DNA from: Bacteroidota bacterium
Lineage (GTDB): Bacteria > Bacteroidota > Bacteroidia > Flavobacteriales_D > Crocinitomicaceae
DNA length: 64,000 nucleotides
Reading direction: 5' to 3'
Assembly (NCBI GenBank): GCA_006226425.1
Contig: SBGX01000006.1
Coordinates: forward strand, 1-64,000
The notes under the pieces were generated by a model that was given only the letters and a program-made list of their open reading frames with translations, searched no databases and was not told the DNA's origin. This document shows, in pieces, positions 1 to 64,000 of the stretch. The translations under genes and the position numbers were made by a program. Each line of letters opens with the position of its first letter. Within the stretch, counting starts at the first letter, position 1.

Positions 1-1242
1 GATGGAAGTCTCCGTTTCTTCATCGATACCCTGAAAGCCTATGAATGTGGTTTCTTTACCATCAGCACGATGATCGACTGTAATGTCGAATTTGGGATCA
101 CTCAATGTTCCAAAGCGGAAATCTTTCCTCCTTCCACATGTGAACCTGAAGATCCGGCATGGGACAAATCAAGTGTGAAAGTTACCGGAAAATGTATCGG
201 TGATTCCAGTGTTTGTTTCCAGATTTTCAATACTGGAGAACAGGGAGGTGGTGCCATGGCAGGAACCAGTGAGTGGAGACTCTACGAAGATGGGATTTTG
301 GTCCAAAGTGGACAATTCCAGCTGGATGGACAGGAAACACTCGAACTTTGTTTTGATGCCAATGGACATACGCTCAAACTCGCTGCTGACCAACGACCAG
401 GACACCCTGGAAACAGTCATCCGAACGACATCATTGAGGCCTGCGGACCAGAAACAAACGAACCGATCGTACCAGCCGCCAGCTTCCCGGAAGACGACAT
501 CGATGGCTTTGTGGAATATTACTGTAATGTCATTCGCGCTTCTTATGATCCCAATGAGAAAATCGCCATGCCTTTGGGTAGAACTGACGAACACTTCATT
601 GATCCGAACTTGCAAATGGAATATACCATCCACTTCCAAAACATGGGGAATGATACCGCATACCTTGTGGTTGTTCAGGATACCATGCCTGCTGAACTTG
701 ATTTGGAATCTATCTCAAGTGGAAGTTCCAGTCACCCCTACTCTTTCCGAATCAAAGAAAACAGGTTGGTGGAATGGCGTTTTGAAAACATCATGCTCGT
801 TGATTCTGCAACCAATGAACCAGCCAGTAAAGGATATGTCAAGTTCAAGATCAATCAGGTGGCCAACCTTCCACATCGAACAGAAATTCGCAACCGTGCA
901 TTTATCTACTTCGATTTCAACGAAGCGGTAATCACCGAATTTGCGACCAGCACTATTTGGGACAGCGTCGGAGTGAACGCCGTGCAGGAATTAAATACCC
1001 AATTCGGGGCTGTTCGGATTTATCCAAATCCTGGAAAAGAAAAACTCTTTTTCGAGTTTGAACAAAAAGATCAATATCAATTACAAATTACCAACTTACT
1101 TGGACAAGTTGTTCAACGAGCAGTTCTTGAGCAACACCAAAATCCGGTCAACATCCATGCTCTTCGAGAAGGAAGTTATATCTACCAAATCACTGATTCT
1201 CAGGGAAGGACCAAAACCGGGAAGTTCATCAAAATCAATTAA
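1..1242 (+). CDS. T9SS type A cargo protein, 5'-truncated
   Basis: The frame is open from base 1, so the gene starts before the window and the ATG at 70 is probably internal. The visible part has beta-rich sequence, then a segment starting ASYDPNEK that resembles the conserved domain often found just before T9SS signals in Bacteroidota surface proteins. The C-terminus has the type A sorting signal: IYPNPG, a GQVVQ turn, and a final GKFIKIN. Such proteins are exported by Sec, cross the outer membrane through SprA, and are attached to the surface or released. The function of the missing N-terminus cannot be told. A hairpin terminator follows the stop. Confidence 0.85.
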   Translation, partial: DGSLRFFIDTLKAYECGFFTISTMIDCNVEFGITQCSKAEIFPPSTCEPEDPAWDKSSVKVTGKCIGDSSVCFQIFNTGEQGGGAMAGTSEWRLYEDGILVQSGQFQLDGQETLELCFDANGHTLKLAADQRPGHPGNSHPNDIIEACGPETNEPIVPAASFPEDDIDGFVEYYCNVIRASYDPNEKIAMPLGRTDEHFIDPNLQMEYTIHFQNMGNDTAYLVVVQDTMPAELDLESISSGSSSHPYSFRIKENRLVEWRFENIMLVDSATNEPASKGYVKFKINQVANLPHRTEIRNRAFIYFDFNEAVITEFATSTIWDSVGVNAVQELNTQFGAVRIYPNPGKEKLFFEFEQKDQYQLQITNLLGQVVQRAVLEQHQNPVNIHALREGSYIYQITDSQGRTKTGKFIKIN

Positions 1243-1259
1243 ATGAACGATTAGATTGG

Positions 1260-1284
1260 AAAGGGGGCTTAGGTCCCCTTTTTT
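1260..1284 (+). terminator. Intrinsic terminator after the truncated T9SS gene
   Basis: A 7-bp stem (AAAGGGG at 1260-1266 with CCCCTTT at 1275-1281) and an 8-nt loop are followed by a T run to 1284. It ends the plus-strand gene and touches the stop codon of the convergent minus-strand gene. Confidence 0.75.
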
Positions 1285-1618
1285 ATTTGACATATTTCCA
1301 AAAGGCGAAGGGTTTTCTACGCTTCAAATAATCCAGGTTTTGTTCATTTTCATAGGCTTCCTGTTCAAAGCTGATTAATCGGTATCCTCTTCTGAAATAA
1401 GCCATGAAGTACCAGAACACAAAGGGGATCAGCAGAAGTTCCATTTGCTGCCGAATATGAATTCGCTCATGATTAATTAATACCTGATCCTCTTTGTATG
1501 TTGAATTAGAAAGAAAGATAAAGGGAAATATGGTATATCCTCTTACCTGCATGTTGACTCCAGGGAAACGGCTCACCAGATTCAATAAACGGGGTGCAAC
1601 GATGATCCAGGCCATCAC
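1283..1618 (-). CDS. Small membrane protein with HExxH motif
   Basis: A 111-residue protein of no family I can name with confidence. It carries NHERIHIRQQ, an HExxH zinc-protease signature, then a hydrophobic stretch (about residues 60-75) and an FEQEAYENE segment whose glutamate could be a third zinc ligand, as in M56/M48-type membrane proteases. The protein is much shorter than known M56 proteases, so it may be a minimal metalloprotease or a degenerate relative. The start codon lies just beyond the T-rich tail of the manC terminator, so it is either read through from manC or has its own weak promoter. Confidence 0.65.
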   Translation of the reverse strand: MMAWIIVAPRLLNLVSRFPGVNMQVRGYTIFPFIFLSNSTYKEDQVLINHERIHIRQQMELLLIPFVFWYFMAYFRRGYRLISFEQEAYENEQNLDYLKRRKPFAFWKYVK

Positions 1619-1627
1619 AAAAAGAAA

Positions 1628-1652
1628 CTCCCTGCCTTAGAAGGACAGGGAG
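1628..1652 (-). terminator. Terminator after manC
   Basis: CTCCCTG (1628-1634) pairs with CAGGGAG (1646-1652), with further CC/GG pairing inside. On the minus strand it is followed by a T-rich tract, placing it just downstream of the manC stop. Confidence 0.65.
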
Positions 1653-1661
1653 CGCTCTATT

Positions 1662-2741
1662 TTATTTGAAGAATTCCGAACTATGCTCATGCATATCCGG
1701 AAGATGCTTCTTCAGGTTTTGTTCGTCTTTTTTGCTGAGGATCATCAACATGCCATCTGATTCTACCACAATGTGATCATCCAGACCTTCGATCAACGCC
1801 AACTTATTGGCTGGAAGGTTCACAATACAATTGGATGAATTCTTCATATACACGTGATCGCCTACAACAGCATTTCCTGAGTTATCTAATTTCATGTGAC
1901 CATAAAGACTTCCCCAGGTTCCCAGGTCAGACCAGTCAAAATCAGCCAGGACCACATCCACATTTTTGGCGTTTTCCATGACCGCATAGTCAATTGAAAT
2001 ATCTTCACAGGTTTCGAAACCGTGATCAACTCCTTCTTGCTCTTTTGGTCCGTTATAAAAACCTTGCGCCGGGTCAAATAGCTCATGAAGCTTTGGAACA
2101 AACTGTTTTAGGGCCTCCAGAATGGTACCCGCCTTCCAAATGAAAATTCCAGAGTTCCAGAAGAAATTCCCCGCCTGAACAAACTCCTCTGCCAACTCCA
2201 GGTTTGGCTTTTCACGGAATTGTTTTACCTCCTTCACATCTCCCCCATTGGCAGCGCCTGCTTCAAATTCGATGTATCCGTACCCAGTGTCAGGGCGAGT
2301 CGGTTTGATCCCTAAGGTAACCAAACGGTCTTTTTTAGCCTGATCAATAGCTGTATTAATGATGTGCGTAAATCGCTGCTCATTGGTGATCAGGTGATCC
2401 GATGGAGCAATCGTCAGAACGGCATTCGGATTCAGGTCGTAAATCTTGGATGCCGCATAAGCGATACAAGGAGCTGTATTCTTTCTTTGAGGTTCCGTTA
2501 AAATTTGTCCCCGATCAATCTCAGGGATTTGCTCGTGAACCAGGTCCGCATAATGGACGTTGGTCACAATATAAATCTGATCCGCCGGAGCAATCAGTTT
2601 CAAACGTTCAAACGTAAGCTGTAACAAGGATTTTCCCAAACCTAACATGTCCAGGAACTGTTTCGGTTTTTGAGGTGTCGACATTGGCCAGAAACGACTT
2701 CCGACTCCACCTGCCATAATAATGCAATAGTTGTTTTCCAT
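1662..2741 (-). CDS. manC: Mannose-1-phosphate guanylyltransferase
   Basis: This cytoplasmic enzyme makes GDP-mannose from mannose-1-phosphate and GTP for surface polysaccharide and glycan synthesis. The N-terminus has the nucleotidyltransferase signature GGVGSRFWP followed by QKPKQF. The APSDHLI and GYGYIEF segments typical of the family follow, with FWNSGIFIW in the middle. At 359 residues it has the length of the single-domain bacterial guanylyltransferase and lacks the C-terminal isomerase domain of bifunctional ManC/AlgA. Its ATG overlaps the stop of the upstream SprT-like gene by one base (TAATG), so translation is probably coupled. The symbol follows the family; rfbM or cpsB would also fit. 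Confidence 0.92.
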   Translation of the reverse strand: MENNYCIIMAGGVGSRFWPMSTPQKPKQFLDMLGLGKSLLQLTFERLKLIAPADQIYIVTNVHYADLVHEQIPEIDRGQILTEPQRKNTAPCIAYAASKIYDLNPNAVLTIAPSDHLITNEQRFTHIINTAIDQAKKDRLVTLGIKPTRPDTGYGYIEFEAGAANGGDVKEVKQFREKPNLELAEEFVQAGNFFWNSGIFIWKAGTILEALKQFVPKLHELFDPAQGFYNGPKEQEGVDHGFETCEDISIDYAVMENAKNVDVVLADFDWSDLGTWGSLYGHMKLDNSGNAVVGDHVYMKNSSNCIVNLPANKLALIEGLDDHIVVESDGMLMILSKKDEQNLKKHLPDMHEHSSEFFK

Positions 2742-3379
2742 TATTCTTTTTCATTTAGGCGTACCTCTGACAATGCATGAACGAGGTATTGCTTTTTTGT
2801 GGTTATTTCATGGCAAAGATAACGTTTTCGTCTTAGTTCCCCTTTCAAAAACTGACGTCCATTTAGCAAGAAAACAGAATTTTTGGGGATTTCTTCCAAA
2901 AAGACCAGTCCGTCTCTTTGCTGGTCATACTTCTTCAACTCGCGCATCAGGGGAATATCCGAACAGGAAGACGCTTTCGTCCGAATCAGCGAATTTTCCA
3001 GGGCATTCTTGATTCCCTCCGGGATTACCTCACTTTCGATTAAAGGCAAAAGCAATTTTCGATAGGCCATCTTCCATTCCTCTCCATGTGCCTTGACGCG
3101 ATTTCCATACTCCAGAAAGGTGTGGTAATGTGCAAATTCATGTAGTGTCGTGATCAGGAATGAATATTGATTCAAGTTTCCATTCACGGTAATTCGGGCT
3201 TTCTCCTCGCGGTGAGGAGGGCGAAAATCACCCAGCTTGCTTGTTCTTGGACGAACGATTTTGAAACGGACAGGGTACTCAAATATGAGTCCGGCCACCA
3301 TCTCCTCAAAACCATCGGGAAGATACCCTGAAAGTTTCTCCATCACCTGTTCCCGCCGTCTGATCTTAAGCTTTGACAT
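2741..3379 (-). CDS. SprT-like zinc metallopeptidase domain protein
   Basis: A 212-residue protein with LHEFAHYHTF, the HExxH motif of the SprT-like family, near residue 80. SprT-like domains are related to Spartan/Wss1 proteases; the role of bacterial members is largely unknown. I see no CxxC zinc ribbon in the C-terminal half, which some family members have. The gene is first in a two-gene unit with manC (one-base overlap) and is divergent from the mlaE-like gene. This SprT-like family is unrelated to the T9SS gene that also bears the name sprT. Family is clear, substrate unknown. Confidence 0.8.
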   Translation of the reverse strand: MSKLKIRRREQVMEKLSGYLPDGFEEMVAGLIFEYPVRFKIVRPRTSKLGDFRPPHREEKARITVNGNLNQYSFLITTLHEFAHYHTFLEYGNRVKAHGEEWKMAYRKLLLPLIESEVIPEGIKNALENSLIRTKASSCSDIPLMRELKKYDQQRDGLVFLEEIPKNSVFLLNGRQFLKGELRRKRYLCHEITTKKQYLVHALSEVRLNEKE

Positions 3380-3466
3380 TCCTCCGTTTTAGGCGCCTAC
3401 GTGGCCACTGACAAAATAAGCCTTTTCTTTTCAAAAAATGAAAATATACACTAATTTAGCACTCAG

Positions 3467-4210
3467 ATGAAATTGATTTCCCAGATTGGTAAGTACTTCC
3501 TCATGTTGTGGATGATTTTTTCCAAGCCGGAGAAGATGCGCGTATTTTGGAAAAAAACACTGGAAGAAATTAATCTAATCGGAGTTAAATCCCTGCCCAT
3601 TGTGGCGCTGATGTCTATTTTTATGGGTGCTGTTATTGCCTTGCAAACGGCCTCTAACATGGACTCTCCCTGGTTACCAGAATACACTATTGGGTACATT
3701 ACCCGATCGAGTACCATCCTGGAATTTTCGCCAACCATCATTTCGCTGATCCTGGCGGGGAAGGTGGGATCCAATATTTCTTCGGAAATCGGAATGATGC
3801 GAGTGACCGAGCAAATTGATGCCCTCGAAATTATGGGGGTGAATTCGTTGACATACCTCGTTTTGCCAAAGATTTCTGCCGCCATGTTCTTTTTTCCGGT
3901 ATTGATTATCTTTTCCATGGGCTTAAGCATCTTCGGTGGATGGCTCGCTCTCATTCTCTCCGACCTCTCTTCCACTGACACGTATATCTTCGGTTTACGA
4001 TCTTTTTTCCGAGCCAGTGATATCACTTATGCACTATCCAAAACCGTCGTGTTTGGTTTTCTAATTGTTTCCATTGCCTCTTTTTATGGTTATTATACCA
4101 GAGGGGGAGCCATCGATGTTGGTCGCTCTTCCACTCAGGCCGTAGTAAGTAGTTCCGTCGCTATTTTGTTGGCGAACTTCCTCATGACTCAAATGTTCTT
4201 ACTCAAATGA
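3467..4210 (+). CDS. mlaE: MlaE-type ABC transporter permease
   Basis: A 247-residue integral membrane protein of the MlaE/YrbE permease family, which moves phospholipids between the two membranes of Gram-negative cells as part of an MCE transport complex. The family hallmarks are visible: MGAVIALQTA in the first third, SLILAGKVGSNISSEIG and the EQIDALEIMGVNSLTYLVLPK segment in the coupling region, then hydrophobic helices to the end. Its stop overlaps the start of the ATPase gene (ATGA), so the two are co-translated. The MCE substrate-binding partner (MlaD-like) is not in this window. Confidence 0.9.
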   Translation: MKLISQIGKYFLMLWMIFSKPEKMRVFWKKTLEEINLIGVKSLPIVALMSIFMGAVIALQTASNMDSPWLPEYTIGYITRSSTILEFSPTIISLILAGKVGSNISSEIGMMRVTEQIDALEIMGVNSLTYLVLPKISAAMFFFPVLIIFSMGLSIFGGWLALILSDLSSTDTYIFGLRSFFRASDITYALSKTVVFGFLIVSIASFYGYYTRGGAIDVGRSSTQAVVSSSVAILLANFLMTQMFLLK

Positions 4211-4962
4211 TCCAGGTCAACCATCTCAATAAGTCTTTTGGTGACCATCACGTGTTGAAGGATGTCTCTGCCAGTTTTGAAAAAGGAAGGGTCAATCTGA
4301 TCATTGGTGCATCTGGGTCTGGAAAATCGGTACTGACCAAATCATTGGTTGGTTTGCATGAAATTGACTCCGGTGAGATTCTGTATAATGGGAGAAACAT
4401 CTGCACCATGAATCAATATGAGCTCCGGGATCAACGCAAGGAAATTGGGATGCTTTTTCAGGGTTCTGCTTTATTCGACTCTATGACTGTGGAACAGAAT
4501 GTCATGTTTCCATTGACTATGTTTTCGAACATGACTCGAAAGGAAATGCTTGACCGCGTTAACTTTTGCCTTGACCGGGTTAATCTGGAAGGGCGAAATA
4601 ATCTTTTTCCTGCAGAATGTAGCGGTGGAATGCAAAAACGGATTGCCATTGCCCGGGCCATAGCGATGAAGCCGCAGTACCTTTTTTGTGATGAACCAAA
4701 CTCCGGATTGGACCCCCAAACTTCCATCTTAATTGATAGTTTGATTAAAGAAATTACGCTGGAATACAATATTACCACCATCGTGATCACCCATGATATG
4801 AATAGTGTGATAGAAATTGGTGATCATATTAATTTCATTTATGAGGGGAAAAATCTGTGGCAGGGAACTTCAAAGACCATCATTCAGACAGATGTTCAGG
4901 AAGTCGTCGATTTCGTCTTTGCCTCTCAGTTCATGAAGGACATTCGCGAACAACTGAAATAA
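4207..4962 (+). CDS. mlaF: MlaF-type ABC transporter ATP-binding protein
   Basis: The 251-residue ATPase subunit partnering the upstream permease. It has Walker A (GASGSGKS, about residue 37), the Q loop (LFQGSALFD), the signature region ECSGGMQKRIAIARAI, Walker B with catalytic Glu (YLFCDEPNSGLDP) and the switch His (VITHDM). It would energise lipid transport at the cytoplasmic face of the inner membrane. SGGMQKR, rather than LSGGQ, is typical of the Mla/Ttg2A subfamily. Confidence 0.92.
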   Translation: MIQVNHLNKSFGDHHVLKDVSASFEKGRVNLIIGASGSGKSVLTKSLVGLHEIDSGEILYNGRNICTMNQYELRDQRKEIGMLFQGSALFDSMTVEQNVMFPLTMFSNMTRKEMLDRVNFCLDRVNLEGRNNLFPAECSGGMQKRIAIARAIAMKPQYLFCDEPNSGLDPQTSILIDSLIKEITLEYNITTIVITHDMNSVIEIGDHINFIYEGKNLWQGTSKTIIQTDVQEVVDFVFASQFMKDIREQLK

Positions 4963-4989
4963 TCCATTTATTTTTTTTGTTTCTTTTTA

Positions 4990-5098
4990 CTAAATCGGTT
5001 TATTATGATCGCTTGTTTTTACTTGGTTTTATGAATTACTGAACCGTTATAGTAGCAAACTAAATCGTTATAGTTTTATACTAAACCGTTGTAGTTTT
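4990..5098 (+). repeat. Three 21-bp direct repeats upstream of the lectin-like T9SS gene
   Basis: Three copies begin at 5039 (CTGAACCGTTATAGT), 5060 (CTAAATCGTTATAGT) and 5081 (CTAAACCGTTGTAGT), exactly 21 bases apart. With the preceding A, each forms an imperfect dyad (ACTA...TAGT, about 12 of 16 positions symmetric). A weaker relative, CTAAATCGG, begins at 4990. The phased spacing of two helical turns fits side-by-side binding of a dimeric regulator. Confidence 0.7.
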
Positions 5099-5119
5099 GG
5101 TTTTCTTGCCTTATATTTG
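5088..5119 (+). promoter_or_regulatory. Putative promoter of the lectin-like T9SS gene
   Basis: TATATTTG at 5112-5119 matches the Bacteroidota -7 consensus TAnnTTTG, and GTTG at 5088-5091 lies 20 bases upstream as a -33-like element. The third 21-bp repeat overlaps this -33 position, so a protein bound there would meet the polymerase. The start codon is 22 bases downstream of the -7 box. Confidence 0.55.
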
Positions 5120-5141
5120 CCCTTCAACAAATGATAAACCT

Positions 5142-6854
5142 ATGAAATCAATTCTCTTCACCTGGATGAAATTGCTACTACTTTCATCATTTATGATCCC
5201 TGTACCATCCGCTTTCTCCCAATGCACCGGGGGAAGTAATGGGGGTAACATCTCTCCAGCGCCTAATGCTAACTTTCAAACCATGAATGTTTCCGATGGA
5301 ACCTACTACACCTTCACGGCTTCCTCCAGTGGCTGCAACACATACGATTTTAGTTTCTGTTCCAATGGTGGCTCGGCTGGATTCGACACCCAATTGACCA
5401 TCCTGGATAATACAGGAACAACGCTCAGTGGAAATTCATACAATGACGATGCCTGTGGTACCCGTTCCGAAATTCTAGGATGGACCCCTCCAGCTGATGG
5501 GGTTTATCGCATACTGGTCAATACTTACAGTTGTGCCTCTTCCGGAAACACAGCCGTTCTAGCCTTCCGTGAAAATGGCGTTCGGAAGTCTGCCTCCGGG
5601 GATTATACCCTTCAAAGCGACGCAACAACGGCCTCAGACCCTCTTTGTGTTCAACTCACTCCGGATGCCGGAGGACAAACCGGATGTGCCTGGGATGCCA
5701 ATTCAACGCTTGATTTTTCACAGGATTTCTCATACGACTTTATGGTTAACCTTGGGGATGATGACAACGGTGCGGACGGCATGACTTTCATTATTCAGAA
5801 TGATCCGGCGGGTATTTGTGCCTGTGGCAAAGACGGTCAGGATTTTGCAGCGGGTGGAATCAGCAACTCACTCATTATTGAAATCGATACCCATTTGAAT
5901 ACCGAAGACCGGGACGACGGAAGTGATATGTCTACTGCCGGAGTCAGTTGTTCGGGAGGCCCCAATGTCGATCACCTGGATATTTGGCTGAATGGAAATA
6001 TCAATCCCTCCGGTAGTTCTTGCCCTTCATCTCCAGGTGCCCGGGTCATTCCAAGTGCCTCCCCTTTGTTGGACAATGGTGCCAATTACAATATTGAGAA
6101 CGGCCAAAATCATGTTTTCCGGGTCAGCTGGGATGCCGCCAGTCAGACAATCAACGCCTCCATTATGGATCTTTCTCTCAGCAAAACCTATGGTCGGGTG
6201 TCTTATTCCTTCGATCCGACAACAATTTTTGGAACCACAGCCCCCTTCTTTGGATTTACGGCGGCTACCGGAGGACTTTCCAATCAACAAACTTTCTGCA
6301 ACCCTCCCGAATTACTTCCCATCGAAATTACCTCGTTTGAGGTGAACTGCCAGGATGACCGCCACTTCCTTCAATGGGAGGTTGCATCCGAACAAAACAA
6401 CGATTACTTCACTATTCTGAGATCTACTGATGGGGTCCATTTCAAGGCCATCGGAAAAGTCCAGGGAGCCGGAAACAGTTCTTCCCTTCAGCGATATAGC
6501 TTCCAGGCACTTTCCGTACCAAACGCCACTTGTTACTATACCTTTAGCCAAACGGATTTTAATGGGATTAGCAAACTCAGTGGTTTTGTACGTGTATTAA
6601 ACTGTGATTCCAAAAAGAAAGTAAACATTTTCCCGAACCCTGTTCAGGCCAATCAACAAGTGCAAATTGAATGTAATCAATCCCGAAATCTGACACTTCA
6701 TGTCTTCGATACTTTCGGAAAACTGGTTTTGGATCGCGATCTTTCCGAGGAAAGAACATTCTTTATCGAGCTAAGTGCCGGGCTCTATCAACTGGTTCTC
6801 TATGACCTTTCCGGCAGAATCATTCAATCCGAAAGATTAGTGGTGACCAAATAA
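5142..6854 (+). CDS. T9SS type A cargo protein with lectin-like domain
   Basis: The ATG at 5142 is chosen over the one at 5097 because it starts a clean signal peptide ending near SAFSQ and follows the promoter box. The order is: a pre-peptidase C-like beta domain (about residues 40-150); an L-type lectin-like domain (about 170-400) with FSYDFMVNLG, DGMTFIIQND and IEIDTHLN segments as in legume-lectin-fold domains; a short fibronectin-like stretch (about 405-490); and a type A sorting signal (NIFPNPV, then ERLVVTK at the end). Probably a sugar-binding surface or secreted protein. It is flanked by a repeat-bearing promoter and a strong bidirectional terminator. Confidence 0.85.
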   Translation: MKSILFTWMKLLLLSSFMIPVPSAFSQCTGGSNGGNISPAPNANFQTMNVSDGTYYTFTASSSGCNTYDFSFCSNGGSAGFDTQLTILDNTGTTLSGNSYNDDACGTRSEILGWTPPADGVYRILVNTYSCASSGNTAVLAFRENGVRKSASGDYTLQSDATTASDPLCVQLTPDAGGQTGCAWDANSTLDFSQDFSYDFMVNLGDDDNGADGMTFIIQNDPAGICACGKDGQDFAAGGISNSLIIEIDTHLNTEDRDDGSDMSTAGVSCSGGPNVDHLDIWLNGNINPSGSSCPSSPGARVIPSASPLLDNGANYNIENGQNHVFRVSWDAASQTINASIMDLSLSKTYGRVSYSFDPTTIFGTTAPFFGFTAATGGLSNQQTFCNPPELLPIEITSFEVNCQDDRHFLQWEVASEQNNDYFTILRSTDGVHFKAIGKVQGAGNSSSLQRYSFQALSVPNATCYYTFSQTDFNGISKLSGFVRVLNCDSKKKVNIFPNPVQANQQVQIECNQSRNLTLHVFDTFGKLVLDRDLSEERTFFIELSAGLYQLVLYDLSGRIIQSERLVVTK

Positions 6855-6878
6855 AAAAGGGGGCAAATGCCCCCTTTT
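6855..6878. terminator. Bidirectional terminator
   Basis: A 10-bp perfect stem (AAAAGGGGGC with GCCCCCTTTT) closes an AAAT loop. A/T tracts on both sides let it end both the plus-strand lectin-like gene and the convergent minus-strand giant gene. Confidence 0.85.
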
Positions 6879-6889
6879 CTTTCTGGTTT

Positions 6890-9800
6890 TTATAGTCCGC
6901 CGCCGCCGGTTCCCCTTCTGGTACCCGTTGGCTTTGAAGTCTTTGTTCCGCTTCCACCAGACCCATTATTAATGGTTGGTGCCTGTCTTCCGCCTCCGCT
7001 ATTTCCTCCTTTGGAACCACTTCCCTTCTCATCATCTTCACTTCCGCCTGTTTTACCATTCGGACCTCCACTTCCCTTTCCAGGATTCGACTCATCGATT
7101 CCATCCTCATTGTTTCCGTGTCCATTATTTCCCTTTCCATCATCACAGTTTTTCAGCGGGTTTTTGTTCGGAATCCATTCTCCGTAGTTCGGACCATCAC
7201 TGCTTGAGTTACATCCTGATTTAATCCACACACCTACGATACATTTATTGGCGTTGGCGCCGGTTCCTTTAAACGTTCGGGAGTTTCCGCTCAACTTGTC
7301 AAACTTCTGCTCCTGTCCGTCCTCATACTTGAGAACCACATTGATCAGGGGTTTTGTACTTCGAGTGGTCACTGATTTGGAATCTGAAGAGAAAACAGCA
7401 CTTACTTTCGGCTTACAATCTTCATTCGTTGCACTTCCACAATCACCCACGTTTTTCGTGTTGGCTACCCATTCCCCATATCCCGGGCCGGCATTACTTT
7501 GATTACATCCGGACTTGATCCACACGCCTACGATACATTTTCCAGCATTTGCTCCCGTCCCTTTAAAGCTCTTCGAAAGACCACTTAGGTTATCGAATTT
7601 TTGCACTTTACCATCGTGGTACTTTAACACCACATTCGACAGGTCTTTCGTACTTCGTGTCGTTACACTTTTCGAATCCGAGCTAAACACGGCTGTCACC
7701 TTCGGCATACAATTTCCTCCATCAGAGCCTCCTGACTTCATCGTAATCACACATTTCAGGGCATCACTTCCTCCTTTCGTATTCGCCGTGATGTCCAGGT
7801 TGATTCGATTCAGGTTCTGGCTCAGGTTCACGTTGAATTTGAAATTGAGTTTTCCGTTGACCAATACCGGACTAAAACTCGTCACGGATCTGCCATTCGT
7901 CTTAATCGAAACCTGATTCAAGTTGCTGATATTTAGAATATATCCACTGATCTGACTGATTCCCGCAGGTAGTTCAGCCGGACAGGTCGATGGGCTTTGC
8001 AGCACGATTCTCGGTTTTTCTACCTTTTCCGGTTCGCTATAAATGATCACCTTACTGTCTTCGGATCTACCGAACTTGGTTGTCGCAATCGCCTGGATAA
8101 CATTGTTTCCTGGAACCAGTGAAATGTTCGCACTAATGGCTGCGTTTTTCGGATTAAAGACCGCATTGATCCGTTTTCCGTTCAGTAACAGGCTTACCTG
8201 TGAGGACATCTGCACATTCTCAGTCACCGCCTGCACGTTGAACGCTCCGTTTTGTGTTTTGTACGGCGATCCGGATGGGTTCGTGATTTTGATTACCGGT
8301 GGCTTTTTGTTCTCATCTTCCTTACGGTTAATGGCAAACAACTTGCTGTCCTGACCACACTCGTTTTTAGCCGTCAGAACAATTTTATTCATTCCGATTT
8401 TCAATGGTGCCGTCACCGTGAAGGTACCCACCGCCTTGTTGTAAACAAAGCTCACTTCTTTTCCATTCGCCTGCACTTCAAACTCTTCGTCGGAATCAAT
8501 TCCGGTGACCGCCCCCTCGATGCGAACAGACTCTTTGGTGGTGGTTGAATTATTGCTTTCTCCCGATCTTGAAATTTGCACTTTCGGTTTTTCACAAGAC
8601 TTACGTGTGATTTTAACCGCATAGCGTGCAGAGCCACAATCGTTTGTGACGATGATTACCACATCATTCATCCCAACCTTTAGAGGGACTTGCTTGATCA
8701 ATAAGTGAGTCGTTTTATTAAAGTTCACACTTTGTTTCACTCCATTCACCTGAAGGTCAATTTGATTGGCGTCAGAGATGTTGACCAAACCGAATCGAAC
8801 TTCTACGTTTTCTTTCTCAATAGTGATGTTTGGACGCAATGGTTGAATCAACTGAATGGCAGGAACATCACATGGCTTATCTATTTCCCGGAAATTGACA
8901 ATCATATTCACGGAAGTCTCTCCACATTTGTTTTTAGCAATCAACTCGAGCGTATTTTGTCCCTTGTTATATTTCACATTGATCGTGTACTGTTTGGACG
9001 CTGCGTTATATCTTCCGCTCAAAGCAACTCCGTTCAACAGGAATCGAATGTCTCCTCCAGATTCTACTCCTTTCACTTCCACACGCACCTGTTCATTTTG
9101 ACTTTTTGCCAATACTCCTGATACGTTTGGTGTTAGGAAACGAACACTCGGTTTGTCGCAAGCAACATCCAATCGCTTGTAAGTAATGTTGGTTGATGCA
9201 CTGTGTGACCCACTCTTGTTTCGGGCAACTACACTAAAGATATTGTTCCCAAAATTCAATCCTGCCTGGAAGCTCAACTCTCTTCTGTTTTCATCGAAAT
9301 GATACAATCTCGGGCTAACTGTGCGTCCATTTTGACTAAGTTCAATCTGATCCTTACTGTCCACGTTCAATACGCTCGCTACTACACGGTAGTTGGCCAC
9401 ATTTACCGTTGTTCCCGGACGATTCGGTTGGATAAAGCTTACTTTTGGTGGGTCCACTTTTACTTCACGACGGTAAGTAATCGTTCTACTATCCTGTGCT
9501 TTTCCTGCTCCATTTCTGGCTGTAATCAACAGGGTGTTGCTACCTTCTTTCAATGGCATAACGAACGAAAGAATTCTTGTTTTTTCATTGAAATCGAAGC
9601 CCGGATATCCGACTCCATTGACGATCACCTGGATATCTTCATCACGTTCAATATTGATGATGTTTGCCCGAATAGCTGTGCTCGGCGAACTGCTGGTGTA
9701 CGTATTTGAGGCTGGCGAGCTAATCTGCACTTGTGGTGGGTAGATTGGCTCTGACTTCTGATATACAATTGTTGTAGAAGCGGCATCTGTTCCTGCGGCA

Positions 9801-12295
9801 TTTCTGGCCTGGATCGTTATAATGTTCGCTCCTTCCACCAAAGCAGTCGAGAAAGTGAGTGTTTCAGAACCCGCATTGAAATTGAAGGCTTGAGTCGCAT
9901 TTCCGTTCACTCGCAATTCGATCTCGTTTTTGCTATTCACATTTTGAACTCTTGCTTCCAATGGGTAAACAGGATCAAATACGGTCTTCGGATTTGCGAT
10001 CGGATCCGTAAAACTTACCTGTGGAGGCAACTCCGTTTTTGGTTTTCGGTAGTAAATACTTCTCGTCTTGGAATCTGTTCCTGCTGCATTACTTGCCGTG
10101 ATTGTCACAACATTTGCGCCCTCCAACAGGTTAAAAGTAAAGCTCACCTGATTGCTGGATGCCTCATAACTAAATCCGGTAAAGTCTCTACCATTCACGT
10201 TCACATTGATCTCTGATTGTTTTCTGACATTCAGCACCGTTGCAGCAACCCGCATATTGGACTCGCTTGTGTAGAACGGCGTGCTTGCCGGATGGATAAA
10301 GCTGACGACAGGTGGTCTGTTTTGCTCTACTTTTCGATAGATGATCACCGTTTCTTTGCTATCCTGACCATCCTTGTTGCTTGCCGACACCTCAATGACA
10401 TTGGCTCCCTCGTTCAGGTTTAGCAAATGCGTGAGCTGATGTGTCGTTACATTGAACTGGAAGTTCGAATAATTCACATTGTTCACCCGCAGTTTCACCT
10501 GATCTTTTCGGTCTACATTGAGCACAGTTGCTCTCAATGGGAACTGTCGGTTCTCTGTTGTCACATTACTCGTTCCCGGATTGGTGATCGTTACCACCGG
10601 TGGTTTCGGGGCTGACTTCTCATAAATGATGATCATAGTCTCATCTGCTTCTCCGGCTGGATTGCTAGCAATGATCTCAAATACGTTCTGTCCAGGATTC
10701 AAGTAGATTTTCGCCCAGAAATCATCTGTATTTGCATCGTAAGAGAAATTCTGATTTACTCGTCCGTTTTGTTTGAAAGTGATGTTTTCCCTTCCGGCCA
10801 CGTGACGTACTTCCGCTTTCAGGTTATAGGTTCCCTGATTCACCTGATGTGGTGAGTGTCTCGGGTCCGTATAATAAACCTCCGGTGCCTGAACAAGGGC
10901 TGTTCTGTTGTAAATGATCGTACGCGTTTCACTATCCGAACCAGCTTCATTTGTTCCTTTCACGGTCACCACATTGGATCCGATTGACAGGTTCAAATTG
11001 GCATCTAGTTTTCCTGAAACAGGGTCAAAATTATAGTTGCTCACGGCACGTCCGTTCAACAGCACGCTAGACTGATCTTTTCGCTCCAGGTTGAAAATGG
11101 TCGCTTTCAACTGGTAGTTTCCAGTTGCAACGGTATGTGGGTTAGCAGCCGGATCTGTAATATTCACTCTAGGTGGCTGTTTTTCCTCTTGTTTATAAAT
11201 AATTACCGTTTGTGCCTGATCGGAACCGTATGCGTTGGATGCAATGATTTCGAAGACATTCTGCCCCGGTTGAAGATTCACATTACACTCCATTCGATCG
11301 TTGGAAGCATTGTACGTGAATTGTCCCTGATAGACTCCATTTTGACGGAAGTTGATGTTCTCTCTTCCTTTCACATCCTTGACGACCGCCCGAATACGAT
11401 AGTCAGGACGACTCACAGTAGTTCCGGAAGACGATGGTGTCGTAAAGTAAACTTTTGGTGGCCCTACCGGATCAACATCCACATACGTCGTCTTTTTACT
11501 CTTAATATGGAATCTCAGGTAAGCACTTGTATAGTGGTAAAGATCATTGGCTCGCGCTCCATCCGGATTGCTGTAGCCATCAAAATAATCAAGTCGTGTA
11601 AAGGTCGTTTTGTGCTCAATCCCAAGAGAAAAGCGTTTTCCTGCCTGGTATCCGATCCCGAAACCGAGGCTGGGCATAAAAGCCACATTTCTTCCTCCGG
11701 TACTTCCGTTCAGCAAGGTCTCGTAATTTCCATCCATCACCCCTTTCAGTGTACTGTTTGTCATGTTCGGAATACTGTCGTAATTATACAGTCCACCCAA
11801 ACTATCTCTCAAATCTCCCCGGGTTTCAAAGAACGATAAACCGACTCCTCCGAAGACGTACAGGTCCAGGCCCGTCCGATCTCTCAGGTTATTGGCATGC
11901 AAGGCTAGTTCCAGCGCCAGTCGGTGATTCTTCGTTTGAAAGTTCAGAATGGAATAACCCAAGCTGTCTTTATAATTGGTTGGGTCCTGACTCAAGACCT
12001 CGTTGGCCAAATCAAAGTTCGTACGAACATTGTCCTGTCCGTACCACTCTCCGAAAAGGTATCTCCCTCTTATATCAAAGCTGATTGCCTTTCCGTAATT
12101 GTAGTTGAAGGACTTTCCGATGACAAAGCCCAATCCCCAGTCGTTCTTGTTTTTGACATCTGTAGTTTGCCAGGTTGTTCCGACATTAAAATTCCAAAAC
12201 CATCTGGAATCATTATCGTAATCCGATTTCCCCTGTCCGAAAGCGAACAGCAGGCTGAAAACGATACAAGCAGTAAGTGTAATCTTTTTAAACAT
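6890..12295 (-). CDS. Giant surface protein: barrel-like N-terminus, 13 Ig-like repeats, Gly-rich tail
   Basis: The ATG at 12295 (MFKKITLT, signal peptide ending near FAFGQ) is preferred over the one 33 bases upstream, giving 1801 residues. Residues about 20-280 look like an outer-membrane beta-barrel (alternating aromatic strands, GLGFVIGKSF, GFGIGYQAGKRF). From about 281 to 1518 come 13 Ig-like repeats of about 95 residues, each with a PPxVxxxxP start, an xVNG or xxNG turn, an EGxNxxxxxAxNxxG motif and a closing IxY strand. Two roughly 80-residue repeats (about 1528-1715, VFSSDSKSVTTRST and GVWIKSGCN) follow, then a Gly/Ser/Asn-rich tail ending GTGGGGL. No T9SS sorting signal is seen. If the N-terminus is a barrel, the repeats probably form a stalk on one face of the outer membrane. 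Function unknown. Confidence 0.85.
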   Translation of the reverse strand: MFKKITLTACIVFSLLFAFGQGKSDYDNDSRWFWNFNVGTTWQTTDVKNKNDWGLGFVIGKSFNYNYGKAISFDIRGRYLFGEWYGQDNVRTNFDLANEVLSQDPTNYKDSLGYSILNFQTKNHRLALELALHANNLRDRTGLDLYVFGGVGLSFFETRGDLRDSLGGLYNYDSIPNMTNSTLKGVMDGNYETLLNGSTGGRNVAFMPSLGFGIGYQAGKRFSLGIEHKTTFTRLDYFDGYSNPDGARANDLYHYTSAYLRFHIKSKKTTYVDVDPVGPPKVYFTTPSSSGTTVSRPDYRIRAVVKDVKGRENINFRQNGVYQGQFTYNASNDRMECNVNLQPGQNVFEIIASNAYGSDQAQTVIIYKQEEKQPPRVNITDPAANPHTVATGNYQLKATIFNLERKDQSSVLLNGRAVSNYNFDPVSGKLDANLNLSIGSNVVTVKGTNEAGSDSETRTIIYNRTALVQAPEVYYTDPRHSPHQVNQGTYNLKAEVRHVAGRENITFKQNGRVNQNFSYDANTDDFWAKIYLNPGQNVFEIIASNPAGEADETMIIIYEKSAPKPPVVTITNPGTSNVTTENRQFPLRATVLNVDRKDQVKLRVNNVNYSNFQFNVTTHQLTHLLNLNEGANVIEVSASNKDGQDSKETVIIYRKVEQNRPPVVSFIHPASTPFYTSESNMRVAATVLNVRKQSEINVNVNGRDFTGFSYEASSNQVSFTFNLLEGANVVTITASNAAGTDSKTRSIYYRKPKTELPPQVSFTDPIANPKTVFDPVYPLEARVQNVNSKNEIELRVNGNATQAFNFNAGSETLTFSTALVEGANIITIQARNAAGTDAASTTIVYQKSEPIYPPQVQISSPASNTYTSSSPSTAIRANIINIERDEDIQVIVNGVGYPGFDFNEKTRILSFVMPLKEGSNTLLITARNGAGKAQDSRTITYRREVKVDPPKVSFIQPNRPGTTVNVANYRVVASVLNVDSKDQIELSQNGRTVSPRLYHFDENRRELSFQAGLNFGNNIFSVVARNKSGSHSASTNITYKRLDVACDKPSVRFLTPNVSGVLAKSQNEQVRVEVKGVESGGDIRFLLNGVALSGRYNAASKQYTINVKYNKGQNTLELIAKNKCGETSVNMIVNFREIDKPCDVPAIQLIQPLRPNITIEKENVEVRFGLVNISDANQIDLQVNGVKQSVNFNKTTHLLIKQVPLKVGMNDVVIIVTNDCGSARYAVKITRKSCEKPKVQISRSGESNNSTTTKESVRIEGAVTGIDSDEEFEVQANGKEVSFVYNKAVGTFTVTAPLKIGMNKIVLTAKNECGQDSKLFAINRKEDENKKPPVIKITNPSGSPYKTQNGAFNVQAVTENVQMSSQVSLLLNGKRINAVFNPKNAAISANISLVPGNNVIQAIATTKFGRSEDSKVIIYSEPEKVEKPRIVLQSPSTCPAELPAGISQISGYILNISNLNQVSIKTNGRSVTSFSPVLVNGKLNFKFNVNLSQNLNRINLDITANTKGGSDALKCVITMKSGGSDGGNCMPKVTAVFSSDSKSVTTRSTKDLSNVVLKYHDGKVQKFDNLSGLSKSFKGTGANAGKCIVGVWIKSGCNQSNAGPGYGEWVANTKNVGDCGSATNEDCKPKVSAVFSSDSKSVTTRSTKPLINVVLKYEDGQEQKFDKLSGNSRTFKGTGANANKCIVGVWIKSGCNSSSDGPNYGEWIPNKNPLKNCDDGKGNNGHGNNEDGIDESNPGKGSGGPNGKTGGSEDDEKGSGSKGGNSGGGRQAPTINNGSGGSGTKTSKPTGTRRGTGGGGL

Positions 12296-12443
12296 AATGC
12301 GTTCTATTAAGAAGTGTGTTGCTAGCAAAATCCATTATTGTGCCAAAAAACTCAAAAAATAGGCAAATTAAGGGTATTTCATTAATTTTAGCCTGAATAT
12401 GGCAAAAATTTGTCATTTGTTCGACTCGAAAGTATTGATTTAT

Positions 12444-13730
12444 ATGGACTTTCCGAAAATCTTTTCCTTTTTTGTTAATGTTTCGTTAATTCTATTTCCT
12501 GGCATCTATTCGTATTCCCAGGAAAGCTACAACGATTGTTCAAAAGCGCTGGAAATTTGTCCCGGAATCAATTACACGGTGACAAATGTTGGGGCCAACA
12601 AAACCTTATGCAACGATTGCGAAGATGATTTTTCCCTCTGCTTCTCAGCCAACAACACCATTTGGCTCAAGTTTACCACCAATGAATTCGGGGGAGGAGT
12701 GAATATTTCCTTCTCAAAGATTTTGTTCGATGGGAATAAAACGCAGGAAATTGAGGCAGCTATTATTTCTGCTGTTGTCCCCTGTGATGCTTCCACCTAT
12801 TCGGATGCCGGTAGCTGTCGCGTTGGGCAAGTAAGTGATTTTTCCCTCGCCACCAACCTCGCTCCTAATCAGGAGTACTACATCGTTTTAAATGGTGGCA
12901 TGAGTGGAAACCTGGCTCCGGGCGAATTTCAAACAGACCTCATCCTTTCAGGAAATGGGGTCAATCGGATCGTTCCCAGCATGGATATTGAGTCGGATAA
13001 ACCCTTTTATTGTAAAAACGACATTGCCACCTTCACGGCTCACCTAAGTCAATGTCCGGACAGCAGTTCCTATATGTGGTACATCAATGATACCCTGGTG
13101 GCGGTTACGATCGATAGCATTTATCAAACTTCGGCACTGGAAAACGGAGATGTCGTATCCGTGACCAACTCCTGCTTCACCCAATGTGTGATTCATCCCG
13201 AGGGAACAACCGGGATGCTTCCCGTGTTTCAATTTGACATTGATGCCGGACCGGATCAATACATGGGGCCGGAAGGTTTTGTGCAATTGCAAGGGACGAC
13301 TGAAGCTCCGAGCTACTATTGGAGCCCGACGGAAGGAATCAGTGATCCCAATCAACTTTCCACAGTCGTTTTTCCAACTGTCACTACCACCTATACACTC
13401 ACTGGTACGCTCAACGGTTGTACCCTCAGTGATCAGATGACAGTCTTTTTGGAGCCTTTATTGGTCATCCCTAAAGCCTTTACGCCAAATGATGATGGGG
13501 CAAACGATACCTGGGTCATTCCGGGAATTGAGTTATATCCGAACTGTACGGTCCAAATCTACGATCGCTGGGGACAAAAGGTCTTTGCAACGACCGGATA
13601 CAACAAACAAAAGGCCTGGGACGGAAAACGCAATGGTCACTTGTTGAACGAATCTACTTACTTCTACATCATCGAATTAAGAGATGCTGAAAAGCAGGTA
13701 TTAAAAGGAAACGTAAGTATTGTCAAGTGA
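12444..13730 (+). CDS. T9SS type B (CHU_C-type) cargo protein
   Basis: I take the ATG at 12444 (MDFPKIFSFF, signal peptide to about YSYSQ); an in-frame ATG at 12399 would add 15 residues. The first 180 residues resemble the Cys-containing beta domain at the N-terminus of many gliding-associated secreted proteins (SKALEICPG start). A PKD/Ig-like domain follows (about 270-345). The last 85 residues are the type B gliding-motility-associated signal: KAFTPNDDGANDTW, VQIYDRWGQKVF, AWDGKRNG, TYFYIIEL. Type B proteins such as SprB need a PorP/SprF partner for secretion or anchoring, and such a gene follows with a GTGA stop/start overlap. Confidence 0.9.
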   Translation: MDFPKIFSFFVNVSLILFPGIYSYSQESYNDCSKALEICPGINYTVTNVGANKTLCNDCEDDFSLCFSANNTIWLKFTTNEFGGGVNISFSKILFDGNKTQEIEAAIISAVVPCDASTYSDAGSCRVGQVSDFSLATNLAPNQEYYIVLNGGMSGNLAPGEFQTDLILSGNGVNRIVPSMDIESDKPFYCKNDIATFTAHLSQCPDSSSYMWYINDTLVAVTIDSIYQTSALENGDVVSVTNSCFTQCVIHPEGTTGMLPVFQFDIDAGPDQYMGPEGFVQLQGTTEAPSYYWSPTEGISDPNQLSTVVFPTVTTTYTLTGTLNGCTLSDQMTVFLEPLLVIPKAFTPNDDGANDTWVIPGIELYPNCTVQIYDRWGQKVFATTGYNKQKAWDGKRNGHLLNESTYFYIIELRDAEKQVLKGNVSIVK

Positions 13731-14650
13731 GGTGGCTGCTCTTCATATCATTTTTCTTAGGAGCCAGCGCCTTTTGGGCTCAGCAAATCCCCCAGTTTAG
13801 CCAATGGTACTGGAATCTTCAGGCAATCAATCCAGCACATACCGGGATCAAACCTTGCCTGGAAATTAAGTCGCTCTACCGCAGTCAGTGGGCCGGACTG
13901 GATGGAAGTCCTAATTCGGGCTTTGCGACTTTTAGCACCCCTATTTACACCGAAAGAAAGAAGATTTTTACTCCCCGACAAGGAGTTGGTTTCAAAATGG
14001 AAACGGAGAAAATCGGGCCATTCACGATGAATCGTCTCAACCTGATGTATGCAGGGCACTTTAATTTCACGCCTGATACACGACTTTCCATTGGAATTGC
14101 AGCCGGTATCCGTCAATGGGTCTTTGATAAAACCAAAGTTTCCACCCTGGCCCCTGACCCGGCTATTCCGGAAAGCAATTCGTTTATTTCTCCTGATGCT
14201 TCCTGTGGCTTTTGGTGGAATGGGAAAAACTATTTTGTCGGCCTGTCCTTTATGGAGCTGACTAGCAGTAAGTGGACTGATATTGGAGATAAATCGCGTT
14301 TTCGTTTCCACACTTTTTTGAATGGTGGATATCATATTCCCATCAATGATCAATTTACCCTGCTCCCCTTTGCTCTGCTTCGTATTCCTCCCAAAGGACC
14401 TGCTTCACTGGACCTGAATGCCCTGTTCGATTACAAGAACCGAATTACCTTCGGAATTGGCTTTAGAAACACTGATGCCATCCTGACCAGTATCAAGGTT
14501 CGGATCAACGGAAACTTTACCCTTGCCTATTCTTTTGACTATACTATTTCGGATCTTGCCCGAAATGATTTCTTCTCCCACGAGTTCTCCCTGGGCTTTG
14601 GAACCTGCAAGGATAAATCGAACAGTAAGACGACCTGTCCTCTTTTTTAG
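13727..14650 (+). CDS. PorP/SprF family outer-membrane protein
   Basis: A 307-residue outer-membrane barrel protein with a signal peptide ending at AFWAQ. The family start is visible: QFSQWYWNLQAINPAHTG, then LYRSQWAGLDGSPNSGF. SprF of Flavobacterium johnsoniae is needed to secrete or anchor SprB, and PorP-type proteins are T9SS components. It starts at a GTG that overlaps the stop of the type B cargo gene, so the two are translationally coupled and the cargo is its likely partner. It is one of many paralogues expected in such a genome, so it need not be the core PorP. Confidence 0.9.
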   Translation: MRWLLFISFFLGASAFWAQQIPQFSQWYWNLQAINPAHTGIKPCLEIKSLYRSQWAGLDGSPNSGFATFSTPIYTERKKIFTPRQGVGFKMETEKIGPFTMNRLNLMYAGHFNFTPDTRLSIGIAAGIRQWVFDKTKVSTLAPDPAIPESNSFISPDASCGFWWNGKNYFVGLSFMELTSSKWTDIGDKSRFRFHTFLNGGYHIPINDQFTLLPFALLRIPPKGPASLDLNALFDYKNRITFGIGFRNTDAILTSIKVRINGNFTLAYSFDYTISDLARNDFFSHEFSLGFGTCKDKSNSKTTCPLF

Positions 14651-14669
14651 CATGGCTTTTCCATGTTTT
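14651..14669 (+). terminator. Probable terminator after the PorP/SprF gene
   Basis: CATGG (14651-14655) pairs with CCATG (14661-14665) around a CTTTT loop, followed by TTTT. The stem is short, so some read-through into the OmpA-like gene is possible. Confidence 0.5.
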
Positions 14670-14752
14670 CTTGTGTAAAACTATCTTTCCGAAAGCCCTT
14701 TTTGCCCCCTTTTTGATCCGATCTTTGTAGTTATCGATTGCAATTCTTTATC

Positions 14753-15718
14753 ATGATTCAACGTATTATCCTTTTTAGCATTCTTTTTGTCGGGATTATT
14801 TCCTGCGTCCCTTCCAAGAAATATTATGACCTGGTAGAACGCGAAAAAAGCTGCAATGAAGAGCTGAACAAGTATAAGTCGGATGCCATTACGTTTGAGG
14901 CCCAATCCAAGGAACTGGAAGCAAATATCCAAAGCTTCCGGAAAGATGTGGATCGTTTGAAGCGTGACACCTTAAAGTTAGGGAAAGAACTTCGTTCCCT
15001 TCAGGTTCAGTACGATCGGGTTGTTCTTTACAACATGGCTGTCGAAAAGAAACTGGATGAATACAAAGAAAAAAACCTGATCCAAACAGGCACACTTCAA
15101 AGCAACCTGGACTCCAAAAACCTGGAGCTTCAACGCAAGGAGGATGCCCTGCTCGCTCTGGAAAAGGAACTCAAAACCAAGCAGGCATTATTGGTTGATC
15201 GCGAAAAGAAAGTCAACGAGTTGGAAGAAGCTCTTCGCAGAAAGGACGAAGGGGTCAAAGCACTCAAGAATAAGGTCAGTCAAGCGCTTCGAACCTATGA
15301 AAATAAAGGCTTAAGTGTCGTTGAAAAAAATGGGAAAATCTATGTAAGTCTCGAAGCCAAATTACTTTTCCAGTCCGGAAGTACTGATGTAGAAGAAACC
15401 GGAAAAAAGGCACTGGTGGACCTCTCTCGCGTACTCGAAAAAGAAAAAGACCTGGAGATTGTCGTGGAAGGACATACTGACTCGGATGAACTCAAAAGTC
15501 AAAATCACCCCAAAAACAACTGGGAACTTTCTGTACTTCGAGCTACTTCGGTCATCGAAATTATGATCGCCAATTCTAAAATTGACCCTACGAAGTTGAT
15601 GGCGGCCGGACGATCCATGCATCATCCGGTGGATGCTAAAGACAAGGCTAAAAACCGACGGATTGAAATCATTATTTCTCCGGATCTGAACGCTTTATTT
15701 GAGTTGATCAGCAAATAG
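14753..15718 (+). CDS. OmpA-family lipoprotein with coiled coil
   Basis: The ATG at 14753 gives a lipoprotein signal ending in IISC, with the Cys near residue 18; a TTG 15 bases upstream is less likely. A long heptad-rich coiled coil (about residues 25-185) leads to a C-terminal OmpA-like domain (about 200-315) with LLFQSGSTDV, VVEGHTDSDE and NRRIEI, the segments that bind peptidoglycan. It probably links an outer-membrane complex to the cell wall. Its position after a PorP/SprF gene fits an anchoring role similar to PorE, though it lacks PorE's TPR and propeller domains. The spacing allows its own promoter (GATCTTTG at 14720-14727 is a 7/8 match to the -7 box). Confidence 0.85.
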   Translation: MIQRIILFSILFVGIISCVPSKKYYDLVEREKSCNEELNKYKSDAITFEAQSKELEANIQSFRKDVDRLKRDTLKLGKELRSLQVQYDRVVLYNMAVEKKLDEYKEKNLIQTGTLQSNLDSKNLELQRKEDALLALEKELKTKQALLVDREKKVNELEEALRRKDEGVKALKNKVSQALRTYENKGLSVVEKNGKIYVSLEAKLLFQSGSTDVEETGKKALVDLSRVLEKEKDLEIVVEGHTDSDELKSQNHPKNNWELSVLRATSVIEIMIANSKIDPTKLMAAGRSMHHPVDAKDKAKNRRIEIIISPDLNALFELISK

Positions 15719-15738
15719 TCATTAGGGCGAAATGACTA
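15716..15738. terminator. Hairpin spanning two convergent stop codons
   Basis: TAGTCATT (15716-15723) pairs perfectly with AATGACTA (15731-15738). The hairpin covers the stops of the OmpA-like gene and the convergent SGNH gene. No clear T run follows on either strand, so termination is plausible but not typical. Confidence 0.4.
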
Positions 15739-18142
15739 GCCTAAAGCTTTGAGGATGCTGACGTTCCCCTGTCACCTGTAACAGGTAAATTCCAGGACTA
15801 AAACTCCGTAAATCCAACTTGGTCTCGACACCTACCAGACGAAAGACCTGCCGTCCCTGTGCGTCATATAAGGCCAATTGATCACCTTCTGTTACTCCAT
15901 CAATATAGAGGACATCCGCCACTGGATTTGGAAAGATGGAGACCCTTTTTTCTGAAATTACTTCTTTCAACGCACTTTCAGGACAATCTGCTATCGTGAT
16001 TCGCAATGAGTCTTCGCCCTCACAACCGCTCCAGTTCAGGCTATAATTGACCATAACCATTCCAGTGTCCATTTTCGATGGGTTCAGTACCTCTGTCGTC
16101 TCGCCATCCACTCGCCAACTTCCGCCTGCAGGGCTGGCAAAATTGAGTACTATTTCTCCTTCCTGAATACACCAGAGACTATCCATGTCTATCCGGACTT
16201 CTGGTCGCTCCCTTTCTTGAACATAAATCGTATCCCACACACTCAGGCATCCTGAATCGTTGATCCTAAAAACGAGGGTGTCAGACTGCCAAACCAGAAC
16301 AGAATCCTGCTCAAAATGTCCCTTCCATTCGATCGCGTATTCCCCTCTTTTTGAAAACCAGACAGAGTCTCCGGTACATACAAGCTGATTCGTCCCCGAA
16401 GGGTTCACTTCCCAGGCCGCCAATGCTTCCGAATTAATTAACTCGAGTCTTTTTAGCTCCCTGCACTGTTTGTTCTCCAGGCTCAGTTCAATAATGCCTC
16501 CCTTCAAGCTGTCCAAAATAAAGGGTGTTTCTTCAAGAATGATGCTATCCTTTTGGTTCCTGAGCAACAAGCTTCCGATCTCACCTTCTATTCGAATACT
16601 CCCTTCGAGACTCTCGCAATCGTCTGGCTCAGATAAAATGGTCGCCTCCAATCCGGGGCCTGGGATCATCTCAAGAAAAACCGAATCTATCCCTTGAAGT
16701 TCTCCAGATTGATCTCTTACGGAAAAGGAGACGGTTCCCGGTTCCCTAATCCAAACCACGTTGCTGGTATCCCCATTCGACCAGGTATTTCCCAACACAT
16801 AATTAGAACTCAATTGGACGCTGTCCCCTTCACAGAAAATCAGGCTGTCCGCAAAGTCAATCGTCGGAACAGGAGGGTCGTCATAAAGGAAAATCTCCGA
16901 AAAAAGGAACTCATTTCGATCATATTTGTGTGGAAAATTCTGGATGTCTTTTTTCCGGAAACCTAAAAGCAGCTCTTCTTTCTCCTCCAAGGAAAGCTTC
17001 CTTTCTGAGGTTCTGATCTCTACCTCATGAGGTCCATGTGCCAATTTAAAAAAGCGATATTGAGGCCGATAGTACATGCAATAACCATCAAAAATTTTGT
17101 ACTCTCTTTCCGCCCCGTCTATCTTCACCTTAAAGTATCCCACCCCCGGACCGACCAGCAAATTGATTCCAAATTCACTTCCTTCAAAGTGAAAACGGTA
17201 GGTGTCCGAGGCATCTTCACTGATCATATACCTCCTGTCGCGCACCATGAATTCATCAATCGCCGACTTTTGTCCAAGTGAATCGATGACATCGAAACCA
17301 TGATTAAGCGAATCCTGTACGGCTAGCATGCTGGCAGAAGTGTAGTGGTTGTGAATCGCCGGCATGGGAAGAGGATGTTCGTAATAGAATCCGTTCGACT
17401 CCATTTTCATGAGCGCATTTTGAATCACCTCCACATAATGAGCTGTTCCGAATTTGGTTGGATGCAAATTATCCCTGGTCAACACCCAACTCCCATCGGG
17501 GGCTTTCGAGGTTTCCAGGTCCACTTCTGGATCATAAAAAACGATGGAGTCTTGTCGAAGCAAATGTTCGACCCTAGTTCCCAAAAAGATCGATGGAATG
17601 CCGTAATGGGAAGCTATTGAATCCTGTTTGGACGCCGTCAGATTCATTTTCCCAAAACGAATATCATATAGGTGAAGCTCCCGAACCGTATAAACAAAGC
17701 AAATGTCCGTGCCCGAATTATGCTGCCAAATCTTTCTTACCAGGCCTTCAAAACTTCGTTCCACATCTTCACTCTTTGCAAAGCTCTGATCATTTACAGC
17801 AAACTCAACGAAAATGAGATCGTATTGGTTTCCGCTCAGAATATCCTCATCAATTCGAAAAACACCGTGTTTTGAGTTGCTTCCTCCAATCGAAACATTC
17901 GTGTCGATTACATTGTTCCCATAATGAGAGCGCATCCACTCGATGATCGGGGGACGCCAAAAATCAGCATGTGTAATACTTCCTCCAAAATAAGCCACCC
18001 GGACGGTATCCCCCTGATGGATTTTGTTGAAAAAATTCGGAAGTCCGTCGCGCGGATTAAATTCCAGGGTATCCCTCAACGGAAATTGCGCAAGTCCCCA
18101 AAAGGAACACAGAGTCATCAATAAAGCAAGACTTGCTTTCAT
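15722..18142 (-). CDS. Secreted SGNH/GDSL-type hydrolase with T9SS signal
   Basis: An 806-residue protein with a signal peptide (to about WGLAQ). The N-terminal 240 residues show the SGNH esterase blocks: AYFGGSITHAD with nucleophile Ser about 55, IGGSNSKHG (block II), FVEFAVND (block III, Asn about 117) and DNLHPTKFGT (block V, DxxH). A second region (about 260-420) is beta-rich and may be an accessory or carbohydrate-binding part. Ig/PKD-like stretches follow (about 425-720). The end is a type A sorting signal (VSIFPNPVADVLYIDG, GIYLLQV). It probably removes ester groups from a polysaccharide or lipid at or outside the surface; the substrate is not evident. Confidence 0.82.
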   Translation of the reverse strand: MKASLALLMTLCSFWGLAQFPLRDTLEFNPRDGLPNFFNKIHQGDTVRVAYFGGSITHADFWRPPIIEWMRSHYGNNVIDTNVSIGGSNSKHGVFRIDEDILSGNQYDLIFVEFAVNDQSFAKSEDVERSFEGLVRKIWQHNSGTDICFVYTVRELHLYDIRFGKMNLTASKQDSIASHYGIPSIFLGTRVEHLLRQDSIVFYDPEVDLETSKAPDGSWVLTRDNLHPTKFGTAHYVEVIQNALMKMESNGFYYEHPLPMPAIHNHYTSASMLAVQDSLNHGFDVIDSLGQKSAIDEFMVRDRRYMISEDASDTYRFHFEGSEFGINLLVGPGVGYFKVKIDGAEREYKIFDGYCMYYRPQYRFFKLAHGPHEVEIRTSERKLSLEEKEELLLGFRKKDIQNFPHKYDRNEFLFSEIFLYDDPPVPTIDFADSLIFCEGDSVQLSSNYVLGNTWSNGDTSNVVWIREPGTVSFSVRDQSGELQGIDSVFLEMIPGPGLEATILSEPDDCESLEGSIRIEGEIGSLLLRNQKDSIILEETPFILDSLKGGIIELSLENKQCRELKRLELINSEALAAWEVNPSGTNQLVCTGDSVWFSKRGEYAIEWKGHFEQDSVLVWQSDTLVFRINDSGCLSVWDTIYVQERERPEVRIDMDSLWCIQEGEIVLNFASPAGGSWRVDGETTEVLNPSKMDTGMVMVNYSLNWSGCEGEDSLRITIADCPESALKEVISEKRVSIFPNPVADVLYIDGVTEGDQLALYDAQGRQVFRLVGVETKLDLRSFSPGIYLLQVTGERQHPQSFRLVISP

Positions 18143-18303
18143 GTCTGGTTGTACTTAAGGTCATTCGGTTCTGCTTCGAAGTTAATCATTTACTCCCAAC
18201 CTAAAACCTTATAACCTCAAAAGATCTTCTTTCATCCCAATCCGGGAAGGACATTTAAAAAATTTTCGTTCTTTTACTTTCGAAACAAGCTAAAGCGACA
18301 ATC

Positions 18304-20964
18304 ATGAAAAATTCCTGGCTTTTGATCCTTCCGGGCTGCCTGTTTTTGACGGCCTGTGGTACCACCAAAGAAGGAAGCAAAGGAAATGAAGAGAAAGAAA
18401 TCGTATCTGAGATCATGTGGAATGAACTGGAAACGGCTCCAGATACTATGGAGGTGATGCGGGATCTCACGAAGCGAAAACTTTTTCATGCCTCGGAAAC
18501 TATTGTAACGGACCTCATCCACACCAAACTGGAAGTCCGTTTTAATTGGAATCAATCTCAGTTGATCGGTCGTGAAACGCTTACAGCCAAAGCTCATTTC
18601 TATCCGACCGACAGTTTAATCCTGGACGCGAAAGGAATGGAGATTAAGAGTGTCACCAAAGACCATTCTCCCCTGAATTACAAATATGACGGTGCTTTTC
18701 TACGGATTCATCTCGGGAAAAACTACACGCGCCACGAAAATTATCAGCTGGTCATTGATTATGTCGCCAAGCCGGAAGAGCGAAAAACTTCCGGAAGTGC
18801 TGCGATCACAAGTGATAAAGGGCTTTATTTCATCAACCCGAAAGGAGAAGACCCGAATGTGATGCCACAGATTTGGACTCAGGGAGAAACGGAGGCTAGT
18901 TCTGTCTGGTTCCCGACCATTGACGCACCGAACATTAAGACGAGTCAGGAAATGCTCATTACCGTCGCTAATAAATACAAAACCCTTTCCAACGGAAAGT
19001 TTCTTGGGTCAAAGGATAATGGTGACGGAACGCGAACCGACCACTGGAAACAAGATTTACCCCATGCACCATACCTGTTTATGATGGGTGTCGGAGCTTT
19101 TAAAGTGGTGGAAGATAAGTACATCCGAAAGAATGGAGAACAAATGCCTGTTCACTACTACGTGGAGCCCGAATGGGAGGAACACGCCCAGGCCATTTTT
19201 GGGGAAACTCCTGCCATGATTGCCTTTTTCTCGGAGCTAACTGGAGTTCCTTTCGCCTGGGACAAATACCATCAAATTGTCGTCCGGGACTACGTTTCCG
19301 GAGCTATGGAGAACACCGGAGCCGTCATTTTTGGAGACTACGCCTACAAAACGAAGAGGGAGTTGCTAGACGAAAACGATCAATCCACGATTGCTCATGA
19401 GCTTTTTCATCACTGGTTTGGAGATCTTGTCACCTGTGAATCCTGGTCCAACCTTCCTCTCAACGAATCTTTTGCCAACTATTCCCAGTACCTGTGGGAT
19501 GAGCATCGCTACGGCCTGGATCAGGCTGACTATTACGCGGAATCGGAAAAGGACGGTTACTTTGCAAGCTTTGGTTCCGGAAATAGTCATGACCTAATAT
19601 GGTATGATTATGACGACAAAGAGCAGATGTTCGATGCACATTCCTACAACAAAGGAGGACGAATCCTGCACATGCTAAGGTCTTATCTGGGAGATTCAGC
19701 TTTCTTCGGAGGACTGAAACTTTACCTTCAGCGAAATCAGTTCAAGGCCGCGGAATTCCATCAATTACGTCTGGCCTTCGAAGAAGTTTGCGGAGAAGAT
19801 TTAAACTGGTTCTTCGATCAATGGTTTCAGGGGTCCGGACATCCGATTCTGGATGTGGAACAATACTTTTCAAAGGAAAACAAGGAAGTAACGATCACGG
19901 TCTTCCAAAATCAGGAGTTAGGCACTACTCCCCTCTATAAACTTCCTGTTCAGATCATGGTTTACGATGATGCCGGAGAGCATTTACATCGGGTGACGAT
20001 TGAGAAACTGGAAAGCAAATTCACGTTTCCAATCAGTGGAGTGCTTCACAATGTCATTTTTGACTATCAACAATCCCTTCTGGGTGAGATCAAGGTTTAC
20101 AAGCCAAAAGAGCAGTACATCCATCAATATGAGCATGGAAAACGTTATCTGGCACGTAGAGATGCCCTCATCCATGGTGCCGAGTTGCGGGATTCTTCCA
20201 GTGCGGAAATGATCCTGAAAGCGCTGAACGATCCCTTCTGGGATATTCGTCTCCAGGCCATGGAACGCGCTTCTTACCTCAATGAGACAGATCGGGAAAG
20301 AGCCTCAGACATTGTACGAAAATTGGTGGACCGCGATCCTAGCCCGCACGTTCGCGCCACGGGCCTTAGTTTCTTAAGTTCTCTACTTTTAAAATCAGAC
20401 ATGATCCGACTTTGTCGCGAACGCATTGAAAAGGATTCTTCGTATCAGGTTATTGGAACGGCACTTTCTGAACTCAATAAAATAGATATTCGGGAAGCCA
20501 GCTCACTGGCACAATCCCTGGAGAAGGAACCCGCTTCCAAAATGAAAGCAGCCATCGCTCAGATTTATGCCAAAAACGCCCAGGAATCCAAACTTTCTTT
20601 CTTTGAACATCTGCTTGATCAGGGAAGTGTAAAAGGTTATGACGCGATCATTTGTTTAAACTCGTTTACGGTTTTCATGAGTCAACAACGAACGGAAATA
20701 CAGGAAAAAGCGCTTCCAATCTATCAAAACTACCGCGAAAAAGGAGGGCTTTATACCCGCATGTTCATGCCTCAAAATATTGCCTACTTTGTTTCGATCC
20801 TTGAGCAGAAGAAAAAGGAACTTGGCGATGAGATCAGCAGCCTGGACAATGCCGGCAAAACCGTTGAGGCTACCCAAAAGAGGAATGAAGAAATGAAACT
20901 GGACAAACTCATCGGTGAATTCCAAAACTACGCCGAAAAAATAGCTTCAGATAAGCGATTCTGA
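18304..20964 (+). CDS. M1-family aminopeptidase lipoprotein
   Basis: An 886-residue zinc aminopeptidase with a lipoprotein signal (FLTACGTT). All M1 hallmarks are present: the substrate-binding SGAMENTGAVIF motif (about 335-346) and HELFHHWFGDLVT (about 364-376), with the third zinc ligand Glu in LNESFANY at the correct HExxH-18-E spacing. The C-terminal third (about 610-830) is helical and HEAT-like. It would trim N-terminal residues from peptides in the periplasm or at the outer membrane. It is transcribed alone, divergent from the SGNH gene, and its stop codon abuts the stop of the convergent large outer-membrane gene. Confidence 0.93.
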   Translation: MKNSWLLILPGCLFLTACGTTKEGSKGNEEKEIVSEIMWNELETAPDTMEVMRDLTKRKLFHASETIVTDLIHTKLEVRFNWNQSQLIGRETLTAKAHFYPTDSLILDAKGMEIKSVTKDHSPLNYKYDGAFLRIHLGKNYTRHENYQLVIDYVAKPEERKTSGSAAITSDKGLYFINPKGEDPNVMPQIWTQGETEASSVWFPTIDAPNIKTSQEMLITVANKYKTLSNGKFLGSKDNGDGTRTDHWKQDLPHAPYLFMMGVGAFKVVEDKYIRKNGEQMPVHYYVEPEWEEHAQAIFGETPAMIAFFSELTGVPFAWDKYHQIVVRDYVSGAMENTGAVIFGDYAYKTKRELLDENDQSTIAHELFHHWFGDLVTCESWSNLPLNESFANYSQYLWDEHRYGLDQADYYAESEKDGYFASFGSGNSHDLIWYDYDDKEQMFDAHSYNKGGRILHMLRSYLGDSAFFGGLKLYLQRNQFKAAEFHQLRLAFEEVCGEDLNWFFDQWFQGSGHPILDVEQYFSKENKEVTITVFQNQELGTTPLYKLPVQIMVYDDAGEHLHRVTIEKLESKFTFPISGVLHNVIFDYQQSLLGEIKVYKPKEQYIHQYEHGKRYLARRDALIHGAELRDSSSAEMILKALNDPFWDIRLQAMERASYLNETDRERASDIVRKLVDRDPSPHVRATGLSFLSSLLLKSDMIRLCRERIEKDSSYQVIGTALSELNKIDIREASSLAQSLEKEPASKMKAAIAQIYAKNAQESKLSFFEHLLDQGSVKGYDAIICLNSFTVFMSQQRTEIQEKALPIYQNYREKGGLYTRMFMPQNIAYFVSILEQKKKELGDEISSLDNAGKTVEATQKRNEEMKLDKLIGEFQNYAEKIASDKRF

Positions 20965-23900
20965 TTAAAAGAATGCCCGGACCTCCATTCCCCCGGAATG
21001 GATGGTTTTGCTTCCTTCCGACTTCCTTCCTGCATATTGAATGGAGATTTGCAGGTTTTTGGAAATGCTTCGTTGGTAGGAGGCATTCCAGGTGAAGTTA
21101 TTTCCTGTTTTTAGAGACTCCAACATTTCAAACCCTAAAGCTGATCCGCTCTCTCCACTGTATTTAATCACAATCATGGAGGCGTTGGCCTGAAAGCTTC
21201 CTTTTTTGACCCGGTTCAGTTTCATTTTTGTCCCAAATTCATTGATAAATGCCGTTTCTCCTGCCACATTTTTCTTTTCGTGGTAGCGTCCATCAAAGGA
21301 TAGACGAAAGGAGCTGGATGGCTGAATGATGAATGATGGCTTTACAAAAGTATAGCGGATATCATAGTTTCTCCCCGTTGTGTAATCTGCCTGTACCAAT
21401 TTGTTCCCGTGCTGCACACTGGCTTCCAGACTATACTTTTTTTGAATATTCCAGCGAATATTCCATTCCTGAAAACGCTGTTCCCGGGCATCGAAACCAC
21501 TGGCTAGAAGGACTTTTGACTGATTCCGTTGTATTGTGTAGTCACAAGCAAAAATAGAACTTGTCCGATTGAAAAAGATCGTATTTCGGACGCTCGCACC
21601 TGAGCTCAACAAACTTGTGTCTCGTACTTCTCCGGAAAAGGGGTTGAGCACTTCATTTGTTTCAAAACTATCCGTTTTTCGGTTGATCCGGACTCTCATT
21701 TGATCTGAAAAGTAGGACAGCGCTTTCAGCACTCCGGTTCGCTGCGACCAAATACGTTCCGGCTTCAGGAAAAAACCCTGATTGAATTCATTGGAAAAGG
21801 TATTGACATATTCATTGCTTGGCGTAAATACCCGAATATAACTTGCCTGATCAACGTACTGGGCCACTTCAAATTCATTCAAATCTTTCACCCCATCTCC
21901 ATTGTAGTCGATCCAGGTATAAATTCCCTGTCCATCATTTACCTGTAGATACAAAAATTCCTTTTTCAGTTCCAGACCACTTCCCACCTCGTAAAACAGG
22001 TTCCAGGTAAGTGCTCCTTTCCAGGCCCGTTGATTGTAATCCAGCCTTCCTAGCAAGGTGTTTTCCGGAGTTTGTTTAATCAGCTGGGCATTCTGAATTT
22101 CCAGCTCCCGATAGTTCAGCACCAGGTTCAATCGCTTCTTAATATCTGGATTATAAGTCATGGAAAAACCTCCGTTTCTGGATTTTGCCGCACGTTGCAA
22201 TGCGATCGAATCCGGGCGCCGGTCGATCCGTTCCCGATAATAAACTTTATAGTCGATGATACTGCTGTCCGCATTCGCTATAAAATATTCGTGATCATAA
22301 AACAAATAGCTGCTCCCCTCGATCAATTGCTTTGCCTCAAAGACATTGCGCTCAAAGTCATCTTTGAAGCCCAGCTTTACCTTTCCGACACGCTGTGACA
22401 ACATCACTTTATGCCTCAGAAAAAAGTTCTCCAGAGATTCTCCGGACTGACTGTTCAATAAGCTTCCATTCCATCGCGCATGAAAACCCTTTCGATCCCA
22501 GTTCCCGTATAGCCCTGTTTTATACCCCTGATAATCGGTTCCGATCCCATAACTGGAAGCTCCTGCACCGAATTGCCCAAACTGTTTTCGCTCCAATCTG
22601 GAATCCATTGACAATGATAATTGCTGCCCGGAAAAGTTTTTCCCCCTCGTGTTCCAGTCACGATCGAATTCAACTGCACGGTATTGTTCAATCGGACTAA
22701 AACTGGCGCTCAGATACTCCAGTTCCAAACTGTTTTTCCAAAACCACAGCGCATTACTATCTCTGTTTGCTCCAAGTGGAAGCCTTGAGGAAATTTTTGT
22801 GTGATTGCTGACTCCCTGATCATCTTTGGCGTCCAAACGAGAGAACGTGTTCAGATCGTTTTTGGTATAAGCTAATTCACTTTCCAGTTCCCAAAATTCT
22901 CCGATCCGGTATCTCACCCCAGCGGACACCATTTGTTTTTGTTTCGGAGTAATCAGGATTCGGGCCGGTGCATAATTTCCCTGCGGCTCTCCATTTAGAG
23001 GAGGTACCCAGCGGAAAACTTTTCCCAGGGCATTCGGTGTATCCAACACATAGTTTCCCGCATTGGGTCCAACATACACGAATGAGGCGCGATACCAGGC
23101 TGAATCAGGGTCTATGGAAAAGACTAGCACACTATCGTACCCCGATTGACTGACTAATTTGTACATGTTCTGATTCTCCAGGAAGCCCACTGAATCAATA
23201 CTATTGGTTCGTGCCAGGTGCAAGCTGTCACCCACCGTTCTCAGCAAACTTTTTTGGGAAGAACTCAATTCTTGCTGAATGGTCTGATTCTTTGCATCCT
23301 GCTCGGAATAACTGTTCATCCAAAATTCAAAGTTCTTTGTCTTATAACTCGTTCCCGCCTGAAACAGGGAACGCGCATAGTTTTGATCGGAATACTGAAA
23401 CTCAACCACGATCCGCACATCTTTTGTGATGAGGTTCTTTGCCGTAAAGATGACCTCTGCCGTGTTATAGTTAATTACGTAATCGTATTCCTGGCCTCGC
23501 TCGAGTAAACGACCATCAATGTACACCCGTTCGGTTCCTGAAAGGATGATGATGAAGGGTTCATTTTCATTTCCAACCAGTCGATATGGTCCTTGATTTC
23601 CTTCAACTCCATTGATGATTTGCCGGGCAAACTTCCCCTTGGAAAGTGCGCCACTCCCCTGTACGGACCAACGACCTTCTGTCCTTTGGTTTTTCCAGGT
23701 GTAAGAAGCCAACAAGCCCTGAGCTCTTTTTTTGTAGGTCATGAAATAACCTGGTGGTTTCGATAGCCAAAAGTCTCCAGCGACCAATTTAAGTTGATCA
23801 TTATAAATCTGTATGAATACGCGGTCAAATTCCTGCAACTGATTGGTATTTCCTTCGGGCTGAATCGGCAAATTCTCATCGGATACGGAGGCCAATAGTT

Positions 23901-24402
23901 TCAGATTTGGTGTAATGTCTCCTGATAACTCCAGGTTCAGCGTTGAGTTCACGGACAGGTCCTGGTTATTTCCAAAAGAGATTCCCCTCGAAATACTTCC
24001 GTTCTTTCGAATCCCTGAGGTCCCAAAAATGTCTGTATATACGTCCCGGGATTTGATCAGAAACTTTTCCCGATCTCCCTTTTCCCTGGTGTAAAGGATG
24101 GACGTGTCTCTTCTCTTGTACTCGCGGTGCAAACGCAAAGGCAATACCCGATAGTTGACAAGAATACTATCTGAACGACAGGCTTCAAAAAATTCAATGG
24201 CGCCACTTGAATAATTCAATTGGTACGCCGAGCGAGGAAGCAGGATATCATTGCAATAGATCTCAACGGAATTCGGGTAAATGGACAGTGAGTCGAGGGT
24301 GAGTTGTGGATTCTTCACCGATAACTTTTGACTACGCCAATTGTGCTGTGACCAGAGGACCGCAGTAGATGAAAGTAAAAATATGAGAATCAGATATCGC
24401 AC
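20965..24402 (-). CDS. Large outer-membrane protein with SprA-like style, unknown function
   Basis: A 1145-residue protein with a signal peptide (to about VLWSQ) and long stretches of alternating hydrophobic/aromatic strands, as in a big beta-barrel. Two segments recall the pre-barrel units of SprA: YQLNYSSGAIEF near residue 62, and YDYVINYNTAEVIF (about 305-320), which resembles YTVDYNLGRVKI in this window's SprA. A segment with DYNGDGVKDLNEFE (about 830) looks like a calcium-binding loop. I see no TonB box or plug and no T9SS signal. It may be a SprA-related barrel or another large surface protein. It lies divergent from gldC. Confidence 0.7.
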   Translation of the reverse strand: MRYLILIFLLSSTAVLWSQHNWRSQKLSVKNPQLTLDSLSIYPNSVEIYCNDILLPRSAYQLNYSSGAIEFFEACRSDSILVNYRVLPLRLHREYKRRDTSILYTREKGDREKFLIKSRDVYTDIFGTSGIRKNGSISRGISFGNNQDLSVNSTLNLELSGDITPNLKLLASVSDENLPIQPEGNTNQLQEFDRVFIQIYNDQLKLVAGDFWLSKPPGYFMTYKKRAQGLLASYTWKNQRTEGRWSVQGSGALSKGKFARQIINGVEGNQGPYRLVGNENEPFIIILSGTERVYIDGRLLERGQEYDYVINYNTAEVIFTAKNLITKDVRIVVEFQYSDQNYARSLFQAGTSYKTKNFEFWMNSYSEQDAKNQTIQQELSSSQKSLLRTVGDSLHLARTNSIDSVGFLENQNMYKLVSQSGYDSVLVFSIDPDSAWYRASFVYVGPNAGNYVLDTPNALGKVFRWVPPLNGEPQGNYAPARILITPKQKQMVSAGVRYRIGEFWELESELAYTKNDLNTFSRLDAKDDQGVSNHTKISSRLPLGANRDSNALWFWKNSLELEYLSASFSPIEQYRAVEFDRDWNTRGKNFSGQQLSLSMDSRLERKQFGQFGAGASSYGIGTDYQGYKTGLYGNWDRKGFHARWNGSLLNSQSGESLENFFLRHKVMLSQRVGKVKLGFKDDFERNVFEAKQLIEGSSYLFYDHEYFIANADSSIIDYKVYYRERIDRRPDSIALQRAAKSRNGGFSMTYNPDIKKRLNLVLNYRELEIQNAQLIKQTPENTLLGRLDYNQRAWKGALTWNLFYEVGSGLELKKEFLYLQVNDGQGIYTWIDYNGDGVKDLNEFEVAQYVDQASYIRVFTPSNEYVNTFSNEFNQGFFLKPERIWSQRTGVLKALSYFSDQMRVRINRKTDSFETNEVLNPFSGEVRDTSLLSSGASVRNTIFFNRTSSIFACDYTIQRNQSKVLLASGFDAREQRFQEWNIRWNIQKKYSLEASVQHGNKLVQADYTTGRNYDIRYTFVKPSFIIQPSSSFRLSFDGRYHEKKNVAGETAFINEFGTKMKLNRVKKGSFQANASMIVIKYSGESGSALGFEMLESLKTGNNFTWNASYQRSISKNLQISIQYAGRKSEGSKTIHSGGMEVRAFF
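20985..21007 (+). terminator. Hairpin inside the 3' end of the convergent gene
   Basis: CCATTCC (20985-20991) pairs perfectly with GGAATGG (20995-21001) around a CCC loop, with a short T run just after. It is placed to end the M1 aminopeptidase transcript but lies within the coding sequence of the opposing gene. Confidence 0.5.
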
Positions 24403-24568
24403 AGAGAAACGCTTACACTAAGTTACAACGATAATTAGAGATATTTCGTGTTTGTCTTCCATTTATGGTCAGCACAACTGAATTTCTTGTGTTTTTTCGT
24501 AAATTTCAATTGAATTTTACGATTATTGCATTTCTGACATCGGGAATGTGAATCCGCTTGAATAATAT

Positions 24569-24576
24569 TAATTTTG
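24569..24576 (+). promoter_or_regulatory. -7 box of gldC
   Basis: TAATTTTG matches TAnnTTTG and lies 23 bases before the gldC ATG. No clear -33 element is seen. Confidence 0.45.
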
Positions 24577-24599
24577 CATCTAAATCAGAGCCCGTCACT

Positions 24600-24947
24600 A
24601 TGAGCAACAAAATTGTAAAAACCTCGGAGATCAAAGTCCAGATAGGACTAAATGAAAATAAAGTTCCTGTTGGGATGAAATGGAGTGCCAGTGACGGTCA
24701 GGTAGAAAATGCGGCGGCAAGGGCCATGTTCCTGGCTCTTTGGGATCCGGAGCAGAAAAACACCATGAAAATCGACCTGTGGACAGATGATATGTCTGTG
24801 GAGGAGATGAAGCAGTTTTTCCACCAAACACTACTAACGATGGCTGACACTTTTGAAAAGGCAACCGGTGAAAACCTGATCATGGAAGACCTTCGAGATT
24901 ATTGTTACCACTTTGCGGACAAAATGGATATTCTTCCAGAAGAGTAA
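24600..24947 (+). CDS. gldC: Gliding motility protein GldC
   Basis: A 115-residue soluble protein. The ATG at 24600 follows the -7 box and removes a poorly conserved extension from 24558. It matches the GldC family throughout: LNENKVPVGMKWSASDG, MKIDLWTDDM, MKQFFHQTLLTMADTFEKAT and DYCYHFADKM. GldC is a gliding protein of unknown mechanism in Flavobacterium johnsoniae, where it sits beside gldB; here gldB is about 22 kb away (46721). The gene stands alone, between the large outer-membrane gene and a convergent lipoprotein gene. Confidence 0.9.
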   Translation: MSNKIVKTSEIKVQIGLNENKVPVGMKWSASDGQVENAAARAMFLALWDPEQKNTMKIDLWTDDMSVEEMKQFFHQTLLTMADTFEKATGENLIMEDLRDYCYHFADKMDILPEE

Positions 24948-24956
24948 GAAGATTCA

Positions 24957-25487
24957 TTAAAAATTACCTGCCTCCCGACAAATCCTCGGAATGGTAATCA
25001 ATAATTCGGCGCGGTAATACGGGTGTTCAAAGTCTTCCGCAGAAAAATGTTCTATCCGGCAGGCTGCAATTCCCTGAGGGCTTTTCTCCTTCAAATTTTC
25101 ACTAGCTTCTTTGAACCTGAAAAAGGCCGTGTTTTCGTACTTTTCCTTTGTGACCTTCCCCTCGGAAAACAGGCAGTCCTCAAACTCCTTCCTACCAATG
25201 AAAACCTTACTTAAGCTATCCGTCAATTCGTTTGCCCGCATTTCCGGAATTCCTTCTCCGTCGGCAATTCGTTTATAAAAGTGCCTTTTTTCCGCCGCCT
25301 CTTTTGTTTTCAGTACTCCCTGAGCTACGTAATAATCCTCCGCCCGAGTCAACAATTTTTCCAAATCAAGACCTGCCTCCTGGTAATGTCTTTTGAGGCA
25401 ATCATACATCTGATCTTCCACTTCGTACTTGTTCTGACAACTTTGCAACAAAACGAGCAGAAGAACTCCTATCAGTCCATGTTTCAT
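24957..25487 (-). CDS. Lipoprotein of unknown function
   Basis: The ATG at 25487 gives a short lipoprotein signal with lipobox LLQSC (Cys about 16) and 176 residues. A longer reading to 25559 would run into the gene upstream. The mature part is charged and mostly helical (KEAAEKRHFYKRIADGEG, KVFIGRKEFEDC), with three or four Cys. I recognise no family. It is 14 bases downstream of the WWFAPGQAW-repeat gene and probably co-transcribed with it. Confidence 0.65.
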   Translation of the reverse strand: MKHGLIGVLLLVLLQSCQNKYEVEDQMYDCLKRHYQEAGLDLEKLLTRAEDYYVAQGVLKTKEAAEKRHFYKRIADGEGIPEMRANELTDSLSKVFIGRKEFEDCLFSEGKVTKEKYENTAFFRFKEASENLKEKSPQGIAACRIEHFSAEDFEHPYYRAELLITIPRICREAGNF

Positions 25488-25501
25488 ATTCCCAAACTCA
25501 A

Positions 25502-25981
25502 TTATTTTAGGCCACTCATAGAGGACTTCTGCCAGGCCTGTCCGGGGGCAAACCACCAAATCGTATTGTCTTCCAACACAACTACATAGCGGGTTCCGTC
25601 CTGTTTTGTATAGGCTTCCATACTCTTAATTTTGTATCCTGAAGGAAGTCCCTCCGCAGATGATTTCTGCCAGGCTTGTCCAGGGGCAAACCACCAAATG
25701 CTCTGATCGCCGAGTACGGCCACATACCTACTGCTTCCATCCGGTTTGGAATATGCCGAAAACTTACTGATTTGATAATTGGCGGGCAATCCGTTTGTCG
25801 ATGACTTTTGCCAGGCTTGTCCGGGGGCGAACCACCAGATTGTGTTATCCTCCAATACCAACACGTAACGAGTTGACATGTCACTTAACTTTAAATAAGT
25901 ATCAAATAATTTGATCTTCTGCGCTGACGCTCCCAGGCCAAGGGAAATCGTAAATAAGAATAACAAAAGTGCCTTTTTCAT
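25502..25981 (-). CDS. Exported protein with three WWFAPGQAW repeats
   Basis: A 159-residue protein with a signal peptide ending at GASAQ and then three near-identical repeats of 46-47 residues. Each has RYVxVLxDxxIWWFAPGQAWQKSS; the IWW starts at about residues 48, 95 and 141. The pattern looks like small beta-blades with an exposed aromatic patch. I do not recognise the family. It is first in a likely two-gene unit with the lipoprotein downstream. Confidence 0.7.
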   Translation of the reverse strand: MKKALLLFLFTISLGLGASAQKIKLFDTYLKLSDMSTRYVLVLEDNTIWWFAPGQAWQKSSTNGLPANYQISKFSAYSKPDGSSRYVAVLGDQSIWWFAPGQAWQKSSAEGLPSGYKIKSMEAYTKQDGTRYVVVLEDNTIWWFAPGQAWQKSSMSGLK

Positions 25982-26025
25982 GGATTTTATTGGATTTGTT
26001 CTCTCTAAAGGTAGTCATTTCCAAC

Positions 26026-26054
26026 AAAAAAGGCCCTTTCGTACGAAAGGGCCT
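26026..26054 (-). terminator. Strong terminator after the YceI gene
   Basis: A perfect 24-bp palindrome (26031-26054, arms AGGCCCTTTCGT) is followed on the minus strand by a T run from the A tract at 26026-26030. It ends the yceI-like transcript. Confidence 0.85.
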
Positions 26055-26090
26055 CCTCACTCTACTATAACGCTGATAATCAGCAAATTT

Positions 26091-26681
26091 TTACTTCAAC
26101 ACCAGATTCAGGTCAAAAGAAATTACTGTATTTACGTGTTGATTGGCTGGTTTTCCTTCTCCAGCTTTGAATCCATTCAGATCAGTTGATGCGAAATCAA
26201 CATCAAATTTTCCGCTGGCAACCAACATGCCATCTTTCATCATTGGCTTCACTGGCATAGTCGCTTCGATCTCTTTTCCAACAACCATGATTTTTGCTTT
26301 GATTCCTTCTTCGGTAACTTCCGTAATGGTCACTGGAACCTTGGCGTATTTTTCTACATTGAAAAAATCAGGGCTTTTCAGGTGTCCTTCCAACATTGGT
26401 TTTTTCTTGTCCGGAAGATCTGTGTTTTTGATCGTATTCAGGTCTACCACAAAAGAACCTTCCTCAAACTTCGTTCCTTTATAAGTAACAGAACCTTCTG
26501 TAATTTGAACGGATCCCTCATGTGTGTGTCCATCAGAAGCATAGCTTCCTTTCCACTTCAGGCTGGAAGCCTCCTGATCCAACTGATACACTTTCTTCCC
26601 TGCTTCTTTTGATTCGAAGCTTTTCCATGATACTAAGCCTATGGTCACTAACGCCAATGCGGCAATCATTCCTTTTTTCAT
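26091..26681 (-). CDS. YceI-family protein
   Basis: A 196-residue protein with a signal peptide or N-terminal anchor. The mature part follows the YceI pattern: YQLDQEASSLKWKG at the start, GSFVVDLNTIKNTD, HLKSPDFFNVEKYAKV, and FDLNLVL at the end. YceI proteins are lipocalin-like barrels that bind isoprenoid or other lipids in the periplasm; their roles vary. It has its own -7 box and a strong terminator, so it is monocistronic. Confidence 0.9.
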   Translation of the reverse strand: MKKGMIAALALVTIGLVSWKSFESKEAGKKVYQLDQEASSLKWKGSYASDGHTHEGSVQITEGSVTYKGTKFEEGSFVVDLNTIKNTDLPDKKKPMLEGHLKSPDFFNVEKYAKVPVTITEVTEEGIKAKIMVVGKEIEATMPVKPMMKDGMLVASGKFDVDFASTDLNGFKAGEGKPANQHVNTVISFDLNLVLK

Positions 26682-26704
26682 TTTTCTTTGTTTTGTTGTA
26701 TGAG

Positions 26705-26735
26705 CAAATATAAATATTTTTATTTACCGTGGTAA
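26705..26735 (-). promoter_or_regulatory. -7 box and dyad upstream of the YceI gene
   Basis: On the minus strand TATATTTG (26705-26712) matches the -7 consensus. A 12-base dyad, TTACC-GT-GGTAA, lies at 26724-26735, near where the -33 element would be, and could be an operator. Confidence 0.45.
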
Positions 26736-26841
26736 TTATTTTCAGGGAATTTTTTACCCTTAACTATATTTTAACACTTTTTAAGTTCCACGGTACCTAG
26801 TCCATGGCAAAACCCATACCAAAAATGTTATTGAGATTGTT

Positions 26842-27282
26842 CTAATCGAAAAACAAGCGCCCGTTGACCCACTCAGGATCTAAAATGGCCTGCTTTCGCT
26901 CGTAAAAACGCAAGGCCAGCTCATTCCATTCCAGTACTTGCCAGTCCATTCTCTTTACTCCTCGTTTCTTCGCTATTTCGACCACCTGATCAAATAGCTG
27001 ACTTCCTATCTTCTTTTCTCTGTATTCAGGTAAGACGTAGAAATCCTCCAAATACAGACATCTGCCTTTCCAGGTGGAATAGGATGTATACCATAGAGCA
27101 AATCCAATGATTCGGCCTTCCTCTTCAGCGACAATGGCTTCGCAGATTTGATCCTCAAACAGATCTATTCCAAGTTGTTGTGCCGTATTACTGACCTGTT
27201 CCGGTGCTTTCTCATACAAAGCTAGCGCCTTAATCAATTCAAAAATTCCGAACTCGTCTCCTTTTTGTGCTGGTCTAATCAT
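26842..27282 (-). CDS. GNAT-family N-acetyltransferase
   Basis: A 146-residue acetyltransferase. It begins IRPAQKGDEFGIFELIKALA, as in the spermidine/spermine acetyltransferase-like branch. The acetyl-CoA binding region is LEDFYVLPEYREKKIGSQLF (the RxxxIG turn), then WNELALRFYER near the end. It uses acetyl-CoA to modify an amine or polyamine; the substrate is not shown by sequence. It starts two bases after the sprA stop and is the last gene of the maeB-ruvA-sprA unit. Confidence 0.85.
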   Translation of the reverse strand: MIRPAQKGDEFGIFELIKALALYEKAPEQVSNTAQQLGIDLFEDQICEAIVAEEEGRIIGFALWYTSYSTWKGRCLYLEDFYVLPEYREKKIGSQLFDQVVEIAKKRGVKRMDWQVLEWNELALRFYERKQAILDPEWVNGRLFFD

Positions 27283-27284
27283 AC

Positions 27285-30200
27285 TTATAATCCTGCCAGG
27301 TTTAATCTTAATCGTAAACCTGCACTGGTATTTCCTGTTGGGTAAGACGTTGCGATTTTAGGTGTGTTGATCACCTGATCGTAATACAACTGAAGTGTCA
27401 GGTTTTTCCCCAGGTTATAGTCCGCAGATGACTGAATCGTCACCACCCGCTGTCCGGCTGTTGCCTGATTGGTGTTCTCCACCACTTTTCGAATGACCGT
27501 CAGATTATCTGAAAACTTGAAACTGAATCTTAAATTCACATCGCTCTCGGGGCGTTTCCCTTTCAACTTAAATGGGAACTTCACTTTGGTGAATTTATAC
27601 CCAGATCCGATGATGATCTCTTTCCCGATGATTTCCGTCACCTGATTGTTACTCAATGACAAAGCGATACTTCTGTTCTTATTGATTTCGAACTTCGTAA
27701 TCAGTCCCTGTCCTTTGACTTTCCAGGTGGCATCAAAACCAATCAGTGGTGAAAAGCGTTCTGAAATCGTGATGTTCTGCATTTGTCGCTGGCTGATGAA
27801 GTTCTGATTCAAATCCAGTGCTGCCGGATTTCCATTGGCGTCGATCTGCGCTTTTAAGTTTGTTTGTAATCCAGTGACTCCAATCGAAGATGAATAGCCA
27901 TGTCGTACTACAAAGTTCTTCACGTATTTTTGCATCTTCTTATACTTGGTCAATCCGTTATAATTGATCGTCCAGTTTGGTAGTGGCACATTTTTGATTG
28001 GATTGATGCTTCGTTCATTGATCCCATTGTTTGTATAGGCTGCCAAAAACGCTCCGATGACTACTTCCTGTTGGCTTCCGTCATATCCCGAATAATAACC
28101 ATTCGTCAGGGCTTTAGAGTTTCCGTTTTGTCTTCCCAATAAGCCGGACACTTCACTTCGATGGCGAAGCAACCTGTCAAAATCATCCGATTGGTAATTC
28201 TTTCCTATCAGCGTAAAAGCGGAGCGCATTGACACGGTCGAATACGTCAAATTTCCTGTTTCCATGCGACTTTGCCCTTCGTAAGCCATCGTTTCATCAT
28301 TCCATCTGAAGAACTCCGAAGAATTCAAGGAATAAACTCGATTCATGCTCAATTCAATGCTTAGGTCTTTCATCGGTTCCAAACTTGCACGTCCGGACAT
28401 ATTCTGACTGTGCGTGACTGTATGCTGTCTGTTTAAGGCCGGGTTTTTCACTAACCATCCATTGGCAGCCGCTGTTCTGGCGATGCTGTAACCGCTTTCC
28501 CTTCCGTAAATATCGTATGGTTGCTTTCCGAATACAAATCCTGACAATGGAGCACTAAAGCCATCTGAAAAGCCCAGGTATCTTGTCTCTCTCGCATATC
28601 CAGGCAATAATGAACCATCATTGATCGAATAAGTTCCTGACACGTTTCGAACGGACATGACCAAACGTCCCATGTATCCTGCTACCGGATGTACCTTTCC
28701 TTTTCTTTTCTTCTCTGCCTCTTTCTGTCTCTTCTCCCGTCGCTCTTCTCTTTCCTTTTGCCTTTTTTCTTTCGGTGTCATTTCCGATTCAGGCTTTTCC
28801 TTTTCTTCGTTCTTAGGTTTCAAGGTTGGTTTCTTGACACTCGCACGTCCTCTTCCTTTCTTCCCATCATTCAATACTTTTTCGAAGAATGGCACTTTTT
28901 TGTAGAGGTTCACAAAATTCAACTGCCCGGAAAAGTTCATGTTTCTACTATTCTGAATAATGTGTCCATATTCAGACTGTCCCAATGGTGCCCGTTGCCA
29001 ATTGTAACTTCCGGTGTATTTTACATTGGCACTTACCCAGTTTAAGGCCGGAATCTTCTCAAAGGGGAAGCTGTAGTTGAAATAATAATCGTGTGTATAA
29101 TCCGTCGTCTTACCAAAGGTTTGCATCTGGCTCCAGATCGAATCCTTGAATTGCTGATACCCATTCGGATCCAAACGGCGGTCAACTCGTCCGTTCGCTT
29201 CATCAAACAAGGCTCGATTTGTAGAATTGAATCCAAACTTCAGTTTCTTCGTGATGTCATAATCCAGACGATACTTTCTGTTCCAGAAGAAGGATTTTAC
29301 ATACACTGGGTTAAATTCATAATCTGGTGCCAGGTTATTTCGAATTTGTCGTTCGTTATAACTTCGCTGCAGATCATTTTCAAAAGCTATGTTTTTAGGC
29401 GTCAGGTACAGATTCATCTCCCTGACGATGGTCCACCACTTGGAGTTCTCCATGAACTTGACCTTTTTAAATGGCTCCAATGGTTTGGCCTTAAAAGTAT
29501 GGGCATAATTCAATGAGCCCGTCCAGAGCTTCGTCCGGTCGTACTTCAAGTTAAAGTCTCTTCGCAGGTTCTCACTGTGCGCATAACTCAAGGTCCAGTT
29601 TGCCAAATCATATACGTGTGCTTTCGCTCCTTCCTTCCGTTCCTTCCTGACATTCGTGAAATTGTACGAACGTAACTCGGTGTAGTCCTGCCCTAGTTTT
29701 GCCCTTCTCCGGCGATCCTCCAGGTCTTCATAGTCTTTCAATCGTACATCCGGATTAAAGGGATCAAATTCTGGATTCACGACCCCTACCGAATAAGCAT
29801 AGAAGAACGGTACAGACAATCGGGCTTTCTTTCCAAAGAATTGTCCCAATTGCATGTTCGTGTTGAAATCAAATGCCATCTGCTCGTTCCGCTGTCTTTC
29901 CTGTACCCGGCTTTCTACAGATCCCCAGTTGATTCCTTTGTACGAACCTGACATGGAAACCGTGGCAAAGTCTGCTGCCTTCATCTGTAAACGAGCTACT
30001 GCTGCCGACCCTCCGCTGTTTTCGAAATCCGACAAATACAATTCATTTACCCAAACAATCGCACATTTTTCCAATCCGTCATCCTGCCAGGGATTATCAT
30101 CCGTTTGTCCCGGGTTTCGAATTCCGATCATAATCGTTCGGATTCCTTGTAGGTTCGGACTTCCTTTTACTTTGATTCTTCGTCTTGAGTTCTGTGGGTC

Positions 30201-33200
30201 CGTTGCTACATATTCAACGGTATTGCTCAGGCTTGAATTCGGATCAGCAGTGATTTTATTTCGCTTTCGCTTCAGAGACAATAGGTCATCAAAGCTAATT
30301 TCCACAAAATTGGATTCCGGCCAAATATCTGTATCAGAACCACTGTACCATGGAGTCGTGTTCAACGGAAGTTCATATTCATAATAGTTGTCCGTAAAGT
30401 CCGTCCCCAAACGAATAAAGAGCGTCAGGTCTTCATTATTAAGAGGATTCGCTTTGCTCACTTCTTCGGCATGAACATACATTTTCATCTTTTTGTAGGT
30501 TCGGACGTCAAACTGAACATTTTTATAAGCCGCACGAGCATCGCCATCTTTCAGTCCACATACTTCCAATTGGAGAGCCTGTTCATTCAACTGTCTTTGC
30601 TGTGGCTGCGATGCATCCAATTCACGCTGAATTCCGGGTGGGAGGACATACTTGATCGGCTCTCTTTCCGAATTTTCTTCGATGTTTACCGCTGAAATGT
30701 TGAAGCTCGTTAGATTTGGGTCTGTTTGGATCGACTCTCCTGGTGCGGTCAAATCCTGTAAATATCTTCGCCACTCTCCCCGAATAAATTCCAGTCTGGC
30801 AAAACGCAACACCACTTCTTCATCAAAGTTCTTCATGAACATCCGCATGAAACGAATTGACCGGAAGTCTGAAATTCCATTCACCACTCGTTCTGGTTGT
30901 GCTACAGGAATCTTAAATTGAATCCATCGTTCTGTTTTGGAAGATCCCGGTGGATTGAAGGTCACGATATTCGTGATGTAATTTTTACCTTCTACCAGGT
31001 CACTTGGGCGCAAGCTGATGCGATACTGAAAATAACTTTCTGTTTCCGAAATGTTGTTGTCCTGATTGATGTCTTCATTATCCGGCAGGTTCGTTGCCTG
31101 CGTTGGATACCCGTCGGCGTTTGCCGTATCCGACATCTCCGTCGTAAAAGAGTTTCCTTCCATCCCATTATAGCGCTTGTAACGCATGAGGATATCTGCA
31201 GATGCTGCATCATAGTTGTCATCCCGATAGAACGTATAATCATCGTTGGATGGGTCATTGATCATCCGTGCCTTCACGACCGGATCGATATTCGGGTGGT
31301 TTTGTACCCAGCTCACATAAGATGCAAAGGCCTGTCTTTCCTGCTGGTTATTATATCCATCTAACCCAAGGTCCTGCGCCAGTCTGGAGTCCGAGTTATT
31401 ATCAAAAGCATTGACAACTACCTGTTGGGTCGACACCCTTGCCCAGGGGGTCTGATCCGTCGTTCCTTCGTCTCCAATCGGTAATCCGTTCTCGAAACTT
31501 TTTCTCGAATCCGGAAGGGCATCTTCGGAAATATTTCCCAGGTTAAAGTACAAATCTCCACCACTGTGCTGACTATTCGGATTGACATTCTCCGCATCCT
31601 CGTTGAAGGGGTCTAACATCCAAACCTGGATGAACTCGATATTGGTCTGTTCAAAGTTATTCGTTGTCAGTGATCGTTGGATTCCCGCCCAGCGATTCTC
31701 CGGATTTGTAAAGAGTCCCTGTGCATCAACTGTGTTCGTCGTATCGTAGTTATACATTCCCCGTTCTCTTGGGTAATATGCCAACTCCAGAATGGGGATG
31801 TTTGTAAACGATCCGATAGTTTGCTGCAAGTTTGGGAACAAATCCTGCTGCTGCACCAACCTCATCCGGCTATCCGACAACATGTCCGGGTTTTGCTTGA
31901 TATGTTGTGGCGTTAGGCTGTTGTTCTGATAAAATAAGAGGTCAATGAGGTACCAGCTCAGGTGTGATCTCCGGAAACCAGCGTCCAGTTTTTTGCTAGA
32001 TGCCTCCGGGAACAGGTCACTTTGTCCCTGTGGCACAGATGCCAATCGCCAGGAGCTCACTGTTCTTAAATCAATCGTACTCTGGCTCCCTTCAAAATCA
32101 TCTACGTATGAGATTCCGTCCTTCGTGATCGCTCTGGGGGTTCCGGGAATCAGGTGGGCTACTTCTCCGGTAAATGAGATGTCAGACTTCGCTCTGGTTG
32201 AAATTCCAGGCAGGTAATCGACCAGTTTTGTCAGGAAAGGAACTTCTTTCTTAAAGGAAACATCCAGTCCTAGTATGTTGTTTTTGAAAGGTTCATTCCC
32301 CATGTCCACTTTTTGTGTGACTGGGCGTTCCATCATTCTCATCCAGGTAGCTCCAACATTGAAATCTTTGGAAAAACGATAATTCAAATGGCTTCCGATG
32401 AGGGATTTGGACTGAAATCCGAAGACGGAATTACTTTCGATCGAAATCTTGATTGGCGTATTTGACTCCAGGATTCCGGTGTTGAGGATCTTCACCCTTC
32501 CCAGGTTGTAATCCACCGTATAATCCGTTCCTTCTACCAGTTTTATCCCTCCGGCCGTAACGCTTACCGCTCCCTGTGGTACGTTCAGGGCATTTAACGG
32601 AATATCCGAACTAACGGATGATTCGTACTGACCACGAAACAGGAACCTGTTTTTTGATGGAATCTGTTGTGCGGCTGTCTTGGTTGAATCGTATAGTTCC
32701 GTATAGGCGATTTTCTCTGCCACCACATCTGGAATCCCACTCTGTACCATTTTATTTAAAAGGGTCTTTCCAAAAGGTTCGGCCGTGGAAAAATAAATTC
32801 TTCCGTTCCTCGGGTTAATTGTCCCTCCATTCAGGGCTTTATTGTCAGCAAACTCCATGGGAGCAAAATCAAACAATCCATCCGAAAACGGTTGGTTATT
32901 CATGTTGAGTTTGTCCATTTCGAGCAAGGTCACCAACTGAGTTTTGTCCAGACCTTCATAAGGGAAAAAGTTGACCGGTAAACTTGTCTCTGGGTTGTTG
33001 TACAAAATATCCAGACGGAAGCCTTTTTTATCTACCTGATAAGCTCCGATTGAATAGACGTTTTTCATCATCAGGTCCCAAACTTTGTTCCCAGGATTGA
33101 TAATCGTCGGTTTCAAAAGTTTTAGGATCAGTGCATTCGTTCCTTCGATCCCGTCATTGGAAAGCTCCCCTACCTGATAGGTTTCTCCCCGGTACGTATA

Positions 33201-34580
33201 TTCGAATGCAACTGCCAGTACCTCATCGTTGTTCAGCGGCTGATTCAAGGAAATGAATCCTAGCAATGGATTGTAGCTAAACTCCTGTTCACTCAAACGT
33301 CTGGCATTTTCTACTTTTTCGTATTCTACCGCCTGTTTGAATGGTCCCGGAGTGATGTTTTGTGCCGACAAAGTCGAAACGGCCGTTGAAAAACTTCTGA
33401 TTGATGGTTGATCTGTCAGAAACTTGTACAGTGTATTTGCCCCATTCATAGGCAACACCTCACTCGTTAAAATTTGAGGTCCCCCTTCCAGGTTTTCTTC
33501 CCTGGATTCTCCCAGATCACTGAATGCCAGTATGTTTCTCGTATTTTCCGTATTATTGACCCGGTTCGTTAACCAAACTTCAATCCGTGTAATATTGATT
33601 TCCGAGTTCACAATCGGTAATTCGGCCATCGCTCCGTCATAGGCCTCTCGGAAATAATGACTCAGGAAGTAGTGGCGGTTCGCTTCGTAGTTATCCGCTG
33701 TTACCTCAAAGTTCTGCACCTGTGCCTTCCCTTCGATGTTGATTTCTTTTCTTTTTCCCTTCGACGAGGCCACCACTCCGTCCACCGTCAAACGGCCAAA
33801 ACGCAATTGTGTTTTCGCACCAAAAAGAGTTTGCGATCCCTGAATCAGAGAGGTATTCAACGGAAGATTGACATTCCCCAATTCTACTTTCTGAACGATC
33901 TGATCCTCGTCCCCGTTATAGGCCAGGTTGCTAATGTTGTCAAAATCAAAAGCCGCCTGGGTATTGTAACTGGTATTCAACTTGATCCGCGTTCCAATTT
34001 GCCCAACCAAATTCAATTGCATTTGCTGTTGAAAGTCAAAGCGGGTAATCCTCCTTTGATTTACCGGCAATTGTGGATTATCGTATCTTGAGCTGTTTAC
34101 CCCCATGGAGATTTCGACAGAACCCTGTGTTCGGATGGAGATTTCATCTGATCCGAAAATGTTCTGGAATAGTTTACCTGGAATTTTGATTGGTGGGATC
34201 AGTGTCTGATTTTCCTTGGTTTGCTCATCAATGCGATCTTTCCAGTTTTTTTGCAGAGATTTTCTCCGTTCGTATTCGATGTACTCCTCCAGGGTCATCA
34301 TGGACGGATTCCTGAAGTTCATCTCTGAACTTCCGATCGTTTCTTTAAATATATATTTTCCGGTGATCGGATCATAGACAATCGTTTGTTTGACCGACGA
34401 TGGGTCTCCCAAATCAAAGCTTTGCTTTTGTGTCTGTGTCGGGTCAATATTGTTTTGGATCGGAAATTGTAATTTACTCGAATCCGGCTCCTGCCCCCAC
34501 AGCATCAAGAAACAGAAATTCATCAATACGATTCCTGCCCAACGTTTTCTATTGCCCCTATGTAAGTTGCCTTGCTTCAT
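27285..34580 (-). CDS. sprA: T9SS translocon / gliding protein SprA
   Basis: A 2431-residue outer-membrane protein matching SprA (Sov): the giant beta-barrel through which T9SS cargo crosses the outer membrane, also needed for gliding. After a signal peptide (to about LMLWGQ) come barrel strands interspersed with family segments such as KIPGKLFQNIFGSDEISIRT, YTVDYNLGRVKILN and YVDDFEGSQSTIDLR. Residues about 1903-1963 form a Lys/Glu-rich low-complexity segment (KEKRQKEREERREKRQKEAE) between barrel strands. Length is typical for SprA. Its ATG overlaps the ruvA stop by one base (TAATG), so it is co-translated in an operon that also holds maeB and a GNAT gene. Confidence 0.96.
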   Translation of the reverse strand: MKQGNLHRGNRKRWAGIVLMNFCFLMLWGQEPDSSKLQFPIQNNIDPTQTQKQSFDLGDPSSVKQTIVYDPITGKYIFKETIGSSEMNFRNPSMMTLEEYIEYERRKSLQKNWKDRIDEQTKENQTLIPPIKIPGKLFQNIFGSDEISIRTQGSVEISMGVNSSRYDNPQLPVNQRRITRFDFQQQMQLNLVGQIGTRIKLNTSYNTQAAFDFDNISNLAYNGDEDQIVQKVELGNVNLPLNTSLIQGSQTLFGAKTQLRFGRLTVDGVVASSKGKRKEINIEGKAQVQNFEVTADNYEANRHYFLSHYFREAYDGAMAELPIVNSEINITRIEVWLTNRVNNTENTRNILAFSDLGESREENLEGGPQILTSEVLPMNGANTLYKFLTDQPSIRSFSTAVSTLSAQNITPGPFKQAVEYEKVENARRLSEQEFSYNPLLGFISLNQPLNNDEVLAVAFEYTYRGETYQVGELSNDGIEGTNALILKLLKPTIINPGNKVWDLMMKNVYSIGAYQVDKKGFRLDILYNNPETSLPVNFFPYEGLDKTQLVTLLEMDKLNMNNQPFSDGLFDFAPMEFADNKALNGGTINPRNGRIYFSTAEPFGKTLLNKMVQSGIPDVVAEKIAYTELYDSTKTAAQQIPSKNRFLFRGQYESSVSSDIPLNALNVPQGAVSVTAGGIKLVEGTDYTVDYNLGRVKILNTGILESNTPIKISIESNSVFGFQSKSLIGSHLNYRFSKDFNVGATWMRMMERPVTQKVDMGNEPFKNNILGLDVSFKKEVPFLTKLVDYLPGISTRAKSDISFTGEVAHLIPGTPRAITKDGISYVDDFEGSQSTIDLRTVSSWRLASVPQGQSDLFPEASSKKLDAGFRRSHLSWYLIDLLFYQNNSLTPQHIKQNPDMLSDSRMRLVQQQDLFPNLQQTIGSFTNIPILELAYYPRERGMYNYDTTNTVDAQGLFTNPENRWAGIQRSLTTNNFEQTNIEFIQVWMLDPFNEDAENVNPNSQHSGGDLYFNLGNISEDALPDSRKSFENGLPIGDEGTTDQTPWARVSTQQVVVNAFDNNSDSRLAQDLGLDGYNNQQERQAFASYVSWVQNHPNIDPVVKARMINDPSNDDYTFYRDDNYDAASADILMRYKRYNGMEGNSFTTEMSDTANADGYPTQATNLPDNEDINQDNNISETESYFQYRISLRPSDLVEGKNYITNIVTFNPPGSSKTERWIQFKIPVAQPERVVNGISDFRSIRFMRMFMKNFDEEVVLRFARLEFIRGEWRRYLQDLTAPGESIQTDPNLTSFNISAVNIEENSEREPIKYVLPPGIQRELDASQPQQRQLNEQALQLEVCGLKDGDARAAYKNVQFDVRTYKKMKMYVHAEEVSKANPLNNEDLTLFIRLGTDFTDNYYEYELPLNTTPWYSGSDTDIWPESNFVEISFDDLLSLKRKRNKITADPNSSLSNTVEYVATDPQNSRRRIKVKGSPNLQGIRTIMIGIRNPGQTDDNPWQDDGLEKCAIVWVNELYLSDFENSGGSAAVARLQMKAADFATVSMSGSYKGINWGSVESRVQERQRNEQMAFDFNTNMQLGQFFGKKARLSVPFFYAYSVGVVNPEFDPFNPDVRLKDYEDLEDRRRRAKLGQDYTELRSYNFTNVRKERKEGAKAHVYDLANWTLSYAHSENLRRDFNLKYDRTKLWTGSLNYAHTFKAKPLEPFKKVKFMENSKWWTIVREMNLYLTPKNIAFENDLQRSYNERQIRNNLAPDYEFNPVYVKSFFWNRKYRLDYDITKKLKFGFNSTNRALFDEANGRVDRRLDPNGYQQFKDSIWSQMQTFGKTTDYTHDYYFNYSFPFEKIPALNWVSANVKYTGSYNWQRAPLGQSEYGHIIQNSRNMNFSGQLNFVNLYKKVPFFEKVLNDGKKGRGRASVKKPTLKPKNEEKEKPESEMTPKEKRQKEREERREKRQKEAEKKRKGKVHPVAGYMGRLVMSVRNVSGTYSINDGSLLPGYARETRYLGFSDGFSAPLSGFVFGKQPYDIYGRESGYSIARTAAANGWLVKNPALNRQHTVTHSQNMSGRASLEPMKDLSIELSMNRVYSLNSSEFFRWNDETMAYEGQSRMETGNLTYSTVSMRSAFTLIGKNYQSDDFDRLLRHRSEVSGLLGRQNGNSKALTNGYYSGYDGSQQEVVIGAFLAAYTNNGINERSINPIKNVPLPNWTINYNGLTKYKKMQKYVKNFVVRHGYSSSIGVTGLQTNLKAQIDANGNPAALDLNQNFISQRQMQNITISERFSPLIGFDATWKVKGQGLITKFEINKNRSIALSLSNNQVTEIIGKEIIIGSGYKFTKVKFPFKLKGKRPESDVNLRFSFKFSDNLTVIRKVVENTNQATAGQRVVTIQSSADYNLGKNLTLQLYYDQVINTPKIATSYPTGNTSAGLRLRLNLAGL

Positions 34581-35155
34581 TACAAAACTTTCAACGCATC
34601 TTTTATTAATTGTTCGACGGACTCCGTTCCGGTATCCAATTTGTCGAGTGCCTTATCCGCCGCTTTCTTGTCAAAGCCCAGTGACACCAATGCAGTTAAC
34701 GCATCAAATCGGTTTGTATTGCCCTGACTTAAAATATTTGTAGATGTCAAATTAAGTTTAGCAACCTTGTCTTTTAAATCAACGATCACCCGCTGTGCTG
34801 TTTTTGCCCCAATACCCTTAATTCCCTGGATGGTCTTGACATCTTCCGAAAGAATGGCCGACGCAATTTCCTCCGGGACAAGAGACGACAACATGATCAT
34901 AGCCGTATTCGGTCCTATTCCCGAAACAGAAACCAGGTAGTTGAACATCTCGCGTTCTTCCCTGTTGTAGAATCCGTATAGCAATTGTGCATCCTCCCGA
35001 ACGATGAATTGGGTATAGATGAAAATATGTTCATCATTTCCGATGGAAGAATAGGTGTTTAGTGAAATTTTTAATTCATAGCCCACCCCATTGCATTCCA
35101 CGATTAGTTCCGTTGGGTTCTTCTCAACCAGTTTTCCGTTCAAATGTGCAATCAT
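34580..35155 (-). CDS. ruvA: Holliday junction helicase subunit RuvA
   Basis: A 191-residue protein that binds four-way DNA junctions and recruits the RuvB motor for branch migration. The order is typical: an OB-fold (MIAHLNGKLVEK, FIYTQFIVREDAQLLYGF), two helix-hairpin-helix motifs (VSGIGPNTAM and IKGIGAKTAQRVIVDL), a linker, and a C-terminal three-helix domain (DALTALVSLGF) that contacts RuvB. It starts six bases after maeB and overlaps sprA. Association of ruvA with sprA is common in Flavobacteria. Confidence 0.96.
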   Translation of the reverse strand: MIAHLNGKLVEKNPTELIVECNGVGYELKISLNTYSSIGNDEHIFIYTQFIVREDAQLLYGFYNREEREMFNYLVSVSGIGPNTAMIMLSSLVPEEIASAILSEDVKTIQGIKGIGAKTAQRVIVDLKDKVAKLNLTSTNILSQGNTNRFDALTALVSLGFDKKAADKALDKLDTGTESVEQLIKDALKVL

Positions 35156-35161
35156 GTCCTT

Positions 35162-37426
35162 TTACTTATTTTGAGCGTCCACTACAGCCACTTTGACCAT
35201 GTTGATGATTTCTCGTACCGAACTTCCCATTTGGATGACGTGAATGGACTTGCGAAGTCCGACCAGTACGGGCCCGACCGATTCCACCTCTGTCATTTCC
35301 TGAAGCAATTTGTATCCAATATTTCCTGCCGAAAGGTTGGGGAAAATCAAGGTATTTACCTGTTTGTTCGCCAGTACTGAAAAGGAGAATTTCTCCATCA
35401 TTAATTCATTATCCAGTGCAAAATTAGCCTGCAACTCCCCGTCTACCACCAGGTTCGGAGCCTGTTCGTGTAACAAACGGGTGGCCTCGGCCATTTTCTT
35501 CGCATCCTGCCCCGGAGATGACCCGAAGTTGGAATATGAAAGCAAAGCAATCTTTGGAACTACCCGAAACTTACGAATGGTCTTAGCGACGTTTTGCGTA
35601 ATCTCGGCAATCTGTTCAGCATTGGGATCCATGTTAACCGTGGTGTCTGCCAAAAACAGAGGGCCTCGCTTCGTCAACAGAATATACAAGCCCGCCAGAG
35701 TGTTTACCTCCTTCTCCGTTCCTACCGTTTGGAGTGCTGGCCGAACAACATCCCGATAATTTCTGGTTAACCCGGAAATCATGGCGTCCGCATCTCCCAT
35801 TTCTACCATCATACATCCGAAATGGTTCCGTTCCCTCATGACCTGAATCGATTCAAATTCGGTGAATCCTTTGCGCTTTCTACGCTCAAAAAATTCTTTC
35901 CCGTAACGAATCCGTCTTTCCTCTTCTTCTTCGGATTTCGGATCTACAATTTCAAATTCCGTGAATTCCAGGCCATACTCGTCGATCAGAGCCTGTATTC
36001 GCGCACTTTTCCCCAATAAGATCGGATAGGCAATCCCTTCTTCGGATGCAAACTGAGCCGCCTTAAGAATTTTATAGTTATCTGCTTCTGCAAAAACGAC
36101 CCGTTTTGGGCTCGATTGCGCTTTCAATGTCAGGTTTCGGAGCAATTTGTTTCCAAGTCCCAATCGGCTCATCAGTTCCTGCTCATATCTTTCCCAATCA
36201 ACGATTGGTTTCCGGGCTACTCCTGAATCCATCGCCGCTCTTGCAACGGCTGGTGCCACATAGTAGATCAATCGCTGATCCAGTGGCTTGGGAATGATCT
36301 GTTCCCGACCAAAGGCAATGCTCTTGTCCCCGTAAGCCTCGATGACTTCCTCCGGGATTGTTTCTTTGGCAAGAGATGCAATCGCCTTCACTGCAGCGAG
36401 TTTCATCTCTTCATTAATGGTCGTCGCCCTAACATCCAGTGCTCCTCTAAAAATAAAGGGGAAGCCAAGTACATTGTTTACCTGATTTGGATGATCCGAA
36501 CGTCCCGTAGCCATGATAATGTCCTTTCGGACTGACATGGCGGTGTTGTAAGCAATTTCAGGATCGGGGTTAGCTAGTGCAAAAACGATCGGGTTCTTTT
36601 TCATCGATGCGATCATTTCTTTGGAAACGACATTTCCTCTGGACAATCCCAGGAACACATCTGCCCCTTTCATGGCCCCCTCCAGGTCTAACTCTTTATC
36701 ATGATCAGCAAAAAATTGTTTGTTTTTGTCCAGTCCCGTTCTTCCGGAATATAGCAAACCTTTACTATCGAACATATAAATGTTCTTCAATGGCGCTCCC
36801 AATGCATGATACAATTTGGCGCACGAAATTGCGGATGCTCCCGCCCCTGAAACGACAATCTTAACTTTTTTAATGTTCTTTTTTGCAATTTCCAGGGCAT
36901 TCAAAAGTGCTGCTGAGGAAATAATGGCCGTCCCGTGCTGATCATCATGCATCACCGGAATATCCAGCTCTTCTTTCAGCCTTCGCTCAATCTCAAAAGC
37001 CTCCGGTGCTTTAATGTCTTCCAGGTTAATCCCCCCAAAGGTTGGAGAAATCGCTTTGACGGTCTCCACAAATTTATCGGGGTCGGTGGCATCAATTTCG
37101 ATGTCGAAAACATCGATGTCGGCAAAAATTTTAAACAGGACTCCCTTTCCCTCCATCACCGGCTTGGATGCTTCCGGGCCTATATCTCCAAGTCCCAACA
37201 CGGCCGTTCCATTTGAAATAACGGCAACCAGGTTCCCTTTTGCGGTATACTTATAGCTATCCTCTTTGTTTTCTGCTATTTTCAAGCAGGGTTCTGCAAC
37301 TCCGGGCGAATATGCCAACGAAAGATCCCTGGGAGTAGAATATGGTTTTGTTGGTACCAATTCTATTTTTCCCGGCCTTCCGGTCGCGTGATAATCCAGT
37401 GCATCTTGTTTTCTGATTTTTGCCAT
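35162..37426 (-). CDS. maeB: NADP-dependent malic enzyme with phosphotransacetylase-like domain
   Basis: A 754-residue enzyme converting malate to pyruvate and CO2 with NADP. Residues 1-410 are the malic enzyme part: [28 protein letters not shown], the metal/substrate region MHDDQHGTA, and the nucleotide-binding [11 protein letters not shown]. Residues about 430-754 resemble phosphotransacetylase ([25 protein letters not shown]-like GLTRNYRD); in MaeB this domain is regulatory, sensing acetyl-CoA, rather than catalytic. Size matches MaeB. It leads the operon with ruvA, sprA and a GNAT gene. Confidence 0.95.
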
Positions 37427-37452
37427 GTTCTCGTTCTGTTAGCACGAACCGG

Positions 37453-37460
37453 CAAAGATA
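37453..37460 (-). promoter_or_regulatory. -7 box of the maeB-ruvA-sprA operon
   Basis: On the minus strand TATCTTTG matches TAnnTTTG, 26 bases before the maeB ATG. No good -33 element is seen. Confidence 0.4.
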
Positions 37461-37505
37461 ACAATTTGGCTCGTAAAAGCCCTCCTTTAGGTAGATGACA
37501 AAAAA

Positions 37506-37530
37506 AACCGCCGATCAAAGACCGGCGGTT
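37506..37530 (-). terminator. Terminator after the T9SS thioredoxin-like gene
   Basis: AACCGCCG pairs with CGGCGGTT (8 bp, 9-nt loop), followed on the minus strand by an eight-base T run. Confidence 0.85.
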
Positions 37531-37552
37531 CCGAAGTAGTTTAAGTTCCTTC

Positions 37553-39028
37553 TTATTTCAACACTTGTACTTTCTCTATAAATTTGGCGTCATCTCCCTT
37601 GAATACCAGGAAGTAATTTCCTTCGGCAACTGCTCCGAAATCCAAATCCATTTGGGTTCCGTCAATTGTCCAGGAAACCAGTGTTCTTCCCAATTGATCA
37701 CGTAGCTCAACTGTATTGAAGTTTGTCAACTGATCTCCTTTAAGGTATACTTTTCCAGCACTCGGGTTTGGATAAATACTGATGTTTGCTTTCGCTTCAT
37801 CTTCCAAACCAAGATGAGTAACTACTTTGAAAGGAATCTCTACTGTTTTTAGTTGCTCCAATGTTGCATCATTGTACAATACTGTTCCGTTCACATCAAA
37901 GAAGTCAAATTTAGCTGTTCCATCTCCGTATGAGTCACCAGCTACCATGGTATAACATCCAACTTCTGGCATGAAATACTCATAGTTATATGTTGTGTTC
38001 CCTTGAGTCAAATCACCCGCGTTTACCTGAGTTCCAGGAACCGTGATGTTACTTGAACTCTTAATTCTCCAGGAAACTTCGTCTGGATAGCTATCTGTTC
38101 CAACCGAAAGCAATACGTGATTACTTACTTCTTTCGCTGGTTCAACCATGATCACTTTGGAATCGTTGTCTGGATTCATATCCCCATCTATCATAACAAC
38201 CACTTCCAACTCTCCTCCTGAGAAGTTATCAATTCCTGTACAGGTAATTACTTTTGTTTTATACGGCTCGATTGCTACGGAAGAATTGTATGATCCCGTT
38301 GAAACTTCCTGTCCGTTGAAACGAACGGAAATGTTCAAACTTGTAATTCCCTCTGTTGTTCCGAGGTTTTGAATCTCAACACGTGGCGTATATTTCGCAG
38401 GCCCACAAAATCTAGTGGCTCCCATGAATCCTAAAATCGTTGCGTCTTTCTCTTTCGTTCCTGCAGGAGGACAATCTCCAACAAAACTGTAGAACCAGTC
38501 GGCGTCACCTCTCACTACTTTCTCAGCAGATCGGTTTGGACATACTTTGTAAATTGTTGGGAAAGCAGAAATTCCGAAATCTGACATCACAGAATTTCCA
38601 GCAGATCCAGAAGGAAGGTCGATCAATGGATAGATCGTGGCTGCCGCCCAGTTTCCCTGGGTATTATCTGCATAGGCATTTCCTGTATTTCCTTGTTGCC
38701 CGTTAATCTGATCCATCGTGTTGCTTTGCTCAGATTCAACAAACAATACAACCACATCATCCGTTGTGTTTTCGTTCACTCCTGGCGCTCCAGCTGGACC
38801 GTGCTCCTTATAAAGGTTTTCAAAAGCATGTGTGTTGTGGAAACTCCAACAAGGTCCACACCATGCAGCCGAAAAGTCAATATAAACTGTTTTTCCCTGA
38901 TCCAGGTACGAATAAAGGTCATGCTCAACACCCTTTATATCCGTCAAGGTAAAGTTCTTGACTGTCTTTGTTTGTGCCGAAACCATCAACCCCGACACCA
39001 AACTCAAAGAAAGTAATAGTTTTTTCAT
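37553..39028 (-). CDS. T9SS type A cargo protein with thioredoxin-like domain
   Basis: A 491-residue protein. After the signal peptide (to about VSAQT) comes a redoxin/thioredoxin-like domain (about 22-180) with VYIDFSAAWCGPCWSF; the active-site Cys pair is at about 57 and 60. Two beta domains follow, one with NLGTTEGITSLNISVRFNG (CARDB-like) and one with SYGDGTAKFDFFDVNG. The end is a type A sorting signal (NISIYPNPSAGKVYL, KVQVLK). It is therefore a thiol-disulfide protein sent to the surface or released, which is unusual since most such domains stay in the periplasm. The partner or substrate is unknown. It has its own promoter region and a strong terminator. Confidence 0.88.
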   Translation of the reverse strand: MKKLLLSLSLVSGLMVSAQTKTVKNFTLTDIKGVEHDLYSYLDQGKTVYIDFSAAWCGPCWSFHNTHAFENLYKEHGPAGAPGVNENTTDDVVVLFVESEQSNTMDQINGQQGNTGNAYADNTQGNWAAATIYPLIDLPSGSAGNSVMSDFGISAFPTIYKVCPNRSAEKVVRGDADWFYSFVGDCPPAGTKEKDATILGFMGATRFCGPAKYTPRVEIQNLGTTEGITSLNISVRFNGQEVSTGSYNSSVAIEPYKTKVITCTGIDNFSGGELEVVVMIDGDMNPDNDSKVIMVEPAKEVSNHVLLSVGTDSYPDEVSWRIKSSSNITVPGTQVNAGDLTQGNTTYNYEYFMPEVGCYTMVAGDSYGDGTAKFDFFDVNGTVLYNDATLEQLKTVEIPFKVVTHLGLEDEAKANISIYPNPSAGKVYLKGDQLTNFNTVELRDQLGRTLVSWTIDGTQMDLDFGAVAEGNYFLVFKGDDAKFIEKVQVLK

Positions 39029-39372
39029 GTGTTTAAATTTTGTTACTGAATAACAAATATAAGAAAGTGCTGACTAGTCCGGCCGATTCGCTAAATCGTT
39101 TTTCGTTCCAATTGTTGGATTGCTAGCGAATCGCAGTGCCAAAACCGTTTAGCCGTCTATTTGACTGACTTATTTTTATTCCTTTTGTACCATTTGCTGA
39201 TTTAAGTGTTCACTCTACTGATCCGTCGGGGTGTTTTTAGATGTTTTCGGGCTTTTATGATTGGCTTTTTTGCTTCTTTTTGAGGTAGTTAGGGCTCCGA
39301 TGTTCTTTGATTCTTACTCCAGTATGCTTTGCATCTAAATTCGTATCTTCCCCCGGTTTAAGCGATTTTGAC
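39029..39372. promoter_or_regulatory. 344-bp intergenic region with inverted repeats
   Basis: No gene is seen here. It holds a -7 box for the minus-strand gene (TATATTTG, 39054-39061), a 10-bp inverted repeat CGATTCGCTA / TAGCGAATCG (39084-39093 and 39124-39133) enclosing a smaller TCCAA-TTG-TTGGA hairpin, and an AAAACCGTTTAGC motif (39141-39153) shared with the region upstream of the T9SS gene at 41053. The sirtuin promoter must also lie here but is not clear. Confidence 0.55.
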
Positions 39373-40074
39373 ATGAAAAAACTGGTTGTATTGAGTGGCG
39401 CAGGGATGAGCGCTGACAGTGGAATTCAAACATTCCGAGACTCCAACGGTCTTTGGGAGAATTACCGGATCGAAGAAGTGGCAACTCCCCAGGCATGGAA
39501 TTCGAACCCGGAGATGGTTCAGGAATTTTATAACATGAGACGCGCCAATGTCATGGAGGCCTCACCGAATGCGGCACATCTTTTTTTGGCCGAACTAGAA
39601 CAAACATTTGATGTCCATGTGGTCACCCAAAATATCGATGATTTGCACGAGCGGGCTGGAAGCAGTAAGGTACTTCATCTTCATGGAAATATCAGACTTG
39701 CGAAAAGCTCCGGACCAGAGCCCGAAAAAAAATACTACCCGATCAATGGCCCCAGTCTCTCTCTAACGGAGGATTTTTGTGACGATGGTTATCCCTTGAG
39801 ACCTCATGTCGTGTGGTTTGGAGAAGCCGTTCCTGCTCTCGACGAGGCAGGACGAGTTTGCGCGGGAGCTGATATTCTACTCATTATCGGGACCTCTCTT
39901 CAGGTATACCCGGCTGCCGGACTCGTTCACTATGCTCCTCCTGGAAGTTCTAAAATTGTGGTTGACCCGGGTGCCAAAGATCTTGGATTGGACTCCAGCT
40001 TTACTCAGATCAACTCCGGTGCTGTTTCTGCTCTCGAGGATCTTCGCGAAATCCTCCATCGTTTAAACCAATAA
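39373..40074 (+). CDS. cobB: Sirtuin NAD-dependent protein deacylase
   Basis: The ATG at 39373 starts MKKLVVLSGAGMSADSGI; the upstream in-frame start would add a non-family stretch. The 233-residue enzyme removes acyl groups from lysines using NAD. It has GAGMSADSGIQTFR, TQNIDDLHERAG, catalytic His about 104 in LHLHGN, and Tyr53/Arg56 in FYNMRRA. In CobB and SIRT5 that Tyr-x-x-Arg pair accepts succinyl or malonyl lysines. The zinc-binding CxxC pairs are missing; only one Cys (about 136) remains in that region. Similar cysteine-poor sirtuins are known to me from other Bacteroidota, so this is likely a lineage trait. Confidence 0.9.
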   Translation: MKKLVVLSGAGMSADSGIQTFRDSNGLWENYRIEEVATPQAWNSNPEMVQEFYNMRRANVMEASPNAAHLFLAELEQTFDVHVVTQNIDDLHERAGSSKVLHLHGNIRLAKSSGPEPEKKYYPINGPSLSLTEDFCDDGYPLRPHVVWFGEAVPALDEAGRVCAGADILLIIGTSLQVYPAAGLVHYAPPGSSKIVVDPGAKDLGLDSSFTQINSGAVSALEDLREILHRLNQ

Positions 40075-40098
40075 AAAACCCGGACGAAAGCCCGGGTT
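40073..40098 (-). terminator. Terminator between convergent sirtuin and T9SS genes
   Basis: AACCCGG (40077-40083) pairs with CCGGGTT (40092-40098). The A tract at 40073-40078 becomes a T run on the minus strand, so it mainly ends the minus-strand T9SS gene. It also overlaps the sirtuin stop. Confidence 0.75.
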
Positions 40099-40120
40099 CT
40101 CTATGAGATTTTTCTTATGA

Positions 40121-41053
40121 TTAATTGTGTTTAACCACAAAGCGCTTCGAGTAGGTCTTATTACCTGTTACCACGCTCATAATATAAATTCCGTTTTTCA
40201 AATCTTCTACTCGGATTTTCTTTGTTTGCTTGAATTGTTCCTGTTTTACTTCTTTTCCAAGCACATCCGTAATACGAATTGTCGCTGAGGTATTTACTCC
40301 TGAAGATTTCACGACGATGTATTCAGTCGCCGGGTTTGGATACAAACCAATTTGAACGTTCACATTAATTTCTTCAATCGCTGCTGAAGTTTCACTGGCA
40401 TCCAGTTTTCCATTTCCGTTTACATCACCTTCTACTTCTCCGTTGTCGATCATTCCATTCCCGTTCACGTCTCCAACCACTTCTCCGCCATCAATCGTTC
40501 CGTTGTTATTGGTATCCCCAGCAATTTCGTCTCCATTGATAATTCCATTGTTATCTGTATCTCCGGCAACATCTTCCCGGTGAATCACCACATCCACAGA
40601 GTCCATCGCATTTCCTGGCTCCCGACCTACATAATAGCGGTAGTGTCCATTATTCATGACGGCATCATCCGGATTGATGTGAATTTGCAATAATCCTGCC
40701 TCTTGAGCCGCAATCTCTGCTGACTCTGGGGAATCCCAAACATCGGCCATCATCTGACCCGTTGTATAACAAGAACCTCCCAGTGGGTCATTTTCAGAAC
40801 CCCAACACAAATAATCTTCCCAGCCCTGATTTGGAACATTCATTCGAACTCTTGTAATGTACCAACTCTCCACTTTTGTTGATTCATTATGAACCTGAAT
40901 CTCCACGACTTGCTCTGCCCCGTCTGTTGCTGTTACAGAGTGGATTCCACCTGAAAGGTTATCCTGAGAATCTTTCAGCGTTATTTTCATCTGACCAATA
41001 GCGGAAAGTGCCGTTAATGAGATCAGTCCAAAAGAAAGTAGTATTTTATGCAT
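40121..41053 (-). CDS. T9SS type A cargo protein with four calcium-loop-like repeats
   Basis: A 310-residue secreted protein with a signal peptide (to about SAIGQ). Residues about 20-160 form a beta domain with lysyl-oxidase-like composition (VRMNVPNQGWEDYLCWGSEND). Residues about 163-219 hold four repeats of about 14 residues, GDxNxNGxIDxGEV, with Asp/Asn spacing like dockerin or EF-hand calcium loops. The type A sorting signal ends the protein (IGLYPNPATEYIVV, KRFVVKHN). The repeats probably bind calcium and act as a rigid linker. Function otherwise unknown. Its promoter region holds a 16-bp palindrome and the shared CTAAACGGTT motif. Confidence 0.82.
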   Translation of the reverse strand: MHKILLSFGLISLTALSAIGQMKITLKDSQDNLSGGIHSVTATDGAEQVVEIQVHNESTKVESWYITRVRMNVPNQGWEDYLCWGSENDPLGGSCYTTGQMMADVWDSPESAEIAAQEAGLLQIHINPDDAVMNNGHYRYYVGREPGNAMDSVDVVIHREDVAGDTDNNGIINGDEIAGDTNNNGTIDGGEVVGDVNGNGMIDNGEVEGDVNGNGKLDASETSAAIEEINVNVQIGLYPNPATEYIVVKSSGVNTSATIRITDVLGKEVKQEQFKQTKKIRVEDLKNGIYIMSVVTGNKTYSKRFVVKHN

Positions 41054-41368
41054 ATTTATATGGCTTTGACTTTATATAATCAATTTCATTTGTGGAGTAC
41101 TCCACACTAACAAATATACCCAAAAATATAAAGGAAATCCACAAAAACCGTTTAGCACAAAAAATAGGTGTTCAATGTTTGTTTATGTTTGTTATTATAA
41201 AACTCTGTTTGTCAAGGTGTTGTATGTTAGTTTTTGATTTTTATTCTATATAGGAATTCAATAGTTTTATCAAAATAGCCCCTCCTTCAATCCCTTAAAT
41301 GGCGTACTTTTGATTTGTGGTAGCATTTTTGCTAGACCTTGGTTAAATCAAAAAAATTCAATTTAATT
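41054..41368. promoter_or_regulatory. 315-bp divergent intergenic region
   Basis: No gene is seen here. For the minus-strand T9SS gene there is a -7 box TATATTTG (41111-41118) with TTTG at 41142-41145 as the -33 element (23-base gap), a perfect 16-bp palindrome TGTGGAGTACTCCACA (41091-41106) where transcription should start, and GCTAAACGGTTTT (minus-strand sense, 41144-41156) just upstream of the -33. For the plus-strand TlpA-like operon there is TACTTTTG at 41305-41312. Confidence 0.55.
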
Positions 41369-41887
41369 ATGAAAATTCTTTTTTCTTTTCTTCTCACGAC
41401 CGCTTTAGCTTTTTCCGCTTCAGCACAAGGAAAACTTCCTTCCGTTAAACTTAAAGATTTAGAGGGAAATACTTTTGACACCAAGGATTTACTTCAGCAT
41501 GATGGACCTATTATTGTCAATTTTTGGGCTACCTGGTGCTCTCCGTGTAAAAGAGAGTTGAACACCATTCATGAGGATTACATCGACTGGCAAGCTGAAA
41601 CAAATGTAAAGCTGGTTGCAGTCTCCATCGACGACGAAAAAACCAAAAATCAGGTTTCTGTCTATGCCAACGGAAAAGGTTGGGATTACCTGGTTCTGTT
41701 GGATCCAAACGGAGATTTTAAACGGGCCATGGGGGTTGGAAACCCACCTCACACCTTCGTCATTGATAAAGACGGTACGATTGTTTACTCTCACAACAAT
41801 TATGCTCCGGGAGATGAACACGAACTTCACCAGGCCGTGGTAGACTTACATAATAAGCAAAAAAAACCTGCGAACAACAAAAAATAA
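41369..41887 (+). CDS. TlpA-like periplasmic thioredoxin
   Basis: The ATG at 41369 gives a signal peptide (to about SASAQ) and 172 residues; a TTG at 41339 is less likely. The domain is TlpA/ResA-like: an N-terminal LPSVKLKDLEGNTFDTKDLL strand region, then NFWATWCSPCKREL with the redox Cys pair at about 57 and 60, a LVAVSIDDE strand, the cis-Pro loop NPPHTFVIDKDG, and a final helix. It probably reduces or oxidises thiols of exported proteins. It heads a four-gene unit; the next gene starts three bases after its stop. Confidence 0.9.
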   Translation: MKILFSFLLTTALAFSASAQGKLPSVKLKDLEGNTFDTKDLLQHDGPIIVNFWATWCSPCKRELNTIHEDYIDWQAETNVKLVAVSIDDEKTKNQVSVYANGKGWDYLVLLDPNGDFKRAMGVGNPPHTFVIDKDGTIVYSHNNYAPGDEHELHQAVVDLHNKQKKPANNKK

Positions 41888-41890
41888 ATC

Positions 41891-43534
41891 ATGCACAAAT
41901 CAGTCGCTCTCGTTAGTCTTCTGTTCATTTCTTCTTACGGATGGACACAGCTGAGGGGAAGTATCTCCGGAAACGCCGAAACAACTTTTCAATACCTCAA
42001 AGAAGATTCGCTCATTGGGGCGACCCAGCCGAGTGAAAAGGGGCTTCTGAATTCATACATGAATGTTTTTTATACCGGCTCTAACTTCAAGGCCGGGATG
42101 AGAATTGAATCCTATCTTCCGCGCATCCAGGGGTATCCGGATCGTTTTGATGGAACTGGTTTGGGAATGCGCTATGTCGGTTACCAGAATGATTACCTGG
42201 ATTTGACGCTCGGGAATTTTTATGAGCAATTTGGTGCCGGAATGATCTTTCGATCGTATGAAGACCGAAATTTAGGGTATGACAATGTCATGGACGGAAT
42301 TCGGCTGATTTTCAGGCCTCGAAAAGGATTAAAACTTACTGGGGTGTATGGTCGTCAACGCCTTTCCTTCACTGAGGGGAAAGTAATTAAAGGAGACGGA
42401 TTGGTACGAGGGCTGGATGCGGACCTAAATGTGAATCAGTTCTTTTCAAAATTGAGTGACAAACAGCTACAAGTTGGGCTCGGTGGATCTTTCGTCAGTA
42501 AGTATCAGGTAGATAATAATGACACCTATGTGCTTCCGGAAAATGTTGGTTCTTATGGAGGACGGATTAACCTTCGCTATAAGAAATTTGCTTTCAACGC
42601 CGAATACATTCACAAAGAAAATGACCCTTCGGATGACAACGGATACATTTATAATTCCGGTCATGCTGCCCTTTTTAATTTAACTTATACCAAAAAGGGG
42701 CTGGGGATTATCGTTTCCGGAAAATCTGTCAATAACATGAGTTTCCGTTCTGACCGAACTAAAGATTTGCAGGACGTCTTTGTTAACTTTTTGCCGGCGA
42801 TGAACAAAACGCATACCTACAACCTCGTTGCCACTCTTTATCCTTACACCACTCAACCACTTGGTGAGGTGGCTTATCAGGCTGAAGTTTTGTACACGGT
42901 TAAAAGAGGGAGTAAACTCGGAGGAAAATATGGTTTGCCGATCAATGTCAATTTTTCAACGGCCTTTAATCCTGTAAAACACCCGGTTGGGAGCAATCAG
43001 GGAAGGATCATGTATGAGGGTCATCTTTTCGATATGAGCGACAGCCTTTTCTGGCAGGATTTCAATATTAACGTAACTAAAAAGGTCAACAAAAGCCTGA
43101 AGTTCATTGCTTCTTATTATTCGATCCGATTAAACAATGATGCAACTAAGGTGACTAACTTCGCAACAGGAATCATCAATTCACATATCGGTGTTTTAGA
43201 AATCAATAAATCCTTTGGAAGAAAGCACTCCGTACGACTTGAACTACAAGGTCTGTTCACGAAACAGGACAAAGGGAACTGGTTTACGACGGTTGCCGAA
43301 TACAATATTTCACCCAAATGGTTTTTCGGCTTGATGGATCAGTACAATTATGGCAATCCTCATTCTGAACAACGAATTCACTACCTGATCGGGACATTTG
43401 GATTTATTAAATCCTCGTCACGATTCATGGTTTCCTACGGAAGACAACGTGCAGGACTTTTCTGTGTCGGTGGAATTTGTCGCTTTGTCCCTGCTTCCAA
43501 TGGTTTAACTTTTTCCTTCACGCATAGTTTCTAA
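41891..43534 (+). CDS. DUF6029-like outer-membrane beta-barrel protein
   Basis: A 547-residue protein with a signal peptide (to about YGWTQ). The rest is alternating aromatic strands typical of a large outer-membrane barrel (LDLTLGNFYEQFGAGMIFRSYEDRNLGYDNVMDG, KFAFNAEYIHKEND), ending in TFSFTHSF with the terminal Phe common in barrel proteins. I assign it to the DUF6029 type by overall recall, not by search. It is co-transcribed with the TlpA-like and Omp28-like genes (3- and 2-base gaps), which suggests a shared job in handling disulfide-bearing exported proteins. Function unknown. Confidence 0.72.
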   Translation: MHKSVALVSLLFISSYGWTQLRGSISGNAETTFQYLKEDSLIGATQPSEKGLLNSYMNVFYTGSNFKAGMRIESYLPRIQGYPDRFDGTGLGMRYVGYQNDYLDLTLGNFYEQFGAGMIFRSYEDRNLGYDNVMDGIRLIFRPRKGLKLTGVYGRQRLSFTEGKVIKGDGLVRGLDADLNVNQFFSKLSDKQLQVGLGGSFVSKYQVDNNDTYVLPENVGSYGGRINLRYKKFAFNAEYIHKENDPSDDNGYIYNSGHAALFNLTYTKKGLGIIVSGKSVNNMSFRSDRTKDLQDVFVNFLPAMNKTHTYNLVATLYPYTTQPLGEVAYQAEVLYTVKRGSKLGGKYGLPINVNFSTAFNPVKHPVGSNQGRIMYEGHLFDMSDSLFWQDFNINVTKKVNKSLKFIASYYSIRLNNDATKVTNFATGIINSHIGVLEINKSFGRKHSVRLELQGLFTKQDKGNWFTTVAEYNISPKWFFGLMDQYNYGNPHSEQRIHYLIGTFGFIKSSSRFMVSYGRQRAGLFCVGGICRFVPASNGLTFSFTHSF

Positions 43535-43536
43535 AG

Positions 43537-44451
43537 ATGATGAGATACCTATTTATACTTTGTTGTTTTAGTGCCCTGCTTTCCTGCGATAAAGTGGAAA
43601 ACCCGATTCAAGAGCAGGCGACGAATGAAGTGGATTCCCTTTTGTATCCGAATGATTGGAGTTCTTATCCCTGGCCCACTTTTGAGAATAATACGAATAC
43701 GAACCGAAACATTCTGATTGAAGATTATACAGGTCACACTTGTGTTTTTTGTCCGGCAGCAGCAGACATTGCACATGAACTGGCCGGAAACAATCCGAAT
43801 CGCGTTTTTGTGGCTTCTATTCATGCCTCTCCAGGAGGACTGGGAGAATTTCAGTTGGTAGAGGAGCCTGTCTTTGTACATGACTTCACCACTCCAGAAG
43901 GCTTACAGTACGGGGAGACGTATGAAAGTGGATTTGGCTTCTTGGGTAATCCGAGAGGAAACATCAGCCGGATTACTTTTAATGGAACAATGTTCCAGAA
44001 GGCGAGTCAATGGGAACAAAAAACCAACGAAGCGCTGAGTGCCAATTTGCTTCAGGTAAACCTTCAGGCCAAGGCCAACTATTATGAAACGACGCGTGGA
44101 CTTTTCGTGCATACAGAGATCGATCCAATGCTTGTGAGCCCAGCAGACATTAATCTCGTAGCCTATTTCATTCAGGACACCTTTGTGGCGCCCCAAAAAA
44201 GACAGCAAAACGGAGTAACGGAGACTGTTATGGATTATGTGCATCACGATGTGCACCGGGGAAATCTAGACGGCTTTGCTTTCGGAAGAACCCTGAACAG
44301 TACGTACTTAAAAGACAACGGGCTTTATCAGGTCGATATGAGCTATCGCATTCCGGATGAATACGACCCTAAAAACTGTCATGTGCTCATCTATGCCATG
44401 AATCGGGAAAGCTACGAAATCTATCAGGTCATCAAGGTGGATATTCCATAG
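43537..44451 (+). CDS. Omp28-related outer-membrane lipoprotein
   Basis: A 304-residue lipoprotein (lipobox ALLSC, Cys 17). It has the Omp28-like start: RNILIEDYTGHTCVFCPAAA with a CxxC pair at about 69 and 72, then FVASIHASPGG, resembling a thioredoxin fold. Beta-rich C-terminal sequence follows. Omp28 was described as a Porphyromonas gingivalis surface protein; its CxxC suggests a redox or maturation role. It follows the DUF6029-like gene by two bases and is followed by a CPBP protease gene after five bases. Confidence 0.87.
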   Translation: MMRYLFILCCFSALLSCDKVENPIQEQATNEVDSLLYPNDWSSYPWPTFENNTNTNRNILIEDYTGHTCVFCPAAADIAHELAGNNPNRVFVASIHASPGGLGEFQLVEEPVFVHDFTTPEGLQYGETYESGFGFLGNPRGNISRITFNGTMFQKASQWEQKTNEALSANLLQVNLQAKANYYETTRGLFVHTEIDPMLVSPADINLVAYFIQDTFVAPQKRQQNGVTETVMDYVHHDVHRGNLDGFAFGRTLNSTYLKDNGLYQVDMSYRIPDEYDPKNCHVLIYAMNRESYEIYQVIKVDIP

Positions 44452-44456
44452 GGAAT

Positions 44457-45056
44457 ATGCCTAAAATTCAGGTTTATTTACTGGGATTGGCGACTTTAAT
44501 CGGCTTTCCTGCCATCGGGCTCGGCCTTTGGCTTTTATTTGAGGATAGCCCACTCCTTGAAAAATTTGAATGGTCCTCCGCTTTTGATCTCTACCAATTA
44601 GGTGGTTTACTGTTTGGGGTGGCCTTTGCTTTTCTGGCGCTGTTTCTATTTCGTTCCCCCTACTTCAAAAAAGAGTTTATCGATCAACGTCGCTTGATTT
44701 CCTCCATGAATTTGAATCACTTCGATCGCTTTTTCCTGGCTTTTTGTGCCGGGTTCGGAGAAGAGATTCTCTTTCGGGCCTGTCTTCAGCACTGGATGGG
44801 GCTTTGGTTAACCAGTGTGGCTTTTGTAGCCATTCATGGTTACCTAAATCCTCGAAAGAAAGCCTTGTTTCTTTATGGACTCTGCCTGGTTCCTTTTATT
44901 CTTGGCCTGGGTTGGGCTTATGAAAAAATTGGCTTGTGGTTCAGTATCTGGGCCCATTTTGCCTACGACCTGGTTCTTTTTTACCAGATCAGGCAGGATG
45001 AAGAAGAGCGAGAGATCAACGAAGATATTCCCTGGGAATCTCACATACCGGAATAG
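44457..45056 (+). CDS. CPBP-family intramembrane glutamic protease
   Basis: A 199-residue membrane protein with several hydrophobic helices. It holds the CPBP/CAAX-type catalytic motifs: GFGEEILFRACLQ (EExxxR), the second His in VAIHGYLN, and the third in IWAHFAYDLVLF. The family cleaves peptides within the membrane; members act in prenyl-protein processing, bacteriocin immunity or regulation. It is last in the TlpA/DUF6029/Omp28 unit. Its last 41 bases overlap the convergent nadE coding sequence. Confidence 0.87.
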   Translation: MPKIQVYLLGLATLIGFPAIGLGLWLLFEDSPLLEKFEWSSAFDLYQLGGLLFGVAFAFLALFLFRSPYFKKEFIDQRRLISSMNLNHFDRFFLAFCAGFGEEILFRACLQHWMGLWLTSVAFVAIHGYLNPRKKALFLYGLCLVPFILGLGWAYEKIGLWFSIWAHFAYDLVLFYQIRQDEEEREINEDIPWESHIPE

Positions 45057-45792
45057 GTTCTATTTTGTGTCGATTGATTCTATTCAGTCTTCGGTACAAA
45101 GTCAACACTTCTGCCTGACGATCTGTTAAAGTGCTTTCATCTCCTTTAAACTCCATTGCCCATTCCAGTTCCGGATAACTCGCTCCGATCTGATCCTCAT
45201 CGCTTCGTCCGTCTTCCCAAAGACCATCCGTTGGTTTGGCTTGCTGAATTACATCCACGACTCCGAGGTACTTCGCCATGGCAAAGACCTGTGTTTTATT
45301 CAAGTCGGCAATTGGGCTTAAATCTACCCCCCCGTCACCGTACTTCGTGAAAAATCCGATTCCAAAGTCTTCCACCTTGTTTCCCGTCCCGGCAACCAAC
45401 AGTTTGTTTGATTGTCCAACGGCATATAAAGTGAGCATTCTCAATCTTGCCCGGCTGTTAGCCATCGCCAGGTTATCTTCTACGGTCTCTTCCGGGAATA
45501 AATGCTCCAGACTGGAAAATGCATCACTCAGATTGATTTCCATTCCCTTTACATTCGGAAAGCGCTGACAAAGGTCTTCAATGTGCTCTTGTGCACGGCT
45601 ATACTCTGCTTTAGTCTGCCGAATCGGCATATTCAGCAGGATCACTTTTTTACCCGTTTGGGCACAGAGTGTAGAGGTTAATGCGGAGTCAATCCCACCG
45701 GAAATTCCCACCACAAAACCAAGTAGCCCGGCATTTTCACAATAAGTGTTGAGCCAGGCTACAATATGTTGATTGATTTTTTCTAATTCCAA
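45016..45792 (-). CDS. nadE: Ammonia-dependent NAD synthetase
   Basis: A 258-residue enzyme for the last step of NAD synthesis, adenylating and amidating nicotinate adenine dinucleotide with ATP and ammonia. The PP-loop SGGIDSALTS is near residue 30, with KVILLNMPI, AGTGNKVEDFGIGFFTKYGDGGVDLSPIADL and LEWAMEF further on. There is no N-terminal glutaminase domain, so ammonia is the direct donor. It follows the beta-barrel gene by three bases. nadE next to gldB is a familiar arrangement in Flavobacteria; here they are in the same neighbourhood, divergent, with the barrel gene between. Confidence 0.95.
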   Translation of the reverse strand: MELEKINQHIVAWLNTYCENAGLLGFVVGISGGIDSALTSTLCAQTGKKVILLNMPIRQTKAEYSRAQEHIEDLCQRFPNVKGMEINLSDAFSSLEHLFPEETVEDNLAMANSRARLRMLTLYAVGQSNKLLVAGTGNKVEDFGIGFFTKYGDGGVDLSPIADLNKTQVFAMAKYLGVVDVIQQAKPTDGLWEDGRSDEDQIGASYPELEWAMEFKGDESTLTDRQAEVLTLYRRLNRINRHKIEPIPVCEIPREYLR

Positions 45793-45795
45793 GGT

Positions 45796-46620
45796 CTAGA
45801 AGAACAAGGATAATTTCAGCATCAATTGACTTTGCTTCGCTTCAATTCCTTTGAACTCCCGGATTCCGTTTTCAACTCGCACCAAAGTGAAGTTTCTTTG
45901 TCGGTCAGAACCCGTAATGGCTTCACGTGAGTGAATAGGTGTCAACCCATAATAGAATCCCAATTCAGCAATCAAGGTAGTTGATCCTGAGAAGTTCCAT
46001 TGTGCCCCCCCCGACAAACCAACAGAAGCTTTGAAGAAATTGATGTCTCCAGCTACTTTCATGTTTGTGTTAGACGTTGACGCTCCTCTTACAAGCGTGA
46101 TGGAGTCTGCAATATGTCCTTCGTCATTCGCGCGGCTAACTGCAGTTCTAAAGCTCAAGCGCGTTCCGAATTTCCCAAAGTACTGCAGATTTCCAAATGG
46201 TTTTGTCTTCAGCATCGCGTTAACCGGAATCGTCAGGTAATTCGCTTTCTGACTTCTCTCGGAAAGTTGAAAGAATGACTTATTCTTTTCAGACATATAT
46301 TCTTCCTTCTGAAAGATCTCTGTGTCATTGTAGTAATAATAAAGGGAATCTCCAGATTTTGTTTTATACTTAAAACGATCAAAATCGAACTCCAATCCTG
46401 TGTTTACAGCAAATGTACTGTTCACATTGTAGTTAATGTTAATTCCGAAAGTCAGGTCCGAACCTACTCCATTTCTTTCGACCAGGTTTGAAAGCGGCTT
46501 GTTAAAATTTAATCCGAAACCTGTTACCAGTCCGATCTGAAACTTTTTGTCAAAAGCTTCCTGTGCCGAAACGGAAGTGATCATTCCCAATCCGATTATT
46601 GCAAAAACGATTTTTTTCAT
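45796..46620 (-). CDS. Outer-membrane beta-barrel protein
   Basis: A 274-residue protein with a signal peptide ending at SVSAQ. The sequence has the strands of a small outer-membrane barrel (FQIGLVTGFGLNFNKPL, FAVNTGLEFDFDRFKYK, LNLSLFF-type end with terminal Phe). It resembles the broad PorT-type barrel family by style, but I cannot say it is the T9SS component PorT. It is co-transcribed with nadE and divergent from gldB. Confidence 0.78.
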   Translation of the reverse strand: MKKIVFAIIGLGMITSVSAQEAFDKKFQIGLVTGFGLNFNKPLSNLVERNGVGSDLTFGININYNVNSTFAVNTGLEFDFDRFKYKTKSGDSLYYYYNDTEIFQKEEYMSEKNKSFFQLSERSQKANYLTIPVNAMLKTKPFGNLQYFGKFGTRLSFRTAVSRANDEGHIADSITLVRGASTSNTNMKVAGDINFFKASVGLSGGAQWNFSGSTTLIAELGFYYGLTPIHSREAITGSDRQRNFTLVRVENGIREFKGIEAKQSQLMLKLSLFF

Positions 46621-46691
46621 GTTGAAACTATTTTATTCGTTTGTTGATATTCCCTTTCGCTCTGAAGCCCCGGGTTTATCTGATTTTTAAC

Positions 46692-46699
46692 TACTTTTG
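46692..46699 (+). promoter_or_regulatory. -7 box of gldB
   Basis: TACTTTTG matches TAnnTTTG and lies 21 bases before the chosen gldB ATG; it would put the start of transcription downstream of the alternative ATG at 46697. Confidence 0.5.
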
Positions 46700-46720
46700 A
46701 TAGCAAATGTAAGCTTTTTT

Positions 46721-47731
46721 ATGAATTTTAAAAACATTTTTTTACTCCTCTTTCTTTCCCTTTTCCTGTTCACCTGCTCCAAAAATCCTTTGGATGTGGA
46801 CCCTCCCCGGAAGGACCTGGGAATTGGTTTTATCCAACTTGATTCCATTCTCGTACATACAGAAACGACCCAATTAAAACCTGTCCTGGAAAAGCTTCCG
46901 CTCGAAAAAGGACAAATTCTCGATTATTTACTTGGTCACTGCCTGGTTGTCGGACAACTTAACGAAGCTGAAACAGTCAAGCGAATCCACGCCTTTCTCC
47001 ATGATCCCTACGTCAGCCGACTCGAAAAGCGAATCTCTGAAAAATTCCCTAAACTCGATGCTCACCAAAAGAAGATTGAGCAGGGTTTCCTTTATTTGAA
47101 TTACCACTTCCCAAAGAGAATCATCCCGAAACGGGTTGTATTCATGAATTCCTTCTTTGCCAGCAACGTCTTCTGCACAGAGAATGAAATTGGCGTCGGA
47201 TTGGAGCGCTACCTGGGGCCTGATTGCGATGTCATCCAGGAAATTCCGAATCAACAAATGTTTCAGTGGATCAAAGATGAAATGAAAGTAGAATTCCTGG
47301 AGCGAGACGTGCTTACCGGGTGGATTATGACTCATTATGTGGAAGAGGCGAACGAAAACCTGGCCGATGCAATGATTCGTTGGGGGAAAATCCTCTATTT
47401 ATGTGAGGCCTCTTTCCCGAAAGAAGCGAAAGAAAAAATTCTTCGCTACTCAGCAAAAGATTACAAATGGGCGCAGGACAACGAAACGGCCTTCTGGAAG
47501 TTTCTGGTCGAAGAAAAATTATTGTTCAAGAAGGATGAAAAACAACAATCCAATTTTTTGAATGATGCTCCTTTCACGATTGGATTACCTGAGAAAGGTC
47601 CAGCCAGACTCGGACAATTTCTGGGTTGGCGAATGATTCACCGTTTTATGGAAGAGCACGACGATTTATCGCTCGAACAACTTCTTTCTACGAAATACAC
47701 TCAGATTTTACAGGCTTATCGGATCGAATAG
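46721..47731 (+). CDS. gldB: Gliding motility lipoprotein GldB
   Basis: A 336-residue lipoprotein. The ATG at 46721 gives a good signal with lipobox LFTC (Cys 19); an ATG at 46697 overlaps the promoter box. The family pattern is visible: IGVGLERYLGPDC, MIRWGKILYL, NETAFWKFLVEEKLLF, FLNDAPFTIGLPEKGPARLG and GWRMIHRFM. GldB is needed for gliding in Flavobacterium johnsoniae; its biochemical function is unsettled. Its stop is only two bases from the stop of convergent dxs. Confidence 0.9.
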   Translation: MNFKNIFLLLFLSLFLFTCSKNPLDVDPPRKDLGIGFIQLDSILVHTETTQLKPVLEKLPLEKGQILDYLLGHCLVVGQLNEAETVKRIHAFLHDPYVSRLEKRISEKFPKLDAHQKKIEQGFLYLNYHFPKRIIPKRVVFMNSFFASNVFCTENEIGVGLERYLGPDCDVIQEIPNQQMFQWIKDEMKVEFLERDVLTGWIMTHYVEEANENLADAMIRWGKILYLCEASFPKEAKEKILRYSAKDYKWAQDNETAFWKFLVEEKLLFKKDEKQQSNFLNDAPFTIGLPEKGPARLGQFLGWRMIHRFMEEHDDLSLEQLLSTKYTQILQAYRIE

Positions 47732-47733
47732 CC

Positions 47734-49686
47734 TTAGCCAGCTTGCTCGCTGCGCACCTTTTTTTCCTCAAAGTTCAGCATTTTCTTTGCCTGTTCTTTG
47801 ATTCCGTTCTGGTCATACCCACAGTCTGCGTACAACTCTTTTTGCGTGCCATGATGAATATACTCGTCCGGGATTCCAAGTCTTTTGACTTCCGTACGAT
47901 ACCCGTGATCTGCCATGAACTCCAGAATAGCACTTCCCATTCCTCCCATCAGACAGCCGTCTTCAACGGTGATAATCTTATCAAACTTGTTAAATACCTC
48001 GTGCAATAAGACCTCATCCAGCGGTTTGACAAAACGCATGTCATAGTGGGCTGCTGAAATACCCAATTCTTTCAGGTCCTTCACAGCAGCTTGTGCGGTA
48101 TTTCCAATATGTCCAATGGTCAAAATAGCCAAATCTTCCCCGGAACTAACTTTGCGTCCTTTCCCCGGATTGATTTTCTTAAATGCTTTCTTCCACTCCA
48201 ACATGACTCCATTTCCTCTCGGATAGCGAATAGAATATGGTCCCTGGTCTTCTAGCTGGGCAGAATACATCATGTTCCGAAGCTCTTCTTCATTCATTGG
48301 TGCTGCCACGATCATGTTCGGAATGGAACGCATGTAGGCAAGGTCATAGGCTCCGTGGTGCGTTGCTCCATCAGCTCCTACCAGCCCACCTCTATCCAGA
48401 CAGAATACCACGTTCAGGTTTTGTAGGGCAACATCGTGCAATACCTGATCATAGGCGCGCTGCATGAATGAAGAGTAGATATTACAAAATGGAACCATTC
48501 CCTGTGTGGCTAAGCCTGCTGAAAATGTGACGGCATGCTGTTCTGCAATCCCAACATCAAAAGATCGGTCGGGCATGGCTTCCATCATAAAGGTCAAGGA
48601 ACAGCCTGTAGGCATGGCCGGTGTCACCCCCATAATCTTTGGGTTCTTCTCTGCCAGTTCTACAATCGTATGACCAAAAACATCTTGATATTTTGGTGGC
48701 TCTGGAGACTTTGGAACGACCTTAATGATCTCTCCCGTTTCTTTATTAAAAACTCCTGGAGCGTGCCATTGGGTAGGGTTCCCTTCTTCCGAAAACTTGT
48801 ACCCCTTTCCTTTTTGCGTAATGCAATGCAGCAATTTTGGTCCAGGAATGTCCTTCAAATCTTCTAGTACCTTCGTCAGTCCAACCACGTCATGTCCATC
48901 AACTGGCCCGAAATAGCGGAAGTTGAGGGACTCAAAAAGATTACTTTGTTTCAGCAGCGATCCTTTGAGTGCATGACTGATTTTAGATGCGATGGTCTGG
49001 GCATCCGGTCCGAATTTGGACACTTTTCCCAACAATTTCCATACTTCGCTTTTCACTTTGTTGTATGTATGCGAAGTGGTAATGTCTGTTAAATATTCTT
49101 TCAACGCCCCAACATTCGGGTCAATCGACATACAGTTGTCGTTCAGGATGACCAATAAATTGGCATCTTTCTCGAAGCCTGCGTGATTCAGTCCTTCAAA
49201 AGCAAGACCTGCAGTCATGGCTCCATCTCCAATCACCGCGATATGCTGTCTATCTTTTTCTCCTTTATAGTTGTTCGCGATCGCCATTCCGAGTGCTGCC
49301 GAAATGGATGTGGACGAGTGACCTACACCAAAGGCATCGTATTCACTCTCGGATCGTTTTGGAAATCCAGAGATTCCTCCTTTAATTCTGTTGGTATGAA
49401 AACGTTCTCTTCTTCCAGTAAGAATTTTGTGTCCATAAGCCTGATGTCCGACATCCCAAACCAACTGGTCATAAGGAGTGTCGAAGACATAGTGCAGCGC
49501 CACAGTCATCTCAACCACCCCCAGGCTTGCACCAAAGTGACTGTTTCCTATTTTCGAAATAACGTCGACAATATACGAACGCAATTCGTCCGCCACTTGC
49601 GGCAAATCCTCCTGATTAAATTTCTCCCTTAAATCTTTTGGAAATTCAATTTGATCTAGAAACGGTCCTGCTTGATACTTCGACAT
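47734..49686 (-). CDS. dxs: 1-deoxy-D-xylulose-5-phosphate synthase
   Basis: A 650-residue thiamine-diphosphate enzyme that joins pyruvate and glyceraldehyde-3-phosphate in the first step of the MEP isoprenoid pathway. The ATG at 49686 is chosen because the alternative at 49707 falls within the promoter's -7 box. Motifs: SHFGASLGVVEMTVALHYVF, VGHQAYGHKILTGR, the thiamine-binding GDGAMTAGLAFEGLN followed by NDN, FEALGFRYFGPVDGHD-like NFRYFGPVDGHD, FDVGIAEQHAVTFSAG and LDRGGLVGADGATHHG. Confidence 0.96.
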   Translation of the reverse strand: MSKYQAGPFLDQIEFPKDLREKFNQEDLPQVADELRSYIVDVISKIGNSHFGASLGVVEMTVALHYVFDTPYDQLVWDVGHQAYGHKILTGRRERFHTNRIKGGISGFPKRSESEYDAFGVGHSSTSISAALGMAIANNYKGEKDRQHIAVIGDGAMTAGLAFEGLNHAGFEKDANLLVILNDNCMSIDPNVGALKEYLTDITTSHTYNKVKSEVWKLLGKVSKFGPDAQTIASKISHALKGSLLKQSNLFESLNFRYFGPVDGHDVVGLTKVLEDLKDIPGPKLLHCITQKGKGYKFSEEGNPTQWHAPGVFNKETGEIIKVVPKSPEPPKYQDVFGHTIVELAEKNPKIMGVTPAMPTGCSLTFMMEAMPDRSFDVGIAEQHAVTFSAGLATQGMVPFCNIYSSFMQRAYDQVLHDVALQNLNVVFCLDRGGLVGADGATHHGAYDLAYMRSIPNMIVAAPMNEEELRNMMYSAQLEDQGPYSIRYPRGNGVMLEWKKAFKKINPGKGRKVSSGEDLAILTIGHIGNTAQAAVKDLKELGISAAHYDMRFVKPLDEVLLHEVFNKFDKIITVEDGCLMGGMGSAILEFMADHGYRTEVKRLGIPDEYIHHGTQKELYADCGYDQNGIKEQAKKMLNFEEKKVRSEQAG

Positions 49687-49704
49687 AACGTTAATCCGTA
49701 AATG

Positions 49705-49739
49705 CAAAGTTACGCATTTACCCTACATCACACAACAAA
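49705..49739 (-). promoter_or_regulatory. Promoter of dxs
   Basis: On the minus strand TAACTTTG (49705-49712) matches the -7 consensus. TTTG at 49736-49739, or GTTG spaced 20 bases, serves as the -33 element. The expected transcript starts near 49698, 12 bases before the dxs ATG. Confidence 0.6.
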
Positions 49740-49776
49740 TGAATTGCTAATTTGTTCAACAGTAGTTTGTTGTCAA

Positions 49777-50574
49777 CTAGGGATTGACAAAGCCTCCTCC
49801 CAGATAAGACTGGTATTCAAATCCGGTTCTGTCCACCACATTTTCAAAGGAAACCTTCACTTTTTTGTTCAGACATTCCTCTTGATTTGCCAACAAAAAG
49901 TAGGTGAATTGATCTGGTCGTTCAATCCGGACGGTTGTTGTGTATCCATCTTCTTCAGCTGAACCAAGTACCATATAGTTCACCGCCTGCACTTCCACAA
50001 ATCCCTGAAATAAGGTTTCAAATTCCTTTTCCTGATTCATGATTCTTTGAGCTCTTTCAACCGAAAGGGCCTGTGGTTTTACTCCAACAAATTGTTTGTC
50101 TTCGATCAACTCTTCGTACTCTGCTGTACGCTCCTTTGTTTTTTGGACCTTTCCGTCTTTGTAATATGAAATGCGTTCCACGAACATAGATTTTCCTCCT
50201 TTCACTTCTTCAAAATAGGCCCGTGTCGCAAATGGTTTGTCTCCTTTTAGATAATAGGAATTCAGACCATAACTTTTCCCGGGGCCATCATTGAACTCTT
50301 CATCAATTTTAATGATTCTTCCTTCGTTTGTCAGGTGGGCATGGGCCAAAATCATCGCCCCATCTTCCTTTGAATAACGAAATGAGGAAAGCAACTGCCC
50401 TTCACTGGCAATTTCTCTGTCTATCTCCAGCATCTCAGCATCGAATGCTGCTTCTCCATCCATTTTGACCGCTTTATACTTGCTTTCTGTTCCTTCCGTT
50501 TCAGTCTGTTCTGTGTTACAGGCAAACAACACTAAACATGCGAGTATTCCGGCTCCCCAATTTTTAAATTTCAT
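49777..50574 (-). CDS. Lipoprotein of unknown function
   Basis: A 265-residue lipoprotein; the ATG at 50574 gives a lipobox LFAC (Cys 19), and the longer reading from 50643 would cross a terminator. The mature part is charged, with alternating beta-like stretches (YKDGKVQKTKERTAEYEE, TTVRIERPDQFTYFLL). I recognise no family. It stands between dxs and a tiny lipoprotein gene, all on the minus strand, but a strong terminator separates it from the latter. Confidence 0.65.
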   Translation of the reverse strand: MKFKNWGAGILACLVLFACNTEQTETEGTESKYKAVKMDGEAAFDAEMLEIDREIASEGQLLSSFRYSKEDGAMILAHAHLTNEGRIIKIDEEFNDGPGKSYGLNSYYLKGDKPFATRAYFEEVKGGKSMFVERISYYKDGKVQKTKERTAEYEELIEDKQFVGVKPQALSVERAQRIMNQEKEFETLFQGFVEVQAVNYMVLGSAEEDGYTTTVRIERPDQFTYFLLANQEECLNKKVKVSFENVVDRTGFEYQSYLGGGFVNP

Positions 50575-50628
50575 ACTTTGCTTTCTTTTTCTTTTGTTCA
50601 AACAACTATTTGTCCTCCTTTTATGGGC

Positions 50629-50655
50629 AAAAAAAAAGGCCATTCAAAATGACCT
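50629..50655 (-). terminator. Terminator of the 46-residue lipoprotein gene
   Basis: On the minus strand AGGTCAT pairs with ATGGCCT (one G-U pair) around a TTTGA loop, followed by a nine-base T run. It lies about 30 bases beyond the small gene's stop. Confidence 0.82.
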
Positions 50656-50684
50656 GTTTCTTTGTACTTAAACCGTGACGAAGA

Positions 50685-50825
50685 CTACTTGGAAGCCAAA
50701 TCCGATTGTTCAACATTATCTACGCTTCCGTAGGCATCACAGTTCCCGCCTTTCGAACTTCCGCAAGCGGCCAAAATCATTGAGAAACAAGCCCCAGCAA
50801 CCGCCAAAATAAAAAGCTTTTTCAT
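50685..50825 (-). CDS. Small lipoprotein, 46 residues
   Basis: This short gene encodes MKKLFILAVAGACFSMILAA, then the lipobox Cys (about 21) and CGSSKGGNCDAYGSVDN, ending SDLASK. The lipobox LAAC is clear. A good -7 box lies 18 bases upstream and a strong terminator follows, so the gene is independently transcribed. Tiny lipoproteins with a Ser/Lys-rich start and a CDAY motif occur in other Bacteroidota by my recollection; the role is unknown. Confidence 0.78.
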   Translation of the reverse strand: MKKLFILAVAGACFSMILAACGSSKGGNCDAYGSVDNVEQSDLASK

Positions 50826-50843
50826 AATCTAATTTTATTTACC

Positions 50844-50851
50844 CAAAAGTA
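50844..50851 (-). promoter_or_regulatory. -7 box of the small lipoprotein gene
   Basis: On the minus strand TACTTTTG matches TAnnTTTG, 18 bases before the ATG. No clear -33 element is seen. Confidence 0.5.
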
Positions 50852-50940
50852 ATAATTATTTGCTTGAATCTAAAATTATTTATCCACAATGGTTTTGTTA
50901 GTTATAAAACATGTTATTTTGAATTTCGTTACACTTTAAC

Positions 50941-52638
50941 ATGGGACAACGCATTTTTCTTGTTTTTGCCTTTTTTCTATTGTACGGTGTTTCGCATGCA
51001 CAGGAGTTCTTTTCTCTGCACTTTTCTTCGGACAGCTATCAATCTGTTAAACGAAATGTCAGGCAAGAGTTTCCAGATAGTCTTTCCTTGTCCATCTACC
51101 TGAAAGAGTTTCGGACCCTGGCTGTAAAACAAGGGCATTTACTCGCTTCTTTTGATTCGCTAAAGATTTCTGGAAAGGAGTACACCGCCTATTTTTTTCT
51201 GGGACCCAAATTTCATTCGGCTGAAATCCGGCTGGATCCGGAACAACTTTATTTCCTTCGGAAAAACGGGCGTTTCTCCGAGCGTTTCTTCAGACAGGTT
51301 CCCTTACGTCCCGGGGAACTAAGTCGCGTCCTGAAGGCGGTTCATTCTTGTTATGAAAACAATGGATACCCTTTCTGTTCCGTGGCTTTCGATAGCGTCC
51401 AGTTTGAAGGCACCCATCTGCGAGCACGACTTAAAATCAGCCCCAGAAACTACATGAAAATCACTAAAATTCACCTGGTCGGGAACCCTGCCGTGTCCAA
51501 GTCGATGATCAGTTCGTTCCTCCAAATCCGGGAGGGAAAAACTTTTGATCAAAGTCGGATCAACAACATCTCCAATCGGATTGATCAACTCGGATTCGTA
51601 GAAGAAGCCCGGAAGTCCGAATTACTTTTTACCCCAGAAGGAGTAGAAATTTTTCTCTATCTCAAAGCGCGTCCTGTGAGCTTAATCAATGGGGTTATCG
51701 GGCTTCAACCAGAACCAATTACCAATAAACTCAATCTCACCGGTGAGTTCCGCTTAAAACTGGTAAACCTACTCAAGAAAGCAGAACTCTTTGACCTCAA
51801 CTGGCGAAGTATTCGGGCCCAAACACAGTCCCTGAACGCCCGCGTGCTCTGGCCCAATCTATTTCAGACTCCTTTCGGGGTGGACGCCGATTTTCACCTC
51901 TTTAAAAGAGATTCCAGCTTTTTAGAACTCAAAAGTAGTTTAGCCGTTCAGTATGCCTTGCGCAATGGAAGTTACGTTAAAATGCACTACCGAAGAATCA
52001 ATTCGGAAGTTCTTGCAGGAGGGAGCAATTCACCGGACTTTTCGAGTTTGAACACCACCCGCAGCGACTATTATGGTATCTCCTGGAACAAATTGGATCT
52101 CGACTACCTACCCAACCCCGGAAAAGGTTATATCATCGACGTAGAAAGCAGTATTGGATCACGCTTCGTGCAGGATAGTAGTGGAGGTGCCCGGGGATAC
52201 AGCCTGCGTTTTTCCCTGGACTTTGATTATTTCCTGCCCCTGTCCAGACGTCACATCATGCGCCTCTCAAATCATGGGGCTGTTTTTCTGGCTGACAATT
52301 ATTTTCAAAACGAGAACTTTCGCTTTGGCGGACTCAAAAGTCTCCGGGGTTTTCGGGAACAGGAACTGAGTGCCAATTCCTACAGTATTTTGACGGCAGA
52401 ATATCGTTTCCTGCTGGATCGAAATTCTCATTTGTTCGCCTTTTTTGATCAGGCCTGGTACGAAAATAAATCGGGAGCTTCCTTCTTAACTGATCTTCCT
52501 TTTGGCTTTGGGGCCGGTTTTACCTTTGGGACCAAGATTGGAAATTTCTCTCTTTCCTACGCACTTGGCAAACAATTTGACAATCCGATCCTGCTCCGGG
52601 ATGGAAAGGTGCACTTTGGATATATCAGTTACTTTTAG
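50941..52638 (+). CDS. BamA/TamA-like outer-membrane protein
   Basis: A 565-residue Omp85-type protein with a signal peptide ending at VSHAQ. The N-terminal half holds POTRA-like domains (KITKIHLVGNPAVSKSMISSFLQIREGKTFDQSRI), and the second half is the 16-strand barrel (LDLDYLPNPGKGYIIDVESSIGS, RFGGLKSLRGFREQELSANSYSILTAEYRF, which includes the conserved RGF/RGY-type loop, and a Phe-terminal strand). It is shorter than BamA, so it is a secondary family member that may insert or export some outer-membrane or surface protein. It is followed by rmuC. Confidence 0.85.
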   Translation: MGQRIFLVFAFFLLYGVSHAQEFFSLHFSSDSYQSVKRNVRQEFPDSLSLSIYLKEFRTLAVKQGHLLASFDSLKISGKEYTAYFFLGPKFHSAEIRLDPEQLYFLRKNGRFSERFFRQVPLRPGELSRVLKAVHSCYENNGYPFCSVAFDSVQFEGTHLRARLKISPRNYMKITKIHLVGNPAVSKSMISSFLQIREGKTFDQSRINNISNRIDQLGFVEEARKSELLFTPEGVEIFLYLKARPVSLINGVIGLQPEPITNKLNLTGEFRLKLVNLLKKAELFDLNWRSIRAQTQSLNARVLWPNLFQTPFGVDADFHLFKRDSSFLELKSSLAVQYALRNGSYVKMHYRRINSEVLAGGSNSPDFSSLNTTRSDYYGISWNKLDLDYLPNPGKGYIIDVESSIGSRFVQDSSGGARGYSLRFSLDFDYFLPLSRRHIMRLSNHGAVFLADNYFQNENFRFGGLKSLRGFREQELSANSYSILTAEYRFLLDRNSHLFAFFDQAWYENKSGASFLTDLPFGFGAGFTFGTKIGNFSLSYALGKQFDNPILLRDGKVHFGYISYF

Positions 52639-52666
52639 GAAGAGGGCTATTTAGTATGTATCTTTG
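52634..52666 (+). promoter_or_regulatory. Promoter of rmuC with almost no leader
   Basis: TATCTTTG (52659-52666) matches the -7 consensus and TTTA (52634-52637) lies 21 bases upstream. The rmuC ATG is at 52672, just five bases after the -7 box, where transcription itself should begin. Confidence 0.5.
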
Positions 52667-52671
52667 AATTC

Positions 52672-53925
52672 ATGGAACTTATTTTCTTAAGTGTTTTGAG
52701 CTTATTAGGCTTCGTGTTGGCCGTTTTTTTCTTCATGAAGGCAAGGCAACAACAGGATCAATCTGCTCTATCAGATGAGCGGGAGAAGTTGCTCCAAAAA
52801 CAGTTAGAAGAAGCCCGTAAGGAAAATGCTATTCTGGAAACGAAGCTCGAAATGCAGGAAAAACAACGCGTTTCGGACCTGGAACAACATCAAAAAGACG
52901 AAGCCACCTTAAAGGAACAACTGAATTTATTGGGACAGGAATTGGTCCACAAAAGCAGTCAGGTGCTTCGAAGCGAAAATCAGCAACAGCTCAACCAGGT
53001 TTTGCAACCCTTTAAAGAGAAACTGGAACTTTTTGAAAAAGAAGTGAAGAACGGACAGCTTAAAGAAAATGAGCATTTCACCCGACTTCAAACCATCATC
53101 AAAGGACTAAGCGAACAGCATCTCCAGATGCATAATACTGCTCAAAATTTGGCCGATGCCCTTCGTGGAGACCAAAAAATGCAGGGAGACTGGGGAGAAC
53201 TGGCCCTGGAGCGAATTTTGGAAAGCAGCGGCTTGCAACGCGGACTGGAATATGAAACCCAAAGTACCTTCAGGGATGAAAATGGCTCATTGCTGCGCCC
53301 GGACGTGTTGATCAAACTCCCGGAAAACAAATCCCTGATCATTGATTCAAAACTTTCCCTGGTTGCCTATGAACGATTTATCAACGAAGCGGACCCAGAA
53401 ACAAAAAAGAAACACCTGGAAGCTCATTTGCTTTCGGTAAAAACACATATTCGTCAATTGGGAGAAAAGAACTATAGTTCCTTGAAAACCATTGACACCC
53501 CCGAGTTTGTTTTGATGTTCATTCCTCTTGAATCTTCCTTTGCCCTGGCGATTAAAGAGGAGCCCAGTCTATACCAACTCGCCTGGGAAAAAAGAGTTGT
53601 CTTGGTCACCCCATCCACTTTGCTGGCAACCCTAAAGACCGTAGAGAGTATCTGGAAACAAGAACGACAAAATAGGCATGCTCTGGACATTGCCGATCAG
53701 GCCGGACGTTTGTACGACAAGTTTTGCGGATTCATTGCAGACATGGAAAGCATTGGAAAAAAGCAGGCTGATGCCCAAAAAGCCTATGACGACGCCATGA
53801 AAAAATTAAGTTCTGGTTCCGGTAATTTAGTTCGAAGCACGGAAAAGTTGGTTCAGTTAGGTGCACGGGCGAAAAAGCAATTGGACACACGTTTCTTTTT
53901 GGATGATCCTGATCAGGATGAATAA
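52672..53925 (+). CDS. rmuC: RmuC-family DNA recombination protein
   Basis: A 417-residue protein with an N-terminal membrane helix (about residues 2-22), a long coiled coil (about 30-150), then the RmuC domain: [59 protein letters not shown], and [12 protein letters not shown]. The domain belongs to the restriction-endonuclease-like nuclease fold, with RPDV and DSKLS at the expected active-site places. RmuC limits DNA inversions and may cut foreign or rearranging DNA. The plus-strand neighbours are unrelated in function. Confidence 0.93.
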
Positions 53926-53949
53926 GTGTTTTCCGAGCGAAAAATTATT

Positions 53950-53957
53950 TACATTTG
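53950..53957 (+). promoter_or_regulatory. -7 box of gcvH
   Basis: TACATTTG matches TAnnTTTG and lies 20 bases before the gcvH ATG; it supports that start over the longer reading from 53861. Confidence 0.5.
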
Positions 53958-53977
53958 TTCCCAAAATAGAAACTATT

Positions 53978-54355
53978 ATGAACATTCCGGCAGAACTAAA
54001 ATACACTAAAGATCACGAGTGGGTACGCGTTGAAGGTGATACTGCAATTGTTGGTATTACCGATTTTGCCCAAAGCGAATTGGGGGATATTGTTTACGTT
54101 GAAATCGAGACTGAAGGAGAAACCATTGACCAGGAAGAGGTTTTTGGATCCGTTGAAGCCGTTAAAACCGTATCGGATTTGTTTATGCCGGTAAGTGGTG
54201 AAATCACTCAGTTCAATGACCATTTGGAAAGTAATCCGGAAAAGGTAAACAGCGATCCATACGGAGAAGGTTGGATGATCAAAATTAAATTGAGCAATCC
54301 TTCCGAATTGGATGACCTGTTAAGTGCAGAGGCATACCAGGACCTGATTGGCTAA
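53978..54355 (+). CDS. gcvH: Glycine cleavage system H protein
   Basis: A 125-residue carrier that moves the aminomethyl arm from glycine decarboxylase (P) to the T protein by means of a lipoyl group. The lipoylation site is [13 protein letters not shown], with the modified Lys at about 63. The start [16 protein letters not shown] and the end [18 protein letters not shown] are standard. No other gcv gene is in the window. Confidence 0.95.
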
Positions 54356-54365
54356 TAATCAGCTT

Positions 54366-54384
54366 TGAACCTTTCATTGGTTCA
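54366..54384 (+). terminator. Possible terminator after gcvH
   Basis: TGAACC (54366-54371) pairs with GGTTCA (54379-54384) around a seven-base loop. There is no T run, so termination is uncertain. Confidence 0.3.
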
Positions 54385-54516
54385 GATGTACAGTTATTTA
54401 TCTTCCAATAGGTGTAAGTGGTCTTTTAAATTGATTGTTCACGGAGATACACTGATTGTTTGGAACGATATTTGATGATTATTTTAGTATATTAGCAACT
54501 TAAAACAAGGTACGTT

Positions 54517-55197
54517 ATGGAAGTCAAAAAATCCCAGGAAGCAAATCTTGAGCGTTTACGAATCCCATTGTTTTTCATTGGTTTGCTCTTTATTATGAGC
54601 ATCGTGCTTGCTTCGTTCACATTCGGTACACCAGCAGGTGATGGTAATGATGGCGATCGAAATAAGCGTGCGGCCAATATCCAAACGGAAAAAATCGAGC
54701 AGGAACAGAAACAGGAAGAAGAGCCGGAACAAACTCCTCCACCTGAAATCGATATCCCGCCTCCCCCAACTGAAGAGACAGTTACTAAAGAAAACACCAA
54801 AGATACGGTGCAAAAGACCAAGGTAACGATCAAAACGACGATTCCAACAGGTCCTTTGAAACCTACAAAGGAAATTAAGGCTGAGGTGATCGAATTCCCT
54901 GATGTAGAAGCGACGTTCCCAGGTGGACCAGCTGCCATGCAGCAATGGATTGCCAAGAATGTAAAATACCCTCAAACATCTATTGAGTTGGGTGAACAAG
55001 GAAAGGTTTATGTTTCTTTTGTTGTAGAGCCTGACGGAGCAATTACAGGTGTCAAAGTGGAACGTGGGGTCTCCGATGACCTGGACCGGGAAGCAAAACG
55101 TCTGGTTCGTAACATGCCTAAATGGGTCCCTGGTGAAGCCGGAGGAAAGAAAGCCAGAACCCGTTGTCGCTTACCTATTAACTTTACATTGAATTAA
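54517..55197 (+). CDS. Energy transducer TonB
   Basis: A 226-residue protein with one N-terminal membrane helix (about 17-37), a Pro/Glu-rich periplasmic spacer (PEQTPPPEIDIPPPPTEE), and a C-terminal TonB domain (about 135-226): FPGGPAAMQQWIAKNVKYPQ, GKVYVSFVVEPDGAITGVKV, and GKKARTRCRLPINFTL. It transmits inner-membrane energy to outer-membrane receptors. ExbB/ExbD are not next to it. Many Bacteroidota have several TonB paralogues. Confidence 0.92.
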   Translation: MEVKKSQEANLERLRIPLFFIGLLFIMSIVLASFTFGTPAGDGNDGDRNKRAANIQTEKIEQEQKQEEEPEQTPPPEIDIPPPPTEETVTKENTKDTVQKTKVTIKTTIPTGPLKPTKEIKAEVIEFPDVEATFPGGPAAMQQWIAKNVKYPQTSIELGEQGKVYVSFVVEPDGAITGVKVERGVSDDLDREAKRLVRNMPKWVPGEAGGKKARTRCRLPINFTLN

Positions 55198-55215
55198 AAC
55201 TCAATTATAGCATTG

Positions 55216-55243
55216 AAACCCGTGGAAATCCACGGGTTTTTTT
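55216..55243 (+). terminator. Strong terminator after the TonB gene
   Basis: AAACCCGTGG pairs perfectly with CCACGGGTTT (10 bp, AAAT loop), followed by a T run to 55243. Confidence 0.9.
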
Positions 55244-55348
55244 GTGTCCTTTCGCTAAGCATGCTCCGAAACAATAAATTACCCTTTTTGGGGTATTTCC
55301 TGTTTAAGGCTTTTAGCTTATTTTTACCCATTCTTAATAAGGCTGCTT

Positions 55349-55582
55349 GTGAGCAAAAAATTATCTGTTTGTCAGGCTGGAGAAACCGTAGTTGTTTCCG
55401 AAGTCATTGATTCCGATTTTAAATCCCGGATTCTTGACATGGGCTTATATGTCGGAAAACAGATTCAGATTCTTTATTTTGCCCCGCTAGGAGGGCCCCT
55501 GGCTGTTAAGGTCGGTGACTATGTCCTCTCCCTTCGACGAGCAGAGGCCGCCAATGTTCTTGTCAATTCAAATCCCGACTGA
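55349..55582 (+). CDS. feoA: Ferrous iron transport protein FeoA
   Basis: A 77-residue SH3-like protein that supports FeoB in ferrous iron uptake. It begins at GTG (MSKKLSVCQAGE) and includes LDMGLYVGKQIQILYFAPLGGPLAVKVGDYVLSLRRAEA, the family core. It is separated from feoB by only two bases. feoA and feoB are separate genes here, whereas some Bacteroidota have a fused form. Confidence 0.93.
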   Translation: MSKKLSVCQAGETVVVSEVIDSDFKSRILDMGLYVGKQIQILYFAPLGGPLAVKVGDYVLSLRRAEAANVLVNSNPD

Positions 55583-55584
55583 AC

Positions 55585-57519
55585 ATGAGTCTGATCAAGA
55601 AAGTTGCCCTTCTGGGAAATCCAAATACAGGAAAGACTTCAGTCTTTAATCGCCTCACCGGCTTCAACCAACAGGTCGGAAACTTTCCTGGCGTGACCGT
55701 CGATTTAAAGCGTGGGGATCTGAAAGGACACAAGGGTGAAATCCAAATCATTGATTTTCCTGGAACCTATAGCTACTTCCCACAATCAGAAGATGAGCGG
55801 GTGGTCTATGAAGTCCTCTCAAATAATGAGCATGAGCTTTTCCCCGATCTTGCCATCGTTGTGGTGGATAGCTGCAATTTAGAACGAAACCTGTTGTTGT
55901 TTACCCAAATTTACGATTTGGGTATTCCATGTATCCTGCTATTGAACATGTGGGATGTTGCTCACCGGAAAGGAATTGAAATTGACCTGGAAAAGCTACA
56001 GGAACACTTTCCTGCTGCCAAGCTTTGTACGAGCAATGCCCGGGTCGGACTGGGAATTTCTCAGCTAACCGATAACATCGTCGAGCACACATCACGAAAT
56101 GATGCGGACGTTGACAAACCGGAAAAACATTCGGTCCCTGACAACGATGTGGAAAAGCGCTATCAACAGATTCGCGATATCCTTGATACCACTATGCGGG
56201 TGAAGCAAGCTGATCAGAAAATTCAACGGAACTGGTTGGACCGGATCAGTACACATCCCGTCTGGGGGTACGCTGTTTTTGCCTTGATCATGCTGTTGAT
56301 CTTCCAGCTCATTTTCTCCATTGCCAGTCTTCCGATGGATCTCATTGACGAAGGTTTTTCCTTTCTCTCATCCTGGACATCCGAACAGCTTCCTGCGGGT
56401 GTGTTCAACGACCTCATTAGTGGAGGAATCATTCCAGGATTAGGGGGGGTCCTTGTCTTTTTGCCTCAAATTCTGATCCTCTTCTTTTGCCTCGGTATTC
56501 TGGAAGAAAGTGGTTACCTGGCCCGTGCTGTTTTCATGATGGACCGTCTCATGCGGCCTTTCGGACTACACGGAAAAAGTGTTGTGCCACTCATTTCCAG
56601 CGTCGCCTGCGCCATTCCTGGAGTGATGGCCACCCGAACAATCCCCAATTGGAAAGAACGATTGACGACCATCATGGTCGCTCCCCTCATGAGCTGCAGT
56701 GCCCGCATTCCAGTGTATACACTTTTGATTGCATTAGTGATTCCCCGAACTTATCTTTTGGGCTTCATTAATGTCCAGGGACTTGTTTTATTTGGTCTCT
56801 ACCTCCTGGGTATAATTGCTGCACTTGCTTTTGCCTTTCTTTTCTCAAAAATCCTCAAAACCGGTGAGAAGAGCTTTTTGCTCATGGAAATTCCGGAATT
56901 TAAAGCTCCCAGGTGGGGCAATCTGTTCATTAACCTCTTTGAAAAAGCCCGCATTTTTGTGTTGGAAGCCGGAAAGGTAATTCTGATTATTTCCATTTTA
57001 CTTTGGGCGCTTGCGTCCTATGGTCCTCCTGGCAAAATGGACCAGGCGATCGCCCAGGTCGAAAACCAGAAAGCAAAACTCACGGAAGAGCAGTATCAAA
57101 AACAGTTGGAAAGTGCCAAGCTGGAAAGCTCTTATATTGGGATGATTGGAAAGGGAGTCGAGCCGATCATTCGACCACTTGGTCTCGATTGGAAAATGGG
57201 AATTGCCCTAATTACTTCCTTTGCCGCCCGGGAGGTTTTCGTTGGCTCCATGGCGACTATTTACAGTGTACATGAAGAAAACAGTCCCGGACTCATCGCT
57301 AAAATGCGCTCGGAACGTTACCCGGACGGAACTCCGGTATATACCCTTGCTTCAGGTCTTTCCCTGATGATTTTCTACGTGTTTGCCATGCAATGTATGG
57401 CGACCCTGGCTGTGGTGAAAAGAGAAACAAAATCCTGGAAATGGCCCCTCATCCAGTTGACTTATATGGGGGTTCTTGCTTATCTTTCCAGTCTGATCAC
57501 TTATCAAATACTCAGTTAA
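55585..57519 (+). CDS. feoB: Ferrous iron transporter FeoB
   Basis: A 644-residue inner-membrane transporter. The N-terminal G domain has GNPNTGKTS (G1), DFPGTYSY (G3) and LNMWD (G4). The membrane part has the two Gate motifs with conserved Cys: VACAIPGVMATRTI and PLMSCSARIPVY, where the Cys residues are proposed to coordinate Fe2+. It is shorter than Escherichia coli FeoB (773 residues). Its stop overlaps the start of the Cys-rich gene by one base (TAATG). Confidence 0.95.
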   Translation: MSLIKKVALLGNPNTGKTSVFNRLTGFNQQVGNFPGVTVDLKRGDLKGHKGEIQIIDFPGTYSYFPQSEDERVVYEVLSNNEHELFPDLAIVVVDSCNLERNLLLFTQIYDLGIPCILLLNMWDVAHRKGIEIDLEKLQEHFPAAKLCTSNARVGLGISQLTDNIVEHTSRNDADVDKPEKHSVPDNDVEKRYQQIRDILDTTMRVKQADQKIQRNWLDRISTHPVWGYAVFALIMLLIFQLIFSIASLPMDLIDEGFSFLSSWTSEQLPAGVFNDLISGGIIPGLGGVLVFLPQILILFFCLGILEESGYLARAVFMMDRLMRPFGLHGKSVVPLISSVACAIPGVMATRTIPNWKERLTTIMVAPLMSCSARIPVYTLLIALVIPRTYLLGFINVQGLVLFGLYLLGIIAALAFAFLFSKILKTGEKSFLLMEIPEFKAPRWGNLFINLFEKARIFVLEAGKVILIISILLWALASYGPPGKMDQAIAQVENQKAKLTEEQYQKQLESAKLESSYIGMIGKGVEPIIRPLGLDWKMGIALITSFAAREVFVGSMATIYSVHEENSPGLIAKMRSERYPDGTPVYTLASGLSLMIFYVFAMQCMATLAVVKRETKSWKWPLIQLTYMGVLAYLSSLITYQILS

Positions 57520-57677
57520 TGCAGGAAATTCTGGTTTTTCTATTGGTCGGCCTGGCTGCTTCATACGTTCTTTTCAGAGCGTATCGCACCTTCTTTGCTC
57601 CTGATAAAAACAGTTGTGAAAGCTGTTCTTTATCCGGAAAGCAGCACCAGACAAAAGAGCATAAAAAAGCCCCCTGA
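57519..57677 (+). CDS. FeoB-associated Cys-rich membrane peptide
   Basis: A 52-residue peptide: one membrane helix (ILVFLLVGLAASYVLFRAY), then a short tail with NSCESCSLSGK, whose CxxC could bind Fe2+. This pattern and position match the FeoB-associated Cys-rich peptide family found next to feoB in Bacteroidota and Firmicutes; it may act like FeoC. Its start overlaps the feoB stop and the terminator begins before its stop codon. Confidence 0.82.
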   Translation: MQEILVFLLVGLAASYVLFRAYRTFFAPDKNSCESCSLSGKQHQTKEHKKAP

Positions 57678-57694
57678 ATCAGGAGGCCCTTTTT
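57669..57694. terminator. Bidirectional terminator at the end of the feo operon
   Basis: A GCC-C-CCT stem pairs with AGG-A-GGC (57669-57687, one mismatch), with T-rich tracts on both strands. It ends the feo operon and the convergent minus-strand gene, and overlaps the last codons of the Cys-rich peptide gene. Confidence 0.7.
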
Positions 57695-57708
57695 ATTTCT
57701 TCGAAAAT

Positions 57709-58068
57709 CTAGTACAATTCTCTTTTCAATGCCGAGCGATAATCCTTGATCTCTTCGCGGTTGATTTTGTGATCTGCGTTTTTCAAAAGAGTCAACAAGT
57801 ATAATAAGTTGTCCTTGTCTTCAATCTCAATTGGATATTCATTTCCTTCATCATCCTCTTCATATTGACCCTGAACATCAAAGGATTCATTTTCCCCGAT
57901 ATATTCGTACATAAATCGCAGAATCTTTGTTACCAGTGGGTCTTCTTCTTTCAGGGCAAACTCGCGCAACTCTTTCAGGTCATCGACGATTCCTTTTGCT
58001 TTCAGGCCCTTTTTCTCTACCTTTTCAATCAGGGCATCCAACTTTGTATTTGCTTCTGCTATTCTCAT
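57709..58068 (-). CDS. Conserved acidic helical protein, unknown function
   Basis: A 119-residue soluble protein, very rich in Glu, Lys and Asp, with two helical segments (about 5-55 and 83-119) joined by an acidic stretch (YEEDDEGNEYPIEIEDKD). No motif or family I can name. It has its own promoter and a shared terminator, so it is transcribed alone. Confidence 0.7.
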   Translation of the reverse strand: MRIAEANTKLDALIEKVEKKGLKAKGIVDDLKELREFALKEEDPLVTKILRFMYEYIGENESFDVQGQYEEDDEGNEYPIEIEDKDNLLYLLTLLKNADHKINREEIKDYRSALKRELY

Positions 58069-58121
58069 CGTGTCTTCTCTTTTTATAGTCCTTTTAAAGC
58101 CTTTCTCGGGCTTCCAGCACG

Positions 58122-58154
58122 CAAAGGTAGCTATTTTTTTAATTGGTTTGGCAA
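58122..58154 (-). promoter_or_regulatory. Promoter of the acidic protein gene
   Basis: On the minus strand TACCTTTG (58122-58129) matches the -7 consensus, with TTGC about 22 bases upstream as a weak -33 element. Confidence 0.45.
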
Positions 58155-58171
58155 TGCTCTTCCGGCTTCTA

Positions 58172-58777
58172 TCAATTCCCCTCCGACTCCTCTTTTTCCA
58201 GGCCTCTCTTTTTCAATTCCCGATCTATTTTTTCCAATTCTTCATAGAAGGAAAGTCCGTAAGCGCGGATGATCGGCTCTTTCAAGAAACGGTATACCGG
58301 AACCTCCAATTCCTCACCACAGGCACATGCCGGACGACAGATGTCCCACTTGTCATACTGCAGAGCTTTGAACTTGGGGTACCTTTTCTCCCGAATCGGG
58401 TAAAGGTGACAAGAAATTGGTTTCAACAGTTTCGACTTCCCCTCCCGGTGTGCTTGTTCTATCGCACATTTTGTAATGCCTTTCTCATCAAAAAAAACAA
58501 ATGCGCATTCCTTGTTATTGACGAGTGTTGTTACTGGTTCATTGTCCCAGTCCATATAAAAAACTCCCTGCTCTCTGATTGCTTCAATCCCTTCCGGCCT
58601 CATATAGCTTTCTATCTGTTCCAAATCTTCTTCAATCAAATCAATTTCATGCGGTTCAAGGGGGGCTCCCGAATCTCCTTCAATACAACAAATTCCTTTG
58701 CAGGCTCCCAAATCACATACGAACTTCTTCTCCAGAATTTCGAGTGAAACAACTTTATCTTCTACTTCAATTAACAT
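58172..58777 (-). CDS. DUF3109-family Cys-rich protein
   Basis: A 201-residue protein that fits the DUF3109 pattern: FVCDLGACKGICCIEGDSGAPLEPHE near the start, YMDWDNEPVTTLVNNKECAFVFFDEKGITKCAIE in the middle, KPISCHLYPIR, and WDICRPACACGEE. The Cys clusters look like a metal-binding (iron-sulfur or zinc) site. Function unknown. It is 12 bases after the HAD phosphatase gene and probably the last gene of the cyclase operon. Confidence 0.87.
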   Translation of the reverse strand: MLIEVEDKVVSLEILEKKFVCDLGACKGICCIEGDSGAPLEPHEIDLIEEDLEQIESYMRPEGIEAIREQGVFYMDWDNEPVTTLVNNKECAFVFFDEKGITKCAIEQAHREGKSKLLKPISCHLYPIREKRYPKFKALQYDKWDICRPACACGEELEVPVYRFLKEPIIRAYGLSFYEELEKIDRELKKRGLEKEESEGN

Positions 58778-58789
58778 CTTATTCAGTCT

Positions 58790-59446
58790 CTATTTCCATG
58801 TCGCGATCAACTCATTCAGGTCTTCTCTTCGCACATCTGCTAAAATCAATCTGGGGTCTGGTTCATGTGTTTTTTCTGGGATACAAACCACTGTCATCCT
58901 GGCCGCTTTTCCTGCAATAACTCCGTTCAAACTATCTTCGATGACCAGGCAATTTATCGGTTTCACACCGATTTCCTGAGCCGTGTGAAGGTAAACATCC
59001 GGATGTGGTTTTCCAAATCGTTCTTTCTCGGCAGAATGTGTCAGATCAAAATAATCTCCTATTTCCAGCACTTCCAATACGGCATCAATCAACACTTGAT
59101 AGGAGGATGTCGCTAGTGCAAGCTTCATTCCCTGCTCTTTAAAAAAAGTCAAACTCTCCCGAACTCCAGGTAAACAGGACCCATGTGCCTTAATCAGTTG
59201 AACCATCTCCTCTAGAATGAGATTCAATACTTCTTTCGGGCCGACTCCCTCCCAGGGCTTTCGATCGTACCAGTAATTAATGACTTCATCCAACCTCAGA
59301 CCAACCGTTTGCTCAAAATCCTTTTTCTTCAAGTCACAGCCCTGTTCTTTGAATACTTTTTCCATCGCTATCTTCCACAAGGGTTCCGAGTCGATCAAAA
59401 CCCCATCCATGTCATAAATCACTGCTTTGATTTCTTCCTGCTTCAT
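58790..59446 (-). CDS. HAD-superfamily phosphatase
   Basis: A 218-residue enzyme of the HAD subfamily IA, close to beta-phosphoglucomutase and hexitol phosphatases. It has YDMDGVLIDSEPLW (motif I, nucleophile Asp about 11), LALATSSY (motif II), GKPHPDVYL with the conserved Lys (motif III) and VIEDSLNGV (motif IV). Probably acts on a sugar phosphate; the exact substrate is not evident. Its start overlaps the upstream stop by four bases (ATGA). Confidence 0.9.
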   Translation of the reverse strand: MKQEEIKAVIYDMDGVLIDSEPLWKIAMEKVFKEQGCDLKKKDFEQTVGLRLDEVINYWYDRKPWEGVGPKEVLNLILEEMVQLIKAHGSCLPGVRESLTFFKEQGMKLALATSSYQVLIDAVLEVLEIGDYFDLTHSAEKERFGKPHPDVYLHTAQEIGVKPINCLVIEDSLNGVIAGKAARMTVVCIPEKTHEPDPRLILADVRREDLNELIATWK

Positions 59447-60321
59447 TTGATTCTCATTCGATATAATTTTCCTCCTCCCAATATCGGTGCTTTCTCATCA
59501 CTCAGAAAAAACCCGTTTTCCACGTGCACAATTGCTTCTTTTTGTGTCCAGTTTTTGAACTTGATATACTTTTCTTCGGCAAAGCTCCTTCCTCCATCTC
59601 GTTTCAAGGCAAAAATACCTTTGTAAGTAAGTAAAAAAATCTTGTCGCCGTCCTTACATGCTCCGGTAACAGCATGCCTATTTGTTCTTTTTCCTCCTAA
59701 ATCAAGTCTTTGAAACACCTCGGCCGATTGGTTGTCTGACTCCAAAGACAATTTGTAAACATAACTCAATCCATCATAAGGCTTACTGCGACACTTGGTG
59801 AAAATCCACAATGAATCATTCAGATAAATCATTGCTTCCGCGTCAAAATGCAGGTCCTTATTTTCCGGCGGATACGCTTGTTGGTCGGCATACCGGAAAC
59901 GGATCTTTTCGGCGGTTACTTCCTTTGAAGCGATCACCGAATCCGCAGACACCCGATAAATACAAAGATCTTTTCGCTGATTCCCATTGTTTCCAATATC
60001 TCCAATGAATAGTGTTCCTGTTTTTTCGTCCAGGGCCAAATCTTCCCAATCCCGATTGGTGGCATTCCGAAGCTGAACGGTCTTTGTGATTTCTCCCCGA
60101 AGATTAAGCACATATAGAATTGCCTGGTCTCCGCTGTCATTATGCGCTATCAGATGGTTCTTCCAATAGACAAGCCCTGAAATCTCATGCAGGCTGTCTG
60201 AGAGGAAAAAACTTTCTTCGATTTTCAGCTGTTGCGCCGTCACTTTCACCCAGAACAAACTACAAAGGGCCAGGATCAGGGGACCCTTTCTCCTCTTAAT
60301 CCTTGTAATCATTCTTTTCAA
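59443..60321 (-). CDS. Exported beta-propeller-like protein
   Basis: A 292-residue protein with an N-terminal signal or membrane anchor (LILALCSLFWVKVTAQ). The rest consists of repeating short strands such as EISGLVYWKNHLIAHNDSGDQ, NRDWEDLALDEKTGTLFIGDIGNN and FDAEAMIYLNDSLWIFTK, suggesting a beta-propeller with DxxG-type turns. It may be a calcium-dependent hydrolase or binding protein of the SMP-30 or phytase-like kind, but key residues are not certain. Its start lies inside the end of the cyclase gene (26-bp overlap), so it is co-transcribed. Confidence 0.65.
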   Translation of the reverse strand: MKRMITRIKRRKGPLILALCSLFWVKVTAQQLKIEESFFLSDSLHEISGLVYWKNHLIAHNDSGDQAILYVLNLRGEITKTVQLRNATNRDWEDLALDEKTGTLFIGDIGNNGNQRKDLCIYRVSADSVIASKEVTAEKIRFRYADQQAYPPENKDLHFDAEAMIYLNDSLWIFTKCRSKPYDGLSYVYKLSLESDNQSAEVFQRLDLGGKRTNRHAVTGACKDGDKIFLLTYKGIFALKRDGGRSFAEEKYIKFKNWTQKEAIVHVENGFFLSDEKAPILGGGKLYRMRIK

Positions 60322-63300
60322 GACGATCCTTTATGTCCTGCAAGTTTTGTTCTTTTTTGGCCTGTCTAGTTTGAATCGCTGTTTCCGTAAAATACTTGTG
60401 ATTGGTCAGGAACATCACCTGGATTTCATCCCATTTTCGATCACTGTCTATTTTTCCGTGCTCTCTCAATTCCCGTCGCAGTTTATCGGCAATCTCATGA
60501 AAGTCATCTCTACCCAGGTAATCCAAATCGGCATCACAAATGATCTCTTCCAGTTTGCTTTTGGGCTTATGTGGTATTTCCGTCACGTAAATAAGCTCCC
60601 GGATTCGTTCAATATGCTCGTCCGTATAACCGTACTTTGGCAAAATCTCTCCCGCCATCCGTGCACCAACCGGTTCATTTTTATCGTAGATCTCCACGAA
60701 TCCGGCATCATGGTAGGTGGCCGCCGACTTGAGTAAGAATAAGCCTTCATCGGTCACCCCCTCTAAGAGCGCCAGTCGCTCAACCGCCCGACAGACATCC
60801 TTGGTATGGGCAATACTATGATAATGCAACTTCGGTGATAATTTCTTTTCCAAAAGCTTCATGATGTGACGTTCTGCCTTATAGTAGTTAATGCTACTGT
60901 AATGATGCAGGTTTACAATCTGATGGAAGCGATCATTCGGGTACAGGCCTTTTCCATCGACCGAAAGTTCCGGTTTAATTCCATCGACCGTGTACATGTC
61001 GATCAGTCCTTTACTTTTAGATTTTACTTTTCCTTTAAAGGTGCATGAGAAATAGGGTTCAACATACACGAAAGTTTGTCCAGAAACCGTCACTTTTCCA
61101 GGCTCACCTAACATCTCCATTCGTTGGGCCTGATTCACCGTTGCCCCCCAGATATCATAAGCTAGTTTTTCAGAACCGATGACCCCTGCCGTCACCTCTC
61201 CCGTATTAATCCCTAGACGCAATTCCCAAACTATTCTTCCCGATTGGCGTGCTTCCTGCCGCATGATGTCCATGCTTTCCTGAATTTGCAGGGCTGCCAA
61301 ACAGGCATCGATCGGATTCGTGTTATTTCGCACCGGAACTCCTCCGGCACACATGTATGCATCCCCAATCGTTTTGATTTTCTCCAGGTTATTCCGAACG
61401 ATGATCTCGTCAAATTTTCTGAAATAGATGTCCAACTCACTGACCAGGTCAGAAGGACTCATTTTTTCCGCTATTTTGGTAAACCCAACGAAATCCGTAA
61501 AGAGCACGGATACCGTTTTATAGGCCCGAGCCGAAGCCTTTCCTTTGGTTTTTAATTCCTGATAAGTGGACTCTGGAATAATGTTCTTGAGTAATTTTTC
61601 TGTTTTTTCTTTCTCCACTTCCAATAGCCTTTTTTGTTCTTCGAGTCGGTTTTTCTTTTCTTCAATCGTTTCTTTCTGTTTCTCGATCTTAATATTCTGC
61701 TCCCTGATTTCCCGGGTTCGTTCCGCAATTTTCATCTCCAAAAGGACCTGTTCCCTACGCTCTTCTTCGATTCGTTTCCGGGCGACAACGATGATGAACA
61801 GGGCCACAATCACAGCAACTACCACCCAAAATCCAACTGTTCGCCAAAAAGGAGCGGCCAGACTGATCTCTATTTGCGCCGGCACCGGATTCCATTCTCC
61901 AGCCCCTGTCCGGGCATAAACTTTCAGCTTGTAATCTCCTGGCTGGAGTGAGTTAAAGTGGATCTGATTCGTATTTCCAATCTCAATTTCTCCTTCGTCC
62001 GACCCCTCCAGAATGTACTTGTAGTTTACCAGGTCTGGATTGCTCAGATCCTGAACCATGAAGCGAATGGTAAAGCTCCTCTGTCGGTAATTGAGCTCTA
62101 TTCGCTTGGTTTCGGAAATGCTCCGGCTCAACAACTTGTCTGTGTCTCCCGGACGAATCCAATTTTCGTCCAGTTTAAATTTCGTGAACACAATCCGTGT
62201 GTACTTGCTCTTATTTTGAAGGCTTCCCGGATCGAAATAATTGTATCCATTGATGTTCCCAAAATACAGGAAGCCATTGGCTGACCTTAGGTAGGCTCCC
62301 TGGTTGTATTCGTTTGCCGCGAGACGGTCCAAAGCAGCATGATTAACTATTTTCCGCTCCTGAAGATCAAATCGGGCTATCCCTTTATTTGTACTTAACC
62401 AAAGTGCTTTGTTCTTGTCTGCCAAAATCCCGTACACCACATTATTCGGAAGTCCGTTTTTCTTGTTATAAATGTGTGCTTTCCGTGATTCGAGGTCTAG
62501 CTGAATCATCCCTGAACCCATGGTTCCCATCCAAAAGGTTCGCTCGTCGGACTGATAAATGGTCGTGATATAATTTCTGGACAACAATCTGATCGTCTCG
62601 TTATATTTATATGGGACGATGGCTACACTTCCATCCCGCTCCTCCAGTACATTCAGTCCACCAACACTGGTTGTAAACCACACCCGGCCCCGTTTGTCCT
62701 TAAAGGCAAAACGACAAGCCCCGGCGCTAATGGTTCCGGAAGCATTCACTGGATTGTGTTCGAAAGGCTGTACACTTCCTTTTTCATGGTCGTACAACAG
62801 CACTCCTCCTTTGGTTGCCAGAAAGTATTTCTTTTCTTTCCAGTGTACGATGTAATACGTCCGTTCAAAATTGGCCGGATTGGCTAAACCCTCGTAATTC
62901 AGCTTTTCATAGCGATACCTGTTTGGAGATTCAATACGGAGGATCTGTAGTCCCTCGGTAGTTCCAACCAGCAGCTCTTTTTCACTGATCACATGAAGAC
63001 TCAAAATGGCCGTTTCAACCGAGCCTTCGTGCTGATCTCCATCGAATCCATTTCGAAAGAACTGATCAAACCTGGCATGTTTATGGTCATATCTCGAAAC
63101 GGCATTGTCCGTCCCGATGAACAAATAGTTTGCTTCCTTGTCTTCGGCAAAGCACCAAACTCCAGGCGAGGGAATGCCTTGAGACAAACTACCACTTGGC
63201 CCTACACTGAAAAATCCATTGTTATATGGGCTGAAGCTACTAATTCCTCGTTCGGTAGCCACCCAAAAAGTGCCACTCTTATCCTTGAAAATGGCGTTGA

Positions 63301-64000
63301 TCGAACTATTTGCCAGCGCATTCTTTTGGAAGATATCCTGTGTGTGTTGCAGAATTTTTATGTCCCCTTTGATTGAGATCGTTAAAAGGCCATGGGTTTT
63401 ACTTGTTACAAACAGTTTTGACGTTTGCTCTTCCCACCAAATATCCGTCACATCAATCAGGCCGAAACGCTCTTCCAACTCTGAGAGATAGGGTTTTGCT
63501 TCTCTGGTTTCCGGGTGATAAATATACAGTCCCTGATTTGTCCCCAACAGATATTTATCCCGCACTTTCTTCATCAGGTTGACCCGCACAAAGCTCTTCT
63601 GCTTTCCGGAGATCTTTACCGGCTTGATTTTCTTACTTGATACATCGACAAGCATCGCCCCCTTATCTTCGCTGGAGACAAATAGGCTCTTCTGATCAAT
63701 AAATGCTAAAAACTCGATCTTACTGGATACCAGAGGAGCAATAAAAAAGTTGAATTTCTTCTTGTCTTTCGAAAAAACACAAATCCCATTGGATGCCGTT
63801 CCCAACCACAATTTTCCGTTCCCATCGTCCGCAATGGATGTAACATGCAGCGTAAACCGATCTTTCAGGATGTGTGACTCAAAGGTTTCCTTTTGAGGAA
63901 TGTAATTGAGCAATCCATTGGAGGTTCCAAACCAAATACTCCCTGACTCGTCAATGGTGGACGTCGTAAAATAGTTGCTGCTGATACTTGGCGTGTTGTC
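60296..64000 (-). CDS. Propeller sensor fused to adenylate cyclase and HD domain, 5'-truncated
   Basis: The frame is open to the window edge, so the start is not seen; the first visible residues belong to another propeller blade (IDESGSIWFGTSNGLL). Visible order, with nucleotide positions: two-component-type propeller blades (64000 to about 62150), a Y_Y_Y domain (about 62100-61880), one membrane helix (61850-61790), a coiled coil (61780-61590), a class III cyclase domain (about 61530-60990) and an HD domain (about 60880-60480). In the cyclase, SVLFTDFVGFT and KIKTIGDAYM carry the two metal Asp and the ATP-selecting Lys, and AYDIWGATVNQAQRM the second selector Asp plus transition-state Asn and Arg. 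It should therefore be an active adenylate cyclase. The HD part has HSIAHTKD, TYHDAGF and CDADLDYLG. It leads an operon with three further genes. Confidence 0.9.
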   Translation of the reverse strand, partial: DNTPSISSNYFTTSTIDESGSIWFGTSNGLLNYIPQKETFESHILKDRFTLHVTSIADDGNGKLWLGTASNGICVFSKDKKKFNFFIAPLVSSKIEFLAFIDQKSLFVSSEDKGAMLVDVSSKKIKPVKISGKQKSFVRVNLMKKVRDKYLLGTNQGLYIYHPETREAKPYLSELEERFGLIDVTDIWWEEQTSKLFVTSKTHGLLTISIKGDIKILQHTQDIFQKNALANSSINAIFKDKSGTFWVATERGISSFSPYNNGFFSVGPSGSLSQGIPSPGVWCFAEDKEANYLFIGTDNAVSRYDHKHARFDQFFRNGFDGDQHEGSVETAILSLHVISEKELLVGTTEGLQILRIESPNRYRYEKLNYEGLANPANFERTYYIVHWKEKKYFLATKGGVLLYDHEKGSVQPFEHNPVNASGTISAGACRFAFKDKRGRVWFTTSVGGLNVLEERDGSVAIVPYKYNETIRLLSRNYITTIYQSDERTFWMGTMGSGMIQLDLESRKAHIYNKKNGLPNNVVYGILADKNKALWLSTNKGIARFDLQERKIVNHAALDRLAANEYNQGAYLRSANGFLYFGNINGYNYFDPGSLQNKSKYTRIVFTKFKLDENWIRPGDTDKLLSRSISETKRIELNYRQRSFTIRFMVQDLSNPDLVNYKYILEGSDEGEIEIGNTNQIHFNSLQPGDYKLKVYARTGAGEWNPVPAQIEISLAAPFWRTVGFWVVVAVIVALFIIVVARKRIEEERREQVLLEMKIAERTREIREQNIKIEKQKETIEEKKNRLEEQKRLLEVEKEKTEKLLKNIIPESTYQELKTKGKASARAYKTVSVLFTDFVGFTKIAEKMSPSDLVSELDIYFRKFDEIIVRNNLEKIKTIGDAYMCAGGVPVRNNTNPIDACLAALQIQESMDIMRQEARQSGRIVWELRLGINTGEVTAGVIGSEKLAYDIWGATVNQAQRMEMLGEPGKVTVSGQTFVYVEPYFSCTFKGKVKSKSKGLIDMYTVDGIKPELSVDGKGLYPNDRFHQIVNLHHYSSINYYKAERHIMKLLEKKLSPKLHYHSIAHTKDVCRAVERLALLEGVTDEGLFLLKSAATYHDAGFVEIYDKNEPVGARMAGEILPKYGYTDEHIERIRELIYVTEIPHKPKSKLEEIICDADLDYLGRDDFHEIADKLRRELREHGKIDSDRKWDEIQVMFLTNHKYFTETAIQTRQAKKEQNLQDIKDRLEKNDYKD

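What the first reader, a model, noticed from the sequence alone, without database searches (positions are those of the whole stretch)
60296..64000. One-protein signalling device: extracellular propeller, adenylate cyclase and HD phosphohydrolase
A propeller/Y_Y_Y sensor, usually seen on histidine kinases, here feeds through one membrane helix and a coiled coil into a class III cyclase with an intact ATP-type active site, and the same chain ends in an HD domain with H...HD...D ligands. HD domains often hydrolyse phosphoesters, so making and breaking of a cyclic nucleotide or other signal may be in one polypeptide. The operon adds a propeller-like exported protein, a HAD phosphatase and a Cys-rich DUF3109 protein. 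The cyclase and HD features are seen in the sequence; the coupling and signal are inference.
Basis: partly seen in the sequence, partly recalled or inferred. Interest (0 to 1): 0.72.

Follow-up and report, generated by a model that had tools for sequence, protein, structure and literature searches.

The report
Receptor–cyclase fused to phosphodiesterase-like HD domain
One membrane protein of a Crocinitomicaceae bacterium joins a sugar-sensor-type outer domain, an enzyme that should make cyclic AMP, and a domain resembling human cyclic-AMP-destroying enzymes; this pairing is present in nearly every member of the family and belongs to a larger, apparently undescribed set of bacterial cyclic-nucleotide hydrolase-like domains.

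Summary
The gene runs past the window (1305 aa). It reads: signal peptide, BT4663-type double propeller with Y_Y_Y, one transmembrane helix, coiled coil, class III cyclase with all six catalytic residues and the ATP-type Lys/Asp pair, then an HD domain. Cyclase+HD is found in 117 of 120 genomes of the family (Crocinitomicaceae), usually twice per genome (second copy: receiver–cyclase–HD). Active-site residues of both domains are invariant in about 78 homologues.

The HD domain belongs to a Bacteroidota-wide family (132 of 395 genomes) fused or adjacent to class III cyclases, YitT, or the Pycsar effector PycTM. Its model matches human cyclic-nucleotide phosphodiesterases (Z about 17, tied with YpgQ). 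Profile alignment places its invariant residues on PDE catalytic residues, including the purine-binding Gln and clamp Phe.

Best reading: a receptor that makes cAMP and probably hydrolyses it in the same chain (confidence 0.6; hydrolysis is inferred). Plant CAPE is a known AC–PDE fusion, so this is a bacterial variant, not a new category. The downstream "operon" is not conserved; an upstream ferritin gene is. Caveat: a His near-universal in the HD family is Asn here.

The parts
60296..64000 (-). In-window part of the gene for the 1305-aa receptor-cyclase-HD protein P0001; start codon TTG at contig position 64213, beyond the window
61841..64000 (-). Periplasmic sensor (residues 21-791, first part beyond the window): double beta-propeller, Reg_prop repeats
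   Evidence: Pfam; PDB 4a2l E 2.5e-78
61865..62044 (-). Y_Y_Y domain (residues 724-783)
   Evidence: Pfam PF07495 1.7e-12; coordinates
61781..61840 (-). Single transmembrane helix (residues 792-811)
   Evidence: hydrophobic stretch read from sequence; coordinates
61583..61780 (-). Coiled-coil/signalling helix (residues 812-877) leading into the cyclase
   Evidence: sequence; weak HNOBA match
60983..61531 (-). Class III cyclase catalytic domain (residues 895-1077) with D907, K947, D951, D1020, N1027, R1031
   Evidence: PF00211 1.9e-43; invariance
60299..60961 (-). HD domain, phosphodiesterase-like (residues 1085-1305): H1132, H1136, H1168-D1169, N1179-E1180, T1211, D1229, E1248, Q1265, F1268
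60410..60421 (-). Q1265-x-x-F1268, aligned to PDE4D Q369/F372 (purine glutamine and hydrophobic clamp)
   Evidence: coordinates
59443..60321 (-). Downstream exported protein, overlapping the cyclase gene by 26 nt; no Pfam family above cut-off; not conserved next to the gene in relatives (3 of 66)
58790..59446 (-). HAD-family phosphatase; not a conserved neighbour (3 of 66)
58172..58777 (-). DUF3109 protein; not a conserved neighbour (2 of 66)

Best explanation
This is a single-chain transmembrane receptor for cyclic-nucleotide signalling. A periplasmic double-propeller/Y_Y_Y sensor of the kind found on Bacteroides hybrid two-component regulators drives, through one helix and a coiled coil, a homodimeric class III cyclase that makes cAMP from ATP. 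The C-terminal HD domain is a cyclic-nucleotide phosphodiesterase of a bacterial family resembling eukaryotic class I PDEs. It sits at a fixed distance behind the cyclase and hydrolyses cAMP (or a closely related cyclic nucleotide), so that the receptor sets the net level and sharpens the signal in time and space. Likely readers of the signal are CRP-type regulators, of which the genome has several candidates. Shown: architecture, conservation, family-wide distribution, HD-fold similarity to PDEs, and residue correspondence by profile alignment. Inferred: cyclase activity (strong), cNMP hydrolysis (moderate), ligand control and direction of coupling (weak).
For: Cyclase: PF00211 1.9e-43; six catalytic residues including the ATP-type Lys/Asp are invariant in about 78 homologues. 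Module: cyclase+HD in 117/120 family genomes and 95/96 high-quality ones; the interval from the cyclase FTD motif to the HD YHxxxH motif is 226 residues in all but a few of the loci that carry both motifs; the second copy in the genome has a receiver domain in place of the sensor. HD: AlphaFold model pLDDT 92.4; VIA-align best matches are human PDE10A/7A/2A/5A, Z about 17, about 195 residues at 2.7 A, tied with YpgQ at 16.6. Unconstrained hhalign places H1132, H1136, H1168-D1169, E1180, T1211, D1229, E1248, Q1265, F1268 on PDE4D H160, H164, H200-D201, E230, T271, D318, E339, Q369, F372; Q-Q recovered in 105 of 120 local runs on half-size subsets; score 34.4 against at most 19.9 for 40 column-permuted controls. 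T1211 is shared with PDEs but is not T in the nearest bacterial HD structures by sequence (alignments). Context: of 80 HD loci outside the seed genes, 17 have a class III cyclase fused or within about 4 kb, against about 0.45 expected from 219 cyclases in 99 genomes; all 20 sampled ~400-aa family members end in PycTM. HDs with Q at 1265 go with ATP-type cyclases. No PDEase_I or PDEase_II gene found in the genome; nine cNMP_binding proteins present.
Against: No enzymatic data. PDEase_I (PF00233) does not match the domain, and by sequence the closest solved relatives are bacterial HD hydrolases (2pq7, 3b57, YedJ), not PDEs. PDE H204 and N321 are not conserved. A His found in 80 of 83 family members (1179) is Asn in this subfamily, which could mean altered metal binding or loss of activity. 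hhalign probability is modest (medians 28-68% in most runs; one global-mode setting gave 5% and lost the Q-Q match in 21 of 30 runs). The relative orientation of cyclase and HD is not resolved (pTM 0.57).
Confidence: 0.6

Rival explanations
1. The HD domain is a nucleotide phosphatase or pyrophosphohydrolase of the YpgQ/YedJ/YfbR type, acting on the cyclase's substrate or by-products rather than on the cyclic nucleotide.
For: By profile the nearest solved sequences are 2pq7, Lin1889 (3b57), YedJ and YpgQ; YpgQ ties with PDEs in structure and is a dNTP diphosphatase (PMC8177086).
Against: HD phosphatases are described as carrying a conserved Arg about three residues before the first His of the motif; Arg is not among the commonest residues at 1129 or 1133 here. 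T1211 and Q1265-x-x-F1268 follow PDEs, not these proteins. PycTM and class III cyclase partners point to cyclic nucleotides.
Confidence: 0.17
2. The HD domain has lost catalysis in the cyclase-fused subfamily and acts as a cyclic-nucleotide-binding regulatory domain giving feedback on the cyclase.
For: H1179, nearly universal in the family, is Asn in this protein, its paralogue and L115 and in 77 of 78 aligned orthologues; fixed spacing to the cyclase suits a structural role.
Against: The other metal-site and PDE-matching residues are invariant or nearly so in about 78 sequences. In class I PDEs the second metal is held by the HD aspartate and water only (PMC8177086), so the extra His is not needed for a PDE-like mechanism.
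Confidence: 0.15
3. The protein is part of a Pycsar-like anti-phage circuit: cyclase makes the signal and HD limits it, with a membrane effector as output.
For: The same HD family is fused to PycTM in all 20 sampled ~400-aa proteins, and L171/L172 carry cyclase, PycTM and HD side by side.
Against: No PycTM gene in this genome; this HD is of the other clade (100/99 split); the cyclase is ATP-type; presence in nearly all family members looks like a core regulator, unlike the patchy spread of defence systems (the last point is general knowledge).
Confidence: 0.05

Closest known systems
CAPE (combined adenylyl cyclase with phosphodiesterase), Marchantia and other streptophytes (PMC5159850, PMC8115329)
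   Same: Class III adenylyl cyclase and class I PDE in one membrane-anchored polypeptide; both activities shown biochemically there.
   Different: CAPE has PDE at the N-terminus and cyclase at the C-terminus, two membrane helices between, a true PDE domain and no propeller sensor. Here the order is sensor-TM-cyclase-HD, the HD is a divergent bacterial domain, and activity is untested.
Hybrid two-component system sensors of Bacteroides (BT4663, PDB 4a2l)
   Same: Double propeller plus Y_Y_Y sensor; full-length match over residues 21-791.
   Different: Output is a cyclase-HD module; no histidine kinase, receiver or DNA-binding domain in this protein.
Class III adenylate cyclases (mycobacterial Cya, AC9)
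   Same: Catalytic domain with all six catalytic residues.
   Different: Carries a C-terminal HD domain in cis; motif VNQAQR in place of the usual N-x-A-[AS]-R.
Eukaryotic class I cyclic-nucleotide PDEs (PF00233)
   Same: HD fold, Z about 17; invariant residues correspond, including purine Gln and clamp Phe.
   Different: Shorter (221 aa against about 320), no PDEase_I match, H204 and N321 not conserved.
Pycsar effector PycTM proteins
   Same: Same HD family fused to or beside PycTM in other Bacteroidota.
   Different: The window protein has no PycTM and its genome has none.

Membership tests
Class III nucleotidyl cyclase, adenylate type | PF00211 above cut-off | tested here: met
   148.6 bits against 21.9
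Class III nucleotidyl cyclase, adenylate type | Two metal Asp, transition-state Asn/Arg, ATP-type Lys/Asp | tested here: met
   D907, D951, N1027, R1031, K947, D1020, invariant in about 78 homologues
Class III nucleotidyl cyclase, adenylate type | cAMP production | not testable with these tools
   needs assay
Hybrid two-component system (HTCS) | Double propeller and Y_Y_Y periplasmic sensor | tested here: met
Hybrid two-component system (HTCS) | Histidine kinase, receiver and AraC-type output in the same chain | tested here: not met
   no such Pfam match in P0001
HD superfamily | H...HD...D motif | tested here: met
   H1136, H1168-D1169, D1229
HD superfamily | Pfam HD (PF01966) above cut-off | tested here: inconclusive
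   not for P0001; met for the paralogue P0002 and other family members
Class I cyclic-nucleotide phosphodiesterase | PDEase_I (PF00233) match | tested here: not met
   no match; one relative gives E 0.024
Class I cyclic-nucleotide phosphodiesterase | PDE catalytic-domain fold | tested here: met
   Z about 17 over about 195 residues at 2.7 A, tied with YpgQ
Class I cyclic-nucleotide phosphodiesterase | Invariant catalytic and purine-binding residues | tested here: inconclusive
   ten residues correspond including Q369/F372; H204 and N321 do not
HD-GYP / PgpH type dinucleotide PDE | H...HD...H...HH...D extra histidines | tested here: not met
   1179 is N and the position aligned to a further His of bacterial HDs is T; motif definition PMC8177086
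CAPE | PDE domain N-terminal to the cyclase | tested here: not met
   domain order reversed, no PDEase_I match
Pycsar | Pyrimidine cyclase next to PycTM effector | tested here: not met
   no PycTM in the genome; ATP-type cyclase residues

The most novel reading that the evidence does not exclude
A phylum-wide, unannotated family of bacterial class I-like cyclic-nucleotide phosphodiesterases exists in Bacteroidota. One clade keeps the purine glutamine and is fused or linked to ATP-type cyclases, giving single-chain receptors that both make and destroy cAMP. The other clade has mostly Asn/Thr/Ser there and is fused to the Pycsar effector PycTM, where it would remove a different cyclic nucleotide and act as the off-switch or tuning element of that effector.
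Probability: 0.45. Interest if true: 0.85.

Novelty: new variant of a known kind. Interest (0 to 1): 0.66.

Why it matters
Cyclic-nucleotide breakdown in Bacteroidota is poorly described, and this genome has no recognised class I or II PDE gene. If the HD family hydrolyses cyclic nucleotides, it supplies an off-switch for class III cyclases across the phylum, gives a bacterial counterpart to plant CAPE, and suggests how PycTM effectors are restrained. The Gln versus Asn/Thr/Ser split makes a direct prediction about substrate base that can be tested with a handful of purified domains.

Tried and rejected
Single-sequence search of PDB with the HD domain gave only chance hits; profiles were needed. 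Pfam/NCBIfam on the isolated HD of P0001 found nothing firm. My first reading of the HD site took D1227 as metal ligand; alignment to PDEs puts it on D1229, so D1229 is preferred, though both are invariant. L044 first looked as if it lacked catalytic residues; it was a wrongly chosen frame. The alignment of A1 (close homologues only) to PDEs did not extend to Q1265; the broader A4 was needed, and the N-clade A5 aligned only over the N-terminal half. Paper searches found no description of this HD family or of a propeller-cyclase-HD protein, but the library is open-access only.

Full report
Observation. The reading frame at 60296-64000 on the minus strand runs through the window edge and ends in the host contig at a TTG start, contig position 64213, giving a 1305-residue protein with a signal peptide. 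Pfam finds Reg_prop, Y_Y_Y and Guanylate_cyc. Residues 21-791 align end to end with the BT4663-type sensor structure 4a2l (E 2.5e-78) and the cyclase with mycobacterial and mammalian adenylate cyclases. One hydrophobic helix (792-811) and a coiled coil (812-877) join them.

Conservation. A scan of GTDB genomes gave 80 loci with relatives, most full length, from Crocinitomicaceae and other Flavobacteriales. In about 78 comparable sequences the six cyclase catalytic residues and the HD residues H1132, H1136, H1168, D1169, D1227, D1229 are invariant; the apparent exception (L044) was a wrongly chosen frame. The distance between the cyclase FTD motif and the HD YHxxxH motif is 226 residues in all but a few loci. 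In 120 genomes of the family, 117 carry the cyclase+HD module, usually twice. The second copy in this genome is receiver-cyclase-HD.

The HD family. A profile of this HD domain finds matches in 132 of 395 Bacteroidota genomes. I fetched 80 neighbourhoods and classified them with locally built models. The domain occurs C-terminal to class III cyclases, next to them as a separate gene, fused or adjacent to YitT membrane proteins, behind TPR repeats, alone, and N-terminal to PycTM, the Pycsar effector (Pfam 1e-32 to 2.5e-36 in three tested), in all 20 of the ~400-residue members sampled. Two loci (L171, L172) carry cyclase, PycTM and HD side by side. Leaving out the seed genes, 17 of 80 loci have a class III cyclase fused or within about 4 kb. 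From 219 cyclases in 99 genomes about 0.45 would be expected (Poisson 2e-21); the loci are related, so this overstates independence.

Structure and active site. The HD model is confident (pLDDT 92.4). Its best structural matches are human cyclic-nucleotide PDEs, Z about 17 over about 195 residues at 2.7 A; YpgQ, a dNTP diphosphatase, scores 16.6 and must be counted as tied, and the PDB holds very many PDE entries. By sequence profile the nearest solved proteins are bacterial HD hydrolases. Aligning the broader family (A4) to PDE4D, PDE2A, PDE9A and PDE5A, whose sequences were checked against the PDB, places H1132, H1136, H1168-D1169, E1180, T1211, D1229, E1248, Q1265 and F1268 on H160, H164, H200-D201, E230, T271, D318, E339, Q369 and F372. 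The Q-Q match recurs in 105 of 120 local runs on half-size subsets; the score of 34.4 compares with at most 19.9 in 40 column-permuted controls. The hhalign probability itself is modest. T1211 is invariant in 83 of 83 members and is Thr in PDEs, but not in the nearest bacterial structures. PDE H204 and N321 have no counterpart. PDE residue numbers and roles are from established knowledge and PMC13095499.

A caveat inside the family: position 1179 is His in 80 of 83 members but Asn in this protein, its paralogue and L115, and in 77 of 78 aligned orthologues. In class I PDEs the second metal is held by the HD aspartate and water alone (PMC8177086), so loss of this His need not abolish activity, but it might.

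Two clades. A tree of 83 domains splits at 100/99 support into a clade with Q at 1265 (26 members: cyclase, YitT, TPR contexts) and a clade with mostly N, T or S there (57 members: PycTM and solitary). This is essentially one evolutionary split, so the Fisher value (5e-9) is not evidence of many independent events. Cyclases linked to the Q clade all have the ATP-type Lys with Asp or Thr; three linked to the other clade have His or Gln at the Lys position, while a fourth (L166) is Lys/Asp. This suggests, but does not show, that base recognition in synthase and hydrolase goes together.

Neighbourhood. The exported protein, HAD phosphatase and DUF3109 protein downstream are closely spaced here but occur in only 2-3 of 66 orthologous loci. 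A ferritin gene lies directly upstream on the same strand, within 340 bp, in 50 of 72 loci. The genome has nine cNMP_binding proteins, no PycTM, and no Pfam class I or II PDE.

Known systems. Plant CAPE joins a class I PDE and a class III cyclase in one chain with both activities shown (PMC5159850), so the principle is known. The bacterial form differs in order, sensor, and HD type. I found no paper describing it in the open-access library searched.

Conclusion. Most likely a receptor that makes cAMP and hydrolyses it in the same chain. The cyclase step is strongly supported by sequence; hydrolysis is a moderate inference; ligand and coupling are unknown.

Noticed in passing
L003:8271-8792 (contig C19 64270-64791, just beyond the window): A ferritin gene lies directly upstream of the receptor-cyclase on the same strand; kept within 340 bp in 50 of 72 orthologous loci, hinting at an iron or stress link or co-transcription.
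   Followed up: partly
L004:4139-5842: Second cyclase-HD protein of the genome: receiver domain, cyclase, HD (567 aa).
   Followed up: partly
L171 and L172: Three genes side by side: class III cyclase-TPR with altered base-selectivity residues, PycTM effector, solitary HD; a possible Pycsar-like circuit with its own hydrolase.
   Followed up: partly
L136, L138, L144, L154: Solitary HD genes of the non-Gln clade lie next to a gene starting with an LIRHAKSSW-type SixA-like phosphohistidine phosphatase motif.
   Followed up: no
L116, L118, L124, L126, L128, L129, L132-L135, L137: The HD family is repeatedly fused or adjacent to YitT/DUF2179 membrane proteins, often with a receiver-cyclase gene nearby; meaning unknown.
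   Followed up: no
L027: A contig titled Glaciecola amylolytica carries a 55% identical full-length relative and is probably a misnamed Crocinitomicaceae genome.
   Followed up: no
window 61121-61135: The cyclase has VNQAQR where N-x-A-[AS]-R is usual; invariant in this family.
   Followed up: no
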